Source: Candidatus Caribbeanibacter nitroreducens (GTDB lineage: Bacteria; Gemmatimonadota; Gemmatimonadetes; Palauibacterales; Palauibacteraceae). From it: a stretch of 63,875 nt of DNA. The position numbers and the translations under genes are program-made. Shown one piece after another: positions 1-63,875 of the stretch. The first letter of the stretch is position 1; each line of letters begins with the position of its first letter. The notes beneath the pieces are model-generated. The model was not told where the DNA came from. It was given only the letters and a program-made list of their open reading frames with translations, and searched no databases. The stretch spans positions 1-63,875 of the forward strand of contig CANPVF010000022.1 of NCBI GenBank assembly GCA_947581645.1, given 5' to 3'.

Positions 1-481
1 CCCCGCCTCCCCCCGTTCCGAAGATCCGACCGGCCTCCGGCGCCGCCAGCCCCATGATCACGGTGGACAGGCCTGCGCTGACGAGGCACCAGCGGCAGAT
101 GGCCTCGATCACGAAGAGCTCGACCCAGGTCAGGTAGGCGCTGAACAGGAAGCCGCCGGCCGCCAGCGCCAGGAGGACGGAGGCGGGCCCCGGGACGCCG
201 GTGTTCTCGCCACCGGACGCGTCATCCTCGCCCCTCCCGGCCGCGTGGGCGCCCCACAGGGCCGCGCCCAGCACCGCCACGTACCATCCCGCGCCCCACC
301 CGGCCACCGGCACGCCCAGGAACCGGGCGTAGCTCGAGGCCTGCACGACGGAGCAGGAGCCCCCCTGCCCGCAGGCCAGGGTCCCGTAGATCCCGAGCTT
401 GTAGAACAGCAGGTAGAGGGAGACGAAGAGCCCCGGCACGGCGGCCAGGGCCACCGCCATCCGACGTCGCGCGGCGGTCAT
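1..481 (-). CDS. Vitamin K epoxide reductase (VKOR) family protein, 3' end beyond window
   Basis: The visible 160 residues form an integral membrane protein with several hydrophobic segments. There is a Cys-containing loop (ACGQGGSCSV, about residues 36-45) and a later CRWC motif at about residues 129-132, the usual active-site CxxC of bacterial VKOR, which reoxidises DsbA-type thiol oxidases using quinone. The ATG at 481 starts a clean N-terminal membrane segment. The C-terminus runs off the left edge, so a fused thioredoxin domain cannot be excluded. It lies 31 bp downstream of the DsbA-like gene on the same strand, and this pairing supports a shared role in envelope disulfide formation. 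Function is inferred from motif and context. Confidence 0.85.
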   Translation of the reverse strand, partial: MTAARRRMAVALAAVPGLFVSLYLLFYKLGIYGTLACGQGGSCSVVQASSYARFLGVPVAGWGAGWYVAVLGAALWGAHAAGRGEDDASGGENTGVPGPASVLLALAAGGFLFSAYLTWVELFVIEAICRWCLVSAGLSTVIMGLAAPEAGRIFGTGGGG

Positions 482-512
482 GATCGGCGCTCCGCCCGAG
501 GCGCGGGCCGGA

Positions 513-1274
513 TCAGCTGCCGCCCGCCCCGCCGCCGGACGTCCCGGAGCCCGAGACCTCCACGCCGGCCGAGTCCAGCTCGGCCCGGATGACCCGTGCC
601 AGGGTCTCGTAGTTCGGCACTCCGGGCAGCCTCTCGCCGTTGACGAAGATCGTCGGCGTGCCGCTCACCCCGACCCGCTCCCCGTAGGCCCGGGAGGCCT
701 GGATGCGCTCCAGGGGGCGCTGCTCCTCCACGCAGGTCCGGAACCGGTTCGCCTCGAGCCCCATGCTCTCGGCCTGGTCCACGAAGACGCCGGTGGGATC
801 GCCCTCCCGGCCCCACGCCGACTGGTTCGCCAGGAGCCAGTTGTGCATCTCCCAGAAGGAGCCCTGGTTGCCGGCGCACCGCGCCGCCACGGCGGCGGGC
901 ATGGAGTTCGGGAAGCTCCCCAGCGGGAAGTCGAAGTGCACCCACCGCACGACGCCCCGGTCCTGCACGAAGTTCTGCTTCGCCAGCTTCCCGGTGAAGC
1001 CCTGGAAGTTGGCGCAGTGGGGACACTGGTAGTCCGCGAACTCCGCCACGGTCACCGGCGCGTCGCTCGGTCCCATGACCACGCCGGCGCTCGGGTCCGC
1101 CTCGGCGGCGCTCACGGGCGCCGGCTGGCCACCCGACTGGCCACCGGTGGAGCCGTTTCCGCCTCGGGCCATCCACAGCGCCGCGCCGCCGCCCACCACG
1201 AGCAGTGCCAGCACGGTGTAGAAGATCTTCCCCGGTCCGCCGCTCCCGCCGGAGCCCTGTCCCTGGTTTGCCAC
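513..1274 (-). CDS. DsbA-like thiol:disulfide oxidoreductase (thioredoxin fold), membrane-anchored
   Basis: The protein has 253 residues: a short Gly-rich cytoplasmic N-terminus, one membrane segment at about 18-35, a Gly/Ser/Pro linker, then a thioredoxin-fold DsbA-like domain. The catalytic motif is C84-P-H-C87 in DYQCPHCANF, and a cis-Pro region follows in SGTPTIFVNGERLPG. This matches the DsbA/BdbD-type oxidases (Thioredoxin_4) that introduce disulfides into exported proteins. The VKOR-family gene follows 31 bp downstream and is the expected reoxidising partner. The 104-bp gap upstream may hold the promoter of the pair. The general function is secure; substrates are unknown. Confidence 0.9.
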   Translation of the reverse strand: MANQGQGSGGSGGPGKIFYTVLALLVVGGGAALWMARGGNGSTGGQSGGQPAPVSAAEADPSAGVVMGPSDAPVTVAEFADYQCPHCANFQGFTGKLAKQNFVQDRGVVRWVHFDFPLGSFPNSMPAAVAARCAGNQGSFWEMHNWLLANQSAWGREGDPTGVFVDQAESMGLEANRFRTCVEEQRPLERIQASRAYGERVGVSGTPTIFVNGERLPGVPNYETLARVIRAELDSAGVEVSGSGTSGGGAGGS

Positions 1275-1298
1275 GTCGTCGTCCCTCGCTGGTTGTCA

Positions 1299-1317
1299 GA
1301 ATTCGAATTCGGAATTC
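1299..1317. repeat. Three GAATTC hexamers in 19 bp
   Basis: In the 104-bp gap upstream of the DsbA-like gene the palindromic hexamer GAATTC occurs three times in 19 bp. This is AT-richer than the surroundings. It might be part of a promoter or operator, but there is no independent evidence of function. Confidence 0.4.
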
Positions 1318-1378
1318 ACCGATCGGATGCGAGACTGCCGCTGGCACGTACCCCGGACCGCCGGCAGGGATCGGCCCG

Positions 1379-2755
1379 TCAGCGCAGGAGGAAGAGGGCC
1401 GCGGTCCCCACCACCAGGGCGGTTCCCAGGGCGATCAGCACCAGCTGCACCCACTCGGGCACCCGCCGGCGCTCCATGGACGCCACGTCGGAGAGCCGGG
1501 AGAGGAGCGTGGAGGACCACGTGCGCCGGATCTCCTCCAGCGCCTCCCCCCAGGCCTCCTCGTATCCCCGATCCACCCGGCGGAGGGCCCCTCGCCACTC
1601 CTCGGCCAGCTCCTCCACGCCGCGGTCGCTGCCGTCCGGCGGGCCCTCGGCCAGCACCTCCAGCCGCGTCAGGAGCTTCGTCTGCGCCTCCTCCAGCTCC
1701 CGGAAGCGAGGCGCCAGCTTGTCGAAGGGCGCCTGGGCCCGGGTCGTGAGGTCCGCCCGCTCGTCCTCGGTCAGCGCCAGATCCGAGCGCAGCGCGCCCG
1801 GGGCCCGACGGTCCTCGATGAGCCGCCCGAGGTGCTCCCGGTAGGCCTCGTCCAGGCGGCTCACGGCACGGGCCACGGCGGCCCGCGTGTCCTCCTGCAG
1901 CTCGCCGGCGTCCAGGGCCCGTGCCGCCCGCTCCAGGCCCTGCGCCCCGGACGCGGCGGACTTCCGCAGCAGGAGGGGCCCGAGGGCGATCTCCCCCAGC
2001 TCCAGAAAATGCATCTCGAAGAAGTGGTCGGGGAGGAAGTCGCGATCGCTCTCCGGCGGCATCTCGTCCGCCTCCCGCCGGGCGGCGGGCTGCAGGGACC
2101 CGGCGGCGGTGGAGAGCTCCGGGAGCTCCGCCGGCGGGGGCGGCGCCACCTCGCTGCGCGAGAAGAGCTCCAGGGAGCCCCCGTCGTCGGATCGGCGGGC
2201 CGCCTCCAGGGCCTGCTCGCGCTCCTCCGGGAAGAGGTAGACCAGCTCGAGGCGATCCTCGCCGTCGGCCAGAACCAGGCGGTCCCGGAAGTGGCTCTCC
2301 GGATCGGAGACGACCTCCGCCTCGTCCACGGGGAAGGAGAGCTCCCGGTGGGTGTCGCCGGCGAAGAGGTGAAGGCCCTCCCGCGTGGCCACGACCACGT
2401 GCAGCCCCTCGATGGGAGCGCCGTCCAGGCGCCCCCGGGCCGCGGCGGCCGCGGCGAAGAGGACGACTTCCTCCGTCAGGGGGTCCAGCAGCCGTCTCCG
2501 CTGCTCCCGCGGCTCGACGCGCGCCGTGACGCGACGCTGCAGGGCGTCCAGCTCCTCGGGCTCCCCCTGGAAGGCGATGGTCTTCTCGCGGGCGAAGAGC
2601 AGGAGGAGGCCGGCCCGACGTGCCGTCCAGAACACGGAGCCGTCGGCCACCTTCTCGTCGCCGACCCGGAGCGCCGCGGCCTCCATCGTCACCGGGACGT
2701 CGCGCCGCACGCCGCCGCCCTCGATGCGGACGTCGAAGGTGTACCGGTCGCTCAC
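1379..2755 (-). CDS. Unknown acidic protein with C-terminal membrane anchor
   Basis: No family is recognised. The 458-residue protein has two beta-rich N-terminal stretches of similar pattern (about residues 35-85 and 115-180), each with a hydrophobic strand pair followed by a helix; these could be two PH-like modules, but that is a guess. A Pro-rich linker follows, then about 200 residues of charged helix with coiled-coil character. A single hydrophobic segment lies at the extreme C-terminus (about 438-457) and ends in an Arg, the layout of a tail-anchored membrane protein. The GTG start overlaps the stop of the upstream HAD gene as GTGA, so it is translated at the end of the gyrA-led operon. 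There is no signal peptide, so most of the protein should face the cytoplasm. Confidence 0.75.
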   Translation of the reverse strand: MSDRYTFDVRIEGGGVRRDVPVTMEAAALRVGDEKVADGSVFWTARRAGLLLLFAREKTIAFQGEPEELDALQRRVTARVEPREQRRRLLDPLTEEVVLFAAAAAARGRLDGAPIEGLHVVVATREGLHLFAGDTHRELSFPVDEAEVVSDPESHFRDRLVLADGEDRLELVYLFPEEREQALEAARRSDDGGSLELFSRSEVAPPPPAELPELSTAAGSLQPAARREADEMPPESDRDFLPDHFFEMHFLELGEIALGPLLLRKSAASGAQGLERAARALDAGELQEDTRAAVARAVSRLDEAYREHLGRLIEDRRAPGALRSDLALTEDERADLTTRAQAPFDKLAPRFRELEEAQTKLLTRLEVLAEGPPDGSDRGVEELAEEWRGALRRVDRGYEEAWGEALEEIRRTWSSTLLSRLSDVASMERRRVPEWVQLVLIALGTALVVGTAALFLLR

Positions 2756-3468
2756 GATTCCGCCGCCCCGCCGGAGGCGAGCACGTCGATCACGGCGACG
2801 GTGTCCGACAGGTCGTCGAAGACGTGGTCCGGGTCGTGATCGGCCAGCTCCGACCGCCGGTGGCGGCCCGTGGCCACGGTCACGGCCCGAACCCCGGAGG
2901 CGCGCGCACAGCGCACGTCCTCGGGCGTGTCGCCGATGACCACCGCCTCGCCGGGGGCGTACTCCCGCCCCAGCTGGCGGGCGGCGCGGCGCAGGGCCAG
3001 GGGCGGCAGGTCTTCCCGGAGGGCGGAATCAGACCCGAAGGCGCCGAAGCCGAAGTGGTCCGCCAGGTCGGCGGCCTCCAGCTTGTGCCACGCGCCGGCG
3101 GCCACGTTTCCCGTGACCAGGGCCAGCGTGAAGCGCGGATCCCCCGCCAGGGACTCCAGGAGCTCGACGACGCCGGGGTAGGCCGACACGCGCCCCCGCC
3201 GCCTGCGGTCCTCCAGCTCCTCGGCGAGCGCCCGCAGGTAGGAGTCCCACACGCCCTCCAGGCGGTCCTCGACCTCCTCCTCGCGGCGGCCGGCCTCCCG
3301 CATCAGGCCACGCACGATGGCCGGGTCCGTCCGGCCGTGGAAATCGAAGTCGTCGATGGGGCCCGTCTCCCCGAAGACCGCGAGCAGGGCGCGGCGGAGG
3401 GCCTCGCGGCCGGCACCGGCGGTATCCACGAGGGTGCCGTCGATGTCGAAGAGGAGGAGCCGGTTCAC
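2752..3468 (-). CDS. HAD-superfamily hydrolase, phosphoglycolate phosphatase-like
   Basis: The 238-residue protein begins with LLLFDIDGTLVD, HAD motif I, with nucleophile Asp8 and general acid Asp10. Motif II is the Thr of VTGN, and motif IV lies in VVIGDTPEDVRCA. A helical cap domain lies between motifs I and II, as in the phosphoglycolate phosphatase/beta-phosphoglucomutase group (subclass I cap). The substrate is unknown; small phosphoesters are likely. The GTG start overlaps the upstream P1-peptidase stop by 4 nt, and its own stop overlaps the next gene by 4 nt, so translational coupling is expected. Confidence 0.88.
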   Translation of the reverse strand: MNRLLLFDIDGTLVDTAGAGREALRRALLAVFGETGPIDDFDFHGRTDPAIVRGLMREAGRREEEVEDRLEGVWDSYLRALAEELEDRRRRGRVSAYPGVVELLESLAGDPRFTLALVTGNVAAGAWHKLEAADLADHFGFGAFGSDSALREDLPPLALRRAARQLGREYAPGEAVVIGDTPEDVRCARASGVRAVTVATGRHRRSELADHDPDHVFDDLSDTVAVIDVLASGGAAES

Positions 3469-4445
3469 GGGCTCTCCCCCCGGCCCGCCGGGACCGCCCG
3501 CTCCACGGCGCGCTCCGCGGCGACCTGAACGGCGGCGCCCAGCCCCATCAGCTCCGACGTCCCCTCGCCGGCCACGCCGTCCGCGGCGACCCCGTCGTCG
3601 CCCCCGAGGCCGCCGGTGGAGAGGGCGAAGGCGATGTCCCCGTCCACCTGCGTCCCGGCGGGAGCGATCCGCCGCGTGAGGCCGTTCATGGCCTGCTTGG
3701 CCAGCAGCCGGAGCCCGGAGCGGGACACGGCGCGGTCGGTGGCCACGACCAGGAGGGTGGTGTTGCGTCCCGCCGGGGAGGCTCCCCCCGGCCTCGCCCC
3801 CGCGGCCAGCGTGCGGAGCGTGTCCAGGTGCTCGCCGTCCTCGCCGCGGGCGCCGGACAGGACCCTGCCGTCGCCGCCGACCACGTCCCCGAAGGCGTTC
3901 ACCACGGCCAGGGCGCCCACGGCGTGCTCCCGCTGGCGCAGGGCCCAGCTGCCGACCCCGCCGGCCCCGGCGCCCGCGTCGCCCCGGAGGTTGCCCACCG
4001 TGGCCCCGGTCCCCGCCCCGACCGCGCCCTCCGGCACCGGACCCTCGCCGGCGGCGTCCGCGGCCCGGCGACCCATGGCGGGGCCCGGCCGCACCGAGCC
4101 GTCACCGACCCCGAGGTCGTAGAGCACGGCCGCCGGCACGATGGGGACCCGGGCCGCCGGCGTCTCGAAGCCGCGCCCCCGCTCCTCGAGCCACTCCACG
4201 ACGCCCTGCGCCGCCGCCAGCCCGAAGGCCGACCCGCCCGTGAGGAGGAGAGCGTCGACCCGGGAGACCACGTGATCGCCGTGGAGCACGTCCATCTCGC
4301 GGCTCCCCGTGGCGTGGCCGCGGACCTCGGCGGCGGCCCGGAACGGGCCCACGACGGCCGTGCATCCGGTCCGTGCCTCCGCGTCCCGGGCGTGTCCGAC
4401 CGAGAGGCCGTCGACGGCGGTCAGCGTCCGGCCAGGCTCTCCCAA
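3465..4445 (-). CDS. P1 family peptidase (DmpA/endo-oligoamide hydrolase-like)
   Basis: The sequence shows the P1/DmpA fold: an N-terminal GLSVGHA segment, LLLTGGSAFGLAAAQGVVEWLEE, and the NTTLLVVATD region, where the Thr/Ser after Asn is the autocatalytic cleavage point and N-terminal nucleophile of this Ntn-like family. Members hydrolyse N-terminal amino acids from peptides or nylon-type oligoamides; the natural substrate here is unknown. The start is uncertain because there is no ATG near the expected N-terminus. The TTG at 4445, inside the end of the amidotransferase gene, gives 326 residues; a CTG at 4424 is the alternative. The upstream gene overlaps it by about 25 nt, indicating tight coupling. 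Confidence 0.85.
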   Translation of the reverse strand: MGEPGRTLTAVDGLSVGHARDAEARTGCTAVVGPFRAAAEVRGHATGSREMDVLHGDHVVSRVDALLLTGGSAFGLAAAQGVVEWLEERGRGFETPAARVPIVPAAVLYDLGVGDGSVRPGPAMGRRAADAAGEGPVPEGAVGAGTGATVGNLRGDAGAGAGGVGSWALRQREHAVGALAVVNAFGDVVGGDGRVLSGARGEDGEHLDTLRTLAAGARPGGASPAGRNTTLLVVATDRAVSRSGLRLLAKQAMNGLTRRIAPAGTQVDGDIAFALSTGGLGGDDGVAADGVAGEGTSELMGLGAAVQVAAERAVERAVPAGRGESP

Positions 4446-5212
4446 GAGACCTCCGGCCGGGCCCGCGAGCGGGCGGTCCGTATCACTTCCTCGCCGAACC
4501 GTCGGAAGAGGGCGGCGTCGAATCCGGCGCTCCCGTCGCCCAGCATCCGCTCCGGGTGCCACTGCACGCCCACCGTCCACGCGTCCCCCTCCCCCGCCCC
4601 GATCTCGATGGCCTCCACCAGCCCGTCCTCGGCCCGGCCCACGGGACGTATGCCGTCGCCCAGCGTCCGGATGCCCTGGTGGTGGGCGGAGTTGGTCATC
4701 ATGCCCTCGTCGGGGACCAGCCCGCGGAGCCAGCGCGTCCCCTCCTCGAAGCGCACCGGGTGGATCTCCCGGTCGAACATCTCGAACCGGTCGTGCGCCA
4801 GGCTCCCGTCCCGCTGCCGATCCAGGTCCTGGTACAGGCTGCCGCCGCGGAGGACGTTCAGGAGCTGCATCCCGCGACAGATCGCCAGGATCGGAATGTC
4901 GCGCTCCAGCGCACGGCCCGCCATGTCCATCTCCAGCGCATCCCGCTCCGGAGAGACGTCCCGGGAGCCGGCGGACTCCTCGCCGTAGTTCGACGGATCC
5001 AGGTCCTCGCCGCCGGTGAGGAGCAGCCCGTCGGCCATGGCGAACAGGCGGTCGGCGTAGTCCGGGTCCAGCGCCGTGGAGAGGGTCAGGGTGCTGCACC
5101 CGGTCATCTGGAGGCCGCGCTGGTAGCCGGCCTCGGTGATGATCTGCGGAATGCCGATATCGCTGGCCCGGACCGGTACCGTGACGGCGATGAAGACCTC
5201 TCTCTCGGTCAT
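4421..5212 (-). CDS. Gamma-glutamyl-gamma-aminobutyrate hydrolase family protein (peptidase C26, class I amidotransferase)
   Basis: A 263-residue PuuD/C26-type glutamine amidotransferase-like hydrolase. The nucleophile Cys112 is in ILAICRGMQLLNV, and the His219/Glu221 pair is in VQWHPE. The GGEDLDPSNY loop and SAHHQG segment are also typical of the family. Family members release gamma-glutamyl groups from amines or amino acids in the cytosol, for example in putrescine degradation. No other polyamine genes are next to it, so the substrate is open. It follows the threonine dehydratase by 48 bp and overlaps the P1 peptidase gene, so it belongs to the same operon. Confidence 0.9.
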   Translation of the reverse strand: MTEREVFIAVTVPVRASDIGIPQIITEAGYQRGLQMTGCSTLTLSTALDPDYADRLFAMADGLLLTGGEDLDPSNYGEESAGSRDVSPERDALEMDMAGRALERDIPILAICRGMQLLNVLRGGSLYQDLDRQRDGSLAHDRFEMFDREIHPVRFEEGTRWLRGLVPDEGMMTNSAHHQGIRTLGDGIRPVGRAEDGLVEAIEIGAGEGDAWTVGVQWHPERMLGDGSAGFDAALFRRFGEEVIRTARSRARPEVSWESLAGR

Positions 5213-5260
5213 GCGATTGCTTCGGTTCGTCTCCCGTTCGGGTTCCTCCGTTCCGCCACT

Positions 5261-6346
5261 CTACGCCTCGATCAGCCAGCGGCCGAGCAGGTCCATGTCG
5301 ACGTTGCCGCCGGACAGGACGGCCACCGTGGCGCCCTCCGCCGGGTCCAGCGGGTGCCCGGGAACCCGGCCCGACGCCAGGGCCGCGACGGTGGCGGCGC
5401 CGCTGGGCTCCACCACCAGGTGCTCGCGGGCGCACCACACCGTGGCCTCCCGGATCGCCCGGTCGGTCACGGTCACCACCTCGTCCACCAGCTCCCGGAC
5501 GTGCCGGAAGGTCACGTCGCCCGGGCGCACCGGCTTCAGGCCGTCCGCGATGGAGTCGACCTCGTCCAGGGTCACGGGCTCCCCGGCGTCCAGCGACGCC
5601 TTCATGGAGGCCGCCCCCTCGGGCTCGACCCCCACCACCCGGCACTCCGGCGCCAGGTCCCGGATCGCCGCCGCCGTGCCGGACAGCAGCCCGCCCCCGC
5701 CGATGGGGACCACCACGAGGCCCGGGCTGGAGGCCGCCTCGTCCGGGTCCCCGCCGGAACGGCGGGCGTCCTCCCGCAGCTGCTCGACGATCTCCAGGCC
5801 GACGGTGCCCTGTCCGGCGATGATGTCCCGGTGATCGAAGGGGGGCACCACCGTGTAGCCCTCCTCGGCGGCGATCTCCAGGGCCCGTCCCTTCCGCTCC
5901 TCGGTGGTGTAGCCCTCGAAGACGATCCTGCCGCCCAGGGCCCGGGTCGCCTCCCGCTTCACCTCCGGCGCGTCCTCGGGCATGACGATGAGAGCCTCGA
6001 GCCCGAACTCCCGGGCCGCGTAGGCCACCCCCTGGGCGTGGTTGCCCGAGGAGAAGGTGATCAGACCCGCCTCGCGCTCCTCGGGCGAGAGCCGGGAGAC
6101 GAAGTTGTAGGCGCCGCGGACCTTGAACGCGCCGCCGTGCTGCAGGCTCTCGCACTTGAGCCACACCGGACGCCCGCGCCCTTCCTCCCCGTCCCCACCC
6201 AGCTCCGTGGGGTGGAGCGGGGTCCGGCGGGGCACGCCGCGGAGGCGCTCCGCCGCCGCCCGGATCTCGTCCAGTCCGACCAGGTCGTCGTCCGCCCGCT
6301 CTCCCCGGGCTCCGGGCTCCGTCGCGTGGTCCGTCCGTCCGCTCAT
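5261..6346 (-). CDS. Threonine/serine ammonia-lyase (PLP fold type II), no ACT domain
   Basis: A 361-residue fold-type II PLP enzyme. Lys75 in [11 protein letters not shown] is the Schiff-base lysine. [14 protein letters not shown] binds the substrate carboxylate, and [14 protein letters not shown] is the phosphate-cradling Gly loop. The length and absence of a C-terminal ACT-like domain match short catabolic threonine dehydratases or serine racemase-like enzymes rather than feedback-inhibited biosynthetic IlvA. It converts threonine (or serine) to 2-oxobutyrate (or pyruvate) and ammonia. The ATG overlaps the gyrA stop by 4 nt (ATGA), so it is cotranscribed and probably translationally coupled with gyrA, an unusual pairing. 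Confidence 0.88.
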
Positions 6347-8853
6347 TCGTCTCCCGCTTCCTCGGCGGCGATCTCTTCGGCGAGCTCCTCCACGGCCTCC
6401 GGGCCCTCCGCCGGCTCCTCGGCCTCGCCGGGGAGCATGCGGGCCACGTCGACCACCTCGTCCCCCTCGTCCAGCGTCACCAGCCGCACGCCCTGGGTGT
6501 TGCGGCCGATCACCCTGATCTCTCCCGCCTGCTGGCGGTTCACGACACCGTTCCGGGTGGCCAGGATCAGCTCGTCCTCGTCGTTGACCTCCTTCACCGC
6601 CACCACCCGCCCGGTCTTCTCGCTGAGGCGGAAGTTGATCAGGCCCTTCCCGCCCCGGTGCTGCGGCCGGTAGTCCTCGATGGCCGTGCGCTTGCCCAGG
6701 CCCTGGTCGGTGACCGACAGGAGGCTGGCCTTCCGTCGGACCACGACCATTCCCACCACCTGGTCGTCCTCCTCCAGGTCGATGCCCCGTACTCCCTGGG
6801 TGGGGCGTCCCTGCCGGCGGACGTCGTCCAGCGGGAAGCGGATCGCCATCCCCCTGGCCGTGGCGAGGATGACGCTCTGGTCGCCGGTGGCCAGCTGGGC
6901 GTCGATGAGCTCGTCGCCCTCCCTGATGCTGATGGCCCGGATGCCCGTGGAGAGGATGTTCTCGTACTCCCCGAGGCTCGTCCGCTTCACCGTCCCGGCC
7001 CGGGTGGCGAAGACCAGATCGCGGTCCTCGTCGAATTCGCGCACGGGGACCGTGGACGCGATCGTCTCGTCCTTGTCGATGCGGAGCAGGTTCACGATGG
7101 GCTTGCCGCGGGCCGTCCGGCTGGCCTGCGGAATCTCGTAGACCTTGAGCTGATAGACCTGCCCGTCGTCCGTGAAGAAGAGCAGGTGGTCGTGGGTGGA
7201 GGCCAGGAAGACGTGCTGCACCCAGTCCTCGTCCTTGGTCCCCATGCCGGAGACCCCCCGGCCGCCCCGCCGCTGGCTGCGGTACGTGTCCGCCGCGATC
7301 CGCTTCACGTAGCCGTCGTGGGAGACCGTGATCACCATCTCCTCCTCGGCGATCAGGTCCTCCTCGGCCAGGTCCACCGGGGCGTCGACGACCCGGGTCC
7401 GCCGCTCGTCGCCGTACTCCTCGGCCAGCTCGACGAGCTCGCCGCGGACGATGTCCATGCGCTGCTCGCGGGAGGCCAGGATCGTCTCCAGGCGGGCCAC
7501 CGTGTCCCGGACCTCGTCCAGCTCCTCCTGGAGCTTCTCGATCTCGAGCCCGGTGAGGCGGCCGAGCCGCATGTTGAGGATGGCGTCGGACTGCCGCTCG
7601 CTCAGGTCGTACGTCTCGCGGAGCTTCTCGCCGGCGTCGCCCCGATCCTCGGCGCCGCGGATGATCTCGATCACGTCGTCGATGTGGTCCGTGGCCGTCT
7701 TGAGCCCCTCGAGCACGTGCTCGCGGTCCCGGGCGTTCGACAGCCGGTACTCGGAGCGGCGCTCCACCACGTCGTGGCGGTGCTCCAGGAAGTGGGACAG
7801 CATCTCCTTGAGCGACATGACCTTCGGCTGTCCGTCCACCAGGGCCAGCATGATCGCGCCGAAGGTCGACTGGAGCTGCGTCTGCTTGTACAGCTTGTTC
7901 AGGACGATCCGCGGGATGGCGTCGCGCTTCAGCTCGATCACGAGCCGGATGCCGTCCCGGTCCGACTCGTCCCGGAGGTCGGCGATCTGCTCCACCTTCT
8001 TCTGGCGCACCAGGTCGGCGATCTGCTCCACCACGCGCGTCTTGTTCACCATGAACGGGATCTCGGTGACGACGATGCGCTCCCCGCCGTGCTCCCGCTC
8101 CTCGATGTGGGCGCGGGCCCGCATCACCATGCGGCCCCGTCCCGTCTCGTAGGCCTCGCGGATGCCGTCCACCCCGTGGACGTAGCCGCCGGTGGGGAAG
8201 TCCGGCCCCTTCACGTAGTCGGTGAGATCCGAGACGGAGCAGTCGGGATGGTCGATGAGGTGCTCGCAGGCCTCGACGACCTCGCCCAGGTTGTGGGGCG
8301 GGATGTTGGTGGCCATGCCCACCGCGATGCCCGAGGAGCCGTTCACCAGCAGGTTCGGCAGCCGGGAGGGCAGGACCGTCGGCTCCTCGAGGCGGCCGTC
8401 GAAGTTCTCGCGGAACTCGACGGTCTCCTCGTCGATGTCCGCCAGCATCTCGGTGGCCAGGTCGGCCAGCCGGGCCTCGGTGTACCGGTAGGCCGCGGCG
8501 CTGTCACCGTCGATGGAGCCGAAGTTGCCCTGGCCGTCCACCATCGGATAGCGGAGGGAGAACTCCTGGGCCATGCGCACCAGGGAGTCGTAGACGGCGC
8601 TGTCGCCGTGCGGGTGGTACTTCCCCAGCACCTCGCCGACCACGGTGGCGCTCTTCTTGTGCCCACCGCTCGGCGTCAGGCCGAGGTCGTGCATGGCGTA
8701 CAGGATGCGCCGGTGCACCGGCTTGAGCCCGTCCCGGACGTCGGGCAGGGCCCGCTGCACGATGACGCTCATCGAGTAATCGATGAACGACTCGCGCATC
8801 TCGTCCTCGAGGAGACGGGATTCGACGCGGTCCGGACGCTCCGAATTCTCCAT
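6343..8853 (-). CDS. gyrA: DNA gyrase subunit A
   Basis: The breakage-reunion subunit of DNA gyrase, 836 residues. The quinolone-determining region [18 protein letters not shown] is present with Ser85 and Asp89 (E. coli 83 and 87), the usual drug-sensitive residues. The catalytic Tyr is Tyr124 in YRYTEARL. The C-terminal pinwheel contains a good GyrA box (QRRGGRG) and a second related sequence QHRGGKG. The tail is extremely acidic (about 25 Glu/Asp in the last 45 residues). I start at MENSERP; an upstream in-frame ATG at 8913 would add 20 residues not expected in GyrA. The gene leads a run of overlapping genes down to 1379. gyrB is not in the window. Confidence 0.97.
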
Positions 8854-9041
8854 AGACAGTGCTCGCGTGCCTGTGTGTGGCAGGTCGTGCTCGGAAGGCC
8901 GGGACGGGTGCATCCCGGAGACCGACGGACGGGACGTGGCTCGAGCCTCGTCCCGCTGGTGCGGCGGATGAACAGGGTCCGACCGTCATGGACCCGGGCC
9001 CGCCTAAACTAGGCCGACGCCGTCGCGCGCGCGAATGGCAA

Positions 9042-9080
9042 AGGCCCGCCGCGGCGGGAGTTACCGCCGCGTGCGGGCCC
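9042..9080 (-). terminator. Rho-independent-type hairpin after the ferritin-like gene
   Basis: A GC-rich stem (about 15 bp with one bulge, six-nt loop) of the form GGCCCGC...GCGGGCC is followed on the minus strand by only three T. It lies 56 bp beyond the stop of the ferritin-like gene and upstream of gyrA, a suitable place to separate the two transcripts. The T tract is short, so termination strength is uncertain. Confidence 0.6.
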
Positions 9081-9086
9081 TGTCAC

Positions 9087-9110
9087 GCACGTCCGGGGAT
9101 CCGGACGTGC
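9087..9110. repeat. Perfect 10-bp inverted repeat with 4-nt loop
   Basis: Arms GCACGTCCGG and CCGGACGTGC surround a 4-nt loop, immediately before the larger hairpin at 9042-9080. No T tract follows on either strand. It may extend the 3' end structure of the ferritin-like transcript or act as a protein site. Confidence 0.55.
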
Positions 9111-9135
9111 TTCCGGGGGGAGGGAGCGGCGAGCC

Positions 9136-9570
9136 TCAGCCGGCGAAGTCCTCCAGGATCATGCGGATCTCGTCCCGGTGCTCCTCCTCGTCGGCGATCA
9201 CGTCTTCCAGACGCACCGTCAGGCCCGTCTCTCCGGCGGCCTCGGCCTGCTTCACCCGCTGCTTGTAGCGCTGGATGGTGTCCTTCTCGGCCTGGAGCGC
9301 GATCTCCAGCTGCTCGCGGTTGGAGGAGCCGAGCTCCACGTCGGCGGGCTCCGTCGTGGGCTCGCCGCCGAGCGCGACGATCTTGCTCGTCAGGAACTGG
9401 GCGTGGCCCAGCTCGTCCTGGATCTCCCCCTCGAAGAACTCCTTGAGCTCCGGGCGGCTGGCCCCCGTCATCATCTCCGCGCCCACGAGGTAGTGGATCA
9501 CGGCCTGGAATTCGGCGGCCAGGTCTTCGTTCAGCCCGTCGATGAGCTCCTGCGTGGCCTGGTCGGACAT
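9136..9570 (-). CDS. Ferritin-like diiron protein (bacterioferritin/DPS-like four-helix bundle)
   Basis: A 144-residue helical protein with iron-binding pattern residues spaced as in the ferritin-like superfamily: Glu20 in AAEFQAVIHY, Glu53 and His56 in DELGHAQF, and Glu129/Glu130 with His131 in DEEEHRDEI. It resembles short bacterioferritin-like proteins that store or detoxify iron. I start at MSDQATQ, preceded by AGGGAGATCCC, rather than at a longer upstream frame. A perfect 10-3-10 palindrome of Fur-operator type lies about 110 bp upstream, so iron-dependent control is likely. Heme ligation cannot be judged because no suitable Met is obvious. Confidence 0.85.
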   Translation of the reverse strand: MSDQATQELIDGLNEDLAAEFQAVIHYLVGAEMMTGASRPELKEFFEGEIQDELGHAQFLTSKIVALGGEPTTEPADVELGSSNREQLEIALQAEKDTIQRYKQRVKQAEAAGETGLTVRLEDVIADEEEHRDEIRMILEDFAG

Positions 9571-9680
9571 GGGATCTCCCTTCACTGGTTGTCGGCTTCG
9601 TTGGACTCGGGTGCCGGTCGTCTCGCGGCCGGCGGGCGCGTTCGCGGCGGGTCCGGGAAGGGACCCGGGCCTGCCACGCA

Positions 9681-9703
9681 TTATCAATAACGATTATTGA
9701 TAA
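9681..9703. promoter_or_regulatory. Perfect palindrome, probable Fur operator
   Basis: Arms TTATCAATAA and TTATTGATAA are separated by CGA: a perfect 10-3-10 inverted repeat in an otherwise GC-rich region. Its AT content, length and symmetry resemble the 19-bp Fur consensus built on GATAAT/ATTATC. It lies upstream of the ferritin-like gene. A Fur homologue is encoded at 37636-38136. Confidence 0.7.
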
Positions 9704-9785
9704 GTGCAACAACCGTTCCCCGGCCTCCGGGACGCCGCACCGCACTCCTCCTTGAGCCCGGGCCGGGCCCGTCCTACCTTGGCGC

Positions 9786-9810
9786 CTCGTTGAAACTGAT
9801 TCTCAACGAG
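9786..9810. promoter_or_regulatory. Second Fur-type palindrome
   Basis: CTCGTTGA and TCAACGAG arms enclose a core reading TTGAAACTGATTCTCAA, which resembles the 7-1-7 Fur motif. It lies 77 bp before the small plus-strand gene at 9887. A similar CTCGTTGA sequence recurs in the box in front of fur. Confidence 0.55.
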
Positions 9811-9886
9811 ATGGTATGACGCCCCCGGACTCGCCGCCGGGACTCGGATCCTGGACTCACGGACCACACCACTCACGGACGACACG

Positions 9887-10300
9887 ATGCTATCTGACGT
9901 CGCAGCCTCCCTGGACCGCACCGCTCTCTCGAACTTCATCGACCGCTTCGAGGCGGGCCGTGTGCAGCGTCGGCCCCGACTCCGCTTCGTGGACCGCGCC
10001 GGCCGTGCCTGTCCCGCCGCGGCCCTGGTCGGCGCCGACAGCTCGGCCGACTTCATGAACGGAGAGTCGGGGCGCCGGTTCCGGGGAAGCGTGCTGGAGC
10101 GGGTGTCCCGTGCCTTCGAGGACGGGGACCTGGACGTGAGCGCCCTGTACCGGGAGTGCCTGCTGGAGCGGGCCCGGCGTGACGCCGACGCGCCTCACGC
10201 CACCGCCCGGAAGTCCCGGAGCTCCCGCAGCCCCATCGCCGCGAGCTCCTCGCGGATCTCGTCCCGGGCCCCGGGGGCGCCCACCGCCACCAGCACGTAG
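9887..10300 (+). CDS. Small unknown protein, possibly iron-regulated
   Basis: No family is recognised. It has 137 residues, no signal peptide and no membrane segment. The N-terminal 105 residues look like a normal acidic/basic mixed alpha-beta protein (for example FIDRFEAGRVQRRPRLRFVDRAGRA read in part). The last 33 residues are Ser/Arg-rich and lie antisense to the 3' end of the glycosyltransferase gene, which the frame overlaps by 106 bp. The Fur-type palindrome 77 bp upstream suggests iron control. Either the convergent overlap is real, or a sequence error has removed a stop near 10195. Confidence 0.55.
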   Translation: MLSDVAASLDRTALSNFIDRFEAGRVQRRPRLRFVDRAGRACPAAALVGADSSADFMNGESGRRFRGSVLERVSRAFEDGDLDVSALYRECLLERARRDADAPHATARKSRSSRSPIAASSSRISSRAPGAPTATST

Positions 10301-11229
10301 GCGGTGGGGCCGGAGCCCTCCGGCCCCATGGCAGCGGCCTCCAGCTCCCGTGGCGACAGGACCGGGAGCCCGTGGATCTCCTGCCCGATCTTTCGGGAAT
10401 CCACGTCGATCCAGGCGCGTACCTCCCCGCCCTGTGACCGGAGCTCGCGGCCGAAGCGCTTGCCCACGCGCCCCGCCCCCCACACCACGACGGGACGGTC
10501 GGCGGGAAGGGCCCCCCGGAGGAGGAAGTGGACGCGGCAGCGACGGAAGGCGTCCCGCCCGTACCGGGGCGAGGTCCGCGAGAGGCGCTCCTCGCCCCGC
10601 CTCCATCGCAGCAGCGTCCGGTCGACGTTGGCGGCCCGCATCCCCGCGGCGTGCAGGCGGAGCATCAGGTCGTAGTCCTCGGGCCAGCCCTCGTCCCGGT
10701 AGCCGCCCAGCTCCTCCAGGACCCGGGCGCGGATCATCAGCGTGGGATGGGCCACCGGGCACTCCACGAAGAGAGCCCGTCGCACGTCCTCCGACGTCCG
10801 GAGCCCGTTGAGCCACTGCTCGTAGCGGAGCAGGCCCGATCCGATGCCCTCTCGCGGCACGTAGCGCACCCCGGTCCCGCAGGCGGCCAGCTCCGGCCGC
10901 TCCTCCATCAGGGCCACCTGGAGACCCAGCCGCTCCGAGTGGGCCACGTCGTCGGCGTCCATGCGGGCCAGGAGGCGCCCCCGCGCGGCCCCGGCGGCGT
11001 CGTTCAGCGCCGGGATCAGGCCCCGGCGCTCCCGCCGCAGCACCCGCAGCCGCTCCTCCCGACCGGTCCACTCGTCCAGCAGCTCCCCGGTTCGGTCCCG
11101 GGAGCCGTCGTCCACGGCCACGATCTCGAAGTCGGACCACCGCTGGTCGGAGAGGCTCCGGAGCGAGCTCTCCAGGGTTCCGGCGGCATCGCGGCAGGGC
11201 AGGAGGACCGAGACGCGGGGGGCGCTCAC
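10195..11229 (-). CDS. Family 2 glycosyltransferase fused to a C-terminal Rossmann-like domain
   Basis: The 344-residue protein starts with PRVSVLLPCRDAAGTLESS, typical of GT-A family 2 enzymes. It has VDDGSRD for nucleotide binding, the metal-binding D91-A-D93-D94, and an acidic WPEDYDLMLRL motif with the likely base. From about residue 240 a second domain begins with VVVWGAGRVGKRFGREL, a Gly-rich Rossmann motif like the nucleotide-binding halves of PglD/CoA-binding-type proteins. I chose GTG at 11229, which overlaps the upstream stop as GTGA and sits right before the domain. The acceptor is unknown; an envelope glycan is possible given the secreted DUF3108-like neighbour. Confidence 0.85.
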   Translation of the reverse strand: MSAPRVSVLLPCRDAAGTLESSLRSLSDQRWSDFEIVAVDDGSRDRTGELLDEWTGREERLRVLRRERRGLIPALNDAAGAARGRLLARMDADDVAHSERLGLQVALMEERPELAACGTGVRYVPREGIGSGLLRYEQWLNGLRTSEDVRRALFVECPVAHPTLMIRARVLEELGGYRDEGWPEDYDLMLRLHAAGMRAANVDRTLLRWRRGEERLSRTSPRYGRDAFRRCRVHFLLRGALPADRPVVVWGAGRVGKRFGRELRSQGGEVRAWIDVDSRKIGQEIHGLPVLSPRELEAAAMGPEGSGPTAYVLVAVGAPGARDEIREELAAMGLRELRDFRAVA

Positions 11230-12013
11230 CGCCGGCCGGAGGAGCCTGTCGTGTCCGGGTGCGGGGACGTCTCCTCCGCCCCGACGGCGCGAAGGAGGAC
11301 CTCCACGGGCCGGGCCGCGAAGACCTGGCGGACCAGCGTCCGGGGCGTCTCCCGGGTGACCCACAGGACGAAGTCGCCCTGGTCGGTGGCGAGCTGCACC
11401 CGGTAGGTGTCGAAGCTGCCGGCGGGGACCTCCACGCTGTCGGCGCCGGTCACCAGCGCCCGGGCCTCCACCACCCCGCGCCCCGGCCGGAAGATGGGAT
11501 AGCGGAGCGTGTCGCCGGGGGCGAGGGGGCTCGCCAGGAGGGCCGCCAGGAGCATGTTGGAGTCCAGGACGCCCGGCGGGAGCTCCCGGTCCACCTCCAC
11601 CCGCCGCGTGTCCCCGGCCCGCTGGCCGGGGCGGGCCGAATCGGCCCGGACGGTGGCCACGCCCGACACCGCTCCGTCCCGGTAGGTGAGGTCCAGGAGG
11701 GCGGAGGCCCGTGCCAGCTGTCCCTCCCGGCGGGCGGACAGCGGCCGGACGTCGCGCGACATCACGTAGGTGGTGGTCTCGTTCCCCAGGCTCCCGGAGA
11801 CCTCCTCCCGGACGCGGAGGCCGCCGTCCCCGGTCCGCGCGTAGCTGACCCGGAGGGTGCCCAGCTCGTCGCCGTCGAAGAGGACGGCGTAGGTGAAGGT
11901 GTCGGCCCGGATCCGCCCGGCGTCCAGCGCCGGCTGCGCGGCGGCGGTGGCCGGGAGGGCGAGGGTCAGGACCGCCACCGCCCCCAGCGCCGCGCCCGCC
12001 GCCGTCCCGGCTC

Positions 12014-12017
<4 letters not shown>
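11226..12017 (-). CDS. Secreted DUF3108-like protein
   Basis: A 263-residue protein with a clear Sec signal peptide (MRAGTAAGAALGAVAVLTLALPATAAAQ, cleavage probably after AAAQ). The mature part is beta-rich and of DUF3108 type: FTYAVLFDGDELGTLRVSY near the N-terminus, then a conserved VEVPAGSFDTYRVQLATDQG segment. Members are periplasmic or outer-membrane-facing and functionally undefined. The ATG overlaps the uvrA stop (ATGA) and its stop overlaps the glycosyltransferase GTG, so the three genes are one transcription unit. The family call is from sequence pattern only. Confidence 0.7.
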
Positions 12018-14992
<2,975 letters not shown>

Positions 14993-15149
14993 GGCGTGGG
15001 ATGATACGACGCCGGCGGCGGAGGGTGCCAGCGGAGCCCGCCGCCGCGGCGCTCGCGGGGCGCCTCACCGGGGTTTCCGAGCGGACTCGAGAGGGTAGTT
15101 TACGGGTTCCGCTGTACCGGACGAACGCCACTTCCACCGCACCGGACCC
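14993..15149. promoter_or_regulatory. Divergent promoter region uvrA / ABC exporter
   Basis: A 157-bp gap between divergently transcribed genes. I see no gene or clear operator in it; a slightly AT-richer patch around 15094-15104 is the only candidate promoter element. No obvious LexA-like site of the imuA type is present. Confidence 0.4.
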
Positions 15150-17000
15150 GTGCAGGCCAACCCGCAGAGCCCGCTCCGAGAAGAGGAGGCGCTGGGCAAG
15201 GCGTACGACTCGCGCCTGATGAAGCGCCTGCTGGGCTACCTGAAGCCCTACCGGTGGCAGACGGCCGCCGCCGTGGTGATGCTCATCGCCGCCTCCGGGC
15301 TGGAGCTGGTGGGGCCGTGGCTCACCAAGGAGGCCATCGACGAGGCCATCCGGAACGGCGACGAGAACATGCTCCTGTGGCTGGGCTCCGCGTACCTGGC
15401 CTCGCTGGTCCTGGCCGCCGGCCTCCAGTACGGGCAGACGCTGGTCACCACCTGGCTGGGCCAGAACGTGATGAAGGACCTCCGGGAGGAGATCTTCCGG
15501 AAGCTGGACCGGCTGGACCTGAGCTTCTTCGACAAGAACCCCGTGGGCCGGCTCATGACACGGGTCACGAACGACGTGGACGTCCTGAACGAGATGTTCA
15601 CGTCCGGCGTGGTGACGATCTTCGGCGACATCTTCACGCTGCTGTTCATCGTCGGCGCCATGGTGGCGCTGGACCTGCAGCTGGCCCTGGTCACCTTCGC
15701 CGTGCTCCCGGTGGTGTTCGCCGCCGCCTGGATGTTCCGCTCCAGCGTCCGGGACGCCTACCGGGACATCCGGGTCCGGCTGGCGCGGGTGAACTCCTTC
15801 CTGCAGGAGCGCATCGGCGGGATGGGCGTGGTGCAGCTCTTCCGGCAGGAGGAGCCGACGCGGGATCGCTTCGAGGAGCTGAACGACGAGTACCTGGACT
15901 CCCACCTCCGCTCGATCACCTACTACGCCCTCTTCTTCCCGGTGATCGAGCTCATCACCGCCGTGGCCCTGGCGCTGATCATCTGGTACGGCGGCGCCCG
16001 GGCCCTGGAGGGGACGATCACGATCGGCGTCATCGCCGCCTTCCTGCAGTACGCCCGGCGCTTCTTCCGGCCGATCCAGGACCTCTCGCAGAAGTACAAC
16101 ATCCTGCAGAGCGCCATGGCCAGCTCGGAGCGGATCTTCGAGCTCCTGGACCGGGAGCCGGGGGTCGAGGAGCCCGCCGCGCCGGTTCACCTGGACACGC
16201 CGGTGGAGGGGCGGATCCGGTTCGAGGACGTCTGGTTCCGCTACGACACGCTCACCGAGGAGGGAGAGACGCCCTCCGACGTCGTGGCGCCCGAGAGCGA
16301 GCGGGAGTGGGTGCTCAGGGGCATCGACTTCACCGTGGAGCCGGGCCAGCGGGTGGCCATCGTGGGAGCCACCGGCGCCGGGAAGTCCACGATCATCAAC
16401 CTCCTCATGCGCTTCTACGAGCCGCAGCGAGGGCGGATCCTGCTCGACGGCGTCGACATCAGCGACGTGCCGATCCGGGAGCTCCGGTCGCGAATGGGGC
16501 TGGTGCTGCAGGACGTCTACCTCTTCTCGGGAACGGCCCGGGAGAACATCGTCCTGGACCGCCCGGGCATCGACGAGGAGCGGATGCGGCGGGCGGCACG
16601 ACGGGTGGGGATCGCCAGCCACATCGAGCGGCTCCCGGACGGCTACGGGCACGAGCTGGGCGAGCGGGGGAGCAACCTGAGCGTGGGCGAGCGGCAGCTC
16701 CTGAGCTTCGCCCGGGCCCTGGCCGGGGATCCGTCGGTGCTCCTGCTGGACGAGGCCACCAGCTCGGTGGACTCCAGGGTCGAGGCCGAGATCGAGGAGG
16801 CGCTGGAGGAGGTGCTGGAGGGTCGGACGAGCCTGGTCATCGCCCACCGCCTGTCGACGATCCGGAGCGCCGATCGGATCCTGGTGCTGCACCACGGCGA
16901 GATCCGGGAGTCGGGCACCCACGCGGAGCTGCTGGAGCAGGAGGGGCTCTACTCGCGGCTCCACCGCCTGCAGTTCGCCGGCTCCACGACGGCGGCGTAG
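15150..17000 (+). CDS. ABC exporter, fused permease and ATPase (MsbA/lipid-drug type)
   Basis: A 616-residue half-transporter: six membrane helices in about residues 25-320, then an ATPase domain. The Walker A is GATGAGKST at about 406-414. The signature region is NLSVGERQLLSFARAL, with V in place of the usual second S/G of LSGGQ. Walker B is VLLLDEATSSVD and the H-loop is IAHRLSTIR. It should work as a homodimer in the inner membrane, exporting lipids or hydrophobic compounds. The start is GTG at 15150. A PLDc_N-type small membrane protein follows 12 bp later, and waaA is encoded convergently, loosely suggesting an envelope role. Confidence 0.92.
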   Translation: MQANPQSPLREEEALGKAYDSRLMKRLLGYLKPYRWQTAAAVVMLIAASGLELVGPWLTKEAIDEAIRNGDENMLLWLGSAYLASLVLAAGLQYGQTLVTTWLGQNVMKDLREEIFRKLDRLDLSFFDKNPVGRLMTRVTNDVDVLNEMFTSGVVTIFGDIFTLLFIVGAMVALDLQLALVTFAVLPVVFAAAWMFRSSVRDAYRDIRVRLARVNSFLQERIGGMGVVQLFRQEEPTRDRFEELNDEYLDSHLRSITYYALFFPVIELITAVALALIIWYGGARALEGTITIGVIAAFLQYARRFFRPIQDLSQKYNILQSAMASSERIFELLDREPGVEEPAAPVHLDTPVEGRIRFEDVWFRYDTLTEEGETPSDVVAPESEREWVLRGIDFTVEPGQRVAIVGATGAGKSTIINLLMRFYEPQRGRILLDGVDISDVPIRELRSRMGLVLQDVYLFSGTARENIVLDRPGIDEERMRRAARRVGIASHIERLPDGYGHELGERGSNLSVGERQLLSFARALAGDPSVLLLDEATSSVDSRVEAEIEEALEEVLEGRTSLVIAHRLSTIRSADRILVLHHGEIRESGTHAELLEQEGLYSRLHRLQFAGSTTAA

Positions 17001-17012
17001 GGGGTGGGAGAG

Positions 17013-17246
17013 ATGCAGGCGCTCCTGGACGCCGCGGCCGGAATCGACACGAGATGGGTGCTGGCGGTCACGCTCCTGCTGCTGGACGTGTGGTGCATCG
17101 GGCTCCTGCTGCGCTCCGACGGAAGCCCCCGCTCCAAGGTCCTGTGGGCGGGAATCATCCTCCTGTGCCCCGTCGTGGGGTGCGTCCTGTGGTACGTGCT
17201 GGGGCCGAAGCCCGACATGCTGCCGGAGGAGGAGAGAGTGGGCTGA
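17013..17246 (+). CDS. Small PLDc_N-domain membrane protein
   Basis: A 77-residue protein with two hydrophobic segments (about 14-32 and 43-62). The motif CPVVGCVLWYVLGPKP is typical of the phospholipase D nuclease N-terminal family (cardiolipin-synthase N-terminal membrane region) found as a stand-alone unit. No catalytic HKD motif is present, so it is not an enzyme by itself. I prefer ATG 17013, with GGGAG just upstream, over the in-frame GTG at 17004. It lies 12 bp after the ABC exporter and is probably cotranscribed. Confidence 0.75.
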   Translation: MQALLDAAAGIDTRWVLAVTLLLLDVWCIGLLLRSDGSPRSKVLWAGIILLCPVVGCVLWYVLGPKPDMLPEEERVG

Positions 17247-17265
17247 GCGGGGAGCCCCTTCGCGC

Positions 17266-18615
17266 TCAGCCCCGGGATTCCTTCCCGTCGAGCAGCTCCG
17301 CCACCAGCGCCGCTCCCCGCTCCGCGGCGCCGGCGCTGTCCTCGGCGAAGCTCCGGGCGGCCTGCCCCATCTCGCGGCGGAGGCCCCCGTCGGCCAGCAG
17401 CTCCTCCAGCTGATCCGCCAGGACCCGCGCCGCCGCCGCCGGATCTTCCCCGCCGGGGACCCGCCGCGCTGCCCCCCGCTCCACGAGGGCCCGGGCCTCC
17501 CACCGATCCCCCCGGGGTCCGAAGAGCACCGGCACCCCGGCGGCCGCCGGCTCCACGACGGAGTGGAGCCCGTCGCTGCCGAGCCCTCCCCCGACCCAGG
17601 CCAGGTCGGCCGCCCCGTAGAGTCGCGCCAGGAGCCCCGTCCGGTTCACGACCAGGAGGTCGTCGACGGCGGTGGCCGGCGGCGGGCCTCCCGCGCCCCA
17701 GACCGCGGGCTCCCGCCCCAGCCGCTCCCTGCACAGTCCGTCGATGCGCTCCCGGGCGCCGGGGCCGGGCTCGTGGGGAACGAGCACCAGGACGGGGGCG
17801 CCGGCCCCGCTCCCGTCGCCGGCCAGGCGGCCGTGCGCCCGCACCAGGAGCTCCTCGTCCGGCGGCCAGGTGGAGCCCGCCACCAGAACCGGCCGCCCCG
17901 CGGGGGCCAGGCGGGAGAGGACGGCAGCCGCCCCCCCGCCGTCCGGGCCCGATCGCCCGGCCTCCGACAGGGCGCGGTCGACGGCCGCGTCCCCGGTGAC
18001 CTCCACCGCCTCCTCGCGGACGCCCAGGCTCCGGAGCCGGCCGGCGTCCTCGCCGGTGGCGGCCCCGACGCGCCGGAGGCGGCCGTAGCCGGGGCGGAGC
18101 AGCCCCCGGGCCACCGGTCGGAGGCGGGTGCTGCCGGGCCGCACCGTGGCGTTGACCATGCCCAGGGGAACGCCGATCCCGGCGGCGGCGCGGGTCAGGT
18201 TCGGCCACAGGTCGCCGCGCGCGAAGACGAGGGCCGACGGCTCGAGAGCGCGGAGGGCCCGGCGGCAGTCCCGCGCGGTGTCCAGGGGCAGGAAGTCGGC
18301 GCGGTCGGGTCGAAGCCCGGAGAGGGCGTCCCGGCCGGAGGGCGAGGCGTGGGTGACGAGCAGGTCGAGCTCCCGGTCTCCGCGGAGCCGATCCACCACC
18401 GGGGCCGCGCCCAGCAGCTCGCCGGCGGAGGCGCCGTGGAGCCAGAGCAGGGGGGACGCCGACGACCGGGAGCGGCCCCAGCCGGTCAGCGCCGAGGAGG
18501 CGGCCCGGCGGCCGGCGGAGGCCTCGGCCGCCTTCGGGTCCAGGAGGCCGGCCGCCGGCAGGAGGGGGCGGAGGGCGTCCACCGCGAGCCCCCAGGCTCG
18601 CTCACGGAGCGTCAC
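17266..18615 (-). CDS. waaA: 3-deoxy-D-manno-octulosonic acid (Kdo) transferase
   Basis: A 449-residue GT30-type enzyme transferring Kdo from CMP-Kdo to lipid A precursor at the inner membrane. Motifs: LLWLHGASAGELLGA near the N-terminus with the catalytic Glu (HGASxGE), a GDLWPNL segment replacing the usual ELWPN, and the C-terminal LHSVVEPAAAGVPVLFGP loop that binds CMP. The GTG start gives MTLRERAWG, somewhat shorter in its membrane anchor than usual. Its presence implies LPS of Kdo type, hence a Gram-negative outer membrane. The next gene upstream on the strand ends 31 bp away. Confidence 0.88.
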   Translation of the reverse strand: MTLRERAWGLAVDALRPLLPAAGLLDPKAAEASAGRRAASSALTGWGRSRSSASPLLWLHGASAGELLGAAPVVDRLRGDRELDLLVTHASPSGRDALSGLRPDRADFLPLDTARDCRRALRALEPSALVFARGDLWPNLTRAAAGIGVPLGMVNATVRPGSTRLRPVARGLLRPGYGRLRRVGAATGEDAGRLRSLGVREEAVEVTGDAAVDRALSEAGRSGPDGGGAAAVLSRLAPAGRPVLVAGSTWPPDEELLVRAHGRLAGDGSGAGAPVLVLVPHEPGPGARERIDGLCRERLGREPAVWGAGGPPPATAVDDLLVVNRTGLLARLYGAADLAWVGGGLGSDGLHSVVEPAAAGVPVLFGPRGDRWEARALVERGAARRVPGGEDPAAAARVLADQLEELLADGGLRREMGQAARSFAEDSAGAAERGAALVAELLDGKESRG

Positions 18616-18646
18616 GTCGACGCCGTCCCGAAGCGGATGACGGGAC

Positions 18647-18979
18647 TCAGACGGGGTGGCTTCCGCCCTCGTCGTCGGGCTCCCAGCCCTCGTCGTCCCA
18701 TTCGTCGGCGAGCTCCTCCATCCGCTCGCGGGCCTCGCGCACGATCCGCCGCGCCTCCCTCTCCTCCGGGTCCTCCACGGGCATCAGGCGCTCGGTGTGG
18801 CGCACTTCGTAGTCGAACAGGAGGGCCCGGACGTCGCCCAGCCGGGTCAGCAGGAGCGGCAGCGCGCGCAGCAGACGCCCCTCCTCCTCCAGGCGCTGCA
18901 CGAGCTCCGCGAAGTTGAGCAGGACTCGGCGAACCTTCTCCTCGTCGGGCGTGTCGTCGGATCCTCTGTTCCCGGGCAT
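18647..18979 (-). CDS. Small acidic alpha-helical protein, unknown
   Basis: A 110-residue, strongly acidic, almost wholly helical protein without Cys, signal peptide or membrane segment. The central region LVQRLEEEGRLLRALPLLLTRLGDVRALLFDYEVRHTERL looks like a helical hairpin; the tail is DEWDDEGWEPDDEGG. I do not recognise the family. The ATG at 18979 is preceded by GGAGGTCCCGC, a good ribosome-binding site. The start of waaA is 31 bp downstream, so the two genes may be cotranscribed. Confidence 0.7.
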   Translation of the reverse strand: MPGNRGSDDTPDEEKVRRVLLNFAELVQRLEEEGRLLRALPLLLTRLGDVRALLFDYEVRHTERLMPVEDPEEREARRIVREARERMEELADEWDDEGWEPDDEGGSHPV

Positions 18980-19144
18980 GCGGGACCTCCCTCCTGTCTG
19001 GCCGCTGTCCGGGTCCGGGCTCGCGGCACGGGCGGCGAGCAGTGGCGTCCGGACCCGGTTCGGACCTACATACCCTCGCTCCCCCCGCGGCGTTCTCGGC
19101 GCCCGGAGGCGGGACGGATCTACGGCGCGCGCCGCCGGTAGCAC

Positions 19145-20266
19145 TTGACCGTGACCCCGGACCGCTCCCGCCCGCGCCTCTCGTCCCCCGCCGCCGGCCG
19201 CCACCTGTGCCTGGCGGCCGTGGCCCTGGCCGTGGCCGTTCCCGCCCTCTTCGGCGCCTGCTCACCGGGCTACGTCCTGCGCGCGGGGTGGGAGGAGCTC
19301 AAGATCCTCGAGCGCCGCCAGCCCATCGACCGGGCCGTCCACGACACCGCGCTCTCCGAGGACCTGCGCCGGAAGCTCCGGCTCGTGGTGGACGCCCGCG
19401 AGTACGCCGAGCGCGAGCTGGGTCTGGAGGCCGGCAAGAGCTACCGGAGCTTCGCCCGCATGCCCGCGGACACCCTGATGCTCGTGGTCTCCGCGGCGCA
19501 CCCCTATCGCCTGGCCTGGAAGACCTGGTGGTTCCCCATCGTGGGTCGGGTGCCGTACCGGGGCTTCTTCGACTTCGACGAGGCCCGGGACCTGGCCGCC
19601 AGCCTCCGGGACCGCGGCTTCGACACCTACGTGCGTCCCACGGCGGCCTTCAGCACCCTGGGCTGGCTGCCGGACCCGATCCTCTCGCCCGCCCTGCAGG
19701 GGGACAGCGTCTCCGTGGTGGAGACGGTGATCCACGAGATGACCCACACCACGTTCTTCCCGTCCGGCGAGGTGAACTTCAACGAGAGCTTCGCCAACTT
19801 CGTCGGGCACCGCGGCGCCGTCGACTTCTTCTGCCGCGGCCTGGCGGACGAGGACAACTGCCGGCGCGCCCGGGACCGGTGGCACGACACGCGGGTCTTC
19901 GGGCGCTTCTTCCAGTCCACCCTGGAGGAGTTCCGCGAGCTCTACGGCCGTTCGCTGCCGGACTCGGTCATGGAGGCCCGCAAGCGAGCGCTCTTCCGGG
20001 CGTCGGCCGATCGGTACGCGGAGGAGTTCAGGCCGCAGCTGCGGGCCGGGACGTACGGGGACCTGGACCCCGAGGGGCTCAACAACGCCTGGCTGCTGGG
20101 CAGGATCCTCTACTACAGGCAGCTGGACGACTTCGAGGCCGTGTACGGCTCGAGCGACGGGCTCCGGGCCGCCGTGGATCGGATCATCCGGGCGGTCGGG
20201 GAGTCGGGGGAGGGGCCGTGGGAGGCCCTGGACCGCCTCCTCGACGAGCGCTCCGCCGCCGGCTAG
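19145..20266 (+). CDS. Lipoprotein aminopeptidase-like metalloprotease (PF10023 type)
   Basis: A 373-residue protein with an N-terminal hydrophobic signal ending in a lipobox-like LFGAC, so it is likely lipidated. The region GYVLRAGWEELKILERRQPIDR followed by LSEDLRRKLRLVVDAREYAERELGL, and the zinc motif HEMTH in VETVIHEMTHTTFF, with GEVNFNESFANFVG supplying a further Glu, match the putative aminopeptidase family (Aminopep, formerly DUF2265). Substrates are unknown; an envelope peptidase role is inferred. The start codon is TTG 19145 or GTG 19151. It is transcribed divergently from the small acidic gene. Confidence 0.85.
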   Translation: MTVTPDRSRPRLSSPAAGRHLCLAAVALAVAVPALFGACSPGYVLRAGWEELKILERRQPIDRAVHDTALSEDLRRKLRLVVDAREYAERELGLEAGKSYRSFARMPADTLMLVVSAAHPYRLAWKTWWFPIVGRVPYRGFFDFDEARDLAASLRDRGFDTYVRPTAAFSTLGWLPDPILSPALQGDSVSVVETVIHEMTHTTFFPSGEVNFNESFANFVGHRGAVDFFCRGLADEDNCRRARDRWHDTRVFGRFFQSTLEEFRELYGRSLPDSVMEARKRALFRASADRYAEEFRPQLRAGTYGDLDPEGLNNAWLLGRILYYRQLDDFEAVYGSSDGLRAAVDRIIRAVGESGEGPWEALDRLLDERSAAG

Positions 20267-20342
20267 GTTCTGCCCGCCTCGGCGGCCGTCCCGCCGGGGT
20301 CGCCGACGCGTACCGGTCCCAGCATCTCCAGCTCCCTTCCAT

Positions 20343-21218
20343 ATGTTCGACAAGATCCTCGTCGCCGTCGATTTCTCGGATCCCTCCGTCGAGTCCCTGG
20401 ACTGGACCAGGGACCGCTACCCGGACGCCGAGATCGTCCTCTTCCACGCCCTGGAGCGGACGGACCCCCCGAACTATGTCCGGCGCGCCCTGGGCGACGC
20501 CCTGGACCTGGGCCAGGAAGAGGAGCTGGACGCCCGGTCCAACCTGGAGGCCCTGGCGGAGGCGAGAGGGCTCGAGGGGGGGACCATGGTCCGGGAGGGG
20601 TGGCCGCCGGCCGCCGTGCACGAGGCCGCCCACGAGGTCGGGGCCGACCTCATCGTCGTGGCGGCCCACCGGCGTCAGGTGTGGCCCGGGGACGAGCCGC
20701 CGGGCGCGACGGCCGAGGCCATCGCCGAGCGCTCGTCGGTGCCGCTCCTCATCTGGCGGGACCAGGTGGAGCCCACCACGGACCACCCCACCGTGGTCGC
20801 GTCGCTCGACCTCAGGGAGGGCACCGAGCCGGTGGCGGAGGCGGCGGCGCGCGTGGCGAAAAGCTTCGGGGCGCGCCTCCTCATGCTGCACGTCCTCTCG
20901 GGGACGCTCCACTCCTACCTGCGCGCGGTGAGCTCCCCGGCGAAGGTCGAGGAGGCGGAGCGCTCCATCCAGCGGAGCGCGCGCCAGGAGGCCGAGGGGC
21001 GCGTGCCGGAGGATCTGCGCGGGGAGCTCGAGATCCAGACGGTGATCCAGCGCGGACGCCCGATCACCCAGATCCTGGCCACGGCCGAGACCGAGGCCGC
21101 GGACCTGATCGTCATGGGGAAGAGCCACGCCGCCCGGCCGGACGCGGGCCTCCTGGGGAGCGTGACGGGGAAGGTCGTGCGCGGCGCCAGCTGCTCGGTG
21201 CTGATCGTCCCCCTGTAG
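20343..21218 (+). CDS. Universal stress protein, tandem UspA domains
   Basis: A 291-residue cytoplasmic protein with two Usp domains, at about 1-140 and 145-291. The first opens with KILVAVDFSDPSVESLDW. The second ends with VMGKSHAARPDAGLLGSVTGKVVRGASCSVLIVPL, which fits the ATP-binding Gly pattern G-2x-G-9x-G(S/T) fairly closely. Tandem Usps bind nucleotides and help survival under stress; the exact role is unknown. It is followed convergently by infC, with 12 bp between stops. Confidence 0.9.
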   Translation: MFDKILVAVDFSDPSVESLDWTRDRYPDAEIVLFHALERTDPPNYVRRALGDALDLGQEEELDARSNLEALAEARGLEGGTMVREGWPPAAVHEAAHEVGADLIVVAAHRRQVWPGDEPPGATAEAIAERSSVPLLIWRDQVEPTTDHPTVVASLDLREGTEPVAEAAARVAKSFGARLLMLHVLSGTLHSYLRAVSSPAKVEEAERSIQRSARQEAEGRVPEDLRGELEIQTVIQRGRPITQILATAETEAADLIVMGKSHAARPDAGLLGSVTGKVVRGASCSVLIVPL

Positions 21219-21230
21219 GGACGGACCTCG

Positions 21231-21758
21231 TCAGACGTCCCAGCCCTTGGGGACGAGCACCATCTCCATGTTCCGGCCCTCGCCGAGGCCGCTGCGGCTC
21301 TGCACCTGAGCGACGTCGTCCAGCTCCTCGGCGATGCGGTCCAGGAGCTCCTCCCCGAGCTCGGGGCGCCTGAGCTCCCGATACCGGAACATCACGACGA
21401 CCTTGACCTTGTTCCCGTCGTCGATGAACTCCCGGGCGTGGCGGGTCTTGAAGTCGAAGTCGTGCTCCTCGATCTTCGGCCGGAACTTGACCTGCTTGAC
21501 CTCGACCGTGTGCTGTTTCTTCTTGGCCTCTTTGCGCTTCTTGGCCTGCTCGTACTTCCACTGGCCGAAGTCCATGAGGCGGACCACCGGCGGCTTGGCG
21601 TCCGGAGCCACCTCCACCAGGTCCAGGCCCACCTGGTCGGCCTTCTCCCGGGCCTCCTCCAGCTGGACGATGCCGAGCTGCTCGCCCTCGTTGTCGATGA
21701 GCCGGACCGGGCTGACCCGGATCTCCTCGTTCACGCGATGATCTTCGGGCTTAGTAAT
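21231..21758 (-). CDS. infC: Translation initiation factor IF-3
   Basis: A 175-residue IF-3 binding the 30S subunit and proofreading initiation. The N-terminal domain is NEEIRVSPVRLIDNEGEQLGIV, with the linker KKKQHTVEVKQVKFRP and C-domain GNKVKVVVMFRYRELRRPELG. I place the start at the AUU codon at 21758: GGAGGT lies 6 nt before it, and the resulting length matches the family. IF-3 is the classic gene with a non-canonical AUU start, used for autoregulation. An ATG seven codons upstream (21779) has no ribosome-binding site. Unlike the usual order, thrS, rpmI and rplT are not adjacent. Confidence 0.93.
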   Translation of the reverse strand: MTKPEDHRVNEEIRVSPVRLIDNEGEQLGIVQLEEAREKADQVGLDLVEVAPDAKPPVVRLMDFGQWKYEQAKKRKEAKKKQHTVEVKQVKFRPKIEEHDFDFKTRHAREFIDDGNKVKVVVMFRYRELRRPELGEELLDRIAEELDDVAQVQSRSGLGEGRNMEMVLVPKGWDV

Positions 21759-21764
21759 CCTGCT

Positions 21765-21770
21765 ACCTCC
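21765..21770 (-). promoter_or_regulatory. Shine-Dalgarno deciding the infC AUU start
   Basis: GGAGGT on the minus strand is six nucleotides before ATT at 21758-21756. It sits inside the codons that would follow the upstream ATG at 21779, which argues that initiation is at AUU. Confidence 0.8.
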
Positions 21771-21983
21771 TCTCCGCATGTGCGCCAGTAGCCGCCCCGC
21801 CCGCGAACCGCGCGGGGCCGGTGCGTCCGCGTCCCGGCTGCCGGACCGTCCGGCGACCCGGGACGGGGCGCCGCAGACACCGATCGCTGCGGCGGTATCC
21901 GGGGCTGCAAGACCCATACACGTCTCCCGTGGCTGTGCGCCGCCGGGAGCCGCTCGTGCCGGTGACTGCCGGTCCGACGGCGC

Positions 21984-22292
21984 TCAGCCCGTCGCCCCGG
22001 CCCCGGCCTCCGGCGGCCGGGCTGCCGTGGCCAGGAACGCGGTGGCCACCACCAGGATGCCCCCCAGCATGGCGTTCCACTGGGCGGCCCACCCGACGAA
22101 GGCGGAGACGAGCAGCCAGGCGCCGGCCACCAGCAGGGGGACGGCTCCCCGCCCGCCCAGGCTCGCCAGCCCCGCCACGACCGCCACGGCGCCTCCGGCC
22201 ACGAACAGCCAGGCGGCGGTGTAGTCCAGGATCCCGGCGGCCATGAGACCGGCGCCGGCGACAGCGGCCACGAACGAGAACCAGGTGCGCAT
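21984..22292 (-). CDS. Small integral membrane protein, unknown
   Basis: A 102-residue protein that is nearly all hydrophobic, with three or four membrane helices (about 5-20, 25-45, 50-68, 72-92) rich in Gly, Ala and Val, and no catalytic motif. The ATG at 22292 has AGGAGAG upstream. It is divergent to the YggX-like gene with 87 bp between starts. About 225 bp separate it from the infC start; that stretch shows a hairpin (CGCCGCAG/CTGCGGCG near 21871-21896) but no gene. Confidence 0.65.
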   Translation of the reverse strand: MRTWFSFVAAVAGAGLMAAGILDYTAAWLFVAGGAVAVVAGLASLGGRGAVPLLVAGAWLLVSAFVGWAAQWNAMLGGILVVATAFLATAARPPEAGAGATG

Positions 22293-22379
22293 GCTCTCCT
22301 CTTCCCTTTGTTTGTTCGACCCTCGTCGGACGGCGCTCGTCGCCGCCCGCTCAACCGGACACTCTCAATCCGCCACGAG

Positions 22380-22676
22380 ATGAACGACACCGACGGATTC
22401 CGATGCGCTCGCTGCGGCACCGAGGACGGGGAGCCGCTGGGCGCCCCGCCCTTCGCCAACGAGATCGGGCGACGGGTGGCCCGGGAGATCTGCCCCGAGT
22501 GCTGGGACGACTGGAAGGACCGGCAGATGCTCCTCATCAACCATTACGGCCTGAACCTCCAGGACCGGGAAGCCCGATCCTTCCTCATGGACAACATGGA
22601 GAGCTTCCTCTTCGAGGAGGGGGAGGGGGAGGCGTCCATCGACACGAGCAAGGAGGGGCAGATCGACTGGGACTGA
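22380..22676 (+). CDS. YggX-like Fe(II)-trafficking/oxidative damage protein with added zinc-ribbon-like cysteines
   Basis: The 98-residue protein matches the YggX family in its core: ANEIGRRVAREICPECWDDWKDRQMLLINHYGLNL followed by MDNMESFLFEEG. YggX helps protect Fe-S proteins and handle labile iron. Here the N-terminus carries CARCG at about residues 9-13 and a second pair CPEC at about 39-42, giving four cysteines in two CxxC knuckles, which E. coli YggX lacks. A metal-binding role is likely. I chose the ATG at 22380 because the upstream extension is Arg-rich and lies in the divergent promoter. The tail is acidic. Confidence 0.75.
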   Translation: MNDTDGFRCARCGTEDGEPLGAPPFANEIGRRVAREICPECWDDWKDRQMLLINHYGLNLQDREARSFLMDNMESFLFEEGEGEASIDTSKEGQIDWD

Positions 22677-22727
22677 CGGACGGCGATCGGCACTCCGTCC
22701 CGCCCGTCCCCCGTCTCCCGCCGCCCC

Positions 22728-25217
22728 TCACTGCTCCACGACCAGGTTGACCAGCTGATCCGGCACGTGGATCACCTTGCGCGGCGATCGCCCCTCCAGG
22801 TGGCGCCGGACGTTCTCCTCCTCCAGGGCCGCCTCCTTCACGGCGTCCTCCGAGGCTCCGCGCTCCACCTGGATCGTGGCGCGGACCGTGCCGTTCACCT
22901 GGACGGGAATCTCGATCTCGGCGGCCCGGGCCTTCTCCGGGTCGTGCTCCGGCCACCGGGCGTTCTCGAAGATGCTCGGCTCGCCGCCCAGGCGCTCCCA
23001 GAGCTCCTCGGCCAGGTGCGGCGCCACGGGGGCGATCATCACCACCAGGGGGCGCGCCTCCGCGGGTGACGGGACGCGGTCGTCGCCCCGGATCGTGCGC
23101 TCGTACTCCATGAGCGAGGCGATGGCCGTGTTGTAGTCCAGCTCCTCCACGTCCTCGGTCACGTCCCGGACGGTGCGGTGGTACTCCCGCTCCACCTCGC
23201 CCTCCTCGACGCCCTCCCGCTCGCCGTCGGCGGCCCGCTCGGCGGTCTCCCGCACCCGCTGCAGGAACCGCTGGATGCCCACGATGCCCTCGTCCCGGAA
23301 GTCGCTGTTCTCCTGGAAGGGGCCGGCGAACATGAGGTAGCCGCGGAAGACGTCGGCGCCGAACTCGTCCAGGTACTCGTCGGGGACGATCACGTTGCCC
23401 CGGGACTTCGAGATCTTCGCCCCCTCCTTGGTGAGGAGCCCGTGCTTCCTGAAGCGCTCGTAGGGCTCCTCGAAGTCCAGCACGTCCAGGTCGTCCAGCA
23501 CCATGGTGACGAACCGGGAGTAGAGCAGGTGGAGGACGGCGTGCTCCTCGCCGCCGATGTACATGTCCACCGGCAGCCACGTCTCGGTGCGCCCGGGATC
23601 GATGGGCCGGTCGTCGAAGTCCGTGCTCGGGTACCGGAGGAAGTACCAGGAGCTGTCCAGGAAGGTGTCGGAGACGTCCGTCTCCCGCCGCGCCGGGCCG
23701 CCGCACTCGGGGCAGGTGGTCTCGTAGAACTCCTCCACCCGGGCCAGGGGAGAGATCCCGCTGGCGTCGGGCCGGAAGTCGTCCACCTCGGGCAGCCGCA
23801 CCGGCAGATCCTCCTCCGGCACCGGCACGTCACCGCACTCGTCGCAGTAGACCACCGGGATCGGCGGCCCCCAGTAGCGCTGCCGGGAGATGCACCAGTC
23901 GTGGAGCCGGTAGTTGACCTCCCGCTCGCCCAGGCCCCGCTCCTCCAGCCAGTCGACGATGGCCTCCTGCCCCTCGGGCGCCGTGAGCCCGTCGAAGCGG
24001 CCCGAGTTGACCAGGACGTCGCCCTCCGCCTGGCTCACGTACGCCTCCTCGAGATCGCCCGCCGGCGCCCCGTCCTCCTCCACGACCACGGGGCGGATCT
24101 CGAGGCCGAACTCCCGGGCGAACTCGAAGTCGCGCTCGTCGTGGGCCGGGACGGCCATGATGGCCCCGGTCCCGTACTCCATCAGCACGTAGTCGGCCAC
24201 CCACACCGGCAGGCGCTCTCCGGTGCCGGGATTCGCCACATAGCCGCCGGTGAAGACGCCGGTCTTCGCCCGGTCCTCGGTCTTCTTCCTCTCCTTCAGG
24301 TCCTTGGCGGCGGTCGTCTCACGGTAGGCCTCGACCTCCTCCCGGCGGTCGTCGGAGGTCAGCCGCTCCACCATCGGGTGCTCCGGCGCCAGGACCATGA
24401 AGGTGGCGCCGAAGAGGGTGTCCGGGCGGGTGGTGTAGACGGCCAGGTTCTCCTCACCGGGCTCCGCCGGGACCGGAGTCCGTTCGGCCTCCCCCGGCGC
24501 CCCTTCTTCCACGGGGAACAGGATCTCCGCGCCCTCGGAGCGGCCGATCCAGTTGCGCTGGAGCGTCTTCGTGCTCTCGGACCAGTCGATCCACTCCAGG
24601 TTCTCCAGCAGGCGGTCGGCGTACTCGGTGATCCGGAAGAACCACTGGCTCAGCTCCTTCTGGCCCACCGCCGAGTCGCAGCGCTCGCACTTCCCTTCGA
24701 TGACCTGCTCGTTGGCCAGCACCGTCTGGCAGGAGGGGCACCAGTTGACCGGTGCCTCCTTCTTCTCGGCCAGGCCGGCCTCGTAGAGCTGCAGGAAGAG
24801 CCACTGCGTCCACCGGTAGTAGTCGGGGTCCGTGGTGTTCACGGAGTGGGACCAGTCGTACATGATCCCCATCCGGCGCAGCTGCCGCCGGAAGTTCTCC
24901 ACGTTCCGGGGGATCAGCTCCATCGGGTGGACGTCCTGCTCCAGGGCGTAGTTCTCGGAGTGGATGCCGAAGGCGTCGAAGCCGATGGGCTCGAAGACGT
25001 CCCTGCCCCGCAGCCGCTGGTAGCGGCCGTAGATGTCGGAGCCGGTGAAGGCGTAGACGTTCCCCACGTGCAGCCCCTCCGCCGAGGGATAGGGGAACAT
25101 CATGAGGTTGTAGAACGGGTCCCCCGCCTCGTCGAGGTCGGGCTCGTTGGTGCCGTGCTCGTCCCAGTAGGACCTCCACCGCTGCTCGACGCTCTCCGGA
25201 TCGTACGACTCGGACAT
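22728..25217 (-). CDS. leuS: Leucyl-tRNA synthetase
   Basis: An 829-residue class Ia synthetase. The HIGH-type motif is H50-V-G-N in PSAEGLHVGNVYAFTGSDIYGRY, and the KMSKS-type motif is KISKSRGN at about 601-608. The CP1 editing domain includes YTTRPDTLFGATFMVLAPEHP and the PAHDERDFEFA segment with the conserved Asp that blocks deacylation of Leu-tRNA. Zinc-ribbon cysteines are in CPSCQTVLANEQVIEGKCERC and CDECG...CPECG. Negatively charged residues are abundant throughout. The ATG start at 25217 is unambiguous. It is transcribed divergently from the V4R gene. Confidence 0.96.
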   Translation of the reverse strand: MSESYDPESVEQRWRSYWDEHGTNEPDLDEAGDPFYNLMMFPYPSAEGLHVGNVYAFTGSDIYGRYQRLRGRDVFEPIGFDAFGIHSENYALEQDVHPMELIPRNVENFRRQLRRMGIMYDWSHSVNTTDPDYYRWTQWLFLQLYEAGLAEKKEAPVNWCPSCQTVLANEQVIEGKCERCDSAVGQKELSQWFFRITEYADRLLENLEWIDWSESTKTLQRNWIGRSEGAEILFPVEEGAPGEAERTPVPAEPGEENLAVYTTRPDTLFGATFMVLAPEHPMVERLTSDDRREEVEAYRETTAAKDLKERKKTEDRAKTGVFTGGYVANPGTGERLPVWVADYVLMEYGTGAIMAVPAHDERDFEFAREFGLEIRPVVVEEDGAPAGDLEEAYVSQAEGDVLVNSGRFDGLTAPEGQEAIVDWLEERGLGEREVNYRLHDWCISRQRYWGPPIPVVYCDECGDVPVPEEDLPVRLPEVDDFRPDASGISPLARVEEFYETTCPECGGPARRETDVSDTFLDSSWYFLRYPSTDFDDRPIDPGRTETWLPVDMYIGGEEHAVLHLLYSRFVTMVLDDLDVLDFEEPYERFRKHGLLTKEGAKISKSRGNVIVPDEYLDEFGADVFRGYLMFAGPFQENSDFRDEGIVGIQRFLQRVRETAERAADGEREGVEEGEVEREYHRTVRDVTEDVEELDYNTAIASLMEYERTIRGDDRVPSPAEARPLVVMIAPVAPHLAEELWERLGGEPSIFENARWPEHDPEKARAAEIEIPVQVNGTVRATIQVERGASEDAVKEAALEEENVRRHLEGRSPRKVIHVPDQLVNLVVEQ

Positions 25218-25399
25218 CGATCTCCGTTCGCTGGGTGTTCTTCCTTCGTTCGCTCGGGGCTCCCGCGCTCGGTGCGGGGGCGGCGAGGAGCGAAAGTGCC
25301 CCCGCCTGCGGGGCGCGACAAGCGGCCGCGCCGGGCGCCTCCGGTGACACTGCTCCGTGCGTTGCTGACCGGTTCGGCGATCCCTACCCTTCGGCCGCC

Positions 25400-26086
25400 A
25401 TGATGCTACGCGCTTCGAGTCGGGACGCCGTGGATTCCGCCGTCGGCGTCGTTCTCCTGGAGGCCCTCCGATCCACGGACACGCCTCCCGAGACCCTGGA
25501 GGCGGAAGACTTCACCCAGAGCCTCCCCCGCCGGCTCGGCCTGAGCGGCGTGATCGAGCGTCAGATCGAGCGCTACACCCGGCTGGAGGAGGAGGGGGAG
25601 GGGCTGGAGCCGTCGGCCGCCGAGGACCTCTTCCGGCTCATCAGCCGGCGCGAGGACTCCGGAGACGTCTTCCGGCGTGCGGGCCGCGACCTGGCCCGCC
25701 GGGAGCTCCGGTCCCGCGGGATCGGCTCGAAGGCCCTCTCCTGGACGGGGCCGACGGTCCTCACCCGGTGGCTGGCGCTGCGCGCCGCCGCACGGCTGGC
25801 CCGCCGGGTGAGCCCCGTCGCCTCGGTGAGGACGGACCGGAACCCTCCGTCCCTGGTCGTCGAGGGGTGCCTCCCGGCCCGGGCCTGCGAGGGACCGGAC
25901 GGGTGCGAGGTGCTCGCACAGGGACTCGAGACCTTCCTGGAGGCGTACTCCGGCTCCGAGGCGCCCGTCGTTCATCCCATGTGCGAGTCGGCGTCCGAGT
26001 CGGCATGCGTCTTCCGCGTGGCCTCCGCCTCGGAAGACCGGGACGGAAGAGGCGCGGAGGACGGACCCGGGGCTCCGGAGAGCTGA
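25400..26086 (+). CDS. V4R-domain (4-vinyl reductase-like) sensor protein
   Basis: A 228-residue soluble protein. The C-terminal half resembles the V4R small-molecule-binding domain: VVEGCLPARACEGPDGCEVLAQGLETFLEAYSG and VVHPMCESASESACVF, the last fitting the C-x-G-x3-C-x-F closing motif. V4R domains bind hydrocarbons or metals and occur in regulators and tetrapyrrole enzymes. The N-terminal half is helical with no DNA-binding motif that I can see. Two ATGs (25400, 25403) are adjacent. Its stop touches the CDF transporter stop with no spacer (convergent). Function unknown. Confidence 0.6.
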   Translation: MMLRASSRDAVDSAVGVVLLEALRSTDTPPETLEAEDFTQSLPRRLGLSGVIERQIERYTRLEEEGEGLEPSAAEDLFRLISRREDSGDVFRRAGRDLARRELRSRGIGSKALSWTGPTVLTRWLALRAAARLARRVSPVASVRTDRNPPSLVVEGCLPARACEGPDGCEVLAQGLETFLEAYSGSEAPVVHPMCESASESACVFRVASASEDRDGRGAEDGPGAPES

Positions 26087-27034
26087 TCAGCCCCTCCGGG
26101 TCGCCGCCTCCCGGCCCGGGTCCTCGCCCCCGCGCACGGGCTCCACGTGGACCACGACGTCGCGGAACCCACCCTCGGCCTTGAGGGCCTCCTCCACCTG
26201 GTGGGCGATGAGGTGGGCGTCGCGCACGTTCTTGTCCGAGTCCACACGTATGGTGAGCTCGGCGAAGGCCTCCCCGGTCCGTCCCCGGGACCGGATCTCG
26301 GTGGCCTCCCGGACCTCCGGCCGATCGGTGACGAAGTCCCGGATCCGCTCCGGATCCAGCGCCCTGCGGTCCACCAGGACCGGGACCGTCTCCTTGAGGA
26401 TCTGCCACCCGCTCCACGCGATGACGGCGGCCACCAGGAGCGCCAGCCAGGCGTCTCCCTGCCGCCAGCCCAGCTCCACGAGGCCCAGCCCTCCGATGAC
26501 GGCCAGGGTGACCAGCACGTCCGCCGTCGTGTGCCGGGAGTCGGCGCGGAGCATCTCGCTGTCCAGCTTCCTCCCGTACCGGGCCTCCCCCCAGGCGACG
26601 GCCACGTTCACGGCGGCCGTCGCCCCGAGCACGGCGAAGGCCACGGGACCCAGCTCCGGCGGCGGCCCGCCGGCGGTCAGGTCGAGGATCGCCCCGCGGA
26701 CCAGCTCGAAGCACGTGATGGAGAGGAAGCTCACCACCGCCAGCGCGCCCAGCGTCTCGAACTTCCCGTGCCCGTAGGGGTGCTCGGCGTCCGGCGGCTC
26801 GGCCGCCACACGGACGGCCAGCAGTCCGACCACGTTGTTCAGGGCGTCCACGCCGGAGTGGCCGGCGTCACCCAGGACGGCGATGGAGCCGATCCGGAGC
26901 CCGACGGTCGCCTTCGCCGCGATGACGAGCAGGTTGGCGGCGAGCACCCATCGCAGGACGCGGCGGACCGACGCGCGGCGCACGTCCCGGCCGGCCTCGG
27001 AGGGGGTGGGGCCGACGACGGTTCCCGGGCTCAT
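26087..27034 (-). CDS. Cation diffusion facilitator (CDF) metal efflux transporter
   Basis: A 315-residue inner-membrane protein with six helices and a cytoplasmic C-terminal domain. Metal site residues are in GDAGHSGVDALNN (helix II, where canonical CDFs read D-x3-D, here D-A-G-H-S-G-V-D) and in SRHTTADVLVT of helix V. The HPYGHGKFETLGAL loop is characteristic. Members export Zn(II), Fe(II), Mn(II) or Co(II) by proton antiport. The His in the helix II site may favour zinc, but specificity cannot be read reliably. The next gene on the strand upstream is a 60-residue membrane protein ending 10 bp before its ATG. Confidence 0.92.
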   Translation of the reverse strand: MSPGTVVGPTPSEAGRDVRRASVRRVLRWVLAANLLVIAAKATVGLRIGSIAVLGDAGHSGVDALNNVVGLLAVRVAAEPPDAEHPYGHGKFETLGALAVVSFLSITCFELVRGAILDLTAGGPPPELGPVAFAVLGATAAVNVAVAWGEARYGRKLDSEMLRADSRHTTADVLVTLAVIGGLGLVELGWRQGDAWLALLVAAVIAWSGWQILKETVPVLVDRRALDPERIRDFVTDRPEVREATEIRSRGRTGEAFAELTIRVDSDKNVRDAHLIAHQVEEALKAEGGFRDVVVHVEPVRGGEDPGREAATRRG

Positions 27035-27044
27035 CCGGCGGGGA

Positions 27045-27227
27045 TCACACGAACTTGCTGAAGACCCAGTCCAGCAGCTGCTGGAGCGGCGAGGCGCGGG
27101 AGGCGCGGGCGCCCGTGTCCTCGTACCGGTCGTAGAGGCCCGGATAGCCCAGCCCGATCCAGATCCCGGCGGCGAAGGCCACCACCATCGAGCTGACGAT
27201 GATCCAGAACAGCGTCTGATCGCTCAT
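27045..27227 (-). CDS. Single-pass small membrane protein
   Basis: A 60-residue protein with one hydrophobic segment (LFWIIVSSMVVAFAAGIWIGL, about residues 6-26) and a basic/amphipathic tail ending in LLDWVFSKFV. No family is recognised. The start at MSDQTLF has a weak upstream AG-rich site. It directly precedes the CDF transporter gene (10 bp), so it could be cotranscribed and associated with it. It is divergent from acs. Confidence 0.6.
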   Translation of the reverse strand: MSDQTLFWIIVSSMVVAFAAGIWIGLGYPGLYDRYEDTGARASRASPLQQLLDWVFSKFV

Positions 27228-27328
27228 TGCTCCGTCTTCTTGCTTCGGGCGACAGTCGCCGCGTAACGTGATCTTCCGTGGACCGACCGAGCTCCGGTCG
27301 ATGACCAGCAACTTCACAGGAGGCGGCC

Positions 27329-29290
27329 ATGGCTGCATCCCCTCGCCGCGAGATCGACGTCCTCTTACACGAGGGCCGACGCGTCGAGCCCCCCGAGGAC
27401 TTCCGGCGCGAGGCCCGCGTCTCGGACCGGACCCCCTACCGGCGTGCCGGGGAGGATCGGCTCGCCTTCTGGGAGGAGCGGGCCCGCGAGCTGGACTGGT
27501 TCGAGGAGTGGGACGAGGTGCTGAACTGGGATCCGCCCCACGCCGAGTGGTTCGTCGGGGGGCGCCTGAACGCCGCCCACAACTGCCTGGACCGGCACCT
27601 GGACGGCTGGCGGGCCAACAAGGCCGCGCTGATCTGGGAGGGGGAGCCCGGCGACCGCCGGACCTACACCTACCGGGAGCTGCACCGCGAGGTCTCGCGG
27701 CTGGCCAACGGGATGAAGGAGATGGGGGTGGAGAAGGGCGACCGGGTCGCCATCTACCTGCCCATGATTCCCGAGGCCGCCGTGGCCATGCTGGCCTGCG
27801 CCCGCATCGGGGCCGTCCACTCCGTGGTCTTCGGCGGCTTCTCGCCCGGCTCGCTCCGGAGCCGCATCCAGGACGCCGGCGCCGAGCTCCTGATCACGGC
27901 CACCGGCGGCTACCGGCGCGGCAACGTCCTGCGGCTGAAGCGGGACGCCGACGAGGCCATCGAGGGCCTGGACGTCGTGGAGAACGTCATCGTCGTCCGG
28001 CGGGGCTTCAGCGCCGAGGGGGACGAGACCTTCGCGCGCATGCAGGAGGGGCGCGACCACTGGTACGAGGACGTCGTCGGGGAGGCCTCGCCGAAGTGCC
28101 CGGCCGAGCCCATGGCCTCGGAGGACCTCCTCTACATCCTGTACACCTCGGGCACGACCGGTAAGCCCAAGGGGGTCATGCACACCACCGGCGGCTACAT
28201 GACGCAGGTGCAGGCCACCACCGAGTGGGTGTTCGACCTGAAGGAGGAGGACGTCTACTGGTGCACGGCCGACGTCGGGTGGGTCACCGGCCACTCCTAC
28301 ATCGTCTACGGCCCGCTGGCCGCCGGGGCCACGGTCTTCATGTACGAGGGCGCGCCGGACTGGCCGGAGCGGGACCGCTTCTGGGAGCTGGTGGAGCGCT
28401 ACGGCGTGAGCATCCTGTACACGGCCCCCACCGCCATCCGCGCCTTCATGAAGTGGGGCGAGGAGTGGCCCGAGAAGCACGACCTCTCCAGCCTGCGCCT
28501 CCTGGGCACGGTGGGCGAGCCCATCAACCCGGAGGCCTGGGAGTGGTACCGGGAGCACATCGGCGGCGGCGAGTGCCCCATCGTCGACACGTGGTGGCAG
28601 ACCGAGACCGGCGGAATCATGATCACGCCCCTCCCGGGCGTCACCACGACGAAGCCGGGCTCGGCCACCGAGCCCTTCCCCGGGATCGAGGCCGCGATCC
28701 TGGACGACGACGGCAACGAGGCCGAGAGCGGCTACCTGGCGATCACCGAGCCGTGGCCCTCCATGCTCCGCGGGGTGTGGGGCGACGAGGAGCGCTTCCG
28801 CGAGACCTACTGGTCGAAGTGGGACGATACCTACTTCCCCGGCGACGGCGCCCGTGTCGACGGGGACGGGGACTTCTGGATCCTCGGACGCGTGGACGAC
28901 GTGCTGAACGTGGCGGGCCACCGCATCGGGACCATGGAGGTGGAGTCCGCGGTGGTGGACCACCCGGCCACGGCCGAGGCCGCCGTCGTGGGCCGGAAGG
29001 ACGAGGTGAAGGGCGAGGCCATCGCCGCCTTCGTCTCGCTGAAGGAGGGGTACGAGGCCAGCGACGGGCTGCAGGAGGAGATCCGCGAGCACGTGGGGCA
29101 GGAGATCGGCGCCATCGCCAAGCCCGCCGACGTGATCTTCACCGCCGACCTGCCGAAGACGCGGAGCGGGAAGATCATGCGCCGCCTGCTCAAGGACATC
29201 GCCGAGGGCGAGGCCCTGGGCGATACGACGACGCTGGCCGACCCCGACGTGGTGGAGCGGCTGAAGCAGAAGTACGAGGAGGGCGGCTGA
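27329..29290 (+). CDS. acs: Acetyl-CoA synthetase (AMP-forming)
   Basis: A 653-residue ANL-superfamily enzyme activating acetate to acetyl-AMP and then acetyl-CoA. Motifs: [19 protein letters not shown] (P-loop-like), TWWQTETGG, the hinge [20 protein letters not shown], and the C-terminal [10 protein letters not shown] whose Lys is the acetylation-regulated catalytic residue. The length is typical. The ATG at 27329 follows CAGGAGGCGGCC, a strong ribosome-binding site. Acetate use fits the ETF and fumarase genes nearby, although no common operon is visible. Confidence 0.96.
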
Positions 29291-29341
29291 CGGGGACGCG
29301 GCCGGGCGCCGGGGCCGGATCCCTCGGCGGCCCGGCCCGGC

Positions 29342-29986
29342 TTAGACGCCCCTCGTCTCCGGGTCCCAGATGAACTTGTGGATCTGGAGGTTGAGCCTCA
29401 CCGGCGCCCCGTCCTCCAGGATCCACTCCGACAGCTCCCGCCGATCCATCTCGCCGTGGACCGGCGAGAAGTGGACCGTGAACCGGTCCGCCAGCTCCCG
29501 CTCCCGGACGCGATCCAGGGCCCACTCGTAGTCGCGGCGGTCCCGGATCACGAACTTCAGCTCGTCCCGGCCCGGCTCGAGGAGCTCCAGGTTGGACCAG
29601 TCGTTGGCCTCCTCCTCTCCGCTCCCGGGACACTTCAGGTCCATCACCTTCACCACCTCCGGCGGGACGCGGTCCACCGGGACGCTGCCGCCGGTCTCGC
29701 ACAGCACCGTGTAGCCCCGCTCCAGGAGGGAGCGGGCCAGCTCGCCGACGTCGTGCTGCAGCAGCGGCTCGCCGCCGGTGAGCTCCACCAGCCCGCACCC
29801 GGGGCCCACCCGCTCCACCTCGTCCAGCACCTCGTCCACGCTCATCTCCTCCCCGCCGTGGAACGAGTACTCGGTGTCGCACCAGTCGCAGCGGAGGTTG
29901 CAGCCGGTGGTGCGGACGAAGACGCAGGGGCGCCCGGCGTAGCTCGACTCGCCCTGGATGGAGAAGAAGATCTCTGTGACCTGCAT
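29342..29986 (-). CDS. queE: 7-carboxy-7-deazaguanine synthase (radical SAM)
   Basis: A 214-residue radical SAM enzyme. The cluster motif is CNLRCDWCDT (CxxxCxxC), preceded by FFSIQGESSYAGRPCVFVRTTGC. The SAM-binding Gly-rich stretch is ELTGGEPLLQ. QueE ring-contracts 6-carboxytetrahydropterin to 7-carboxy-7-deazaguanine on the way to queuosine (or preQ-derived DNA modification). QueC, QueD and QueF genes are not in the window. The ATG is at MQVTEIF. The gene is convergent to acs with 51 bp between stops; a GC-rich imperfect hairpin there could end both transcripts. Confidence 0.93.
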   Translation of the reverse strand: MQVTEIFFSIQGESSYAGRPCVFVRTTGCNLRCDWCDTEYSFHGGEEMSVDEVLDEVERVGPGCGLVELTGGEPLLQHDVGELARSLLERGYTVLCETGGSVPVDRVPPEVVKVMDLKCPGSGEEEANDWSNLELLEPGRDELKFVIRDRRDYEWALDRVRERELADRFTVHFSPVHGEMDRRELSEWILEDGAPVRLNLQIHKFIWDPETRGV

Positions 29987-30033
29987 GTCGCGCGCTCCCG
30001 CTGAGAGGGACCGGGAACGACCTCCCCCGGCGC

Positions 30034-32361
30034 TCAGCGCTCCGTGAGCGCCCCCTCCAGGTGGTCGGTGATCATGCGGAACAGGTTCATCTGCAACGTG
30101 GGGCCGCCGATGCCGTGCTGCGCGTTCGGATAGATGCGGAGGGAGAACTGCTCGTCGGCCTCCTCCAGGGCGGACACCATGCGGACCGTGTTCTGGAAGT
30201 GGACGTTGTCGTCGCCGGTCCCGTGGACCAGCAGGAGGTCCGACTCCAGCCGGTCGGCGTAGTTGAGCGGGGCCCCCTTCCTGTATCCCTCCGGGTTCCC
30301 CCGGGGCGTCCACATGTAGCGCTCGGTGTAGATCGTGTCGTAGAGCTCCCAGTGGGTGACGGGCGCCACCGAGACGCCGGCGGCGAAGCCCTCGCCGTCA
30401 CCCGTGAGGGTGCTCATGAGGGTCAGGTAGCCGCCGTAGCTCCATCCCCAGATGGCCGTCCGGGAGCCGTCCACGTACGGCCGCTCGGCCAGCTGGCGGC
30501 GGGCGGCGCGCTGATCCGCGGCCTCCAGCTGTCCCAGCTCCAGGTACGTCTGCTTCTCGAAATCGCGCCCCCGGGCCCCGGTGCCCCGGTTGTCGACGCT
30601 GGCCACCAGGATGCCCTGACGGGCCAGCATCTGATGCCACAGGTAGCGGCGGCCGCCCCACTGGTCCATGACGGTCTGGGACCCCGGGCCGCCGTAGACG
30701 TACATCAGGAGGGCGTACTCCCGCTCGGGGTCGAAGTCCGGCGGCCGGATCATGTAACCGTTCAGGGGAGTGCCGTCGGCGGCCTCCACCTGGATGAACT
30801 CCGGCGGCGCCAGCCCCAGGGAGTCGACCCGCGCGCGGAGCGCCGCGTTGTCCACGAGCGTCCGCACCTCGGAGCCGTCGCCGCGCCGGAGGGTGGAGGT
30901 CGGCGGCACGCCGGCCCGGGAGTGCCGGTCGACGAAGTACCGGAAGCCCGGCGCGAAGTCGGCGGAGTGGACGCCCTCGCCGCCGACCACGCGATGCGGC
31001 CCCGAGCCGTCGAGCCCCACCCAGTAGACGGATCGGGTGAGAGGGCCCCGGCGGGCCGCGGTGAAGTACACGCGCCCTCGCTCGGCGTCGACCCCGTGGA
31101 CCGAGGTGACCTCCCAGTCGCCGGACGTGAGCTGCCGCACGAGGGTCCCGTCGCTCCGGTACAGGTAGAGGTGCCGGTGGTCGCCGGGCTCGCCCGCCCA
31201 CACGAAGCGTCGGGCGCCGTCGAACCAGTGCAGGCGCCCGCCCACGTCCACCCAGGCGCTGTCCTCCTCGGCGAGCACGGTGCTGGTGTCGCCGGAGGCG
31301 ACGTCGCCGAAGAGCAGCTCCAGCCGGTTCTGGCGGCGGTTCACGAGCTGGAGGGCCACCCGGTCGGAGCTCCCGGGCCATTCCAGCCGGGCGATGTAGT
31401 GGTCGTTGGTGAAGGGGAGCTCCAGCCAGCTCGTCTCCCCGCTCTCCACGTCCACCGCGCCGACCCGGACCCGCGAGTTCTCGGTCCCGGCCTTCGGATA
31501 CCGCACCCAGGAGATCTCCGGATAGAGCGAGTCCTGGTTCACCCGGTAGGGGAAGGAGTCCACCGGGCTCTGGTCCAGCTGCAGGTAGGCGATGCGCCGC
31601 CCCTCGGGGCCCCAGCGGAAGGCGTCCCGGAAGCCCAGCTCCTCCTCGTAGACCCAGTCGGTGGTGCCGTTGATGACGTTCTCGCTGCCGCTGGTCGTCA
31701 GGGCCCGCTCGCGGCCCGTCTCCAGGTCGACGACGAAGAGGTCGTTCCGGCGTACGAAGGCCACCTTCCCGCCGTCCGGTGAGAACTTCGCGAACATCTG
31801 GGGGCCCGGCTCCTCGGAGACGGGGGTCAGGCTCCGCTCCTCCAGGTCGAGCACCCAGTAGGTGCCACGGGTGCGATCCCGCCACACCTCGCGGGCCTCC
31901 GTGAACAGGAGGAGTCGCCGCCCCTCCGGCGAGAAGGAGAAGTCGTACACCCCGAGGGGCTCCCCCCTGCCCGCCGGCGTGAGCTCGTCGGTGGAGGCCA
32001 GGGTGTCTCGATCACCGGTGGCCGCCTCCACCTGGACCAGCGTCGGACGCCCCCGCGAGTCCCGCTCGACGGTGACCCACTGCTGGCCGTCGTCGCGCCA
32101 CGTGCCGGTGAAGCGATCGGCCAGGTAGCGGTACGAGCCGAAGATCGACTCGATGGACAGCTCGTCTCCGTCCTGCACCGGGGCCGTCCGGGCCCCCGGC
32201 GCCCGCTCGGCGGCCGGGAGACCCTCCGGCCCGCCCGGGAGCGGGGGCACGCCCTGCTGCGCCGGTGCGGGCCCGGCCGTGATCAGCGTCAGGACGGCCC
32301 CCAGGGCGGCGGCCGCGAGGCGCCGGATCGCCGCCCCCTCTCCGTCGGGCGCCCCGCTCAC
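30034..32361 (-). CDS. Dipeptidyl peptidase IV-like S9 serine peptidase, exported
   Basis: A 775-residue S9B peptidase: Sec signal (AAAALGAVLTLITAGPAPAQ), an N-terminal beta-propeller (residues about 60-510) and a C-terminal alpha/beta hydrolase. The catalytic Ser is about 641 in GWSYGG, Asp about 718 in GTGDDNVH and His about 749 in NAQHGI. The tandem Glu motif seen in DPP4 propellers is represented by YEEELGF. It should remove X-Pro dipeptides from peptides in the periplasm. The GTG at 32361 overlaps the upstream stop (GTGA), in frame and directly before the signal peptide; it is cotranscribed with the propeller gene. Confidence 0.9.
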   Translation of the reverse strand: MSGAPDGEGAAIRRLAAAALGAVLTLITAGPAPAQQGVPPLPGGPEGLPAAERAPGARTAPVQDGDELSIESIFGSYRYLADRFTGTWRDDGQQWVTVERDSRGRPTLVQVEAATGDRDTLASTDELTPAGRGEPLGVYDFSFSPEGRRLLLFTEAREVWRDRTRGTYWVLDLEERSLTPVSEEPGPQMFAKFSPDGGKVAFVRRNDLFVVDLETGRERALTTSGSENVINGTTDWVYEEELGFRDAFRWGPEGRRIAYLQLDQSPVDSFPYRVNQDSLYPEISWVRYPKAGTENSRVRVGAVDVESGETSWLELPFTNDHYIARLEWPGSSDRVALQLVNRRQNRLELLFGDVASGDTSTVLAEEDSAWVDVGGRLHWFDGARRFVWAGEPGDHRHLYLYRSDGTLVRQLTSGDWEVTSVHGVDAERGRVYFTAARRGPLTRSVYWVGLDGSGPHRVVGGEGVHSADFAPGFRYFVDRHSRAGVPPTSTLRRGDGSEVRTLVDNAALRARVDSLGLAPPEFIQVEAADGTPLNGYMIRPPDFDPEREYALLMYVYGGPGSQTVMDQWGGRRYLWHQMLARQGILVASVDNRGTGARGRDFEKQTYLELGQLEAADQRAARRQLAERPYVDGSRTAIWGWSYGGYLTLMSTLTGDGEGFAAGVSVAPVTHWELYDTIYTERYMWTPRGNPEGYRKGAPLNYADRLESDLLLVHGTGDDNVHFQNTVRMVSALEEADEQFSLRIYPNAQHGIGGPTLQMNLFRMITDHLEGALTER

Positions 32362-33344
32362 GCCACCACCAGGGAGCGAATCGTCGGAAGCCCCCGCATC
32401 AGGCGCGACCAGCCCTCCATGTCCGGGTCTCCGTAGTGGAGGGCCCCGCCGCTGGTGGCGACGAAGACCCCGCCGCGCCGCTCCGGCTCCGTGGCCACGG
32501 CGGTGAAGGCCTCGCGGCTCGGGTAGAGCGGGCTCAGCCCCAGGGACGACCACGTGTCTCCGCCGTCGCCGCTCTTGTGGACGGCGGCCCGCGGCCCGTC
32601 GCCGCTCTCCCAGCTGCTCGGCGGTCCGTCGGCGGTGATCAGGTAGACGTGCGTCTCGTCTCCCAGGTCCTCCAGGGCCATGCCGGTGCAGTAGGCCTGA
32701 CCCAGCTCGCTGTCGTGGGGCGTCCAGTCCGTGCCCCGGTCGTCGCTGCGGTAGAATCCGCCCCCGGTGGCGGCGTACACCCGGCTCGGACGGTTCGGAT
32801 CCGTCGCCAGGACGTGGATGTCGTCGTAGATGCCGTCGTTGATCGGCCGCCAGCTGCGCCCGCCGTCGTCGGTCCGGTAGGCGCCGCCGATCTCCACGCC
32901 GGCGTACATCCGGTGCGCGTGGTGGGGATCGAACGCCAGCGCCTGGACGTGGGCCTCTCGTCCCCCGTAGCCGCGCCACTCGTCGTCGGAGGCCACGGAC
33001 GAGAACGCCGCCTGCTCGGTCCAGCTGGCACCGGCGTCGTGGGACGCGAAGATCGCCGCCGGCTCGGTGCCGGCGAAGACCGTGTCCGGATGCCGGGGAG
33101 GGGCGCCCAGGTGGCTGACGCCCCGGTCGTCCGGGAGGGAGCCCGCCCGCTGAAAGTCCCCCCCGCGGTCGTCGGACCGGTAGACGTCGCCGGAGCGCGT
33201 GGCGACGTAGACGCGGGTCCGGGAGCGGGCCACGGCCGGCACCGCCTCGCCGGCCAGCTCCTCGGTCTCCGTGCGGGCGGAGCGCTCGCCCGGGATCCAC
33301 CGGGCCACGTGAACACCGTCGTCGGTACCGATCACCAGGCGCAT
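32358..33344 (-). CDS. BNR/sialidase-type beta-propeller protein
   Basis: A 328-residue protein made of Asp-box (BNR) repeats: YRSDDRGGDFQ, ASHDAGASWTE, YRTDDGGRSWR, YRSDDRGTDWT and HKSGDGGDTWSS. These form a propeller as in sortilin-like or sialidase-fold proteins. Catalytic residues of true sialidases are not evident, so binding rather than hydrolysis is likely. No signal peptide is present, unlike its operon partner. The ATG at 33344 has GGAGGAG upstream. It overlaps the DPP4-like gene by 4 nt, suggesting coordinated production. Confidence 0.82.
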   Translation of the reverse strand: MRLVIGTDDGVHVARWIPGERSARTETEELAGEAVPAVARSRTRVYVATRSGDVYRSDDRGGDFQRAGSLPDDRGVSHLGAPPRHPDTVFAGTEPAAIFASHDAGASWTEQAAFSSVASDDEWRGYGGREAHVQALAFDPHHAHRMYAGVEIGGAYRTDDGGRSWRPINDGIYDDIHVLATDPNRPSRVYAATGGGFYRSDDRGTDWTPHDSELGQAYCTGMALEDLGDETHVYLITADGPPSSWESGDGPRAAVHKSGDGGDTWSSLGLSPLYPSREAFTAVATEPERRGGVFVATSGGALHYGDPDMEGWSRLMRGLPTIRSLVVA

Positions 33345-33496
33345 GGTCGAAGCTCCTCCTGCCTCGTCTATCGCGATCGCCCCGCCCTGCGGCGGAGCGC
33401 GTGGTTGACGTCTCGCGTGCTCAAGATAGTCCCCCGGCGCCCTGAATCGAGGGGATCCCCGGGCCGGGGACCGGCCGCCGGGGCAGGCGCTCCCGG

Positions 33497-34894
33497 CTAG
33501 GGAATTCCCGGCTCCGTCATGGAGCGGAAGTCCAGGACCTCGTCCAGCTCCTGCTCGCTCAGCAGACCCCGCTCCCGTACGACCTCCCGCAGCGTCTTGT
33601 CCTCCTCCAGGGAGGTCTTGGCGACGTCGGCGGCCTCGTCGTAGCCGATGCGCGGGGCCAGCGCCGTGGCCAGGGCCGCCGTCGACTCGGCGTTCCGGCG
33701 GCAGCGCTCCTCGTTCGCCTCGATGCCCCGGACGCACTTCTCGGTCAGGACGACGCTCACGTTGGACAGGATCTCCATGGACTGCAGGAGATTGTGCGCC
33801 ATCACGGGCTTCATGACGTTCAGCTCGAAATTGCCCGCCTGGCCGCCGGCGGTGACGGCGGCATCGTTCCCGATGACCTGGGCCGCCACCTGGCAGACCG
33901 ACTCCGGGATCACCGGGTTCACCTTGCCCGGCATGATGGAGGATCCCGGCTGCACCGCCGGCAGGTGCAGCTCGCCGATGCCCGTGCGGGGGCCCGAGGA
34001 GAGCCAGCGGAGGTCGTTGGCGATCTTCATGTAGCTGCAGGCGATGGTCTTCAGGACTCCACTGGCCTCCACCGCGGCGTCGCGGGCGGACTGGGCCTCG
34101 AAGTGGTCCTCCGCCTCGCGCAGCTCCAGGCCGGTGAGCTCCGAGAGCCGGTTGGCCATCCGCGTCCCGAACTCCGGGTGGGTGTTGAGCCCCGTCCCGA
34201 CGGCCGTGCCCCCGATGGCCAGCTCCCCCAGCGGATCCCGCAGGCGCTCCAGGCGCTCGATCCCGTGATCGACCTGCGAGGCGTAGCCGCCGAACTCCTG
34301 TCCGAGCCGGACCGGGGTGGCGTCCTGCAGGTGCGTCCTCCCGGCCTTCGGCACGTCGTCGAACTCCTCCGCCTTCTCGCGGAAGGCGTCGCGCAGGACC
34401 TCCATGGCGGGAATCAGCTCGTCCTCCACCGCCGAGAGAGCGGCCACGTGGATGGAGGTGGGAATCACGTCGTTGCTGGACTGTCCCATGTTGACGTGAT
34501 CGTTGGGGTGGACCGGCTCGCGGCTCCCCACCTCCCCGCCCAGAAGCTGGATGGCCCGGTTCGCGATGACCTCGTTGGCGTTCATGTTGGTCGACGTCCC
34601 GGAGCCGGTCTGGAAGATGTCCACCGGGAAGTGCTCGTCCAGGTCGCCGCCGGCCACCTCCATGGCGGCCTCACGGATGGCCCCGGCCCGACGCTCGTCC
34701 AGCAGCCCCAGGCCCTCGTTCACGTCCGCCGCGGCCCGCTTGACCAGCCCGAGGGCCCTCAGGAACCGCCGGCCGAAGCGGAGGTCGCTCACCGGGAAGT
34801 TCTCTTTCGCCCGCTGAGTCTGGGCGCCGTAGAGCCGGTCCGCGGGGATGCGGACCTCTCCCATCGAATCTCGCTCGGTTCGGTGGTCGGTCAT
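33497..34894 (-). CDS. fumC: Class II fumarate hydratase
   Basis: A 465-residue fumarase C interconverting fumarate and malate in the TCA cycle. Family motifs: [35 protein letters not shown], and the signature loop [11 protein letters not shown]. The length matches the homotetrameric, oxygen-stable class II enzyme. The ATG is MTDHRTERD, preceded by GAGGACGGAGAC. A 152-bp gap upstream of the propeller gene separates it from that transcript. Nothing unusual is seen apart from general acidity. Confidence 0.96.
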
Positions 34895-34968
34895 GTCTCC
34901 GTCCTCTTCCGTTTCGTTGGTCGCGATTCGTATCGGCAGGGGCGCGGCCCCGCGTCCGGGGCGGTCCG

Positions 34969-35523
34969 TCAGAACTGCACGCGGTCTCCCACGGTGACGC
35001 CGTGCTCCTCGAACCATCCCTGGTTCATCTCCAGCGCGTACATGGCGGGCTCGCGTGAGGGGTGCTGCTCCTGCGTGTGGGGATCCATCTGCTGGATGTC
35101 GACGATCACGCCGTCCTGGGAGATGTACGCGATGTCCAGCGGAATCTCGGTGTTCCGCATCCAGAAGCTCAGGGTCTGCGGGCGGGAGTAGACGAAGAGC
35201 ATGCCATTGTCCTCCGGGAGCGAGTCGCGCCCCATGAGCCCCTGCTGCCGCTCGGCGTCGCGCTCCGCCACCTCGACGGTCACCTCGTGCCCGCCCACCC
35301 GCAGGGTCGTGACGCGGAGGCCGGCCGCCGACCGCTCGATGGACGACGTCCGGGCGGCGCTGTCCTGCCCCCGGGTCGCGGTGTCCCCGGCGGTCCCCGC
35401 CGCCTCGCCGTCCCCGCTGCCGCCGCAGCCGATGAGGCCGGCCACCCCCAGGATCGCGGCGGCGGCCAGGAGGCGACCCGGGCGAGCTCGGGAACGGCCG
35501 TTGGACACACGTGTCGGGATCAT
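34969..35523 (-). CDS. DUF192 lipoprotein
   Basis: A 184-residue protein with a lipoprotein signal ([13 protein letters not shown], lipobox Cys at about 33). A Thr/Asp/Ala-rich linker is followed by a DUF192 domain: [49 protein letters not shown]. The family is widespread, small and beta-rich, and of unknown function; it usually lies in the periplasm. Start ATG 35523. It is next to fumC (74 bp) and divergent from archease. Confidence 0.87.
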
Positions 35524-35658
35524 GAAGGCCCTCTCGCGTCTCTGTTCTCGTGGAGGTCCGGGCCGCGGGGCCCGTCGTCCCATACCCTTGCAAGGCGGGG
35601 ACCGGACGCCCCGGCCCGCGCCGCGACCGTCTTCGGATCACGCAACCTGGACGCTGTC

Positions 35659-36102
35659 ATGTATCGAGTCGACCCCCTCTCGCACACCGCGGACGTGGGC
35701 TTCGAGGTCACTGCCGACTCCCTCGCCGAGCTCTTCCGGGGAGCAGCCGACGGGCTGGTCCGGACCGTCCGGGAGGAGGAGGGACCCGCCGGGATCGAGG
35801 CCGGAGACGGGGAGGCCGGCGAGGACCGGGAGACCATCGACCTGGACCGGCCGGACCGGGAGCGCCTCATGGTGGCGTGGCTGCGGGAGCTCCTGTACCG
35901 GATCTCCCGCGACGGGCGCTACCCCGAGGCGATGACCCTGGAGATGAGCGGCCCGTCGTCGCTGCGGGCCCGGGTCCGGTGGTCGTCGTCCGGGCCGGAG
36001 CAGCCCCCCGTGCGGGACGTGAAGGGCGTCACCTACCACGGTCTCCGCGTCGAGGGAGAGGAGAACGGCAGATGGCACGCTCGCCTCGTCCTGGACGTTT
36101 GA
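35659..36102 (+). CDS. Archease (RtcB RNA-ligase activator family)
   Basis: A 147-residue archease: PLSHTADVGFEVTADSLAELFRGAADGL at the N-terminus, a DRPDRERLMVAWLRELLYRI core, and the C-terminal VKGVTYHGLRVE...ARLVLDV with the metal-binding Asp near the end. Archease speeds guanylylation of the RtcB 3'-phosphate RNA ligase. rtcB is not in the window, which is unusual because the two are often adjacent. An acidic loop (GIEAGDGEAGEDRET) is inserted after about residue 50. The ATG at 35659 is the only sensible start. Confidence 0.88.
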   Translation: MYRVDPLSHTADVGFEVTADSLAELFRGAADGLVRTVREEEGPAGIEAGDGEAGEDRETIDLDRPDRERLMVAWLRELLYRISRDGRYPEAMTLEMSGPSSLRARVRWSSSGPEQPPVRDVKGVTYHGLRVEGEENGRWHARLVLDV

Positions 36103-36295
36103 AGGGGAGGGCTCCGTCCTGGTTCCCGGCCGAGCGCCGGGATACTGTAGCCGGGACGCCGGGGGCGATCCGGGGTGGGGGGAGCCCGGCAGGTGACGGC
36201 CGCACGCGGAGGCGCCAGGAACGTGACGGACGTGCAGTCGGCGGGCATCGGCCGGCCGGCGGCACGTCCCCGACCCATCGGGGTGTGTGAGAGAG

Positions 36296-36712
36296 ATGAC
36301 TCGACGCTTCGCCGCCATCGCCCGACCGCTGGCACTCGTGGCCGTCGCGGCCCTGGCGGCCGGCTGCGCGCTGGTGGGCTCCTCGTCGCCGGGGGGCGAG
36401 TCCCCGGGGGACGTGGTCCTCACCACGCGCGGCGCCCGGACCACGCTCCGGGGCGGCCCGGAGTCGGTGGCCGGATCCGTGGAGGAAGCATTCCGGGTCC
36501 TGGACATCGACCTCACCCGGCGCTCCGTGGACGCACAGGGGGGCATGGTCGAGGGGCAGGCCGGCGTCGAAGGCGTCTTCGTCGAGCTCTCCGCCGTGGG
36601 CACCCGGCGCACCGACGTCAGCGTCCGCGTGCGGAGCCCGACCGGAGAGCGATGGGATCGAGCCGCGGCCCGCGGCGTACTGGAGGAGATACGGCGCTGG
36701 CAGGGCAGCTGA
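36296..36712 (+). CDS. Small lipoprotein, DUF3568-like
   Basis: A 138-residue protein with a lipoprotein signal ending LAAGC (lipobox Cys at about 22). The mature domain is alpha-beta: GGPESVAGSVEEAFRVLDIDLTRRSVDAQGGMVEGQA followed by strands ending SVRVRSPTGERWDR. This resembles DUF3568 lipoproteins of unknown function. ATG 36296 is used; an in-frame GTG at 36287 would add three residues. About 190 bp separate it from archease. Confidence 0.65.
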   Translation: MTRRFAAIARPLALVAVAALAAGCALVGSSSPGGESPGDVVLTTRGARTTLRGGPESVAGSVEEAFRVLDIDLTRRSVDAQGGMVEGQAGVEGVFVELSAVGTRRTDVSVRVRSPTGERWDRAAARGVLEEIRRWQGS

Positions 36713-36772
36713 AGCGCCCGGAGCGCCCCGCGTGAGGTCGGGGTGGGGACCTGGAAGACGGAGGGCAGCCAC

Positions 36773-37504
36773 ATGATTCAGCCGAACGTTCGTGCGTCCT
36801 TCGGGAGCGAGGAGGCCAGATGGCTGGTCCGGCTCCTCGCCGGTGAGGACGAGGAGCGCCGTGAGGAGTGGAGCGAGCGCCTCGAGGAGCGGGGCGTGGA
36901 CGCCCTCCTGGACGACGCCGAGACCCGGCGCCGGATCCTGAGCGCCGACGGCATCAGCCTGGCTCCGCCCGGCCTCGTCCTCTACGTCCTGGTCCGCCAG
37001 TCCCTGAAGGAAGTGGGCGTGGAGAGCCGGACCCTGGCCGACTACGTGACCGCCCTGGTCCTGGAGTTCGGCCGCGAGGACCGGGCGCGGCGCATCTCCG
37101 CCGTGGACGACCGGGAGTACGACTACCTCGTGGAGATCATGAACGACATGCTGGAGGCCGACGGGCGGCGGGCCTTCCTCCTCCGCAGCCACCTGGGGAA
37201 CTTCGCCCTGTGGCTCTCCGGTCTCTTCCCGGACCACATCACGTCCCGGGGACACCGCCGCGGCGGGCCCGGCATCGACTACTACGAGGAGCTGGGCGAG
37301 ACGGGATATCGGATGGCGGCCGAGGACCCTCACGCCCGGGAGAAGTCCCTGTCCCGGGTGTACCGCGAGGCCGCGGACCGCTTCCGGGACGTGCGCCGGG
37401 GCCTCAACCAGTTCTCCGACGAGCTCCTGTTTCCGAGCCCGTCGGCCCCCGTCGATCGGCTGCTCCGCCAGGCGCACACGGACTTCATGGACGGAGCCCA
37501 CTGA
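36773..37504 (+). CDS. Unknown soluble helical protein
   Basis: A 243-residue, mostly helical, acidic protein with no membrane segment or known motif. Distinct stretches are LVRLLAGEDEERREEWSERLEERGVDALLDD, YVTALVLEFGREDRARR, and LLRSHLGNFALWLSGLFPDHI in the centre, then a GPGIDYYEELGETGYRMAA segment. I recognise no family. The ATG at 36773 follows GGAGGGCAGCC. It lies 60 bp after the lipoprotein gene and 131 bp before fur, and its stop precedes the fur operator region. Confidence 0.7.
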   Translation: MIQPNVRASFGSEEARWLVRLLAGEDEERREEWSERLEERGVDALLDDAETRRRILSADGISLAPPGLVLYVLVRQSLKEVGVESRTLADYVTALVLEFGREDRARRISAVDDREYDYLVEIMNDMLEADGRRAFLLRSHLGNFALWLSGLFPDHITSRGHRRGGPGIDYYEELGETGYRMAAEDPHAREKSLSRVYREAADRFRDVRRGLNQFSDELLFPSPSAPVDRLLRQAHTDFMDGAH

Positions 37505-37531
37505 CGCCCCCCGGCCGGATTCAGTGACGAA

Positions 37532-37554
37532 ACGATAATCGATATTGATATCGT
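37532..37554. promoter_or_regulatory. Imperfect Fur-type palindrome upstream of fur
   Basis: A 23-bp AT-rich sequence beginning ACGATAATC and ending GATATCGT, with partial dyad symmetry and GATAAT/TGATATC half-sites as in Fur boxes. It lies about 80 bp before the fur start, fitting autoregulation. Confidence 0.6.
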
Positions 37555-37571
37555 CGGGGGACCCCCCTTAT

Positions 37572-37591
37572 ATTCTCACCTCGTTGAGAAT
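37572..37591. promoter_or_regulatory. Perfect inverted repeat in the fur leader
   Basis: ATTCTCA and TGAGAAT arms with a 6-nt centre CCTCGT, 44 bp before the fur ATG. The pattern resembles the TTGAAAC/ATTCTCAA palindrome at 9786-9810, so both may be read by the same regulator. Confidence 0.6.
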
Positions 37592-37635
37592 CGGGCCGGC
37601 GACGTCGGCCCTCACCAGCAAGCATCGAGAGGACC

Positions 37636-38136
37636 ATGGACGACGTGGTGAGCACGAGCCCGCCCCGCGGGTGCACCGAGGTCATGATGAGCCTGTTCCG
37701 GGCGTGCCTGCACGAGAACCAGCTCCCGGTCACCCACCAGCGCGAGGCCATCGCCGAGGTGCTCTTCGAGAGCAACCGGCACCTCTCCGCCGACGACGTG
37801 GCCGAGCGGCTCCGTGAGCAGGGGGAGGACATCGGGAAGGCGACCATCTACCGGACGCTCAACCTGCTGGTGGACGTCGGGCTGGCCACGGAGCACGACT
37901 TCAACGAGGGCTTCAAGCGCTACGAGATGCGCGTCGGCTCGGCGCATCACGACCACCTCATCTGCACCTCCTGCGGCGACGTGACCGAGTTCCAGCAGTC
38001 CGAGCTGGAGAGCATGCAGCAGGAAGTGGCCGGCGAGCACGGCTTCCGGCCCCTCACCCGGCAGCTCAAGATCTACGGCCTCTGCTCGGAGTGCGAGGAG
38101 ACGGCCTCGGAAGAGGAGCTCCGGCGTGTCGGGTGA
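37636..38136 (+). CDS. fur: Fur-family metalloregulator
   Basis: A 166-residue winged-helix repressor. The DNA-binding helix region is LSADDVAERLREQGEDIGKATIYRTLNLLVDVGLA; the metal site is H104-H-D-H107 (HHDHLIC). Two structural zinc CxxC pairs are C110/C113 and C150/C153. Fur is the best name because iron-storage and its own upstream sequences carry Fur-like palindromes, but a PerR or Zur role cannot be excluded from sequence. The ATG at 37636 is chosen over nothing upstream. pyrE overlaps its end by 11 nt. Confidence 0.9.
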   Translation: MDDVVSTSPPRGCTEVMMSLFRACLHENQLPVTHQREAIAEVLFESNRHLSADDVAERLREQGEDIGKATIYRTLNLLVDVGLATEHDFNEGFKRYEMRVGSAHHDHLICTSCGDVTEFQQSELESMQQEVAGEHGFRPLTRQLKIYGLCSECEETASEEELRRVG

Positions 38137-38725
38137 GTCGGCGGGCGTCTCCTCTCGCCGGCTGGAGTCCACACGCGCCGGGGAGCGGCTCCGGGACCTG
38201 CTGGCGGAGCGCTCGTTCCGCACCGGCGAGTTCACGCTCTCCTCGGGGCGAACGAGCCGGTACTACGTCGACTGCCGGACCACCACCATGCACGCCGAGG
38301 GACAGGCGCTCCTGGGCCAGGTCGGGGTGGACCGGCTGGATGCCGCCGGGCTGTGGCCCGATCTCGTCGGGGGGATGACCATGGGGGCCGACCCCATCTC
38401 GTATGCCGTGGCCGGCGAGAGCTGGCGACGGGGCCGGGAGCCGATCGACGCCTTTTCCGTCCGGAAGGAGGCCAAGGGGCACGGCACCGGCCGGCGCATC
38501 GAGGGCTGCTTCGAGGAGGGACGCCGCGCCGTCATCGCCGAGGACGTGATCACCACGGGCGGCTCCGCCCTGGACGCCTGCCGAGCCGTGGAGTCCGCCG
38601 GCGGCGAGGTGATGGCCGTGCTCGTCCTCGTCGACCGGGAGGAGGGAGGGCGCGAGCGCCTCGAGGAGGAGGGGTACCGGGTCCTCCCGCTGTACACCGC
38701 CGGGGAGCTCGAGGCCGCGCTCTGA
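38126..38725 (+). CDS. pyrE: Orotate phosphoribosyltransferase
   Basis: A 199-residue type I PRTase joining orotate to PRPP in UMP synthesis. FTLSSGRTSRYYVDCRTTTM is the substrate-binding N-region, and VIAEDVITTGGSALDACRAV is the PRPP-binding motif. FSVRKEAKGHGTGRRIEG is the flexible catalytic loop with its Lys. The GTG at 38126 lies inside the fur reading frame (11-nt overlap) with GGAG upstream, so pyrE depends on fur transcription and possibly translation. This links pyrimidine synthesis to a metal regulator, by position only. Confidence 0.92.
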   Translation: MSGESAGVSSRRLESTRAGERLRDLLAERSFRTGEFTLSSGRTSRYYVDCRTTTMHAEGQALLGQVGVDRLDAAGLWPDLVGGMTMGADPISYAVAGESWRRGREPIDAFSVRKEAKGHGTGRRIEGCFEEGRRAVIAEDVITTGGSALDACRAVESAGGEVMAVLVLVDREEGGRERLEEEGYRVLPLYTAGELEAAL

Positions 38726-38866
38726 CGCCATCGGCCTGACCCCGGTGCCGTCGCACCGGCTCCGCCACCCGCCGATCCCCGCCGGGGCCGCTCGCACTCG
38801 CCCCGGTGCCCGTCCACATTCTGCAACCTTTGTCGTGGACCAGGCACCTCGGACGGGGCCCCGTAG

Positions 38867-39778
38867 ATGCTGAGACGCCTTCTGCTCTACCTGAGCGAGC
38901 GCGAGGACCTCAAGGATCGGCTCCTGAAGGTCCCGGCCCTCCGGCGCGTGGCGGAGCGGTTCGTCGCCGGAGACGAGCTCCCGGACGCCCTGGACGCCGC
39001 CGGACGGCTCAACGACGACGGTCTCCGCGTCACCCTGGACCACCTGGGCGAGAGCGTCGAGAACCCGGAGCAGGCGCGCCGGGCCGGCGACGACTACGTC
39101 CGCAGCCTCGAGCGCATCGACGAGCGGCCGGTGGAGTCCACCATCTCGCTGAAGCTCACCCAGCTCGGTCTGGACATCGACCGGGAGCTGTGCCGCGAGA
39201 ACCTGCACCGCATCGTCCGCCGGGCGGCGGAGCTCGGCAACTTCGTCCGCGTGGACATGGAGAGCTCCGACTACGTCCAGGCCACGCTGGAGCTCTTCGC
39301 GGAGGTCTTCCGGGACCACCCGAACGTCGGCGCCGTCATCCAGTCCTACCTCCGGCGGAGCGAGCGGGACGTGGAGCGCCTGGTGGAGATGGGCGCCCCC
39401 GTGCGGATCGTGAAGGGGGCGTACGACGAGCCGCCGGAGGTGGCCTTCCAGGAGCGGGAGGAGGTGGACGGAAACTTCGTACGCCTCACGCGGCTCCTGC
39501 TGGAGGGAGGTGTCCCCACGGCGGTGGCCACCCACGACGAGCGGATGATCGACGCCACCCTCGACCACGCCCGGGAGCTGGACCTGTCGCCGGGCGACTT
39601 CGAATTCCAGATGCTGTACGGGGTGCGTCGTCCCTACCAGCGGGAGCTGGCTCGCGCGGGACACCCGGTCCGGATCTACCTGCCCTACGGCTCCGACTGG
39701 TATCCCTACCTGATGCGCCGGATGGCGGAGAAGCCCGCCAACCTCCGGCTGGTGCTCCGGGCGATGATCGGAGGCTGA
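38867..39778 (+). CDS. Proline dehydrogenase, monofunctional
   Basis: A 303-residue FAD-dependent proline dehydrogenase (PRODH barrel), oxidising proline to pyrroline-5-carboxylate. Motifs: SISLKLTQLGL-like TISLKLTQLGLDI, VRVDMESSDYVQATLELF, VRIVKGAYDEPPEVAF, VATHDERMID and the C-terminal YLPYGSDWYPYLMRRMAEKPAN, which holds the substrate Tyr and Arg-Arg. It lacks the P5C dehydrogenase domain of PutA. The ATG is at 38867. A 141-bp gap follows pyrE, where no clear terminator is seen. Confidence 0.92.
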   Translation: MLRRLLLYLSEREDLKDRLLKVPALRRVAERFVAGDELPDALDAAGRLNDDGLRVTLDHLGESVENPEQARRAGDDYVRSLERIDERPVESTISLKLTQLGLDIDRELCRENLHRIVRRAAELGNFVRVDMESSDYVQATLELFAEVFRDHPNVGAVIQSYLRRSERDVERLVEMGAPVRIVKGAYDEPPEVAFQEREEVDGNFVRLTRLLLEGGVPTAVATHDERMIDATLDHARELDLSPGDFEFQMLYGVRRPYQRELARAGHPVRIYLPYGSDWYPYLMRRMAEKPANLRLVLRAMIGG

Positions 39779-39829
39779 GGGGAGCGCCGGAGCCGCCGGC
39801 CGCCCTCCGGGGAGCGGCCGACCCGGGGA

Positions 39830-40990
39830 TCAGCGGAGGATCGCCGCCACCCCGGTCCCGGTGGGCATCCGCTCCTCGGACAGGATCAGCGACCGCCCCC
39901 CCTTCTCCATGACGACCTCGGCGACCTCGTCCAGCAGGTCGACGGCCTCCGGACCGGGATCCTCGCCGCCCTCGCGAATGTGCTCCATCTCTCCCGTGTG
40001 GCGGTCGAACCGCCCCCACACGTTGCGGCCGTGCTGCGTCAGGAGCAGGCGGATGCGTCCCGCCACGGCGAGCCGGGCGACGCTGGCCAGGTCCGCCTCG
40101 CCCTTGCCGTTGCTGTAGGCGTTCTCCCACAGCTGCAGGGCGCCGTCGATCTTCTCCAGGACCGTCTCGCGCACGACGGGCCACGCCGAGTCGTGGAGGC
40201 GGGAGGCGTCCCAGTTCGAGACGTTTCCGGTGACCCCCTCGTCGGTCAGGTTCTCGAGCCGGCTGACCTCGTGATAGAGGGGGTGGTAGTAGTCGACCGC
40301 GGCCAGGATGACCGGTCCGATCTCATCGGCCAGCAGCTCGCGGACGCCGTCGTCCACCTTCCGGAAGAACCGCTTGAGCTCCGGCTTGGCGTCGTCCTGT
40401 CCGACCCCGTGGCCGTGGAAGATGGCCCCGGTGCCGCCGGGCGTCCCGCCCTGCTTCGGGCTGTGGAACTGGAGCTCGTCCCGCTCGAACTCGTAGCCCA
40501 GCGCCTCCTGGAGGCTCCGCGGCACGCCGGCCAGGTCCACGGGGGTGAGCCCCGACCGGGTCCCCTGCCACAGCCGGACCTCCTTCTGGCTGATGGACAG
40601 GACCCAGTAGCGATCCGGCGCCTGCAGGTACTCCATCAGGGGCCGGGTGTGGAACGTGGGCGCCACGACGACCAGATCCTCGAAGGAGACCGGCAGACGG
40701 TACATCCGGTGCATCTCCGGGCTGGCGAAGGCCGCCAGGCCGTCGGCCTGGTACGTCCAGAAGTCCTGCTCCACGTTCAGGTAGGCGCGGAAGGGGTCCA
40801 GGACCTGATCCACCTGGTCCTGGCTCACGCTCGCGGACAGCTCCTCCTCCGCCTGCTCCAGAGCGGCGCGGAACCGGAGCCGGTTGGCCTCGGCGCCGGA
40901 GCTCCGCTCGGTCTCCAGGTAGATGGAGGCCGTCGGAACGTCCTGAACGGCGAGCAGCTCCTTCAGCTCGTCACGACCAAAGTAGTCCAC
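39830..40990 (-). CDS. Balon/baeRF-type ribosome hibernation factor (bacterial eRF1-like)
   Basis: A 386-residue protein of the bacterial archaeo-eukaryotic release-factor-like group (baeRF family 3 pattern): MDYFGRDELKELLAVQDVPTASIYLET at the N-terminus, a central domain with ILAAVDYYHPLYHEVSRL, and a C-terminal eRF1/pelota-like domain ending RSLILSEERMPTGTGVAAILR. Related proteins (Balon) were shown to sit in the ribosomal A site during cold and stationary stress. There is no catalytic GGQ motif that I can see. The GTG start has AAGAGGAG upstream. It stands alone between proline dehydrogenase (convergent) and the small membrane protein. Confidence 0.75.
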   Translation of the reverse strand: MDYFGRDELKELLAVQDVPTASIYLETERSSGAEANRLRFRAALEQAEEELSASVSQDQVDQVLDPFRAYLNVEQDFWTYQADGLAAFASPEMHRMYRLPVSFEDLVVVAPTFHTRPLMEYLQAPDRYWVLSISQKEVRLWQGTRSGLTPVDLAGVPRSLQEALGYEFERDELQFHSPKQGGTPGGTGAIFHGHGVGQDDAKPELKRFFRKVDDGVRELLADEIGPVILAAVDYYHPLYHEVSRLENLTDEGVTGNVSNWDASRLHDSAWPVVRETVLEKIDGALQLWENAYSNGKGEADLASVARLAVAGRIRLLLTQHGRNVWGRFDRHTGEMEHIREGGEDPGPEAVDLLDEVAEVVMEKGGRSLILSEERMPTGTGVAAILR

Positions 40991-41189
40991 CGATCGAACT
41001 CCTCTTTAGCTTGCTGATCTCTCGCACGGACGGCGTGCCTCCGAACGGCAGGTAGTCCGGACAGGATCGATCACCACGGGACACGGCCTTCCTCCGGCGC
41101 CGGTCGACGCCGGGCCGCTAAGTCGGAGCACGGACCGTACCGGAGAGACCGGATCGGCCGGGTCTCCCGCCCCCCGTCCACCCGACGGA

Positions 41190-41534
41190 TCACTCGACCC
41201 CGGGCAGGAGCGCGTGGAACAGGATGCCGAGCACCGACATGACCAGGGCGCCGAGGAAGGCGGCTCCGAAGCCCGCCACCGAGAACCCGGGGGTCAGCAC
41301 CGAGGCCAGGGCGAACAGGATCCCGTTCAGCACCAGGTAGAACAGCCCCAGGCTGAGGATCGTGATGGGCAGCGTCAGGACCACCAGGACCGGCTTCAGC
41401 ACGGCGTTCAGGAGACCGATGATCAGCGCCGCCAGCAGGAGCGCCCCCGTGCCCTCCACCACGATGCCCGACACGATCTTCGTCGTCAGGTAGAGGGCAC
41501 CGGCGTTGAGAAGCCATCGCACGACCAGAAGCAT
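41190..41534 (-). CDS. Four-helix small membrane protein (PF04020 'phage holin 4' family)
   Basis: A 114-residue protein with four hydrophobic segments and the typical pattern LLNAVLKPVLVVLTLPITILSLGLFYLVLNGILFALAS. This is the mycobacterial-type 4TM family often labelled phage holin but widespread in chromosomes without phage genes. No lysis genes are near. The ATG at 41534 has GGAGGTCAC directly upstream. A 199-bp region separates it from the hibernation-factor gene start; it contains no gene I can support. Confidence 0.82.
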   Translation of the reverse strand: MLLVVRWLLNAGALYLTTKIVSGIVVEGTGALLLAALIIGLLNAVLKPVLVVLTLPITILSLGLFYLVLNGILFALASVLTPGFSVAGFGAAFLGALVMSVLGILFHALLPGVE

Positions 41535-41761
41535 GTGACCTCCGGACAGGGATGGTGCGCGGCCGACCCCGGAATCCGTTCCGGGTCCGGCCGGGGGCTC
41601 GGGCGGCGCGGACGTCCGGTCGCCCACGGGGAACACAGATTGCGCTTCGGATTCGATGGCTCAAGCTGACGCGCGCGGACGAGGTCGACAAGTCTCATGA
41701 AGGCCAGCCAGCCTTCGACGCGCTGACCTCCGAGCGCGGACAACCGACACGGGAGGCGACG

Positions 41762-42295
41762 ATGGAGATTCAGGTCGACGACGTGCAGATCGAGGCCGTC
41801 CGGGGAGACATCACCAGCCAGCCCGACGTCGACGCCGTGGTCAACGCCGCCAACGCGGAGCTCCGCACCGGGGGCGGCGTGGCCGGGGCGATCCACCGGG
41901 CCGCGGGCCCCGGCCTCGAGGAGGAGTGCCGCCCGCTGGCGCCCATCGAGCCCGGCGAGGCCGTGATCACCGGCGGGCACGACCTGCCGAACCCGCACGT
42001 GATCCACGCCCTGGGCCCGGTCTACGGCCGGGACGAGCCCTCGGACGAGCTGCTGGCGGCCTGCTATCGCAACTCGCTGGCCCGGGCGGAGGAGAAGGAG
42101 CTCGGCTCCGTGGCCTTCCCGGCCATCTCCACCGGCGCCTTCGGCTACCCGATGCGGGAGGCGGCGGAGGTGGCGGTCTCCACGCTGGTGGAGGAGGCGC
42201 CCGGGCTGGAGCACGTGCGCCGGATCCGCTTCTGCCTCTTCGGCGAGGACGCCCTGGAGGCCCACGAGGAGGCGCTGGAGAAGCACGGGGGCTGA
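41762..42295 (+). CDS. Macro-domain (ADP-ribose-binding) protein
   Basis: A 177-residue stand-alone macro domain of the YmdB/MacroD type: RGDITSQPDVDAVVNAANAELRTGGGVAGAIHRAAG, then VIHALGPVYG and AFPAISTGAFGYPMREAAEVA. NAANxxLxxGGGVxGAIH binds ADP-ribose, and the second loop (STGAFGYP) holds the phosphates. Members hydrolyse O-acetyl-ADP-ribose or remove ADP-ribose from proteins. ATG 41762 follows GGGAGGCGACG. It is divergent from the small membrane protein and convergent with dnaE2, whose 3' side carries a dispersed repeat. Confidence 0.92.
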   Translation: MEIQVDDVQIEAVRGDITSQPDVDAVVNAANAELRTGGGVAGAIHRAAGPGLEEECRPLAPIEPGEAVITGGHDLPNPHVIHALGPVYGRDEPSDELLAACYRNSLARAEEKELGSVAFPAISTGAFGYPMREAAEVAVSTLVEEAPGLEHVRRIRFCLFGEDALEAHEEALEKHGG

Positions 42296-42334
42296 CCCGC
42301 GGCGCCTTGTCACCGGGCCTCCGTCACCCCGTCC

Positions 42335-42427
42335 TCGCTCGGGCTGTCGCTATCGTTCCGGAGCTAACTCGGACGCTGCGCGTCCTCGTGGATCTCCTTC
42401 ACTGCGACAGAGTCGCTCGTCCGGGGC
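42335..42427 (+). repeat. 93-bp structured repeat, intergenic copy
   Basis: Compared with the minus-strand copy at 45115-45207, 86 of 93 positions are identical without gaps. Two internal stems are conserved: GGACGC/GCGTCC (3-nt loop, loop bases differ, stem intact) and GCGAC/GTCGC (loop AGA). CTGTCGC near the left end can pair with GCGACAG near the right end. It lies 40 bp past the macro-domain stop and 49 bp beyond the dnaE2 stop. No coding potential or transposase is attached. Confidence 0.85.
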
Positions 42428-42475
42428 GCGGAGGGCCCGGCTCTGGAGCGCCGCGCATCTCCGCGTGAGAATTCC

Positions 42476-45400
42476 TCACCGGAAGTCGCGGCTGGTGACC
42501 TCCCCGGCGCCCGCCCGGGGGTCCACCGCGAAGACCCGCTCCGTCTGCACGTTCACCACCTCCCCCTCCCGCTCCACGATCCCCTCCATGCGGAGCACGG
42601 GGCTGCGGACCAGCACGGAGCGGCGCTCCTCCAGCAGGTCCGGGGTGACCACGAAGTTGGCGAAGCCGGTCTCGTCCTCCAGGGTGACGAACATCACGCC
42701 CCGGGCCGTCTTCGGCCGCTGGCGGACGATGGCGATCCCGGCCACCGCCACCTCGGCCCCGGCGGGCTGACGGGCCAGCTCCTCCGCCGACAGCACCCCC
42801 TTCCGCCGCAGCCGCTCCCGCAGGAACTCCATGGGATGCCCCTCCGTGGAGAGGCCCACCGTGCGGTAGTCCGCCCGCACCCGCTCCGCCCGGGAGAGGG
42901 GCGGGAGGCCGGCGCGGCGCGGAGGCTCATCGTCCGCCGCTGCGCCCCCGCCCGTCTCCGCGGAGACGTCTCCGGCCGAGCTCCCGCTCCCCTCCCCACT
43001 CCCGTCGCCGGCCCGGGGGCGGGGCGCCAGGGGCCCGGCGTCGCCCCGGAGCTCCCTGAGCAGCTCCCACAGCGCCTCCCGGCGGCCGGGCCACAGGGAG
43101 TCGAAGGCGCCGGCCTCGGCCAGGGTCCTCAGCTCCGGCTCGCCCAGGCCGCTCCGCTCCACCACGTCCTCCACGGAGGTGAAGGGGCCCTCCTCGCGGG
43201 CCCGCCTCAGCTCCTCCTCGGCGCGGCTGCCCAGCCCCCGCACCAGGCGGAGCCCCATCCGCAGGGCGGGGGCGTCGCCGCCCTCCCGCGGCTCCAGGGT
43301 GCAGTCCCACGCCGAGCGGGCCAGGTCCACGGGCCGCACCTCCACGCCGTGCCGCTTCGCGTCCTCCACCAGCGTGGAGGGGGCGTAGAAGCCCATGGGC
43401 TGGGCGTTCAGCGTGGCGCAGAAGAACTCCGGCGCGAAGTGCCGCTTCAGGTACGAGGACGCGTAGACCAGCAGCGCGAAGCTCAGGGCGTGGCTCTCCG
43501 GGAAGCCGTAGTTGGAGAAGGCGGTGAGCTGCCGGAACACCTTCTCCCGGGCCTCCGGCGGCACGTCGTTCTCCTCCAAACCCTCGGCCAGCTCCCGCCC
43601 CACGCGGCTCATCTCCCGCTCCGAGCGCTTGAAGCCCATGGCCCGCCGCAGCCGGTCGGCCTGGGCCGGGGTGAAGCCCGCCAGCTCGATGGCCACCCGC
43701 ATCCCCTGCTCCTGGAAGAGCGGCACGCCCAGGGTCCGCTCCAGCACCGGCTTCAGCCGTTCGTCCAGGTAGGTCACCTCCTCCTCGCCCCGCCGGCGCC
43801 GCAGGTAGGGGTGGACCATCTCCCCCTGGATGGGACCGGGCCGGATCAGCGCCACCTCGATGGCCAGGTCGTAGAAGGAGCGCGGCTCCACCCGGGGGAG
43901 GGTGTTCATCTGCGCCCGGGACTCGATCTGGAACACCCCCACCGTGTCCGCCTCGCAGATCATGTCGTAGGTGGCCCCGTCCCCCTGCGGGATCTCCGCC
44001 AGGTCCAGGGACACGCCCCGGGTCCGGCGCAGGTGGGCCAGCGTCTCGCCCAGCACCGTGAGCATGCCGAGGCCCAGCAGGTCGATCTTGATCATCCCCA
44101 CCAGGGCCAGGTCGTCCTTGTCCCACTGGATGATGGTCCGCCCCTCCATGGAGGCCTCCTCCACGGGCACCGTCTCCCCCACCGGCCGTTTCCCGATCAC
44201 GAAGCCGCCCACGTGGATCGACCGGTGCCGGGGCAGGCGGTCCAGGCCGCGGACCACGTGGATCAGGGCCCGGGTCCGCGCCGCTCCCGGGTCCAGCCCC
44301 GCCCGGGCGGCGCCCCCCTCCTCCAGCCGCCCGGCGGCGTCCTCCGCCTCCCCGCGGTCCACCTCCGCCGCCAGCTCGTCGGCGGTCTCCTGCCCGAAGC
44401 CCAGCACCCGGGCCGCGTCGCGGACCGCCATCCGCCCCCGGTAGGTGATGCTCTCGCACACCATGGCCGCGTGGTCCCGCCCGTAGCGCCGGTAGACGTA
44501 CTGCAGCACCTCCTCCCGGTCGTCGTGGGCGATGTCCAGGTCGATGTCCGGCGCCTCGCCCCGCTCCTCCGACAGGAAGCGCTCGAAGAGCAGGTCCATG
44601 CCCACCGGGTCCACGGCCGTGATCCCCAGGCAGTAGCAGACCGCCGAGTTCGCCGCCGACCCCCGCCCCTGCACCAGGATCCCCCGCCGATTCGCGAATC
44701 GCACGATGTCCCAGACGATGAGGAAGTAGTCCGCCAGCTCCAGTCGCTGGACGACGTCCAGCTCGTGCTCGATCTGCTCGCGGTGCTCCGGGCCGAAGTC
44801 CTCTCCGTACCGCTCGCGGGCCCCCTGCCCCACCAGGGCCCGGAGGAACTCCCCCGAGGAGCGGCCGCCCGGGACGTCGAAGGAGGGGAGGCGGGGCTCC
44901 AGGTCCGAGATCCGAAAGGAGCAGCTCTCCGCGACCCGGGCGGTGCGGCGGAGGGCGCGGCAGCCCCTGCAAGTGCACGGGGAGGCCCCGGGACGGCTCG
45001 ATCGCTCGGAGGGAGTCGCTCCCTCGCCGTCCCGGGCGCCTCCCCTCGCGCGGTGGGTGGAGTCGTCCCGCCCGGTGCCCGGTGCTCCCGGTGGCGACGC
45101 GGGGGAGTCCGGGGCCCCGGACGAGCGACTCTGTCGCAGCGAAGGAGATCCGGGAGGACGCGAAGCGTCCGAGCTAGCTCCGGAGCGATCGCGACAGCCC
45201 GAGCGAGACCGGGGCCCCGGATCCCCCCGCTCGCACCACCGCACCCGCATCTGGCGGGCCGACTTCAGATACCACTCGCCGTTGGGGCGCAGGCGGTCGC
45301 CGGCCCCGTCCAGGGTGACGTCGTGGCGGAGGCAGGTGAGCACGTCCTGGACGATCCGGTCCCGGGGGCGGGCGTAGAGGGGCGCGTTCACCGGGAGCCA

Positions 45401-45979
45401 GGGGATCCCGGCCTCCTCCGCCCGCTCGACCCACGCCGCGCACGCCCGGGCCTCCTCCGGCAGGCCGTGGTGCTCCAGGGCCAGGTACAGACGGTCGCCG
45501 AAGAGACGATCGAGCTGCTCCAGGACGGGCGGCGTCTCCGCGGAGACGTCTCCGCCCCCGGCGACGACCCGGGCCAGGGCCACGACCCCCTGCGTGCGTC
45601 CCTTCAGGACGCCCCGCGGGAGCGAGGGCTCGCCCCGGGGGTTGGAGCGGCGGGCCCGGGTGATCAGCGACGAGAGGTTCGCGTACCCCTCCCGGTTCCG
45701 ACACAGGAGCACGACCGGCGGCCACCCCTCCCGCCTCACCTCGCCCCCCACCAGCGGCTCCACGCCCTCCGCCCGGCAGGCCCGGGCGAAGCGGACCGCC
45801 CCGCCCAGGTCGAAGCGGTCCGTCAGGGCCAGGGCCGGGGCGCCGATCTCGCCGGCCCGCTCGGCCAGGGCCTCCGGCGTGGAGGCCCCCTCCAGGAGGG
45901 TGAAGGCGGAGCGGGCGGCCAGCTCCACGTAGGGGGGCGAGTCGCCGTCCGGGGACGGCCCGCCGCTCAGTCCCACCAT
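42476..45979 (-). CDS. dnaE2: Error-prone DNA polymerase DnaE2 (ImuC) with in-frame repeat insertion
   Basis: A 1167-residue C-family polymerase for mutagenic translesion synthesis, the catalytic part of the ImuA-ImuB-DnaE2 mutasome. Catalytic Asp residues are in APDIDLDIAHDDREE, and the palm motif GRGSAANSAVCY is present. A helix-hairpin-helix and an OB fold occupy the C-terminal third. The N-terminal PHP domain is degenerate: the usual HxH and downstream His are replaced (ELAARSAF, LTDRFDL). Residues about 249-343 are an Arg/Ser/Pro/Gly-rich segment absent from the family, placed just before RTARVAESCSF. The ATG at 45979 overlaps imuB by 13 nt. Confidence 0.92.
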   Translation of the reverse strand: MVGLSGGPSPDGDSPPYVELAARSAFTLLEGASTPEALAERAGEIGAPALALTDRFDLGGAVRFARACRAEGVEPLVGGEVRREGWPPVVLLCRNREGYANLSSLITRARRSNPRGEPSLPRGVLKGRTQGVVALARVVAGGGDVSAETPPVLEQLDRLFGDRLYLALEHHGLPEEARACAAWVERAEEAGIPWLPVNAPLYARPRDRIVQDVLTCLRHDVTLDGAGDRLRPNGEWYLKSARQMRVRWCERGDPGPRSRSGCRDRSGASSDASRPPGSPSLRQSRSSGAPDSPASPPGAPGTGRDDSTHRARGGARDGEGATPSERSSRPGASPCTCRGCRALRRTARVAESCSFRISDLEPRLPSFDVPGGRSSGEFLRALVGQGARERYGEDFGPEHREQIEHELDVVQRLELADYFLIVWDIVRFANRRGILVQGRGSAANSAVCYCLGITAVDPVGMDLLFERFLSEERGEAPDIDLDIAHDDREEVLQYVYRRYGRDHAAMVCESITYRGRMAVRDAARVLGFGQETADELAAEVDRGEAEDAAGRLEEGGAARAGLDPGAARTRALIHVVRGLDRLPRHRSIHVGGFVIGKRPVGETVPVEEASMEGRTIIQWDKDDLALVGMIKIDLLGLGMLTVLGETLAHLRRTRGVSLDLAEIPQGDGATYDMICEADTVGVFQIESRAQMNTLPRVEPRSFYDLAIEVALIRPGPIQGEMVHPYLRRRRGEEEVTYLDERLKPVLERTLGVPLFQEQGMRVAIELAGFTPAQADRLRRAMGFKRSEREMSRVGRELAEGLEENDVPPEAREKVFRQLTAFSNYGFPESHALSFALLVYASSYLKRHFAPEFFCATLNAQPMGFYAPSTLVEDAKRHGVEVRPVDLARSAWDCTLEPREGGDAPALRMGLRLVRGLGSRAEEELRRAREEGPFTSVEDVVERSGLGEPELRTLAEAGAFDSLWPGRREALWELLRELRGDAGPLAPRPRAGDGSGEGSGSSAGDVSAETGGGAAADDEPPRRAGLPPLSRAERVRADYRTVGLSTEGHPMEFLRERLRRKGVLSAEELARQPAGAEVAVAGIAIVRQRPKTARGVMFVTLEDETGFANFVVTPDLLEERRSVLVRSPVLRMEGIVEREGEVVNVQTERVFAVDPRAGAGEVTSRDFR
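42953..42974. repeat. 22-bp palindrome-based repeat, copy 1 (in dnaE2)
   Basis: Contains the perfect 16-bp palindrome CGTCTCCGCGGAGACG followed by TCTCCG. The full 22 bp are identical to 45533-45554. In the dnaE2 frame it encodes GDVSAET between two low-complexity stretches near the C-terminus. Confidence 0.7.
44987..45036. repeat. Nested hairpin inside the dnaE2 insertion
   Basis: An outer 11-bp perfect stem CCCGGGACGGC/GCCGTCCCGGG encloses an inner 7-bp stem GAGGGAG/CTCCCTC with loop TCG at 45009-45025. The 50-bp unit looks like a palindromic repeat element rather than protein-driven sequence. Confidence 0.7.
45115..45207 (-). repeat. 93-bp structured repeat, copy inside dnaE2
   Basis: On the minus strand this copy begins TCGCTCGGGCTGTCGC and ends GAGTCGCTCGTCCGGGGC. 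It matches the intergenic copy at 42335-42427 at 86 of 93 bases. Here two further perfect palindromes (GCTCCGGAGC and GAGCTAGCTC) are intact that are broken by single changes in the other copy. It is read through as coding sequence. Confidence 0.85.
45533..45554. repeat. 22-bp palindrome-based repeat, copy 2 (in dnaE2)
   Basis: Identical over 22 bp to 42953-42974 and again encodes GDVSAET in the dnaE2 frame, at about residues 143-149 in a linker of the N-terminal domain. Confidence 0.7.
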
Positions 45980-47391
45980 CCGTGCAGCCACCAGCGGGGC
46001 TCCCCGTCCTCCGCCGCCTCCCGGTACAGCCACAGCAGCTCGCCGGCCTCCGTGCACACCCGGTAGTACTCGCGCCGGTACGGGTCCCGCCACCAGTCGC
46101 CGGACAGCCGCTCCGGCCCCTCGGCGGCGGCCAGCTCGTGGACGCCCCCGTCGTCCCGGAGGGCCGCCGGGCGGTCGCCGTCGGCCCGCACGCCGACCCG
46201 ACGCGGCTCCGGCAGGAGGCGGAGGACGCCGGGGACCCCGCCGTCCTCCGCGGAGAGACGATCGTCCCTCTCGCCGGCACTCCCGCCGGACTCCCCGCCG
46301 GGCGCGGGCCGGTCGCCGGCCTCCACGGGCCGCCACCGGCTCCGCCTCTCCGGCCGGTGGTCCGGGAGCGGGTCCGGGCGCACGACCCACTCCTCGTCCG
46401 GGGCCCGGGCCCGGAGCCGGGCCAGCGTGGCGGCCACGGCGGCGGGGTCCCGCCTCCCGGATGCGAAGAGGTCCCCCTGGCGCACTTCCGCCGGCGCCCG
46501 CTCCGGGACTTCGACAGCCACGGCGGCCACCGGCGCCGGGAGGCCCGTTCCGTCCGGCGCTCCCTCGGCCCGCTCCAGGGCCGCCCGGCACAGGTCCAGG
46601 AGCAGGTCCTCCCGCCGGGTGGGACGGGCCGGCGCGATCTCCGCCTCCTTCGTCTCCCCGCCGTCGGTCTCGAGCCGCAGGAGGACCCGCTCCGCGCACC
46701 GCCCCTCCTCCTCCAGGTCGCCGCACAGGCGGGCCAGGAGCCTCCGCAGCACGAAGAGGAGGGGCTCGGTCTCCCGCACCGCGCCGTCGAGCTCCATGGA
46801 CGCCGACGGCACGGGCTCCGGCGAGAGGGCCGGGAAGACCCGATCGTCCTCCCCCCGGGCCCAGCGGTGCAGGCGGATCCCCTCCGGCCCGAACCGGGCC
46901 TCCAGCTCCTCCCGGTCCCGGGCGGCCACCTTGCCCACCCGGCCGAGCCCCAGGGTGCGGAGCGTCTCCTTCGTCTCCTCGGAGACGGGCAGCAGGCCCA
47001 CCGGGAGGGAGGCCAGGAAGGCCGCCTCCTCTCCGGCCGGGACGATCACCGTCGGCTCGTCCCCGCCGCTCCCCTCCCCGCCCCATTCCTCACGGAGGAT
47101 CGCCAGGCGGGAAGCGGCGTCCGCCGCCACGCCGGACCCCGCGATCCCCACGCCGGCCGGATCCGCCTCCCGGCGCCGGACTGCCCGGTGGAGGCGACGG
47201 GCCAGCGCCTCCCCGCCGCCCCGCCGCTCCCAGCCGCGGGCGTCGGCCCGGCACAGGCCGGGGCCGGCCACCGCCACCCGGGGCGTGGCCTCGAAGAGGG
47301 CGGTGGCCAGCTCCCGGGTCCGGGTCAGGTCCCCGTCCTCCCCGAGCGCCGGGAGGCAGACCGAGGCGACGCGCTCCCTCCCGCCGGTCAT
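45967..47391 (-). CDS. imuB: ImuB-like catalytically inactive Y-family polymerase homologue
   Basis: A 474-residue ImuB, the adaptor that links DnaE2 to the beta clamp and ImuA. Recognisable parts are the ATPRVAVAGPGLCRADARGWERRGGGEALARRLHRAV stretch, corresponding to the palm region with the GGE motif, a VGLLPVSEETKETLRTLGLGRVGKVAA helix-hairpin-helix, and the C-terminal DWWRDPYRREYYRVCTEAGELLWLYREAAEDG region typical of ImuB tails. About 60-70 residues normally present between the N-terminal strand and the palm core appear to be missing, and no catalytic Asp/Glu triad is present. ATG 47391 overlaps the imuA stop by 4 nt. Confidence 0.85.
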   Translation of the reverse strand: MTGGRERVASVCLPALGEDGDLTRTRELATALFEATPRVAVAGPGLCRADARGWERRGGGEALARRLHRAVRRREADPAGVGIAGSGVAADAASRLAILREEWGGEGSGGDEPTVIVPAGEEAAFLASLPVGLLPVSEETKETLRTLGLGRVGKVAARDREELEARFGPEGIRLHRWARGEDDRVFPALSPEPVPSASMELDGAVRETEPLLFVLRRLLARLCGDLEEEGRCAERVLLRLETDGGETKEAEIAPARPTRREDLLLDLCRAALERAEGAPDGTGLPAPVAAVAVEVPERAPAEVRQGDLFASGRRDPAAVAATLARLRARAPDEEWVVRPDPLPDHRPERRSRWRPVEAGDRPAPGGESGGSAGERDDRLSAEDGGVPGVLRLLPEPRRVGVRADGDRPAALRDDGGVHELAAAEGPERLSGDWWRDPYRREYYRVCTEAGELLWLYREAAEDGEPRWWLHGWWD

Positions 47392-48170
47392 CGCCTCCCC
47401 TTCCGGTCCCGACCGGACGCGGGGACCGAGCGGCGCGGGAGCTCGGGGCACAGCACCGGCACCTCGCGTCTCCCGCCCGAGCCGGGGAGCCGGACCCAGA
47501 GGGGACGGAAGCCCGGGAGGAACGGGCCGAAGAGGCGCTTCCCCACGGGCTCCACGCGCCCGGGCCGGAAGCGGAGGCGGAGGGCCGCCACGGGGAGCCG
47601 GCCGGCCGCCACGAAGAGGGAGCCCGACTCCTCCGCCAGTCGCTGGAGGCGGATCACGGCGCTTCGCCCCAGGGCCGGCGCGCCGCTCTCCCGACGTCCC
47701 CCCGCCTCCCGGCCGGCTCCGCCGTCTTCCGGCGACGCCGGTGCCTCACCACCCGGGACCAGGGCCACGCCCCCGAAGGCCCCGCTCCGGAGCAGGAGGT
47801 CGGCACACCAGCTCGCCTCCTGCGGGTCCGAGGGCCGGACGACCCAGAAGCCGCTGTCCTCGCCGGCCAGGGGCGCCCAGTCCGGCGCGTACAGGGTCCG
47901 GCGGGCGTCCACCAGGGCCACGCTCTCGCCGCGGGCCCGGAGCCGGGCGAGCACGGAGCGGAGGAGCGCGGTCTTCCCGCAGGAGCGGGGTCCGACCCAC
48001 TCCACCGCCTCCCCGCGGGGGAGGCCGCCGCGGGGGAGGAGCTCGTCCAGGGCGTCGACGCCGGTGGGCGCCACCTCCCCGCCGGACTCCGGGACCCTGG
48101 ACGGGGAGCGGCTCTCCTGCAGGCGGTCGATCCTCCGCTCGAGCTTCTCGATGACGGCGGAATCGGCCAT
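47388..48170 (-). CDS. imuA: ImuA, RecA-like mutasome protein
   Basis: A 260-residue RecA-fold protein. After a short coiled N-terminus (IEKLERRIDRL) comes PTGVDALDELLPRGGLPRGEAVEWVGPRSCGKTALLRSVLARL with a Walker A-like GPRSCGKT. Then come a SVALVDARRTLYAPDWAPL segment and the C-terminal RLRFRPGRVEPVGKRLFGPFLPGFRPLWVRLPG. ImuA inhibits RecA strand exchange and supports SOS mutagenesis. ATG 48170 has AGGAGGAGACG upstream; an in-frame GTG at 48191 is less likely. It is first in the operon and lies downstream of a well-formed promoter with repeated operators. Confidence 0.85.
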   Translation of the reverse strand: MADSAVIEKLERRIDRLQESRSPSRVPESGGEVAPTGVDALDELLPRGGLPRGEAVEWVGPRSCGKTALLRSVLARLRARGESVALVDARRTLYAPDWAPLAGEDSGFWVVRPSDPQEASWCADLLLRSGAFGGVALVPGGEAPASPEDGGAGREAGGRRESGAPALGRSAVIRLQRLAEESGSLFVAAGRLPVAALRLRFRPGRVEPVGKRLFGPFLPGFRPLWVRLPGSGGRREVPVLCPELPRRSVPASGRDRKGRR

Positions 48171-48247
48171 CGTCTCCTCCTGCGTCTCCACGGGCCGGGC
48201 CGGGAGGCGGGAGCCGGCCGCGCGGTACGGCCGGGCGGAGCCACCTC

Positions 48248-48265
48248 CCGAACAGAAACCGAAAA
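48248..48265 (-). promoter_or_regulatory. Second operator copy, imuA leader
   Basis: TTTTCGGTTTCTGTTCGG on the minus strand matches the promoter copy at 15 of 18 positions, with starts 33 bp apart (three helical turns). It contains TTTC-N7-GTTC and would lie just after the predicted transcription start. Confidence 0.65.
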
Positions 48266-48274
48266 TGGACGGCC

Positions 48275-48304
48275 ACTATACCGAACAGAGGCCGAAAGTG
48301 TCAA
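48275..48304 (-). promoter_or_regulatory. Sigma70-type promoter of imuA-imuB-dnaE2
   Basis: TTGACA at 48304-48299 and TATAGT at 48280-48275 are separated by 18 nt. The -35 box is a consensus match and the -10 box differs by two bases from TATAAT. The spacer is wholly occupied by an operator-like repeat, so repression by steric exclusion is expected. Confidence 0.75.
48281..48298 (-). promoter_or_regulatory. Probable SOS (LexA-like) operator in the imuA promoter spacer
   Basis: CTTTCGGCCTCTGTTCGG exactly fills the spacer between -35 and -10. It has the form TTTC-N7-GTTC, one base from the direct-repeat GTTC-N7-GTTC LexA box of alphaproteobacteria, and is repeated at 48248-48265. LexA itself is not in the window. 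Confidence 0.65.
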
Positions 48305-48489
48305 GGGGTGGAGGCGGGAACGTCGTCGTCTCCGCGGAGGCGCGCCCGGAGGGGGAAAGGGCGGGCCCGTTCCGCGATCAGCCGATCAGCCCGGCATCCG
48401 GCGAGGAGAGCATGTACGGGTGGGTGGGCCCTCGGTCGGGGGGACGAGCACCCCGCAGCTGAAGCACGTCTCCCGGTCGGAGGGCTCGC
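48305..48489. other. Non-coding stretch between imuA promoter and toxin gene
   Basis: I see no supported gene here. It contains a variant of the imu-locus palindrome at 48327-48342 and a doubled GATCAGCC near 48377. It could hold the terminator of the toxin-antitoxin transcript, but no clean hairpin with a T tract is visible. Confidence 0.4.
48327..48342. repeat. Variant of the imu-locus palindrome
   Basis: CGTCTCCGCGGAGGCG differs by one base from the palindrome found twice within dnaE2. It lies 23 bp upstream of the imuA -35 box. Confidence 0.5.
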
Positions 48490-48858
48490 TCAGTCCTCTC
48501 TCCCCGCCGGCTCGAGCCAGCCGGCGCCGTTCTCGATCGGGTTACGTCCTCCGTGGCGGTCCAGCCAGGACAGGATCGTCCTCACGTGGGCACCGGGATC
48601 GTCGTTCGAAATCGAGGGGGCCAGGAACAGCACGCCCGGGAACGACCGTCCCTCGCGGTTCATCACCTCCACCAGACGGGTGAAGTCGCCGTAGTTGCGG
48701 GTGACGACGATCCGCTCCTCCCGGACCGCGTATTCCAGGACTTCGACGTCGTCGGCGTCCTCCAGCCCGACGTCGCCCACGTGCTCGACGTCGACTCCGT
48801 GGCGCTGGAGCTCCCCGCAGGCTGCGTGGTGGACGTGGTTGTCGAACAGGAGACGCAC
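48490..48858 (-). CDS. DUF5615 PIN-like (Mut7-C-like) protein, probable toxin
   Basis: A 122-residue protein starting MRLLFDNHVHHAACGELQRHGVDVEHVGDVGLEDADDVEVLEYA and continuing EERIVVTRNYGDFTRL. The Asp near the N-terminus, the central Asp pair and the TRNxGDF motif are those of DUF5615/PIN-like nucleases, which act as toxins in type II systems. The usual LLxDxN opening is kept as LLFDNH. The upstream gene on the same strand ends 6 bp earlier and encodes the likely antitoxin. Nuclease activity is inferred from fold only. Confidence 0.78.
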   Translation of the reverse strand: MRLLFDNHVHHAACGELQRHGVDVEHVGDVGLEDADDVEVLEYAVREERIVVTRNYGDFTRLVEVMNREGRSFPGVLFLAPSISNDDPGAHVRTILSWLDRHGGRNPIENGAGWLEPAGRED

Positions 48859-48864
48859 GTGCCG

Positions 48865-49266
48865 TCAGCCCAGGCGGTCCGCCAGCGCCTCTCCGACACG
48901 CTCGTTCTCCTCGATGCGGTCGTCGACGCGATCCGGGAAGCGCTCGTAGTAGTCGAGTGCCTCGTCCACGGCCTCGGCCTCCAGCCACCCGAAGTGCTCG
49001 CGCAGCCCCTCGCGGTCCTCCCCGTAGGAGGAGGCGACCATCACGATCTCCCACACCTCCGGCCCGCCCCGCACCGCGGCGTACCGGCCAGTCAGCCCTT
49101 CACGGAACTCGATCCGGTCGTAGGCGCGCAGGGCCCACCATTCCTCCAGGGCCCGCCGCATGCCCTCCGACGTGCTCATCCCGGCTCGCTCGAACTCTTC
49201 CTCCAGCTCGTCCTCGAGCCAGGCGGGCAGGCGAAGGCTGGTGGGCTGATCGGACAGCTTCGACAT
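48865..49266 (-). CDS. DUF433/ribbon-helix-helix-type antitoxin
   Basis: A 133-residue protein. The N-terminus SDQPTSLRLPAWLEDELEEEFERAGMSTSEGMRRALEEWWALRAY looks like a ribbon-helix-helix DNA-binding unit. The C-terminal half, YAAVRGGPEVWEIVMVASSYGEDREGLREHFGWLEAEAVDEALDYYERFPDRVDDRIEEN, resembles the DUF433 antitoxin helix pattern (eEl..yp.L....V..AL.YY). The gene precedes the PIN-like toxin by 6 bp, the standard order. CGGAGGGAACG precedes the ATG. Palindromes upstream at 49293-49318 suit autoregulation. Confidence 0.72.
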   Translation of the reverse strand: MSKLSDQPTSLRLPAWLEDELEEEFERAGMSTSEGMRRALEEWWALRAYDRIEFREGLTGRYAAVRGGPEVWEIVMVASSYGEDREGLREHFGWLEAEAVDEALDYYERFPDRVDDRIEENERVGEALADRLG

Positions 49267-49292
49267 CGTTCCCTCCGGACTGATGCTGCAGT

Positions 49293-49318
49293 CGTGTACG
49301 TCGTATACACGATATACG
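49293..49318. promoter_or_regulatory. Overlapping inverted repeats, probable toxin-antitoxin operator
   Basis: CGTGTA-N7-TACACG (49293-49311) overlaps CGTATA-CACGA-TATACG (49302-49318), giving an AT-rich double dyad 27 bp before the antitoxin ATG. Type II antitoxins normally repress their own promoter through such sites. Confidence 0.6.
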
Positions 49319-49435
49319 GACTGGCGGGTCCGGCTGGTCCGGGAGAGCGTTTCCGTAGAGGGCGTTTCCGTGGAGACACGGGAAGCGCGGCGCTGGCGGG
49401 GAGAGCCCGGGGGCGGCCGGAGCCCCGGACCCGGA

Positions 49436-50470
49436 TCAGTAGATGGCCAGCAGGTCCAGGATCGGCACGCCCATGAGCGAGGAGCTGCCGGTCCGCACCC
49501 GGGCCAGCACCTCGATGGACTGGAGCGCCTTCAGGTCCTGCGCCTCGGAGAGGATCTCCGGGGGGACCGCCAGGTAGACGAAGCCCTCGGAGGAGCCGGG
49601 CGGCCGGGCCAGGAGGAAGGGCTCCCCCTCGTAGAAATCGGTGCGGATGGCCTCGGCGCGCCGGAGGGCCACGAACTGCACCGTCCACCGCACCCGGCGC
49701 CCCCGGTACTTCTCGGGATTCTGCCGCAGCTCGGCGGCGGTGAGGTCGCTCTCCACCCCCGCCGAGTCCGGGCTCACCAGCATGGGGGCCCGCACCCAGC
49801 CGTCCATCCGCACCCGGGTCCACTCACCCTTGCGGGCCAGCACTTCCAGGTCCGAGCCGGGATAGATGGTGGCCGTGCTGTCGCCGCCCCGGGCCGTGGT
49901 ATGCAGGCGGACGGACTGCCCGCCGACCACCACGTGCTCCCGGGCCGGGGCCTCGTCGTCGGTGGCGTCCGGCGAGCCGCCTCCTTCGCCCCCGCCGGAC
50001 GACCCGCTGCCCTGCCCCTCGCCGGTCTCCTGCACCTGCCGGACCTCGAGAGAGGGGGCCCACATCCAGGCCTCCCGCTGGACGCGGAACCAGTTGCCCT
50101 CCCGTCCCAGCCGGGTGAAGAGCATGCCCTCGCGGGCCCGGGCCCGGATCTCGCCATTCGGGGTGGCCCGCAGGTTCTCGCCCCCGTCGGCGGAGACCTC
50201 CAGGTCGTAGCCGTTCCGGTTCGTGGACCGGACCGAGGGGGCCCAGATCCACCCCTCCAGGCGCACCTGCCGCCACTGCCCCTGCTCCTCGAGGACGGTC
50301 ATCTCGGTGCCCTGCATCACGCTGGCCAGGCGGGTGCCCTGCGGCTCCTGCCGCAGGTTCTCCTGGTCCGCGCTCACCGTGGCCACGCTCTGGGCCCCCA
50401 GCGTCGAGGGCACGAGGAAGCCGATCAGGACCAGGAGGGACGTCACGAGCGACCGGCTGGAAGCGGGCAT
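49436..50470 (-). CDS. Secreted protein with three bacterial SH3 repeats
   Basis: A 344-residue exported protein (signal SLVTSLLVLIGFLVPSTLGAQ). Three SH3b-like units are visible: residues about 32-82 (ENLRQEPQGTRLASVMQGTEMTVLEEQGQWRQVRLEGWIWAPSV), 90-143 (ENLRATPNGEIRARAREGMLFTRLGREGNWFRV) and 185-235 (VRLHTTARGGDSTATIYPGSDLEVLARKGEWTRVRMDGWV). A Gly/Ser linker separates the second and third. The C-terminal part is a separate small beta domain. Such repeats commonly bind cell-wall peptides. No hydrolase domain is attached. It is divergent from the outer-membrane gene at 50725. Confidence 0.82.
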   Translation of the reverse strand: MPASSRSLVTSLLVLIGFLVPSTLGAQSVATVSADQENLRQEPQGTRLASVMQGTEMTVLEEQGQWRQVRLEGWIWAPSVRSTNRNGYDLEVSADGGENLRATPNGEIRARAREGMLFTRLGREGNWFRVQREAWMWAPSLEVRQVQETGEGQGSGSSGGGEGGGSPDATDDEAPAREHVVVGGQSVRLHTTARGGDSTATIYPGSDLEVLARKGEWTRVRMDGWVRAPMLVSPDSAGVESDLTAAELRQNPEKYRGRRVRWTVQFVALRRAEAIRTDFYEGEPFLLARPPGSSEGFVYLAVPPEILSEAQDLKALQSIEVLARVRTGSSSLMGVPILDLLAIY

Positions 50471-50724
50471 CGGAGGAATCGGGAACCAGGTCCGGGGAGA
50501 GAGTCTGGAAAAGCTGTGGGGTCCCGTCTACATTGGCGACCCTCCGGCCGCCAGGTGGGCCCTCGATCGAAGCTGGCCGAGTATACGCTCCGGTCGAAAA
50601 GGCTGTCAATCGAACCCGAGACGGCCGGTTTCGCCCTTGCCTCGTCCCGGGATCGGGGGCCCGTCCAGCCACCCGCGTCGGGCCAGCCGATCCCGAGAAT
50701 CGATCCCAGAACGGAACGCACCAG

Positions 50725-51480
50725 GTGCAGAGCCACGCCCTTCGACGCACAGCCGCTCTTCTCGCGCTCCTGCTCACCGCCGCCGCGATGGCGGCCCCGG
50801 ACCGTGCTCGGGCGCAGCAGGAGGGTGGACCGCCGAGCATCGACACCCCCTACCGGTGGATCGACGGCTCCTTCCGGGTCGCCCCGTACGCGGCGCGGCT
50901 CGAGACGGGCCGCGGCAACCTGGAGCTGGGGCCGGAGTCCACGCAGCTGTACGGGGCCCGGGCCCGGATCAGGCTCACGGGCCCGATCTCGCTGGAGGGG
51001 AACCTGGGCTACGCCAGCTCCGAGCGGTCGGTCATCGACCCCAGGCTGTCGGGTGGGCCGGCCGCCGTCGAGTCCGTCCCCTTCCGGTGGGTCGTGGGCG
51101 AGGCCGTCGCCCAGCTCGCCCTGACGGGCCAGCGTACCTGGCACGGCATCCAGCCCTACGTCCTGATCGGCGGCGGAATGGTGCTGGCCGTGGACGAGCC
51201 CCGCAGCCAGGCCCTCTCCGACTCGGCGGACGCCGCCTTCCGGTTCGAGATGAACGCCGCCCCCACGGCGACGGCGGGGGCAGGGGCCGAGTGGCGGATC
51301 TCGGAGACCATCGGCGTCGGCTTCGAGGTCCGGGATCACCTCTGGCGCCTCAAGACCCCGGAGGGCTTCTTCCGGGAGGACGTGCTGGACAGCATCGAGG
51401 AAGCGAACGCGCCCGCACCGGAGGAGACCCAGTGGACGAACAACCTCGAGTTCGGCATCAGCCTCTGGTACTACTTCTGA
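50725..51480 (+). CDS. Outer-membrane beta-barrel protein
   Basis: A 251-residue protein with a signal peptide (RRTAALLALLLTAAAMAAPDRARAQ). The mature part has alternating amphipathic strands: RFVAPYAARL-like segments, YGARARIRLTGPISLEGNLGY, HGIQPYVLIGGGMVLAV, TATAGAGAEWRISETIGVGFEVRDHLW. It ends in a terminal aromatic strand LEFGISLWYYF, with Phe as last residue, the outer-membrane insertion signal. The start is GTG at 50725 with GGAAC upstream; upstream codons are promoter-like. dacB begins 49 nt before its stop. The specific function is unknown. Confidence 0.8.
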   Translation: MQSHALRRTAALLALLLTAAAMAAPDRARAQQEGGPPSIDTPYRWIDGSFRVAPYAARLETGRGNLELGPESTQLYGARARIRLTGPISLEGNLGYASSERSVIDPRLSGGPAAVESVPFRWVVGEAVAQLALTGQRTWHGIQPYVLIGGGMVLAVDEPRSQALSDSADAAFRFEMNAAPTATAGAGAEWRISETIGVGFEVRDHLWRLKTPEGFFREDVLDSIEEANAPAPEETQWTNNLEFGISLWYYF

Positions 51481-53051
51481 CCCCTCTCCTCCTGGCAGCG
51501 CTCCTCCCGGCGGCCGCCGCTCCGGCGGCTCCGGCTCCCGCCGACGGGGCCGGACTCCGGGCCGAACAGTCGGCGGCCCGGGCGGCCCCGGCCCGCGCCG
51601 ACACCCTCGAGGAGGCGGTGACCGGGCCGGAGGAGCTCCGCCGCCGGCTGCGCAGGATCCTCCGCGAGCCCTCCCTGACGCGGGCCCACGTCGGCCTCGT
51701 GGTGCAGGTGGCCGAGACGGGGAGGATCCTGTTCGAGCGTGCGCCCCACCGCCGGTTCGTCCCCGCCAGCAACACGAAGATCGTCACCGGGGCCGTGGCC
51801 CTCCATCAGCTGGGCGCCGACCACCGGTGGGAGACGCGCCTCGTGGGCACGGGTCCGATCCGGGACGGGACGCTCCGGGGCGACCTGTGGGTCGTGGGCG
51901 GCGGCGACCCCCTCCTGGGACGGGACGACCTGGGGGCGCTGGCCGACCGGCTGCGGCAGGCCGGCGTCCGGCGCGTGAACGGCGACCTCGTGGGCGACGG
52001 GCGGCGGTACCCGGGACCCCAGTGGGGAAGCGGGTGGATGTGGACGGACGTCTACACGGGCTGGGGAGCCGGGATCAGCGCGCTCCGCCTGGATCCGGGG
52101 CGGATCCGCGCCAGCCTGCTGCCCGGGCCGGCCATGGGCGACTCCGCACGGCTCGTGCTCCGGGCCGGAGGTCCCCTGCCCACGATCCGGAACCGCGCGC
52201 GGACCGGCCCGCCGGGCTCCGACGTGCGCCTGGACTTCGTCCCGGACCCGCGCTTCGAGCCGCCGGCGCTCGAGGGATGGATCCCGGCCGACGCCGACTC
52301 CGTGGACCTGTACCTGGCCCCCGACCACCCCACGACGCACGTCGTGGAAGCGCTGGCGGACAGCCTCGCGGGCGAGGACGTCCGGATCGCCGGAGAGGTG
52401 CGCCGCGCGCGGCGCGGAGAGGAGCCGTCCGGGGTCGCCTGGACGGACACCCTGCGCTCGGACTCCCTCGGCGCCGTGCTCCCCGAGCTGCTGAAGCCCA
52501 GCGACAACCAGATCGCCGAGATGCTGGTGCGCGCCCTCGGGGTCGAGGAAGACGATCGGGGCACGGCGGAGGCGGGCCTGGGCGTCGTGGAGGATCAGCT
52601 CCAGGAGTGGGGGATCGAGGCCGGCGCCATCGACCTGAACGACGGCTCCGGGATGTCGCGCTACAACCAGGTGACCCCGGCGGCCATGACGCGCCTGCTG
52701 CGCCGGCTCTGGCAGCTTCCGGACTACGACCTCTTCCGCGACGCCCTGCCCGTGGCGGCGGACGACGGCACGCTGGAGGGACGCCTCCTGGGCACGCCGG
52801 CGGCGAACAACCTGCTGGGGAAGACCGGCTCCCTCTCCTCGGTCCGTGCCCTGTCGGGCTACGTGCGGGCCGGGGACGGCACGACGCTGGTCTACTCGCT
52901 CCTCCTGAACGGCTACGACGGCTCCGGCGACGTGGCCATCGCCATGGAGGACCTGATGGTGGAGCAGCTCTCGCTCTACCGGCGCCCCGTGGCGCCCGGC
53001 TGGCCGGGAGAGCGGCCGCCGGAGGAGGACGACGGAGGCGACGGGGGCTGA
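51432..53051 (+). CDS. dacB: D-alanyl-D-alanine carboxypeptidase/endopeptidase (PBP4 class)
   Basis: A 539-residue class C penicillin-binding protein. The active-site motif is S113-N-T-K116 (PASNTKIVTG), the second is S357-D-N359 (KPSDNQIAEM), and the third is K464-T-G466 (LLGKTGSLSS). DGSGMSRYN is also conserved. It trims or cleaves peptidoglycan cross-links in the periplasm. The GTG start at 51432 is supported by GGAGGA six nt upstream and gives a Leu-rich signal peptide (PLVLLLTPLLLAALLPAAAA). The start is inside the outer-membrane gene, an overlap of 49 nt in another frame. The C-terminus is acidic. Confidence 0.92.
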   Translation: MDEQPRVRHQPLVLLLTPLLLAALLPAAAAPAAPAPADGAGLRAEQSAARAAPARADTLEEAVTGPEELRRRLRRILREPSLTRAHVGLVVQVAETGRILFERAPHRRFVPASNTKIVTGAVALHQLGADHRWETRLVGTGPIRDGTLRGDLWVVGGGDPLLGRDDLGALADRLRQAGVRRVNGDLVGDGRRYPGPQWGSGWMWTDVYTGWGAGISALRLDPGRIRASLLPGPAMGDSARLVLRAGGPLPTIRNRARTGPPGSDVRLDFVPDPRFEPPALEGWIPADADSVDLYLAPDHPTTHVVEALADSLAGEDVRIAGEVRRARRGEEPSGVAWTDTLRSDSLGAVLPELLKPSDNQIAEMLVRALGVEEDDRGTAEAGLGVVEDQLQEWGIEAGAIDLNDGSGMSRYNQVTPAAMTRLLRRLWQLPDYDLFRDALPVAADDGTLEGRLLGTPAANNLLGKTGSLSSVRALSGYVRAGDGTTLVYSLLLNGYDGSGDVAIAMEDLMVEQLSLYRRPVAPGWPGERPPEEDDGGDGG

Positions 53052-53069
53052 GCCACTCCCCGTCCGGCC

Positions 53070-54152
53070 CTACAGCTCCAGGACCATCCCGCCGCTGGTG
53101 TAGCCGCCGCCCACGGCGGTGAGGACGACCCGGGTCGGATCCGGCAGCGGCCCGTGCTCGCCCCGAAACACCTCGTCGAAGGCGATGGAGACGGTGGACG
53201 CCGAGGAGTTTCCGTACTCCTCGATCGTGTGGACCACCTGACCGTTGGGAAGCGACAGCTTCTTCTCCAGCCCCCGGGTGATGCGGAGGTTCGCCTGGTG
53301 GGGCACCACGTAGTGGATGTCCTCCCAGTCCAGCTCCGTGGTGGCCAGGGCCCCGTCCGCCACGTCCACCATGGCGTTGATCGCCTGGCGCAGCACCCGC
53401 GGGCCGCCGCCCATGCGGAGCGTCTCGAGGCCCGGCGTGCTCCCCGGGTCCTCCTCGGTCCACTGCTCCGTGGTCATGTACAGGTGCTCGCGGTTGTAGT
53501 CCGCCGTGAGGCAGGGCTCGCCGCGGATCCCCGTCGCCTCGTCGGTGGCCTCCAGGACCGCGCACCCGGCGCCGTCGGAGAAGAGGACGGCGGTCTTCGG
53601 GTCGGTGTAGTCGGTGACCCGGGTCAGGGCGTCGCCGGTGACGGCCAGCACCCGGTCCGCGGTGCCGGCCCGCACGAAGGAGTTGGCGGTGGCCATGGCG
53701 TAGACGAAGCCGGCGCAGGCCGCGTTCACCGTGAAGCCGGGCACCGACGGAGCCCCCAGGTCCCGGGCCAGCGTGCACGCCAGGTTCGGCACCTCGTCCT
53801 CGGGCGTCACCGAGGCGGCGACGATCAGGTCCAGCTCTCCGGCCTCCAGGCCGGCCTCGTCCAGGGCGCGGCGGGCCGCGCGGGCACACATGTCCTCGGT
53901 GGTGTCGTCCGAGTCGAAGGGGAGGATCGGGCGCTCGCGAATGCCCGTCACCTGCCGCGACCAGCGGTCGAAGACCTCCTCCGGCGACAGGTCGTCCGCC
54001 TGTCCCTTCTTCCGCAGGGATCCGCGGGCCCGCTCGACGTCGAAGTTCTCACGGATGCTCTCCATCTCGTACAGGTCCCGGTTGTCGAGCGTCGTCTCGG
54101 GCAGGTACTTGCCCGTTCCGATCACTCGGCCGGTGCGGTTCGACTGGGTCAA
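53070..54152 (-). CDS. fabH: 3-oxoacyl-ACP synthase III-like enzyme (FabH family)
   Basis: A 360-residue thiolase-fold enzyme. The catalytic Cys is 146 in VNAACAGFVYAM, the His is in YVVPHQANLRI, and the Asn is in EYGNSSASTVSIAF. The FabH core begins RVIGTGKYLPETTLDN. Compared with typical FabH (about 320 residues, Cys near 112) there are about 30 extra residues after position 30 (ESIRENFDVERARGSLRKKGQADDLSPEEVF), so a specialised substrate is possible. The start appears to be TTG at 54152. No other fatty acid genes adjoin it, so it may not be the housekeeping FabH. Confidence 0.87.
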   Translation of the reverse strand: MTQSNRTGRVIGTGKYLPETTLDNRDLYEMESIRENFDVERARGSLRKKGQADDLSPEEVFDRWSRQVTGIRERPILPFDSDDTTEDMCARAARRALDEAGLEAGELDLIVAASVTPEDEVPNLACTLARDLGAPSVPGFTVNAACAGFVYAMATANSFVRAGTADRVLAVTGDALTRVTDYTDPKTAVLFSDGAGCAVLEATDEATGIRGEPCLTADYNREHLYMTTEQWTEEDPGSTPGLETLRMGGGPRVLRQAINAMVDVADGALATTELDWEDIHYVVPHQANLRITRGLEKKLSLPNGQVVHTIEEYGNSSASTVSIAFDEVFRGEHGPLPDPTRVVLTAVGGGYTSGGMVLEL

Positions 54153-54449
54153 CGTGTTCCCCGTGACTGGGTGGACAGGCTGCCTCGGTACTCCGGTGCG
54201 GAACGCTGCGGACGCCGCGTTGGAAGAGCGGCAGTCGCCGCTCGCCGGACGGGAACTCGTGCAGCGCGGCGCCCGCGTGAGCAGCGTAATTTATACGGTG
54301 CGGGGGGACGGCGCTCAACGCGGCCGGCCGCCGTGGTGCGAGCTTGCGCGGTCCGGGACGCGCCGCGACCGTGGGCCCCGAGTCCCGCGGGACCCGTACT
54401 GGTTCCCGCGAGCCCGCCTCGAGCCTCTTCCGACGAGGGAGACGTTTCC
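54153..54449. promoter_or_regulatory. Divergent region fabH-like / PLP enzyme
   Basis: A 297-bp gap between outward-facing genes. I see no supported gene; a slightly AT-rich patch at 54283-54297 (AGCAGCGTAATTTATACGG) may be a promoter core. Confidence 0.4.
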
Positions 54450-55544
54450 GTGCACATCGACGACGTACCGACGCCCGCCCTGCTCCTGGACCTGGACCGC
54501 CTGGAGGCGAACCTGGAGCGGATGGCCCGACGGACCCGGGAGCTCGGCGTCCGGCTCCGGCCACACGCCAAGACGCACAAGTGCGTGGAGATCGCCCGCC
54601 TGCAGCGGGACCTGGGCGCGCCGGGCCTCACCGTCTCCACCCTGCACGAGGCACGGGTGTTCGCCGACCACGGCTTCGACGACATGACGTGGGCCTTCCC
54701 GGTGATCCCGAGCCGGGTGCCGGAGGCGGCGGCCCTCTCGCGCGACGTCACGCTCCGCGTCGTGGTCGACTCCGCGGAGGCCCTCGACGCGCTGCTCCGG
54801 GAGCGGGCTCCCTTCCGGGTCATGCTCCAGGTGGACTGCGGCTACGGCCGGGTCGGGGTCGACCCGGAGGACGAGCGCTCGCTGGAGCTGGCCCGGCGGA
54901 TCGTCGACGCCGGCCGGCTGCGCTTCGACGGGATCCTCACCCACTCCGGCCACGGCTACGACGCCCGGGGCGCCGACGAGCTGGCGGAGGTGGCCGAGGA
55001 GGAGCGGAGCGTCATGGCGGGCTTCGCCGACCGGCTGCGGGACGAGGGCCTCGAGGTGCCTGCCGTGAGCGTGGGCTCCACCCCGGCCACCAGCCACGCC
55101 CGGGACCTGAGCGGCGTCACCGAGGCCCGTCCCGGCAACTACGCCTTCTACGACTACACGCAGTGCGTCATCGGCTCCTGCGCCCCGGAGGACTGCGCCC
55201 TGACGGTGCTCTCCACCGTCGTCTCCTCTCCCCGGGGGCGGGACCACTGCGTCTGCGACGCCGGCGCCCTGAGCCTGTCGCAGGACTCCGGGCGGAAGGA
55301 CGCCTCGCCGGCCACCATGGGCGAGATCTACGACGACTACGGCGCGGGGACGCTCCGGGAGGACGTCCGGCTCACGAAGCTGAGCCAGGAGCACGGCACC
55401 GTGAGCGCGTCGCTTCCGGTGGGCGAGCGGATCCGCATCCTGGAGAACCACTCCTGCCTCACCGCCGCCTGCTTCGACGAGTACCACGTGGTGCGCGGCG
55501 AGGAGGTCGTGGACCGCTGGAAGATCTGGCGGGGACGGAGCTGA
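54450..55544 (+). CDS. D-threonine aldolase / D-serine dehydratase-like PLP enzyme
   Basis: A 364-residue fold-type III PLP enzyme: alanine-racemase-like N-terminal barrel plus D-ser dehydratase-like C-domain. The PLP Lys is in RLRPHAKTHKCVEIA (PHAKTHK). Further pattern is MLQVDCGYGRVGVDPED, ILTHSGHGYDAR, and PGNYAFYDYTQCVIGSC. The metal-binding His and Cys of the C-domain are in ENHSCLTAACFDEYHVV. It should act on D-3-hydroxyamino acids, giving glycine and an aldehyde or ammonia and a keto acid. GTG 54450 is used. The gene stands alone. Confidence 0.87.
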   Translation: MHIDDVPTPALLLDLDRLEANLERMARRTRELGVRLRPHAKTHKCVEIARLQRDLGAPGLTVSTLHEARVFADHGFDDMTWAFPVIPSRVPEAAALSRDVTLRVVVDSAEALDALLRERAPFRVMLQVDCGYGRVGVDPEDERSLELARRIVDAGRLRFDGILTHSGHGYDARGADELAEVAEEERSVMAGFADRLRDEGLEVPAVSVGSTPATSHARDLSGVTEARPGNYAFYDYTQCVIGSCAPEDCALTVLSTVVSSPRGRDHCVCDAGALSLSQDSGRKDASPATMGEIYDDYGAGTLREDVRLTKLSQEHGTVSASLPVGERIRILENHSCLTAACFDEYHVVRGEEVVDRWKIWRGRS

Positions 55545-55600
55545 CGCGGGAGCGGATCGACCGGGGGGATCTCGCGCGGAGCCCCCCTGCCTCCCCCGGC

Positions 55601-57349
55601 CTACGGCTCCAGCTCCTCCACGTTCTTCCGGGCCGAGCGATACGGCAGGATCGTCGCCGGCACGCAGACGGCCAGCGTGATCCCCAGCGCCAGTCCGATC
55701 TCGGAGGCCTCCGGCGGCCGGGCGTCGTGCCAGGGCAGCCCGCCGGCCAGGTAGTCGCTCAGGGCCCACATCTGGCCGCCCACCACCAGGACCAGGGTGG
55801 CCAGGGCGCCGAACATGAAGAGCAGCCCGCCCACGGACATGGGGATCTCGGCCGCGTTCGGCGCGTCCAGCTTCGGGTACGCGGCGCCCCAGGCCAGGGC
55901 CTGGCCGGTGAAGGCCAGGGTCAGCGCCGCCACGGAGACCAGGGAGAGGGCGATCATCCAGGGGGCCACCCCCAGCAGCCAGTTGGTGACCGCCGTCAGG
56001 GCCGCCGCCAGGACCAGCAGCGGCACGGCCCCGGTCCAGAACTTGGACCACACCAGCACCCCCGGCCGCATCGGGGCGGAGCGAAGGAGCCACATGCTGT
56101 CCCCCTCCAGGCTCACGGCCGGGAAGACGAACCGGGCGGCCACGGCGGCCAGGACGAAGCCGGCCAGGGCCAGGTTGAGGAAGACGATGAGGCTGGTCAG
56201 GTAGTCGCTGATGGCCTCGCTCGCCCCCAGGGGCAGCACCTGCATGTTGTACACGTAGACCACGACCAGGACCGCCAGGATCACGAGCTGGGACCACTGG
56301 GTGGCGTCCCGGAAGAAGACCCGCATGTCCTTGAGCACCATCTCCCGGCGCCGGACCCCCAGCGGCGACAGCAGCCAGTCCACCGTCGTCCACAGCGGGC
56401 CGGCGGCGATGTCGCGCTCCGCCCCCTCCCGCGCCCGGCTGTAGCAGGTGGAGTAGAGACGGCGGTGCAGCAGCGCCCCGAGCACCAGGATGCCCCCGGC
56501 CGTCGTCCACAGGAGCACCAGGTAGAAGGGGTCGAAGGCGCCCTCGAGAAAGCCCATCAGCGCCTCGGACGACCACGCGGAGGGGAGCCAGGGCGAGGTG
56601 GGCCCCCGGAGCGCCTCCAGGAAGTCCACCAGGCTCCGGAAGCCCTCGGGGTTCACCAGCCGTTCGGGGCGGAGCATCCGGAGCCCGGCCACGAGCAGGC
56701 CGGCGGCGCCGATGGTGACCAGCCCCAGGAGGTCACGGACACGCCGGGCCGGGAACACCCGCACCAGGAGCAGCGTCACGGCGCTTCCGACGGCACCCGG
56801 AACCAGGAAGAGCGGAGGCACCGCCGCCAGGGCCACCAGGTAGAAGCCCGCGCCGCCGCCGTACACCTGCTCGTAGGCCACCAGCACCGGCACCAGCAGC
56901 AGGGCCACCATCCACGAGGAGGTGAGGGTGGTCTCGGTGAGCCGCGCCAGGTACAGGTGGAGCCAGTCCACCGGGGAGGAGAGCAGCCCCGGCAGGTCGC
57001 GGGAGAGGAAGAAGTTCGAGAGGGCGCCGATGATGTTGGAGAGGAGGAGGATGGCCAGGACCAGGAGGAGACCCAGGCCCAGCAGCTTCCCCACCAGGGG
57101 CGGGCCCACCTCCGGCACCTCCCGCAGGGAGCGGAGAAACCGGGCCACGCCCCAGTAGCCCAGGGGGCCGCCCACCGCCAGGACGAGCAGCCCCACGACG
57201 ACGCTCCGTCCGGCGCCGCTCCCGCCCTTCAGCCCGTTGAGGGCGGCCTCGATCTTCGGCCGGAGGAGCCACCGCCAGGTCGGCGGCTTCCGCGCCGGCG
57301 CCGCGCTGCCGGCGCCGGGATCTCCGCCGTCGCCGGAGGGACCGCTCAC
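55601..57349 (-). CDS. ABC exporter permease, large ABC-2-like type
   Basis: A 582-residue protein with about 12 hydrophobic segments in two halves and long loops. After a Gly/Pro-rich N-terminus comes RWLLRPKIEAALNGLKG. A central cytoplasmic loop reads LHRRLYSTCYSRAREGAERDI and LSPLGVRRREMVLKDMRVFFRDATQWSQL. It resembles the large putative ABC exporter permeases; the exact family is uncertain. It forms an operon with the ATPase gene (4-nt overlap) and an N-terminally anchored unknown (4-nt overlap). The substrate is unknown. Confidence 0.82.
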   Translation of the reverse strand: MSGPSGDGGDPGAGSAAPARKPPTWRWLLRPKIEAALNGLKGGSGAGRSVVVGLLVLAVGGPLGYWGVARFLRSLREVPEVGPPLVGKLLGLGLLLVLAILLLSNIIGALSNFFLSRDLPGLLSSPVDWLHLYLARLTETTLTSSWMVALLLVPVLVAYEQVYGGGAGFYLVALAAVPPLFLVPGAVGSAVTLLLVRVFPARRVRDLLGLVTIGAAGLLVAGLRMLRPERLVNPEGFRSLVDFLEALRGPTSPWLPSAWSSEALMGFLEGAFDPFYLVLLWTTAGGILVLGALLHRRLYSTCYSRAREGAERDIAAGPLWTTVDWLLSPLGVRRREMVLKDMRVFFRDATQWSQLVILAVLVVVYVYNMQVLPLGASEAISDYLTSLIVFLNLALAGFVLAAVAARFVFPAVSLEGDSMWLLRSAPMRPGVLVWSKFWTGAVPLLVLAAALTAVTNWLLGVAPWMIALSLVSVAALTLAFTGQALAWGAAYPKLDAPNAAEIPMSVGGLLFMFGALATLVLVVGGQMWALSDYLAGGLPWHDARPPEASEIGLALGITLAVCVPATILPYRSARKNVEELEP

Positions 57350-58101
57350 TCCAGCACTCCGGCCAGCATGCGGTCCGAGACGTCGCCGGTGAGGCGGAGG
57401 AAGATCTCCTCCAGGTCGCCGCGCTCGGTCTCGGCACGCCTCCGGAGCTCCTCCATGGTGCCCTGGGCCAGGAGCTGCCCCTCGTTCACCACGGCCAGAC
57501 GGTCGGCCAGGGCCTCTGCGAACTGCAGGGTGTGGGTGGAGATGAGCACGGTGCCGCCGCGGGACGCGAAGGAGCGGACCAGGTTCCGGAAGATGCGCGC
57601 GGCCTGCGGGTCCATGCCCACCATGGGCTCGTCCACCACCAGCACCTGCGGCCGGTGGACCAGGGCGCCGGAGATGATGAGCTTCTGGCGCATGCCGTGG
57701 CTGTAGGACTCCACCAGCCGGTCGCCCCGGGGCGTCAGGTCCCAGAGCTCCAGCAGCTCGTCGATGCGCTCCTCCACGTGCTCTCCGCGCTCACCGTGCA
57801 GCCCGGCGGAGAACCGCAGGAGCTCCCGCCCCGTCACCTTCTCGTACACGTAGGGCCGGTCGGGCACGTATCCCAGCTCCCCCTTGGCCAGCTCCGGCTC
57901 CTCCACCACGTCGTGGCCGGCGATCACGGCCCGCCCCCCGTCCGGACGGAGGATGCCGGCCAGGGTGCGCAGCGCCGTGGTCTTCCCGGCGCCGTTCCGC
58001 CCCAGGAGCGCCACCATCTCGCCGGCCTCCACCTCCAGGTCCAGGCCGTCGACGGCGGCGAAGTCGCCGAAGCGCTTGGTCAGGCCCTCGAGCCGGATCA
58101 T
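57346..58101 (-). CDS. ABC transporter ATP-binding protein
   Basis: A 251-residue ABC ATPase: Walker A GRNGAGKTT at about 34-42, a Q-loop-like position in GYVPDRPYVYEKVTG (no Gln, as in many ABC-2 exporters), the degenerate signature SYSHGMRQK, Walker B VLVVDEPMVGMD and the H-loop STHTL. The YSHGMRQK form is typical of exporter ATPases of the DrrA/CcmA group. It should drive the permease encoded downstream. The stop/start overlap with the permease and the overlap with the upstream unknown gene show one operon. Confidence 0.93.
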   Translation of the reverse strand: MIRLEGLTKRFGDFAAVDGLDLEVEAGEMVALLGRNGAGKTTALRTLAGILRPDGGRAVIAGHDVVEEPELAKGELGYVPDRPYVYEKVTGRELLRFSAGLHGERGEHVEERIDELLELWDLTPRGDRLVESYSHGMRQKLIISGALVHRPQVLVVDEPMVGMDPQAARIFRNLVRSFASRGGTVLISTHTLQFAEALADRLAVVNEGQLLAQGTMEELRRRAETERGDLEEIFLRLTGDVSDRMLAGVLE

Positions 58102-59069
58102 GGCGGTCCTCCGTCGATCGTGTCGCGTTCGTCCTCGCCCGGGAGATCCTGCGGTCGGATCCCCCCCGATGCTCCCGCCCGGGCCGTATCGGACGGGAAG
58201 AAGGCCAGCTCGAAGGCCGTGCGCTCCAGGCGCAGAGCCGACCCGAGGCGTGCCTCCAGCAGCCGGCCGTCCTCGTCCACCCAGGCCGTGACGGGGACGC
58301 CGCTCTCGGCCGGCGTGAGCCTCCACGCCCGCACGGTGTCGGTGCCGGCCACGGCCCACTGGCCCGTGGCCGTGTCCCGATCCGCGCTGTCCGGGAAGAC
58401 CCGGGTGGCCTCCTCCTCGACCCGCAGCTCCACCGTCCGCACGGAGGCCGAGCGCGGATCCAGCATACGGACGGCCACCCGGCGCCCCGGCCGGATGTCC
58501 GGATCGGCCGCCAGACGGAGCGGGAGCGCACCCATGGGAACCAGTCCGCCGCGGGTCGAGATCCGCACGGTGTCGGTGCGGCCGGCGCGCCGGACCGCGG
58601 CCACCAGGGTCGAGTCCCCCCGGACCAGGCCCGAGGCGCTCAGGCTGTCGCCCGCCGGGCTCGGGGCCCCTCCGCTGGCGTCGGAGGAGAGGCCACCCAG
58701 CCCCGAGAGGCCGGTGAGGAGGGAGCCCGTGGCCCGGGCGGTGAACCGCTCCAGGCCCAGATCGCTCCCGAGCCGGGCCGAGGTCTCCGCCCGGAGGTCT
58801 CCGGAGACGCCCAGCGGCCCCGCCTCCATCTCCAGCAGGGTGGAGAGGTCGAACCCGCCGCCCGGGAGCGTGTCCAGCTGCACCCGGGCCCAGCCCAGGC
58901 GCCGCTCGTCCCAGGTGAGGCTGTAGTAGGAGGGGCCCGGGGGAATGCCGCCGGCGGCGCGGGTGAGGAGCGTGGCTCGGGCGGGGAAGTACTCCCGCTT
59001 CACGTGCCAGCCGAGGGCCCCGGCCCAGGCGACCAGCAGACCGACGGCGAGGATCGTGCGCCTGGACAT
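58098..59069 (-). CDS. Unknown membrane-anchored protein in the ABC operon
   Basis: A 323-residue protein with an N-terminal hydrophobic anchor (ILAVGLLVAWAGALGW, about 6-21), the rest apparently periplasmic and beta-rich: YYSLTWDERRLGWARVQLDTLPGG, GLVRGDSTLVAAVRRAGRTDTVRISTRGGLVPMGALPLRLA, and GVPVTAWVDEDGRLLEARLGSALRLERTAFELAFF. The LEARLGSALRLERTAFE segment recalls DUF3108-type folds, but no family is certain. First gene of the ABC operon, overlapping the ATPase start by 4 nt, so it may be a periplasmic partner of the exporter. Confidence 0.72.
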   Translation of the reverse strand: MSRRTILAVGLLVAWAGALGWHVKREYFPARATLLTRAAGGIPPGPSYYSLTWDERRLGWARVQLDTLPGGGFDLSTLLEMEAGPLGVSGDLRAETSARLGSDLGLERFTARATGSLLTGLSGLGGLSSDASGGAPSPAGDSLSASGLVRGDSTLVAAVRRAGRTDTVRISTRGGLVPMGALPLRLAADPDIRPGRRVAVRMLDPRSASVRTVELRVEEEATRVFPDSADRDTATGQWAVAGTDTVRAWRLTPAESGVPVTAWVDEDGRLLEARLGSALRLERTAFELAFFPSDTARAGASGGIRPQDLPGEDERDTIDGGPP

Positions 59070-59123
59070 GGTGAACGACTCGCGGGTTCCGGCCGGGACG
59101 GCGTCGTCCCGGCGGAGTGCCCG

Positions 59124-60110
59124 CTAGCCGCCGTCCCCCCTGATCTTCCGGATCTCCTCGGTGAGCTCCGGGACGACCTCGAACAGGTCGCCGATGATCC
59201 CGTAATCGGCCACGTCGAAGATCGGCGCCTCCGGGTCCTTGTTGATCGCCACGATCACGTTCGACGTGCGCATGCCGGCCAGGTGCTGGATGGCGCCGCT
59301 GATTCCGACGGCCACGTACAGGTTCGGGGAGACCACCTTGCCGGTCTGTCCGACCTGTTCGGCGTGCGGGCGCCACCCGGCGTCCACGACGGCGCGGCTG
59401 GCCCCCAGCGCCGTGCCGGGACCGAGGGCGTCGACGAGGTCCTCGAGCAGGCTCCAGTTGTCGGGCCCCTGCATCCCGCGTCCCCCGGAGACCACCTGGC
59501 TCGCCTCGGCCACGTCCAGCTTCCCCTCCTCCGAGGTCTCCACCGGGCTCACCCGCGTGCGGACGGGATCGGCGTCCACCTCCAGCTCCTCGTGCTCGCC
59601 GCTCCCCTGACTCTCCTCCGGGATGAAGACGTTGGGGCGGATGCTCATGAGAGCCGGGCTCTCGGTGAACCCGACCCGGGCGTAGGCCTTGTCCGCGTAG
59701 GTCGGGCGCGTGACCACGGGCTCTCCGTCCTCCACCTCGAGGTCGGTGATCTCCGTGGCCAGCCCCCTGCCCAGTCGGGCGGCGACCCGGGGGGCCAGGT
59801 CCTTGCCGCGGGCGGAAGCCGGGAAGAGGATCGCCGCGTACTCCTCCTGGTCCGCCAGGTACTGGAACGCGCGGACCAGGGCGTCGGGGTGGTAGGCGCC
59901 GAACTCCCCGTCCTCGGCGGTGAAGATCCGGTCGGCACCGTAGTCGGCCAGCGAGGCCACCTCCTCGCCGGAGCCCGGCGGGCCCACCGACACCACGTGC
60001 ACGTCGCCGCCCAGCTCGTCGGCCAGGCGGCGGGCGCCGGTGACGGTCTCCCGGGCGACCCCTCGCAGCTGCGATCCCCGAAGCTCCGCGTACGCGAGTA
60101 CGTCGCTCAT
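59124..60110 (-). CDS. etfA: Electron transfer flavoprotein, alpha subunit
   Basis: A 328-residue FAD-binding ETF subunit. The C-terminal FAD domain shows [58 protein letters not shown] and [31 protein letters not shown] carries electrons from acyl-CoA and other dehydrogenases to ETF-quinone oxidoreductase. The ATG overlaps the etfB stop by one nucleotide (TGATG), a usual etfBA arrangement. A very acidic loop ([16 protein letters not shown]) lies in the middle. Confidence 0.95.
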
Positions 60111-60859
60111 CACAGCACCTTCGCTTCCTCGTGGAGACGGCGCGCCAGCTCCGGTGCCGCCTCGGCTCCCTCGCCGACGATCTCCCCGTCGGTCCCCTCC
60201 TCGGGCTCCCGCATGGAGAGCAGCTCGGTCGACGCTTCGGCCAGCTCGACCTCCTTCTTCTCCAGCGGCTTCTTCTTGGCGGCCATGATCCCCTTCAGGT
60301 CGGCGTATCGGGGCTCGTTGAGCCCCTTCTGCGTCGATACGACGGCCGGCAGCTCGAGCTCCACCATCTCGTGGCCTCCCTCCACCTCGCGGCGGGCCAC
60401 GGCCCGGCCGTCCTCGACGTCCAGGTCGACGACCACGGTGGCGCACGGCAGGCCCAGGATCTCGGCCACCATGGGCGGTACCTGCATGTTGTCGTCGTCG
60501 ATGGCCTGCTTGCCGAAGAGGAGGAGGTCGAAGTCCCGGTCCTCCAGCTCGGCGGCCAGCTCCCGGGCCACGGTGAGTCCGTCCATGGGCGGCTCGGCCT
60601 CCAGGAGGACGGCGTCGTCCGCCCCCATGGCCAGGGCGTTCCGCAGCTGCTCCTCGGCCTCGTCCGGGCCCAGGCACAGGGCGGTGACCTGTCCCTCGCC
60701 CCGCTCCTCCCGGATCTGGATCGCCTCCTCGACGGCGAACTCGTCGTAGGGGTTCACCACGTACTTGACGCCCGAGGTGTCGATGCCCCGGCCGTCGCCG
60801 GTGACCCGGACGCGGGTGCCCGAGTCCGGGACTCTCTTCACGCAGACGATGATGTTCAC
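60110..60859 (-). CDS. etfB: Electron transfer flavoprotein, beta subunit
   Basis: A 249-residue AMP-binding ETF subunit: IIVCVKRVPDSGTRVRV at the N-terminus, VVNPYDEFAVEEAIQI, DLLLFGKQAIDDDNMQVPPMVAE, and the signature LNEPRYADLKGIMAAKKKPLE, which includes the dehydrogenase recognition loop. Start is GTG at 60859. It directly precedes etfA and the two are co-translated. The C-terminal tail is Glu-rich. No acyl-CoA dehydrogenase is next to it. The 174-bp upstream gap to nfo contains no gene I can support. Confidence 0.95.
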   Translation of the reverse strand: MNIIVCVKRVPDSGTRVRVTGDGRGIDTSGVKYVVNPYDEFAVEEAIQIREERGEGQVTALCLGPDEAEEQLRNALAMGADDAVLLEAEPPMDGLTVARELAAELEDRDFDLLLFGKQAIDDDNMQVPPMVAEILGLPCATVVVDLDVEDGRAVARREVEGGHEMVELELPAVVSTQKGLNEPRYADLKGIMAAKKKPLEKKEVELAEASTELLSMREPEEGTDGEIVGEGAEAAPELARRLHEEAKVL

Positions 60860-61033
60860 GGCAGGTCGTCCCCTATGCTGTTGTGCTGTCGCTCGCGTCG
60901 CACGGCGCGGACGACGGTGACTCTCTCGGTTCGTCGAGTCGGGCGCGGCTCGGAGATCGCCCGCCCGGAAGGACGTCGAAGCTATCGGCGCCGATCGCGG
61001 GCGTCCAGATGGGGCCGGGCCTGAGCCGTTCCG

Positions 61034-61981
61034 TCAGCGGCCCGCCAGCGCCCGCAGGTGCCCCAGGTTCGCCCGGTCCCGGGCCGTGGCGTCGTCGCCC
61101 TTCGGCGTCTCGATGACCCGGGGCACCCGGTCCAGGCTCCGGTCCCCCATGAGCGCGGCGAAGGCGGCGTCTCCGAGCTCCCCCTCGCCGATGTCCGCGT
61201 GCCGGTCCTTCCGGCTGCCGCGGGGATGTCGGGAGTCGTTCAGGTGGAAGAGACGCAGGCGATCGAGTCCGATCGTGCGGTCGAACTCCTCCATGACGCC
61301 CCCGTAGTCCTCCCGGAGATCGTACCCGGCGGCGTAGGCGTGGCAGGTGTCCAGGCACACGCCGAGCCGCTCGCGCTGGGGCCCGGGCACGGCCTCGATG
61401 AGCCGGGCCAGCTCGTCGAAGCGCCAGCCCAGGGCCGTGCCGGAGCCGGCCGTGGTCTCCACGAGCACCGTCGTGGGCCCGGGGTGGTCGGCGATGGCCC
61501 GGGCCAGGGCGTCCGCGTTGCGGCGCAGGGCCTCCGGGCGGTCGCCGCCGGTGGCGTTGCCGGGATGGGTCACGAGATAGTCGAGGCCCAGGCGTACGCA
61601 GCGGTCCAGCTCCGAGCGGAAGGCGCGCTCCGACTTCTCGAACAGATCCTCCTTCTCCGACGCCAGGTTGATCAGGTAGCTGTCGTGGGAGACGGTCACC
61701 TGGATGTCGCTCCCCTCCAGGGCGGAGCGGAAGGCCTCCACGTCCGCCTTTCCGAGCCCCGGGTCGGCCCAGCGCTGGGGCTGGCCGGTGAAGATCTGGA
61801 GCGCCGTGGCATCCAGCTCCTCCGCCCGGCCCACGGCCCGGTCCAGGCCGCCGGCGATGGACACGTGGGCGCCCAGCCAGGGCTCCCCGGCCTCCAGGCC
61901 ACCGGCGCCGTCCGGGGCACCCCGCGCGTCCCGATCCCCCGCCGTCGTCTCTCGGGTCGTCGTCTCCGTCTCGTCGCTCAA
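61034..61981 (-). CDS. nfo: Endonuclease IV (AP endonuclease)
   Basis: A 315-residue TIM-barrel AP endonuclease. Zn-binding motifs are in LGAHVSIAGGLDRAV, TVLVETTAGSGTALG, GVCLDTCHAYAAGYD, and LNDSRHPRGSRKDRHADIGEGELGD. It cuts DNA 5' to abasic sites in base excision repair. The start is TTG 61981, with GCGAGG upstream; the first 32 residues are a Thr/Glu/Gly-rich, probably disordered extension, so the true start may be later. It is divergent to tolC with a 180-bp gap. Confidence 0.93.
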   Translation of the reverse strand: MSDETETTTRETTAGDRDARGAPDGAGGLEAGEPWLGAHVSIAGGLDRAVGRAEELDATALQIFTGQPQRWADPGLGKADVEAFRSALEGSDIQVTVSHDSYLINLASEKEDLFEKSERAFRSELDRCVRLGLDYLVTHPGNATGGDRPEALRRNADALARAIADHPGPTTVLVETTAGSGTALGWRFDELARLIEAVPGPQRERLGVCLDTCHAYAAGYDLREDYGGVMEEFDRTIGLDRLRLFHLNDSRHPRGSRKDRHADIGEGELGDAAFAALMGDRSLDRVPRVIETPKGDDATARDRANLGHLRALAGR

Positions 61982-62161
61982 GGACCTCGCTCCTCGATCA
62001 TGGTCGGTCGCTGACGAACTCCGCTCGGATCCGTCCGGTTGCCGCGTCGCCGCCGTTGCATCTACTGTACCGGGTCGAGCGTAGCCGCATCCTGCCGGAC
62101 CGCAAGGAGATCAGCCCGGGAAGCACCGGCGCCGCCGTCCGTTCCCGCAACCGTCCGCAGC

Positions 62162-63523
62162 ATGACACGGAACACGACCGCCGTAGCCGTCGCCTGTCTC
62201 GTCGCCACCGTGCTCCTGGCCGCGCCCGGCGGCGCGGCGGCCCAGGAGGAGGTCGGCCCCGCCGGACCCGTGTTCTCCGACACCGCGGCCCGCAGCGTCT
62301 CCCTGGACGAGGCCATCCGGATCGCGCTCCGCCGCAACCCCGGCCTCGAGGAGAGCCGGGCCAACCTGAACCTGGCCCAGTACGACCGCCTCACGGCGAC
62401 GGGCAGCTTCCTTCCCCGGCTGAACCTGGGCTACGGGTACAGCAACGCCAGCACCGGCCGCCTCGATCCCACGGGCCAGACGATCACGCGCACGTCCTAC
62501 ACCCTGCAGCTCGGCGGAAGCCTCACCCTGTTCGACGGCTTCCGCCGCTTCCGGCAGCTGCGGAGCTCGCGCCTCCAGGTCCGGGCCGAGCGGGCCGGAT
62601 ACCGTGAGAGTCGCTACGAGGTGATCCGGCGCGTGAAGCAGTCGTACTACGACGCCGTGGCGAACCGGGAGCTGGTGGTCGTCGAGCGGGACCGTGTGGA
62701 GCGGCAGCGCGACCAGCTGCAGTTCGTACGGGAGCAGGTCAAGGCGGGGCGGGCGACACGCACGGACCGCCTCCGATCCGAGGTGGAGCTCAACAACGCC
62801 CGGCTGGCGCTCCTCAACGCCCGCAACGACGCCCGTGCCAGCCGGTATCGCCTGGCCCAGGCCCTGGGCAGCGAGGGTCGGGTGGCGCCGGCGCGGGACT
62901 CGACGCTGACGCCGGACACCCTGGCCTACACACGATCCGACGTGATGCGGATGGCGCTCCGGGCCGGCCCCTCCCTGGAGGCGGCGGAGGCCCAGGTGGA
63001 GGCGGCCCGGGCCGAGGTGGAGGCGACCAAGTCCTCCTACCTGCCGTCCCTCTCTCTGCAGGGCGGATACGCGTGGCAGAACCCCGAGTTTCCGCCGGAG
63101 AACCGGAGCTGGAGCCTCAGCCTCCAGGGCAGCCTCCCCCTGTTCGACGGCTTCGAGCGCGAGGCCCAGATGTTCCGCGCCGAGGCGCGGATGGAGATGG
63201 CCCGGGCGCAGCGTACCGCGGCGGAGCTGGCGCTGCGCACCGAGGTGGACGCCGCCTACAGCCAGGTGGAGGCGGCCCGGGCGGGGATGGAGCTGGCTCG
63301 GGCGAACGTGGAGCTGGCACGGGAGAACCTGAACGTGACACGCGAGCGATACCGGCTGGGTCTGGCCTCGATCCTGGACCTGCAGTCCGCGCAGATCGAC
63401 CTGGAGGAAGCCCAGGTGGAGCTGATCCAGCGACGCTTCGACCACCGGATGGGCGTGGCCCAGCTCGAGGCCCTGGTCGGCCGCGGCCTGACCGTCAGCA
63501 GCGAGGGGGAGAGCCAGCCATGA
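62162..63523 (+). CDS. TolC-family outer-membrane efflux protein
   Basis: A 453-residue TolC-type protein: signal peptide (VAVACLVATVLLAAPGGAAAQ), then two repeats of long helices with strands. Features are SVSLDEAIRIALRRNPGLEESRANLNLAQYDRL, LGGSLTLFDGFRRFRQLRSS, and in the second half PSLSLQGGYAWQNPEFPPENRSWSLSLQGSLPLFDGFEREAQMFRAEARM. The LFDGF element repeats in both halves. It forms the outer-membrane exit duct for RND or ABC efflux or type I secretion. No pump genes follow; the next gene overlaps by 4 nt and encodes a conserved soluble protein. ATG 62162 follows a strong signal peptide. Confidence 0.93.
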   Translation: MTRNTTAVAVACLVATVLLAAPGGAAAQEEVGPAGPVFSDTAARSVSLDEAIRIALRRNPGLEESRANLNLAQYDRLTATGSFLPRLNLGYGYSNASTGRLDPTGQTITRTSYTLQLGGSLTLFDGFRRFRQLRSSRLQVRAERAGYRESRYEVIRRVKQSYYDAVANRELVVVERDRVERQRDQLQFVREQVKAGRATRTDRLRSEVELNNARLALLNARNDARASRYRLAQALGSEGRVAPARDSTLTPDTLAYTRSDVMRMALRAGPSLEAAEAQVEAARAEVEATKSSYLPSLSLQGGYAWQNPEFPPENRSWSLSLQGSLPLFDGFEREAQMFRAEARMEMARAQRTAAELALRTEVDAAYSQVEAARAGMELARANVELARENLNVTRERYRLGLASILDLQSAQIDLEEAQVELIQRRFDHRMGVAQLEALVGRGLTVSSEGESQP

Positions 63524-63875
63524 GTCTCGTGGACTTCGACGAGCTCCCGGACTCGGCGCGCCTGTGGGCCTTCGGCTCCGATCGGTCGCCGAGCCCCACC
63601 GAGACGGCGCACCTCCTGGACCGGATGGAGTCCTTCCTGGAGGAGTGGACGGCCCACGACCGGAGCCTCCGTGCGGGCTTCGACTGGCGGGAGCACCGCT
63701 TCCTCCTCATCGGCCTGGACGAATCGGCCGGGGACGCGTCGGGGTGCTCCATCGACGCCCTCCACGGGCAGATCCGGAGCCTGGAGGAGGAGCTCGGCAC
63801 CACGATGCTGAACGGCGGGAAGGTCTGGCTGCAGGACAGCCGCGGACGGATCCGCTCGCTGGACCGGCCGGCCTT
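63520..63875 (+). CDS. Conserved protein often mislabelled 'ABC transporter ATPase', 3' end beyond window
   Basis: The visible 118 residues begin MSLVDFDELPDSARLWAFGSD and contain MESFLEEWTAHDRSLRAGFDWREHRFLLIGLDESAGDASGCSIDALHGQIRSLEEELG. The W-T-A-H and D-x7-SGCSID motifs match a widespread soluble protein of unknown function known from Bacteroidetes under the misleading name ABC transporter ATPase; there is no Walker A. The ATG overlaps the tolC stop (ATGA), so they are cotranscribed. Only a little of the C-terminus is missing if the length is about 160 residues. Confidence 0.78.
   Translation, partial: MSLVDFDELPDSARLWAFGSDRSPSPTETAHLLDRMESFLEEWTAHDRSLRAGFDWREHRFLLIGLDESAGDASGCSIDALHGQIRSLEEELGTTMLNGGKVWLQDSRGRIRSLDRPA

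Follow-up and report, generated by a model that had tools for sequence, protein, structure and literature searches.

Balon (AOC03_06830) of Psychrobacter urativorans and its mycobacterial homologues Msmeg1130 and Rv2629 are the closest described relatives of the protein analyzed here. Msmeg1130 and Rv2629 were both reported to be bound in the ribosomal A site, and the same study describes an HP motif of Balon located at the decoding center and states that Balon and RaiA, a factor of the HPF type, are able to occupy one ribosome together (PMC10901736). For the broader assemblage of baeRF proteins, Burroughs et al. 2019 proposed roles in rescue or release and judged most of the families catalytically inactive (PMC6514570). 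On the function of family-3 baeRF proteins, our literature search found nothing beyond these two papers and no experiment on a family-3 member.

Here, we report a computational analysis of a gene from Candidatus Caribbeanibacter nitroreducens that had been predicted to encode a Balon-type ribosome hibernation factor. The window, that is, the whole stretch of 63,875 nucleotides that was analyzed, is contig C22 of a 2.96-Mb genome assembly with a completeness of 95.93. The encoded protein truly belongs to the baeRF/Balon superfamily and is best described as a family-3 baeRF. With a probability of about 0.7, we consider it a distant relative of Balon that enters the empty A site under stress and silences the ribosome without releasing the peptide. 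The gene itself is an ordinary member, recognized by current models, of a family that is already known and widespread; mildly new are a middle-domain HGxG loop without a counterpart in Balon and a recurring neighbor of the PF04020 family.

Gene, sequence family and fold

The gene is an intact open reading frame (ORF) of 386 amino acids that starts with GTG (Table 1). Full-length homologues are 55-61% identical in genomes of the same family and 34-45% identical in others, so the frame is not a product of chance. The ribosome-binding site that had been noted corresponds to a Shine-Dalgarno-like GAGGAG (Table 1), whereas the description of the upstream region as devoid of genes was wrong, because a gap of 199 nt separates the start from a PF04020 gene on the same strand. 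The suggestion of growth-phase control is likewise unsupported: no sigma-70-like site was found within 39700-41900, a span that may hold a promoter of another type.

Table 1. Features of the baeRF locus (window coordinates)
Feature	Position	Strand	Evidence
baeRF_family3 protein, three-domain aeRF1/Balon-type	39830..40990	-	ORF, PF18845, NF052287, 8rd8_B profile match, models, fold matches
Shine-Dalgarno-like GAGGAG, 8 nt 5' of GTG	40999..41004	-	sequence
N-terminal domain (~residues 1-123), equivalent of the decoding-center domain	40622..40990	-	model; eRF1 N-domain 2llx matched at 1-124; alignment
Middle domain (~residues 124-276), Pfam baeRF core	40163..40621	-	Pfam 127-312 (family 3), 128-274 (family 7); eRF1 middle domain 2hst matched at 123-273
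HGHG loop motif (residues 192-195), shortly before helix at GGQ-loop position	40406..40417	-	84-protein alignment; model
C-terminal Pelota-like domain (~residues 277-386)	39833..40162	-	model; Pelota and eRF1 C-domains matched; ungapped Balon alignment
PF04020 (Phage_holin_4_2) small membrane protein, likely start 41534	41190..41636	-	Pfam E 5.7e-30; 199 nt upstream of baeRF
Proline dehydrogenase, convergent neighbor	38867..39778	+	Pfam

The Pfam model PF18845 (baeRF_family3) matches residues 127-312 at E 5.4e-44, and the score of the whole protein, 150.9 bits, lies above the gathering cut-off of 31.5. Because the models of families 7, 6, 8 and 11 also pass their Pfam cut-offs, the number 3 denotes the best score and is not an exclusive label. 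The NCBIfam model of the Balon (AOC03_06830) family, NF052287, aligns to residues 9-386 across profile positions 1-360 of 361 (E 5.3e-46). With 157.7 bits, the protein attains under half of the equivalog cut-off of 330 bits for this model and, on profile scores, is classified as a Balon relative, not as a Balon equivalog. Both PF18845 and NF052287 match all 24 members of the alignment designated A1 at E <= 0.01; the NCBIfam models of Msmeg1130 and Rv2629 are reached at E 0.01 by 7 and 1 of the 24, respectively. When sequences in the Protein Data Bank (PDB) were searched with the single protein, Balon (8rd8_B) was matched at E 2.9e-12, and the A1 profile placed Balon first (E 4.9e-41), followed by Msmeg1130 (E 1.1e-4). 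The significant matches in the HMM search, by which the original prediction was to be checked, were thus Pfam baeRF families 3, 7, 6, 8 and 11 and NF052287, rather than an unrelated family.

Two AlphaFold2 models, built from 24 sequences (mean pLDDT 85.2, pTM 0.76) and from 53 sequences (the better one; mean pLDDT 91.2, pTM 0.85), together with fold matches over residues 8-386, display the three-domain aeRF1 architecture. The domain layout anticipated for a baeRF/aeRF1 protein is therefore borne out by Pfam, by the models and by the fold searches. In Foldseek searches, Balon was the best PDB match for both models (E 2.9e-23 and 3.1e-23), with query-normalized TM-scores of just 0.52-0.54; sixth by E-value, ahead of Rv2629, came the aRF1 structure 4af1. 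VIA-align yielded Z scores of ~23 for Balon (8rd8, 8rdv and 8rdw, over 336-346 residues), 20.6-20.9 for Msmeg1130, 15.5-15.6 for Rv2629 and 13.6-14.1 for the best aRF1/eRF1 chains, such that all Balon, Msmeg1130 and Rv2629 chains rank above eRF1/aRF1 by this measure. Against the Balon-type chains, the rmsd amounts to ~6-9 Å, probably because the free model positions its domains differently. Balon is the best solved structure both by sequence and by fold. In the C-terminal domain, the model contains a strand pair (residues 324-328 and 335-340) that aligns without gaps to the strand region of the Balon C-domain. We tentatively take the aligned stretch of Balon to be its EF-Tu hairpin.

Sequence motifs and the HGxG loop

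The peptide-release motif of aeRF1, GGQ, is absent from the window protein, and NIKS was found in none of 84 proteins, namely, the window protein and 83 relatives. This set is weighted to the nearest relatives, those from the best 80 of 435 genomic stretches (see below), and three loci with readings shorter than 340 aa (L019, L059 and L086) were left out of the counts and the tree.

We tentatively take the HP motif of Balon to be the His-Pro of THREHP. At this position, the window protein has TERSSG; its N-domain loop (residues 27-36) is without the HP of Balon, and HP occurs in register in 1 of the 84 proteins. By eye, HP is present in four and FP in three of seven proteins that come from a different family within the class; FP is also found in the plasmid-borne Moraxella homologue of Balon, which is 52% identical to it. 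HP therefore marks the family poorly. No HP in register is seen in the printed letters of the Msmeg1130 N-domain. We considered and rejected the possibility that loss of HP excludes ribosome binding, given that Msmeg1130 has no HP in register and yet is reported to be ribosome-bound, and that the Moraxella homologue has FP.

The HGxG motif of the middle domain is strongly conserved: H192 is found in 80, G193 in 84 and G195 in 80 of the 84 proteins. The variable position x is occupied by H in 58 and by Q in 16, with Y, F and A also occurring. Balon aligns with GSD at this place and thus lacks the motif; the retention of HGxG in the present set and its absence from Balon imply that contact with the peptidyl-transferase center may differ. 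In the better model, HGHG is the only segment of at least three residues under pLDDT 50, which fits a loop that would be ordered by its target but could instead reflect a gappy alignment. Compared with the lasso loop around A2602 and the bL27 trap of Balon, it is a low-confidence loop at an apparently comparable place with a different sequence. A GGQ-like catalytic glutamine within HGxG was also considered and, with Q at x in just 16 of the 84 proteins, was demoted to one of the rival explanations discussed below. By eye, two baeRF relatives from the same class (L133 and L134) have no middle-domain loop and do have the N-terminal HP.

Phyletic distribution and gene neighborhood

An alignment-based genome scan detected 435 stretches encoding a relative, across phyla, the best 80 of which were kept; a scan of the same genome contigs with the single protein found no relatives. 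Among these best 80, the closest named relatives are mostly metagenome-assembled genomes of Gemmatimonadota/Gemmatimonadetes. The factor is encoded in 26 of 60 genomes (own included), comprising 19 of the 35 same-family genomes, in some of which the match is partial, and 7 of 8 in the sister family, and in none of 17 from the rest of the class. Across a phylum sample, 18 of 249 genomes, own included, carry it at E <= 1e-30, which makes the distribution patchy. The genome under study has one match to the factor. Searches of plasmids returned 18 and 12 records with relatives, and in the four records examined, for which the gene table is incomplete, no holin is seen beside the factor. The Moraxella homologue of Balon mentioned above (L138) is encoded by the Moraxella osloensis plasmid pNP7-2, which is classed as mobilizable; toxin-antitoxin and recombinase genes lie nearby.

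A maximum-likelihood tree with Balon as the root was quickly estimated for 95 proteins; the search was brief and bootstrap-free, and several branches are long. A branch of 2.47 changes per column (SH-aLRT 100) sets Balon and its Moraxella homologue apart from the remaining 93 proteins. In this tree, the window protein groups with 14 proteins from the same family (support 100), and two others from that family (L020 and L022) fall elsewhere.

The neighbor upstream of the baeRF gene is the sole PF04020 match in the genome. Judged by coordinates, 13 of the 19 factor-bearing genomes of the same family have PF04020 as the immediately upstream gene, in the orientation of the factor. Among the exceptions, G002, G008, G012, G015 and G016 have no PF04020 match (the matches of G015 and G016 to the factor being only partial), and in G031 PF04020 lies on another contig. 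None of the seven factor-bearing genomes of the sister family has PF04020, and it is present in 14 of 16 genomes of genus g6 that lack the factor. We also surveyed 86 loci, of which L024 and L087 represent one place twice and several include little DNA upstream. A PF04020 ORF was found at 17 of them (the window, 12 loci from its family and 4 from cyanobacteria), in each case no more than 342 bp upstream and in the orientation of the factor; as the search profile was built from these same 17 positives, the result shows position, not sensitivity. The remaining 69 loci, some with little upstream DNA, have no PF04020 ORF. The tree includes three of the four cyanobacterial proteins paired with PF04020, which branch far from the group of the window protein; the fourth (L086) was left out because of its short reading. 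Neighboring ORFs were called mechanically, so that several clusters consist of antisense frames, which were not counted as genes; four of these frames (L043_5, L049_4, L050_3 and window_33) had been joined to the PF04020 cluster and were excluded.

We take YvlD to be a PF04020 protein. It belongs to the sigma-W regulon of Bacillus subtilis (PMC3498285) and is named among three LiaR-linked genes of Enterococcus (PMC7033496). The pairing with baeRF thus hints at envelope stress and does not fix the function.

On the side of proline dehydrogenase, 12-13 of the 86 loci share ORFs that, by eye, resemble orotate phosphoribosyltransferase, a Fur-like regulator and fumarate hydratase. Some relatives adjoin genes for HPF (L104 and L079), a universal stress protein (L055) or a CBS-domain protein (L053), examples drawn without a systematic count; a stress-gene context of this kind is described for baeRF/Balon genes in both earlier studies (PMC6514570, PMC10901736). 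In the window, the PF04020 gene is the only close neighbor on the same strand, and no HPF gene is adjacent. Elsewhere in the window, we observed a DnaE2-like ORF, identified by eye (42476-47086, minus strand), with a stretch of ~90 residues rich in Ser, Arg, Gly and Pro that resembles an in-frame insertion, and an ORF of 253 aa (36743-37504, plus strand) that has no Pfam match at E 0.01 and similar ORFs at 6 of the 86 loci, window included.

Two ORFs of the genome, of 111 and 186 aa on contigs C111 and C123, score above the cut-off of the S30AE (HPF-type) family. The 186-aa protein (L003:1261-1821, minus strand, contig C123) has a C-terminal part that, by eye, is cold-shock-domain-like. RMF was not found in the genome; among 14 control genomes, E. 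coli alone has it. The presence of two S30AE proteins, the reported compatibility of Balon with RaiA and the failure to detect RMF leave the idea of a dormancy route independent of HPF/RMF without support.

Proposed role and comparison with known systems

By analogy with Balon-type factors, which are characterized by mRNA-independent binding to the A site together with EF-Tu(GDP) under stress, ribosome binding, contact with EF-Tu, silencing of translation and timing under stress are the likeliest properties of the window protein. In starved or stressed cells, the factor would enter the vacant ribosomal A site, with its N-domain at the decoding center and the mRNA unread. The HGxG loop of the middle domain would reach towards the peptidyl-transferase center, and the strand pair of the C-domain would touch EF-Tu or the stalk. 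The ribosome would then be held idle, its peptide unreleased, alongside the HPF proteins of the cell. This reading is favored by the family and structure matches, by the lack of GGQ and NIKS and by the stress-gene neighbors of some relatives; weighing against it are the low NF052287 score, the missing HP motif, the HGxG loop without a Balon counterpart, the modest TM-scores, the rank of 4af1 ahead of Rv2629 and the distance of the window gene from both HPF genes.

Several other interpretations merit consideration. The protein might be an active or rescue-type relative of aeRF1, in which FHG[H/Q]G replaces GGQ for release or which disassembles stalled ribosomes as Dom34/Pelota does. We regard this as rather unlikely, although HGxG is nearly invariant, closely precedes the helix found at the position of the GGQ loop, shows less order than any other segment in the better model and mostly has H or Q at x, and although rescue or release roles have been proposed for baeRF proteins: GGQ is missing, x can also be Y, F or A, two relatives from the same class do without the loop, its low pLDDT may simply mirror a gappy alignment, and the study that proposed these roles considers most baeRF families catalytically inactive (PMC6514570). 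A more far-reaching proposal, which strikes us as unlikely, is that family-3 baeRFs form a functional class apart from Balon, such that FHG[H/Q]G would act at the peptidyl-transferase center, either as another lock or as a peptide-releasing substitute for GGQ, and the factor would be hard-wired to the PF04020 protein in two or more distant lineages, thereby coupling envelope stress to the silencing of ribosomes.

The PF04020 neighbor can also be read on its own terms, with the factor and the adjacent membrane protein taking part in an envelope-stress response and the target being membrane-associated ribosomes or something besides the A site. The uniqueness of the PF04020 match in the genome, its closeness on the same strand, the retention of the pair in the same family and at four cyanobacterial loci, and the sigma-W control of YvlD would suit such a role; we nevertheless deem it quite improbable, given that most surveyed loci have no PF04020 ORF (some having little upstream DNA), that PF04020 occurs without the factor in genus g6 and the factor without PF04020 in the sister family, and that the link may be plain co-regulation. 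Finally, the patchy spread in the phylum sample would be compatible with a spurious ORF or with an aeRF1 relative that has decayed or lost its function, an explanation rendered barely credible by the intact, full-length frame kept in same-family genomes and by residues that are invariant across phyla.

The window protein and Balon (8rd8, 8rdv and 8rdw) share the full-length, three-domain aeRF1 fold, the lack of GGQ and NIKS and, as far as the model and alignment suggest, a strand pair in the C-domain; they differ in that the HP motif is found in Balon and the HGxG loop in the window protein. The Balon-type identity originally proposed holds at the level of the baeRF/Balon family and not for Balon proper, considering the identity of ~21%, the score below the NF052287 cut-off, the missing HP motif and the branch of 2.47. 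Msmeg1130 and Rv2629 (8v9j, 8v9l and 8v9k) have the same fold (Z ~20.9 and 15.6) at 13-15% identity. With aeRF1/eRF1 and Pelota/Dom34, the protein shares domain order and fold (Z ~14 and ~10) with ~7-18% identity among the listed multi-domain structural alignments, but it has neither the GGQ of eRF1 nor NIKS. Within the classification of Burroughs et al. 2019, in which families 3, 7 and 6 are the nearest, it belongs to family 3 by best score. The solved Balon-type structures that we found are those of the Psychrobacter and mycobacterial proteins, and the window protein represents a large, cross-phylum branch with a loop motif of its own, which makes it a reasonable target for asking whether all baeRFs silence ribosomes alike.

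Follow-up and report, generated by a model that had tools for sequence, protein, structure and literature searches.

Palindromic elements located inside protein-coding genes have been described in several bacteria. The RPEs of Rickettsia (Ogata 2000, 2002, as described in PMC2229807 and PMC10969869) are 105-146 bp long and can be inserted in frame in genes of this genus; a Rickettsia protein with an in-frame RPE stayed active (PMC2229807). Intragenic REPs often have as hosts genes of DNA synthesis or repair, including DnaE2, in several phyla (Di Nocera 2013, PMC3733652), and DnaE2 is sometimes the sole REP-tagged gene of a species (PMC3733652). These published cases contradict the preliminary description of the DNA analyzed here, which held that in-frame palindromes are known mainly from Rickettsia. 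The gene dnaE2 is non-essential where tested (PMC3919608), which would lower the cost of an insertion.

We analyzed a stretch of 63,875 nt from Candidatus Caribbeanibacter nitroreducens (hereafter, the window). As reported initially, it contains two ungapped 93-bp copies of one sequence in opposite orientations, about 86 of the 93 positions being identical (Table 1). No other inverted repeat of the window comes close to this pair in length: its arms measure 113 nt, are 88% complementary and lie 2686 nt from each other, and the runner-up spans 72 nt with 71% complementarity. Using blastn within the genome, the second copy was recovered from the first well beyond chance expectation (E = 4e-34). 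The outer copy is located within the 181-bp gap separating the convergent macrodomain and dnaE2 genes. The inner copy was said to lie in frame within dnaE2 with an open reading frame, and we confirmed it: the protein reads through both hairpins of the insert as DnaE2, with ImuA and ImuB adjoining.

Table 1. Coordinates of the palindromic elements and neighboring genes (positions in the window).
Feature	Position	Strand	Remarks
Macrodomain gene	41552..42295	+	Convergent with dnaE2; start uncertain
Outer palindromic element	42315..42438	+	Core 42335-42427; terminal stems 42315-42331 (GGGCCTCCGtcaCCCCG) / 42422-42438 (CGGGGcgcGGAGGGCCC)
dnaE2, error-prone DNA polymerase	42476..45979	-	NCBIfam, Pfam; start codon inferred
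DnaE2 site-1 insert	44960..45235	-	92 codons, C ... CxCxGC, predicted disordered; peptide stretch SRSGCRDRSGASSDAS... as translated in silico
Second hairpin of DnaE2 insert	44979..45046	-	z -5.9 / -6.6; distinct from the 93-bp repeat
Inner palindromic element	45099..45230	-	Core 45115-45207; terminal stems CCGGGGCCCCGG/CCGGGGCCCCGG, 45109-45120 and 45209-45220
imuB, Y-family homologue with IMS_C domain	45967..47451	-	
imuA, RecA-like	47388..48191	-	

The expectation that an element family had spread through this genome was not borne out. Searching the 2.96 Mb assembly (96% complete) by blastn with the core, and with a more extended query under a lenient cutoff, we found no further copies beyond these two, both at dnaE2, and no further members emerged when 637 kb of the same genome were scanned for hairpins. 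BLAST searches of 100 relatives retrieved no copy of the core apart from short chance-like matches; those of ~30 bp in 20 relatives were set aside as chance because they were short and lacked a matching hairpin where checked. An exact 21-mer of the core was absent from 84,980 GTDB species genomes, and the cores were absent from viral contigs, phages and plasmids.

The structured repeat is real, but its 93 bp represent only the core of an imperfect palindrome whose whole unit is ~124-132 bp long. Folded alone, the core presents no extra structure (z about 0 relative to dinucleotide shuffles). Once the stems are included, z drops to -5.2 (minus strand) and -1.3 (plus strand) for the outer copy (42315-42445), and to -3.3 (plus strand) and -2.6 (minus strand) for the inner copy (45095-45225). 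The two cores are nearly alike, yet each copy has outer stems of its own sequence, each stem pair being self-complementary. The CGGGGCCCCG flanks that were noticed earlier around the inner copy do exist and correspond to one of these outer stems. Among 9040 sampled positions of the window, flanks pairing as well as those of the inner copy were found at 5 positions, and flanks pairing as well as those of the outer copy at 174. Across the 637 kb of the window's genome that were scanned, no long ungapped stem was stronger than that of the inner copy. The second hairpin of the insert, which is stronger in z-score than the repeat, shows only weak similarity to the inner element (p 0.03).

The DnaE2 protein was also described as carrying ~95 extra codons; the extra segment is there, and we placed its size at about 92 codons. 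It is absent from distant DnaE2 proteins, which read ...WYLKRPEKVAHRWRHYPEGIAATRAIAEQC..., and its position (site 1) maps to the gap that separates residues 261 and 274 in polymerase III alpha of Thermus aquaticus, where the PHP domain ends. Within the window's family (f1), the insert was found in the window's genus (g1) and in genera g2, g5 and g7, and it was absent from genera g3 and g4. The inserts range from 26 to 127 residues and the only sequence that they have in common is a cysteine frame, RW[C/H]...PCxCxGC. The ends of the repeat are not the borders of the insertion: five relatives (g2, g5, g7) carry a variable insert of other sequence at exactly the same site. The presence of a site-1 loop with different sequences in three other genera indicates that this hypervariable loop is older than the window's repeat, which sits inside it.

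We modeled the structure of this DnaE2 with AlphaFold2 using 35 aligned DnaE2 sequences. The mean pLDDT was 83.9, and residues 253-331 presented values of ~30 without secondary structure, between two well-predicted helices. The model suggests that the loop is probably a disordered surface segment. A metal knuckle may close its base. The RW[C/H] ... PCxCxGC frame was observed across four genera, in the window (44960-45235) and at loci L114, L115, L117, L118 and L119. In the frame of genome G022, C is replaced by H, a change compatible with a knuckle that binds metal at the base of the loop. At the DNA level, the site-1 loop forms strong hairpins in the window and in G007 (z -3.4 to -6.0), and in G006 it contains a palindrome spanning 276 bp (E 4e-20); the hairpin is weak in G022 and G010 and absent in G004.

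Hypervariable DnaE2 inserts were also found in the sister family (f2), at other sites: in the PHP domain, after ERYGG, and between SSWDCTLE and ALRIGLRF. These inserts hold a palindrome of ~115 bp that is multicopy: with the covariance model R1, six genomes yielded 16, 15, 7, 4, 2 and 1 copies. Its outer stem varies from copy to copy without loss of pairing (both sides changed in 44 cells, vs 13.7 in shuffles), and the covariation score of the stem was 0.263, relative to 0.118 +/- 0.012 when shuffled (0 of 500 shuffles as high). With a strict pattern, the family was found in only 4 of 395 genomes of the phylum. Nine of the ~43 placed copies are full and inside dnaE2 (two in G037, three in G040, three in G038 and one in G041), a count obtained with a search that was seeded with a dnaE2 copy and may enrich for dnaE2-like copies. 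They are in frame, occupy three loops, and are read in both orientations and in more than one frame. The remaining ~34 copies are intergenic or at gene edges and none lies within another gene, based on gene calls from codon-position composition, in which two copies flagged as in-gene outside dnaE2 look like start-codon extensions. Many f2 copies are located just 3' of stop codons or between convergent genes. In a tree of loci oriented by motif, dnaE2 copies fell into at least three subfamilies and were mixed with intergenic copies (7 changes vs 7.7 in shuffles); this scatter indicates repeated entry into dnaE2. The loci L169, L170, L172 and L173 (G040, G038, G037 and G041, respectively) share the conserved internal motifs CTCGCTTCATGTCGCGCG and GCGCTCCAAATGTCCGCTCG. 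Two other f2 palindromes, L224 and L231, lie directly upstream of two similar genes of G040 and G037, possibly in their leaders, and the proteins of these genes begin with MISRRDMLKTSGAALAGLA.

A third palindromic family, TCCTCGCTGCGCTGCGGAG..., was identified in genus g4 of f1, at the imuB-dnaE2 junction of G003, G015, G018 and G021. In G018 and, judging by position, in G003, one copy is inserted in frame inside dnaE2, and the family is present elsewhere in those genomes as well. Its palindromes were recorded at L177 (9590-9725), L175, L286 and L289, and two copies form an inverted pair ~240 bp apart in contig C303 of G003. We could not show sequence homology between the window, f2 and g4 families, which have architecture and host gene in common. 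The covariance model search proposed for the window's 93-bp element gave no significant match with the f2 model, whose best f1 matches follow the shape of the stem only. Shuffle tests of the window unit against f2, g4 and the loops of G006, G007, G010 and G004 were not significant, and the test against the G022 loop was borderline (p about 0.01). A likeness seen by eye between the window and f2 (CTCGCT..TGTCGCG) was lost in the tests. Overall, intragenic copies occupy four different DnaE2 sites in about ten species and three families.

We consider it probable, with moderate confidence, that the window's repeat is a non-autonomous palindromic element resembling RPEs or intragenic REPs, located in a tolerated loop of DnaE2. 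This reading brings together the two copies, their hairpins, the open frame, the loop of relatives at the same site, and the relatives' multicopy families with their dnaE2 insertions. The earlier proposal of a non-autonomous family able to enter protein genes holds insofar as the element is palindromic and in frame and multicopy families of relatives do enter dnaE2; in the window's genome, with just two copies, both at dnaE2, the simple mobile-family claim fails by the criterion that was proposed with it. The 93 bp would be the core of a lineage-specific hairpin repeat, with one copy sitting in the gap between the convergent genes and the other having entered, in frame, a permissive DnaE2 loop that existed beforehand. 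This latter copy would be read through as a disordered surface segment, the polymerase presumably being kept. The dnaE2 gene of this Gemmatimonadota order repeatedly accepts elements from families without demonstrated homology. The probable reasons are that the gene can be dispensed with, that its loops can vary in length, and that stop codons are rare in GC-rich palindromes. We infer that copying, not local rearrangement, moved the window's element and that the loop is translated and neutral. We counted against the mobile-element reading that the strength of the loop hairpin is uneven among relatives, being strong in the window and G007 and absent in G004.

For the window pair alone, local inverted duplication is a serious rival, and we regard it as a real, if tentative, possibility. 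During repair, template switching or strand exchange would have copied a hairpin from one end of dnaE2 to the other without any mobility of the element, and palindrome-templated repair would then have kept the stems self-complementary. Since there are just two copies, both at dnaE2, inverted and 2.7 kb apart, a local rearrangement explains this pair too. It is also consistent with stems that differ between the copies while each of them pairs, as templated correction of quasi-palindromes would yield differing yet self-pairing stems. However, the dispersed multicopy palindromes of the relatives enter dnaE2 at several loops and from several subfamilies, and element insertion is thus established in the clade.

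Another reading is that unrelated palindrome families converge on dnaE2 because hairpins are targeted to or selected in this gene, where they would tune the mutation rate through the expression or activity of the polymerase. A similar idea was speculated for REPs in repair genes by Di Nocera and colleagues (PMC3733652), and we judge it rather unlikely here. A function as nucleic acid appears improbable. The outer copy would then act as a two-way terminator or as an mRNA-stabilising hairpin, and the inner copy would form a structure in the mRNA by which the translation of dnaE2 is slowed or protected. The outer copy indeed fills the 181-bp convergent gap, and the covariation of the f2 stem and the many f2 copies just past stops or between convergent genes point in the same direction. 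These elements nevertheless match no Rfam family (no match above the gathering score in Rfam 15 for 19 loci, including the window, f2 and two f1 elements), the copies inside the gene are found in either orientation and spread over four DnaE2 sites, and their sequence families differ from genus to genus.

We also considered an invertible switch, in which recombination between the copies would flip the 2.7-kb polymerase part of dnaE2 and turn the mutator off or on. Long inverted repeats do flank the catalytic part of dnaE2, and homologous recombination is conceivable between 93-bp arms of ~92% identity. This scenario is very improbable given that no recombinase was found tied to the pair, that the sole genome of the genus shows one orientation, and that the copies of relatives are not at corresponding places. 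Finally, a disordered loop might simply have grown through low-complexity slippage, the repeat being due to chance. This would suit a loop that is S/R/P/G-rich, variable in length and predicted to be disordered, but it is hardly credible with a non-coding second copy (E 4e-34) and hairpins reaching z -6.6, and for the core it is refuted by the intergenic copy.

Our preferred reading, insertion of a non-autonomous palindromic element, can be compared with known systems. MITEs such as Correia/NEMIS, ERIC and RUP are likewise small, non-autonomous and palindromic, and some of them are fused in frame to genes. Unlike MITEs, the elements described here present no partner transposase and no TA at their termini as read; neither a target-site duplication nor an empty site could be read, the genus being represented by one genome and the borders of the loop being known at the protein level. 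The GTAG/CGTC REPs (PMC3733652) resemble our elements in being palindromes of replication and repair genes that are often found between convergent genes, and CGTC REPs lack a transposase (PMC3733652). REP units are 20-40 bp long with a terminal GTAG/CGTC tag and stems of 5-13 bp, whereas ours are ~115-132 bp long with stems >13 bp and, by eye, no recognisable GTAG/CGTC tag at the unit ends. A RAYT was ruled out as the mobiliser of the window and f2 elements: neither RAYT (Y1_Tnp, PF01797) nor an IS200/IS605-type transposase was found in G000, G037, G040, G038, G041 and G035.

The resemblance to RPEs concerns size (~124-132 bp here vs 105-146 bp), a long stem-loop shape, and placement both between genes and in frame within protein genes. 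In addition, no dedicated transposase is named for RPEs in the reviews PMC2229807 and PMC10969869, and none of the IS200/IS605 type was found here. The phylum is unrelated. RPEs are multicopy and inserted in many unrelated genes, whereas the window's family has two copies with dnaE2 as the sole host gene seen; f2 reaches 16 copies, yet dnaE2 is the only host gene found for it. Also unlike RPEs, the in-gene copies of f2 are read in both orientations and in more than one frame.

Our results add families of long, stem-covarying palindromes in a phylum that is not mentioned in the REP survey (PMC3733652). With three families without demonstrated homology, four DnaE2 sites and ~ten species, they constitute a replicated natural experiment in which a mutator gene is the repeated host, and in f2 no protein gene other than dnaE2 was found to harbor a copy. 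A direct comparison of DnaE2 proteins that have or lack these loops could thus address whether palindromes inside repair genes are neutral or affect mutagenesis. Relative to known systems, intragenic palindromes as a kind and DnaE2 as a target were already described; the new aspects are the occurrence in this phylum, hairpins that are long, covary and carry no REP tag, and the fact that these three families converge on one mutator gene.
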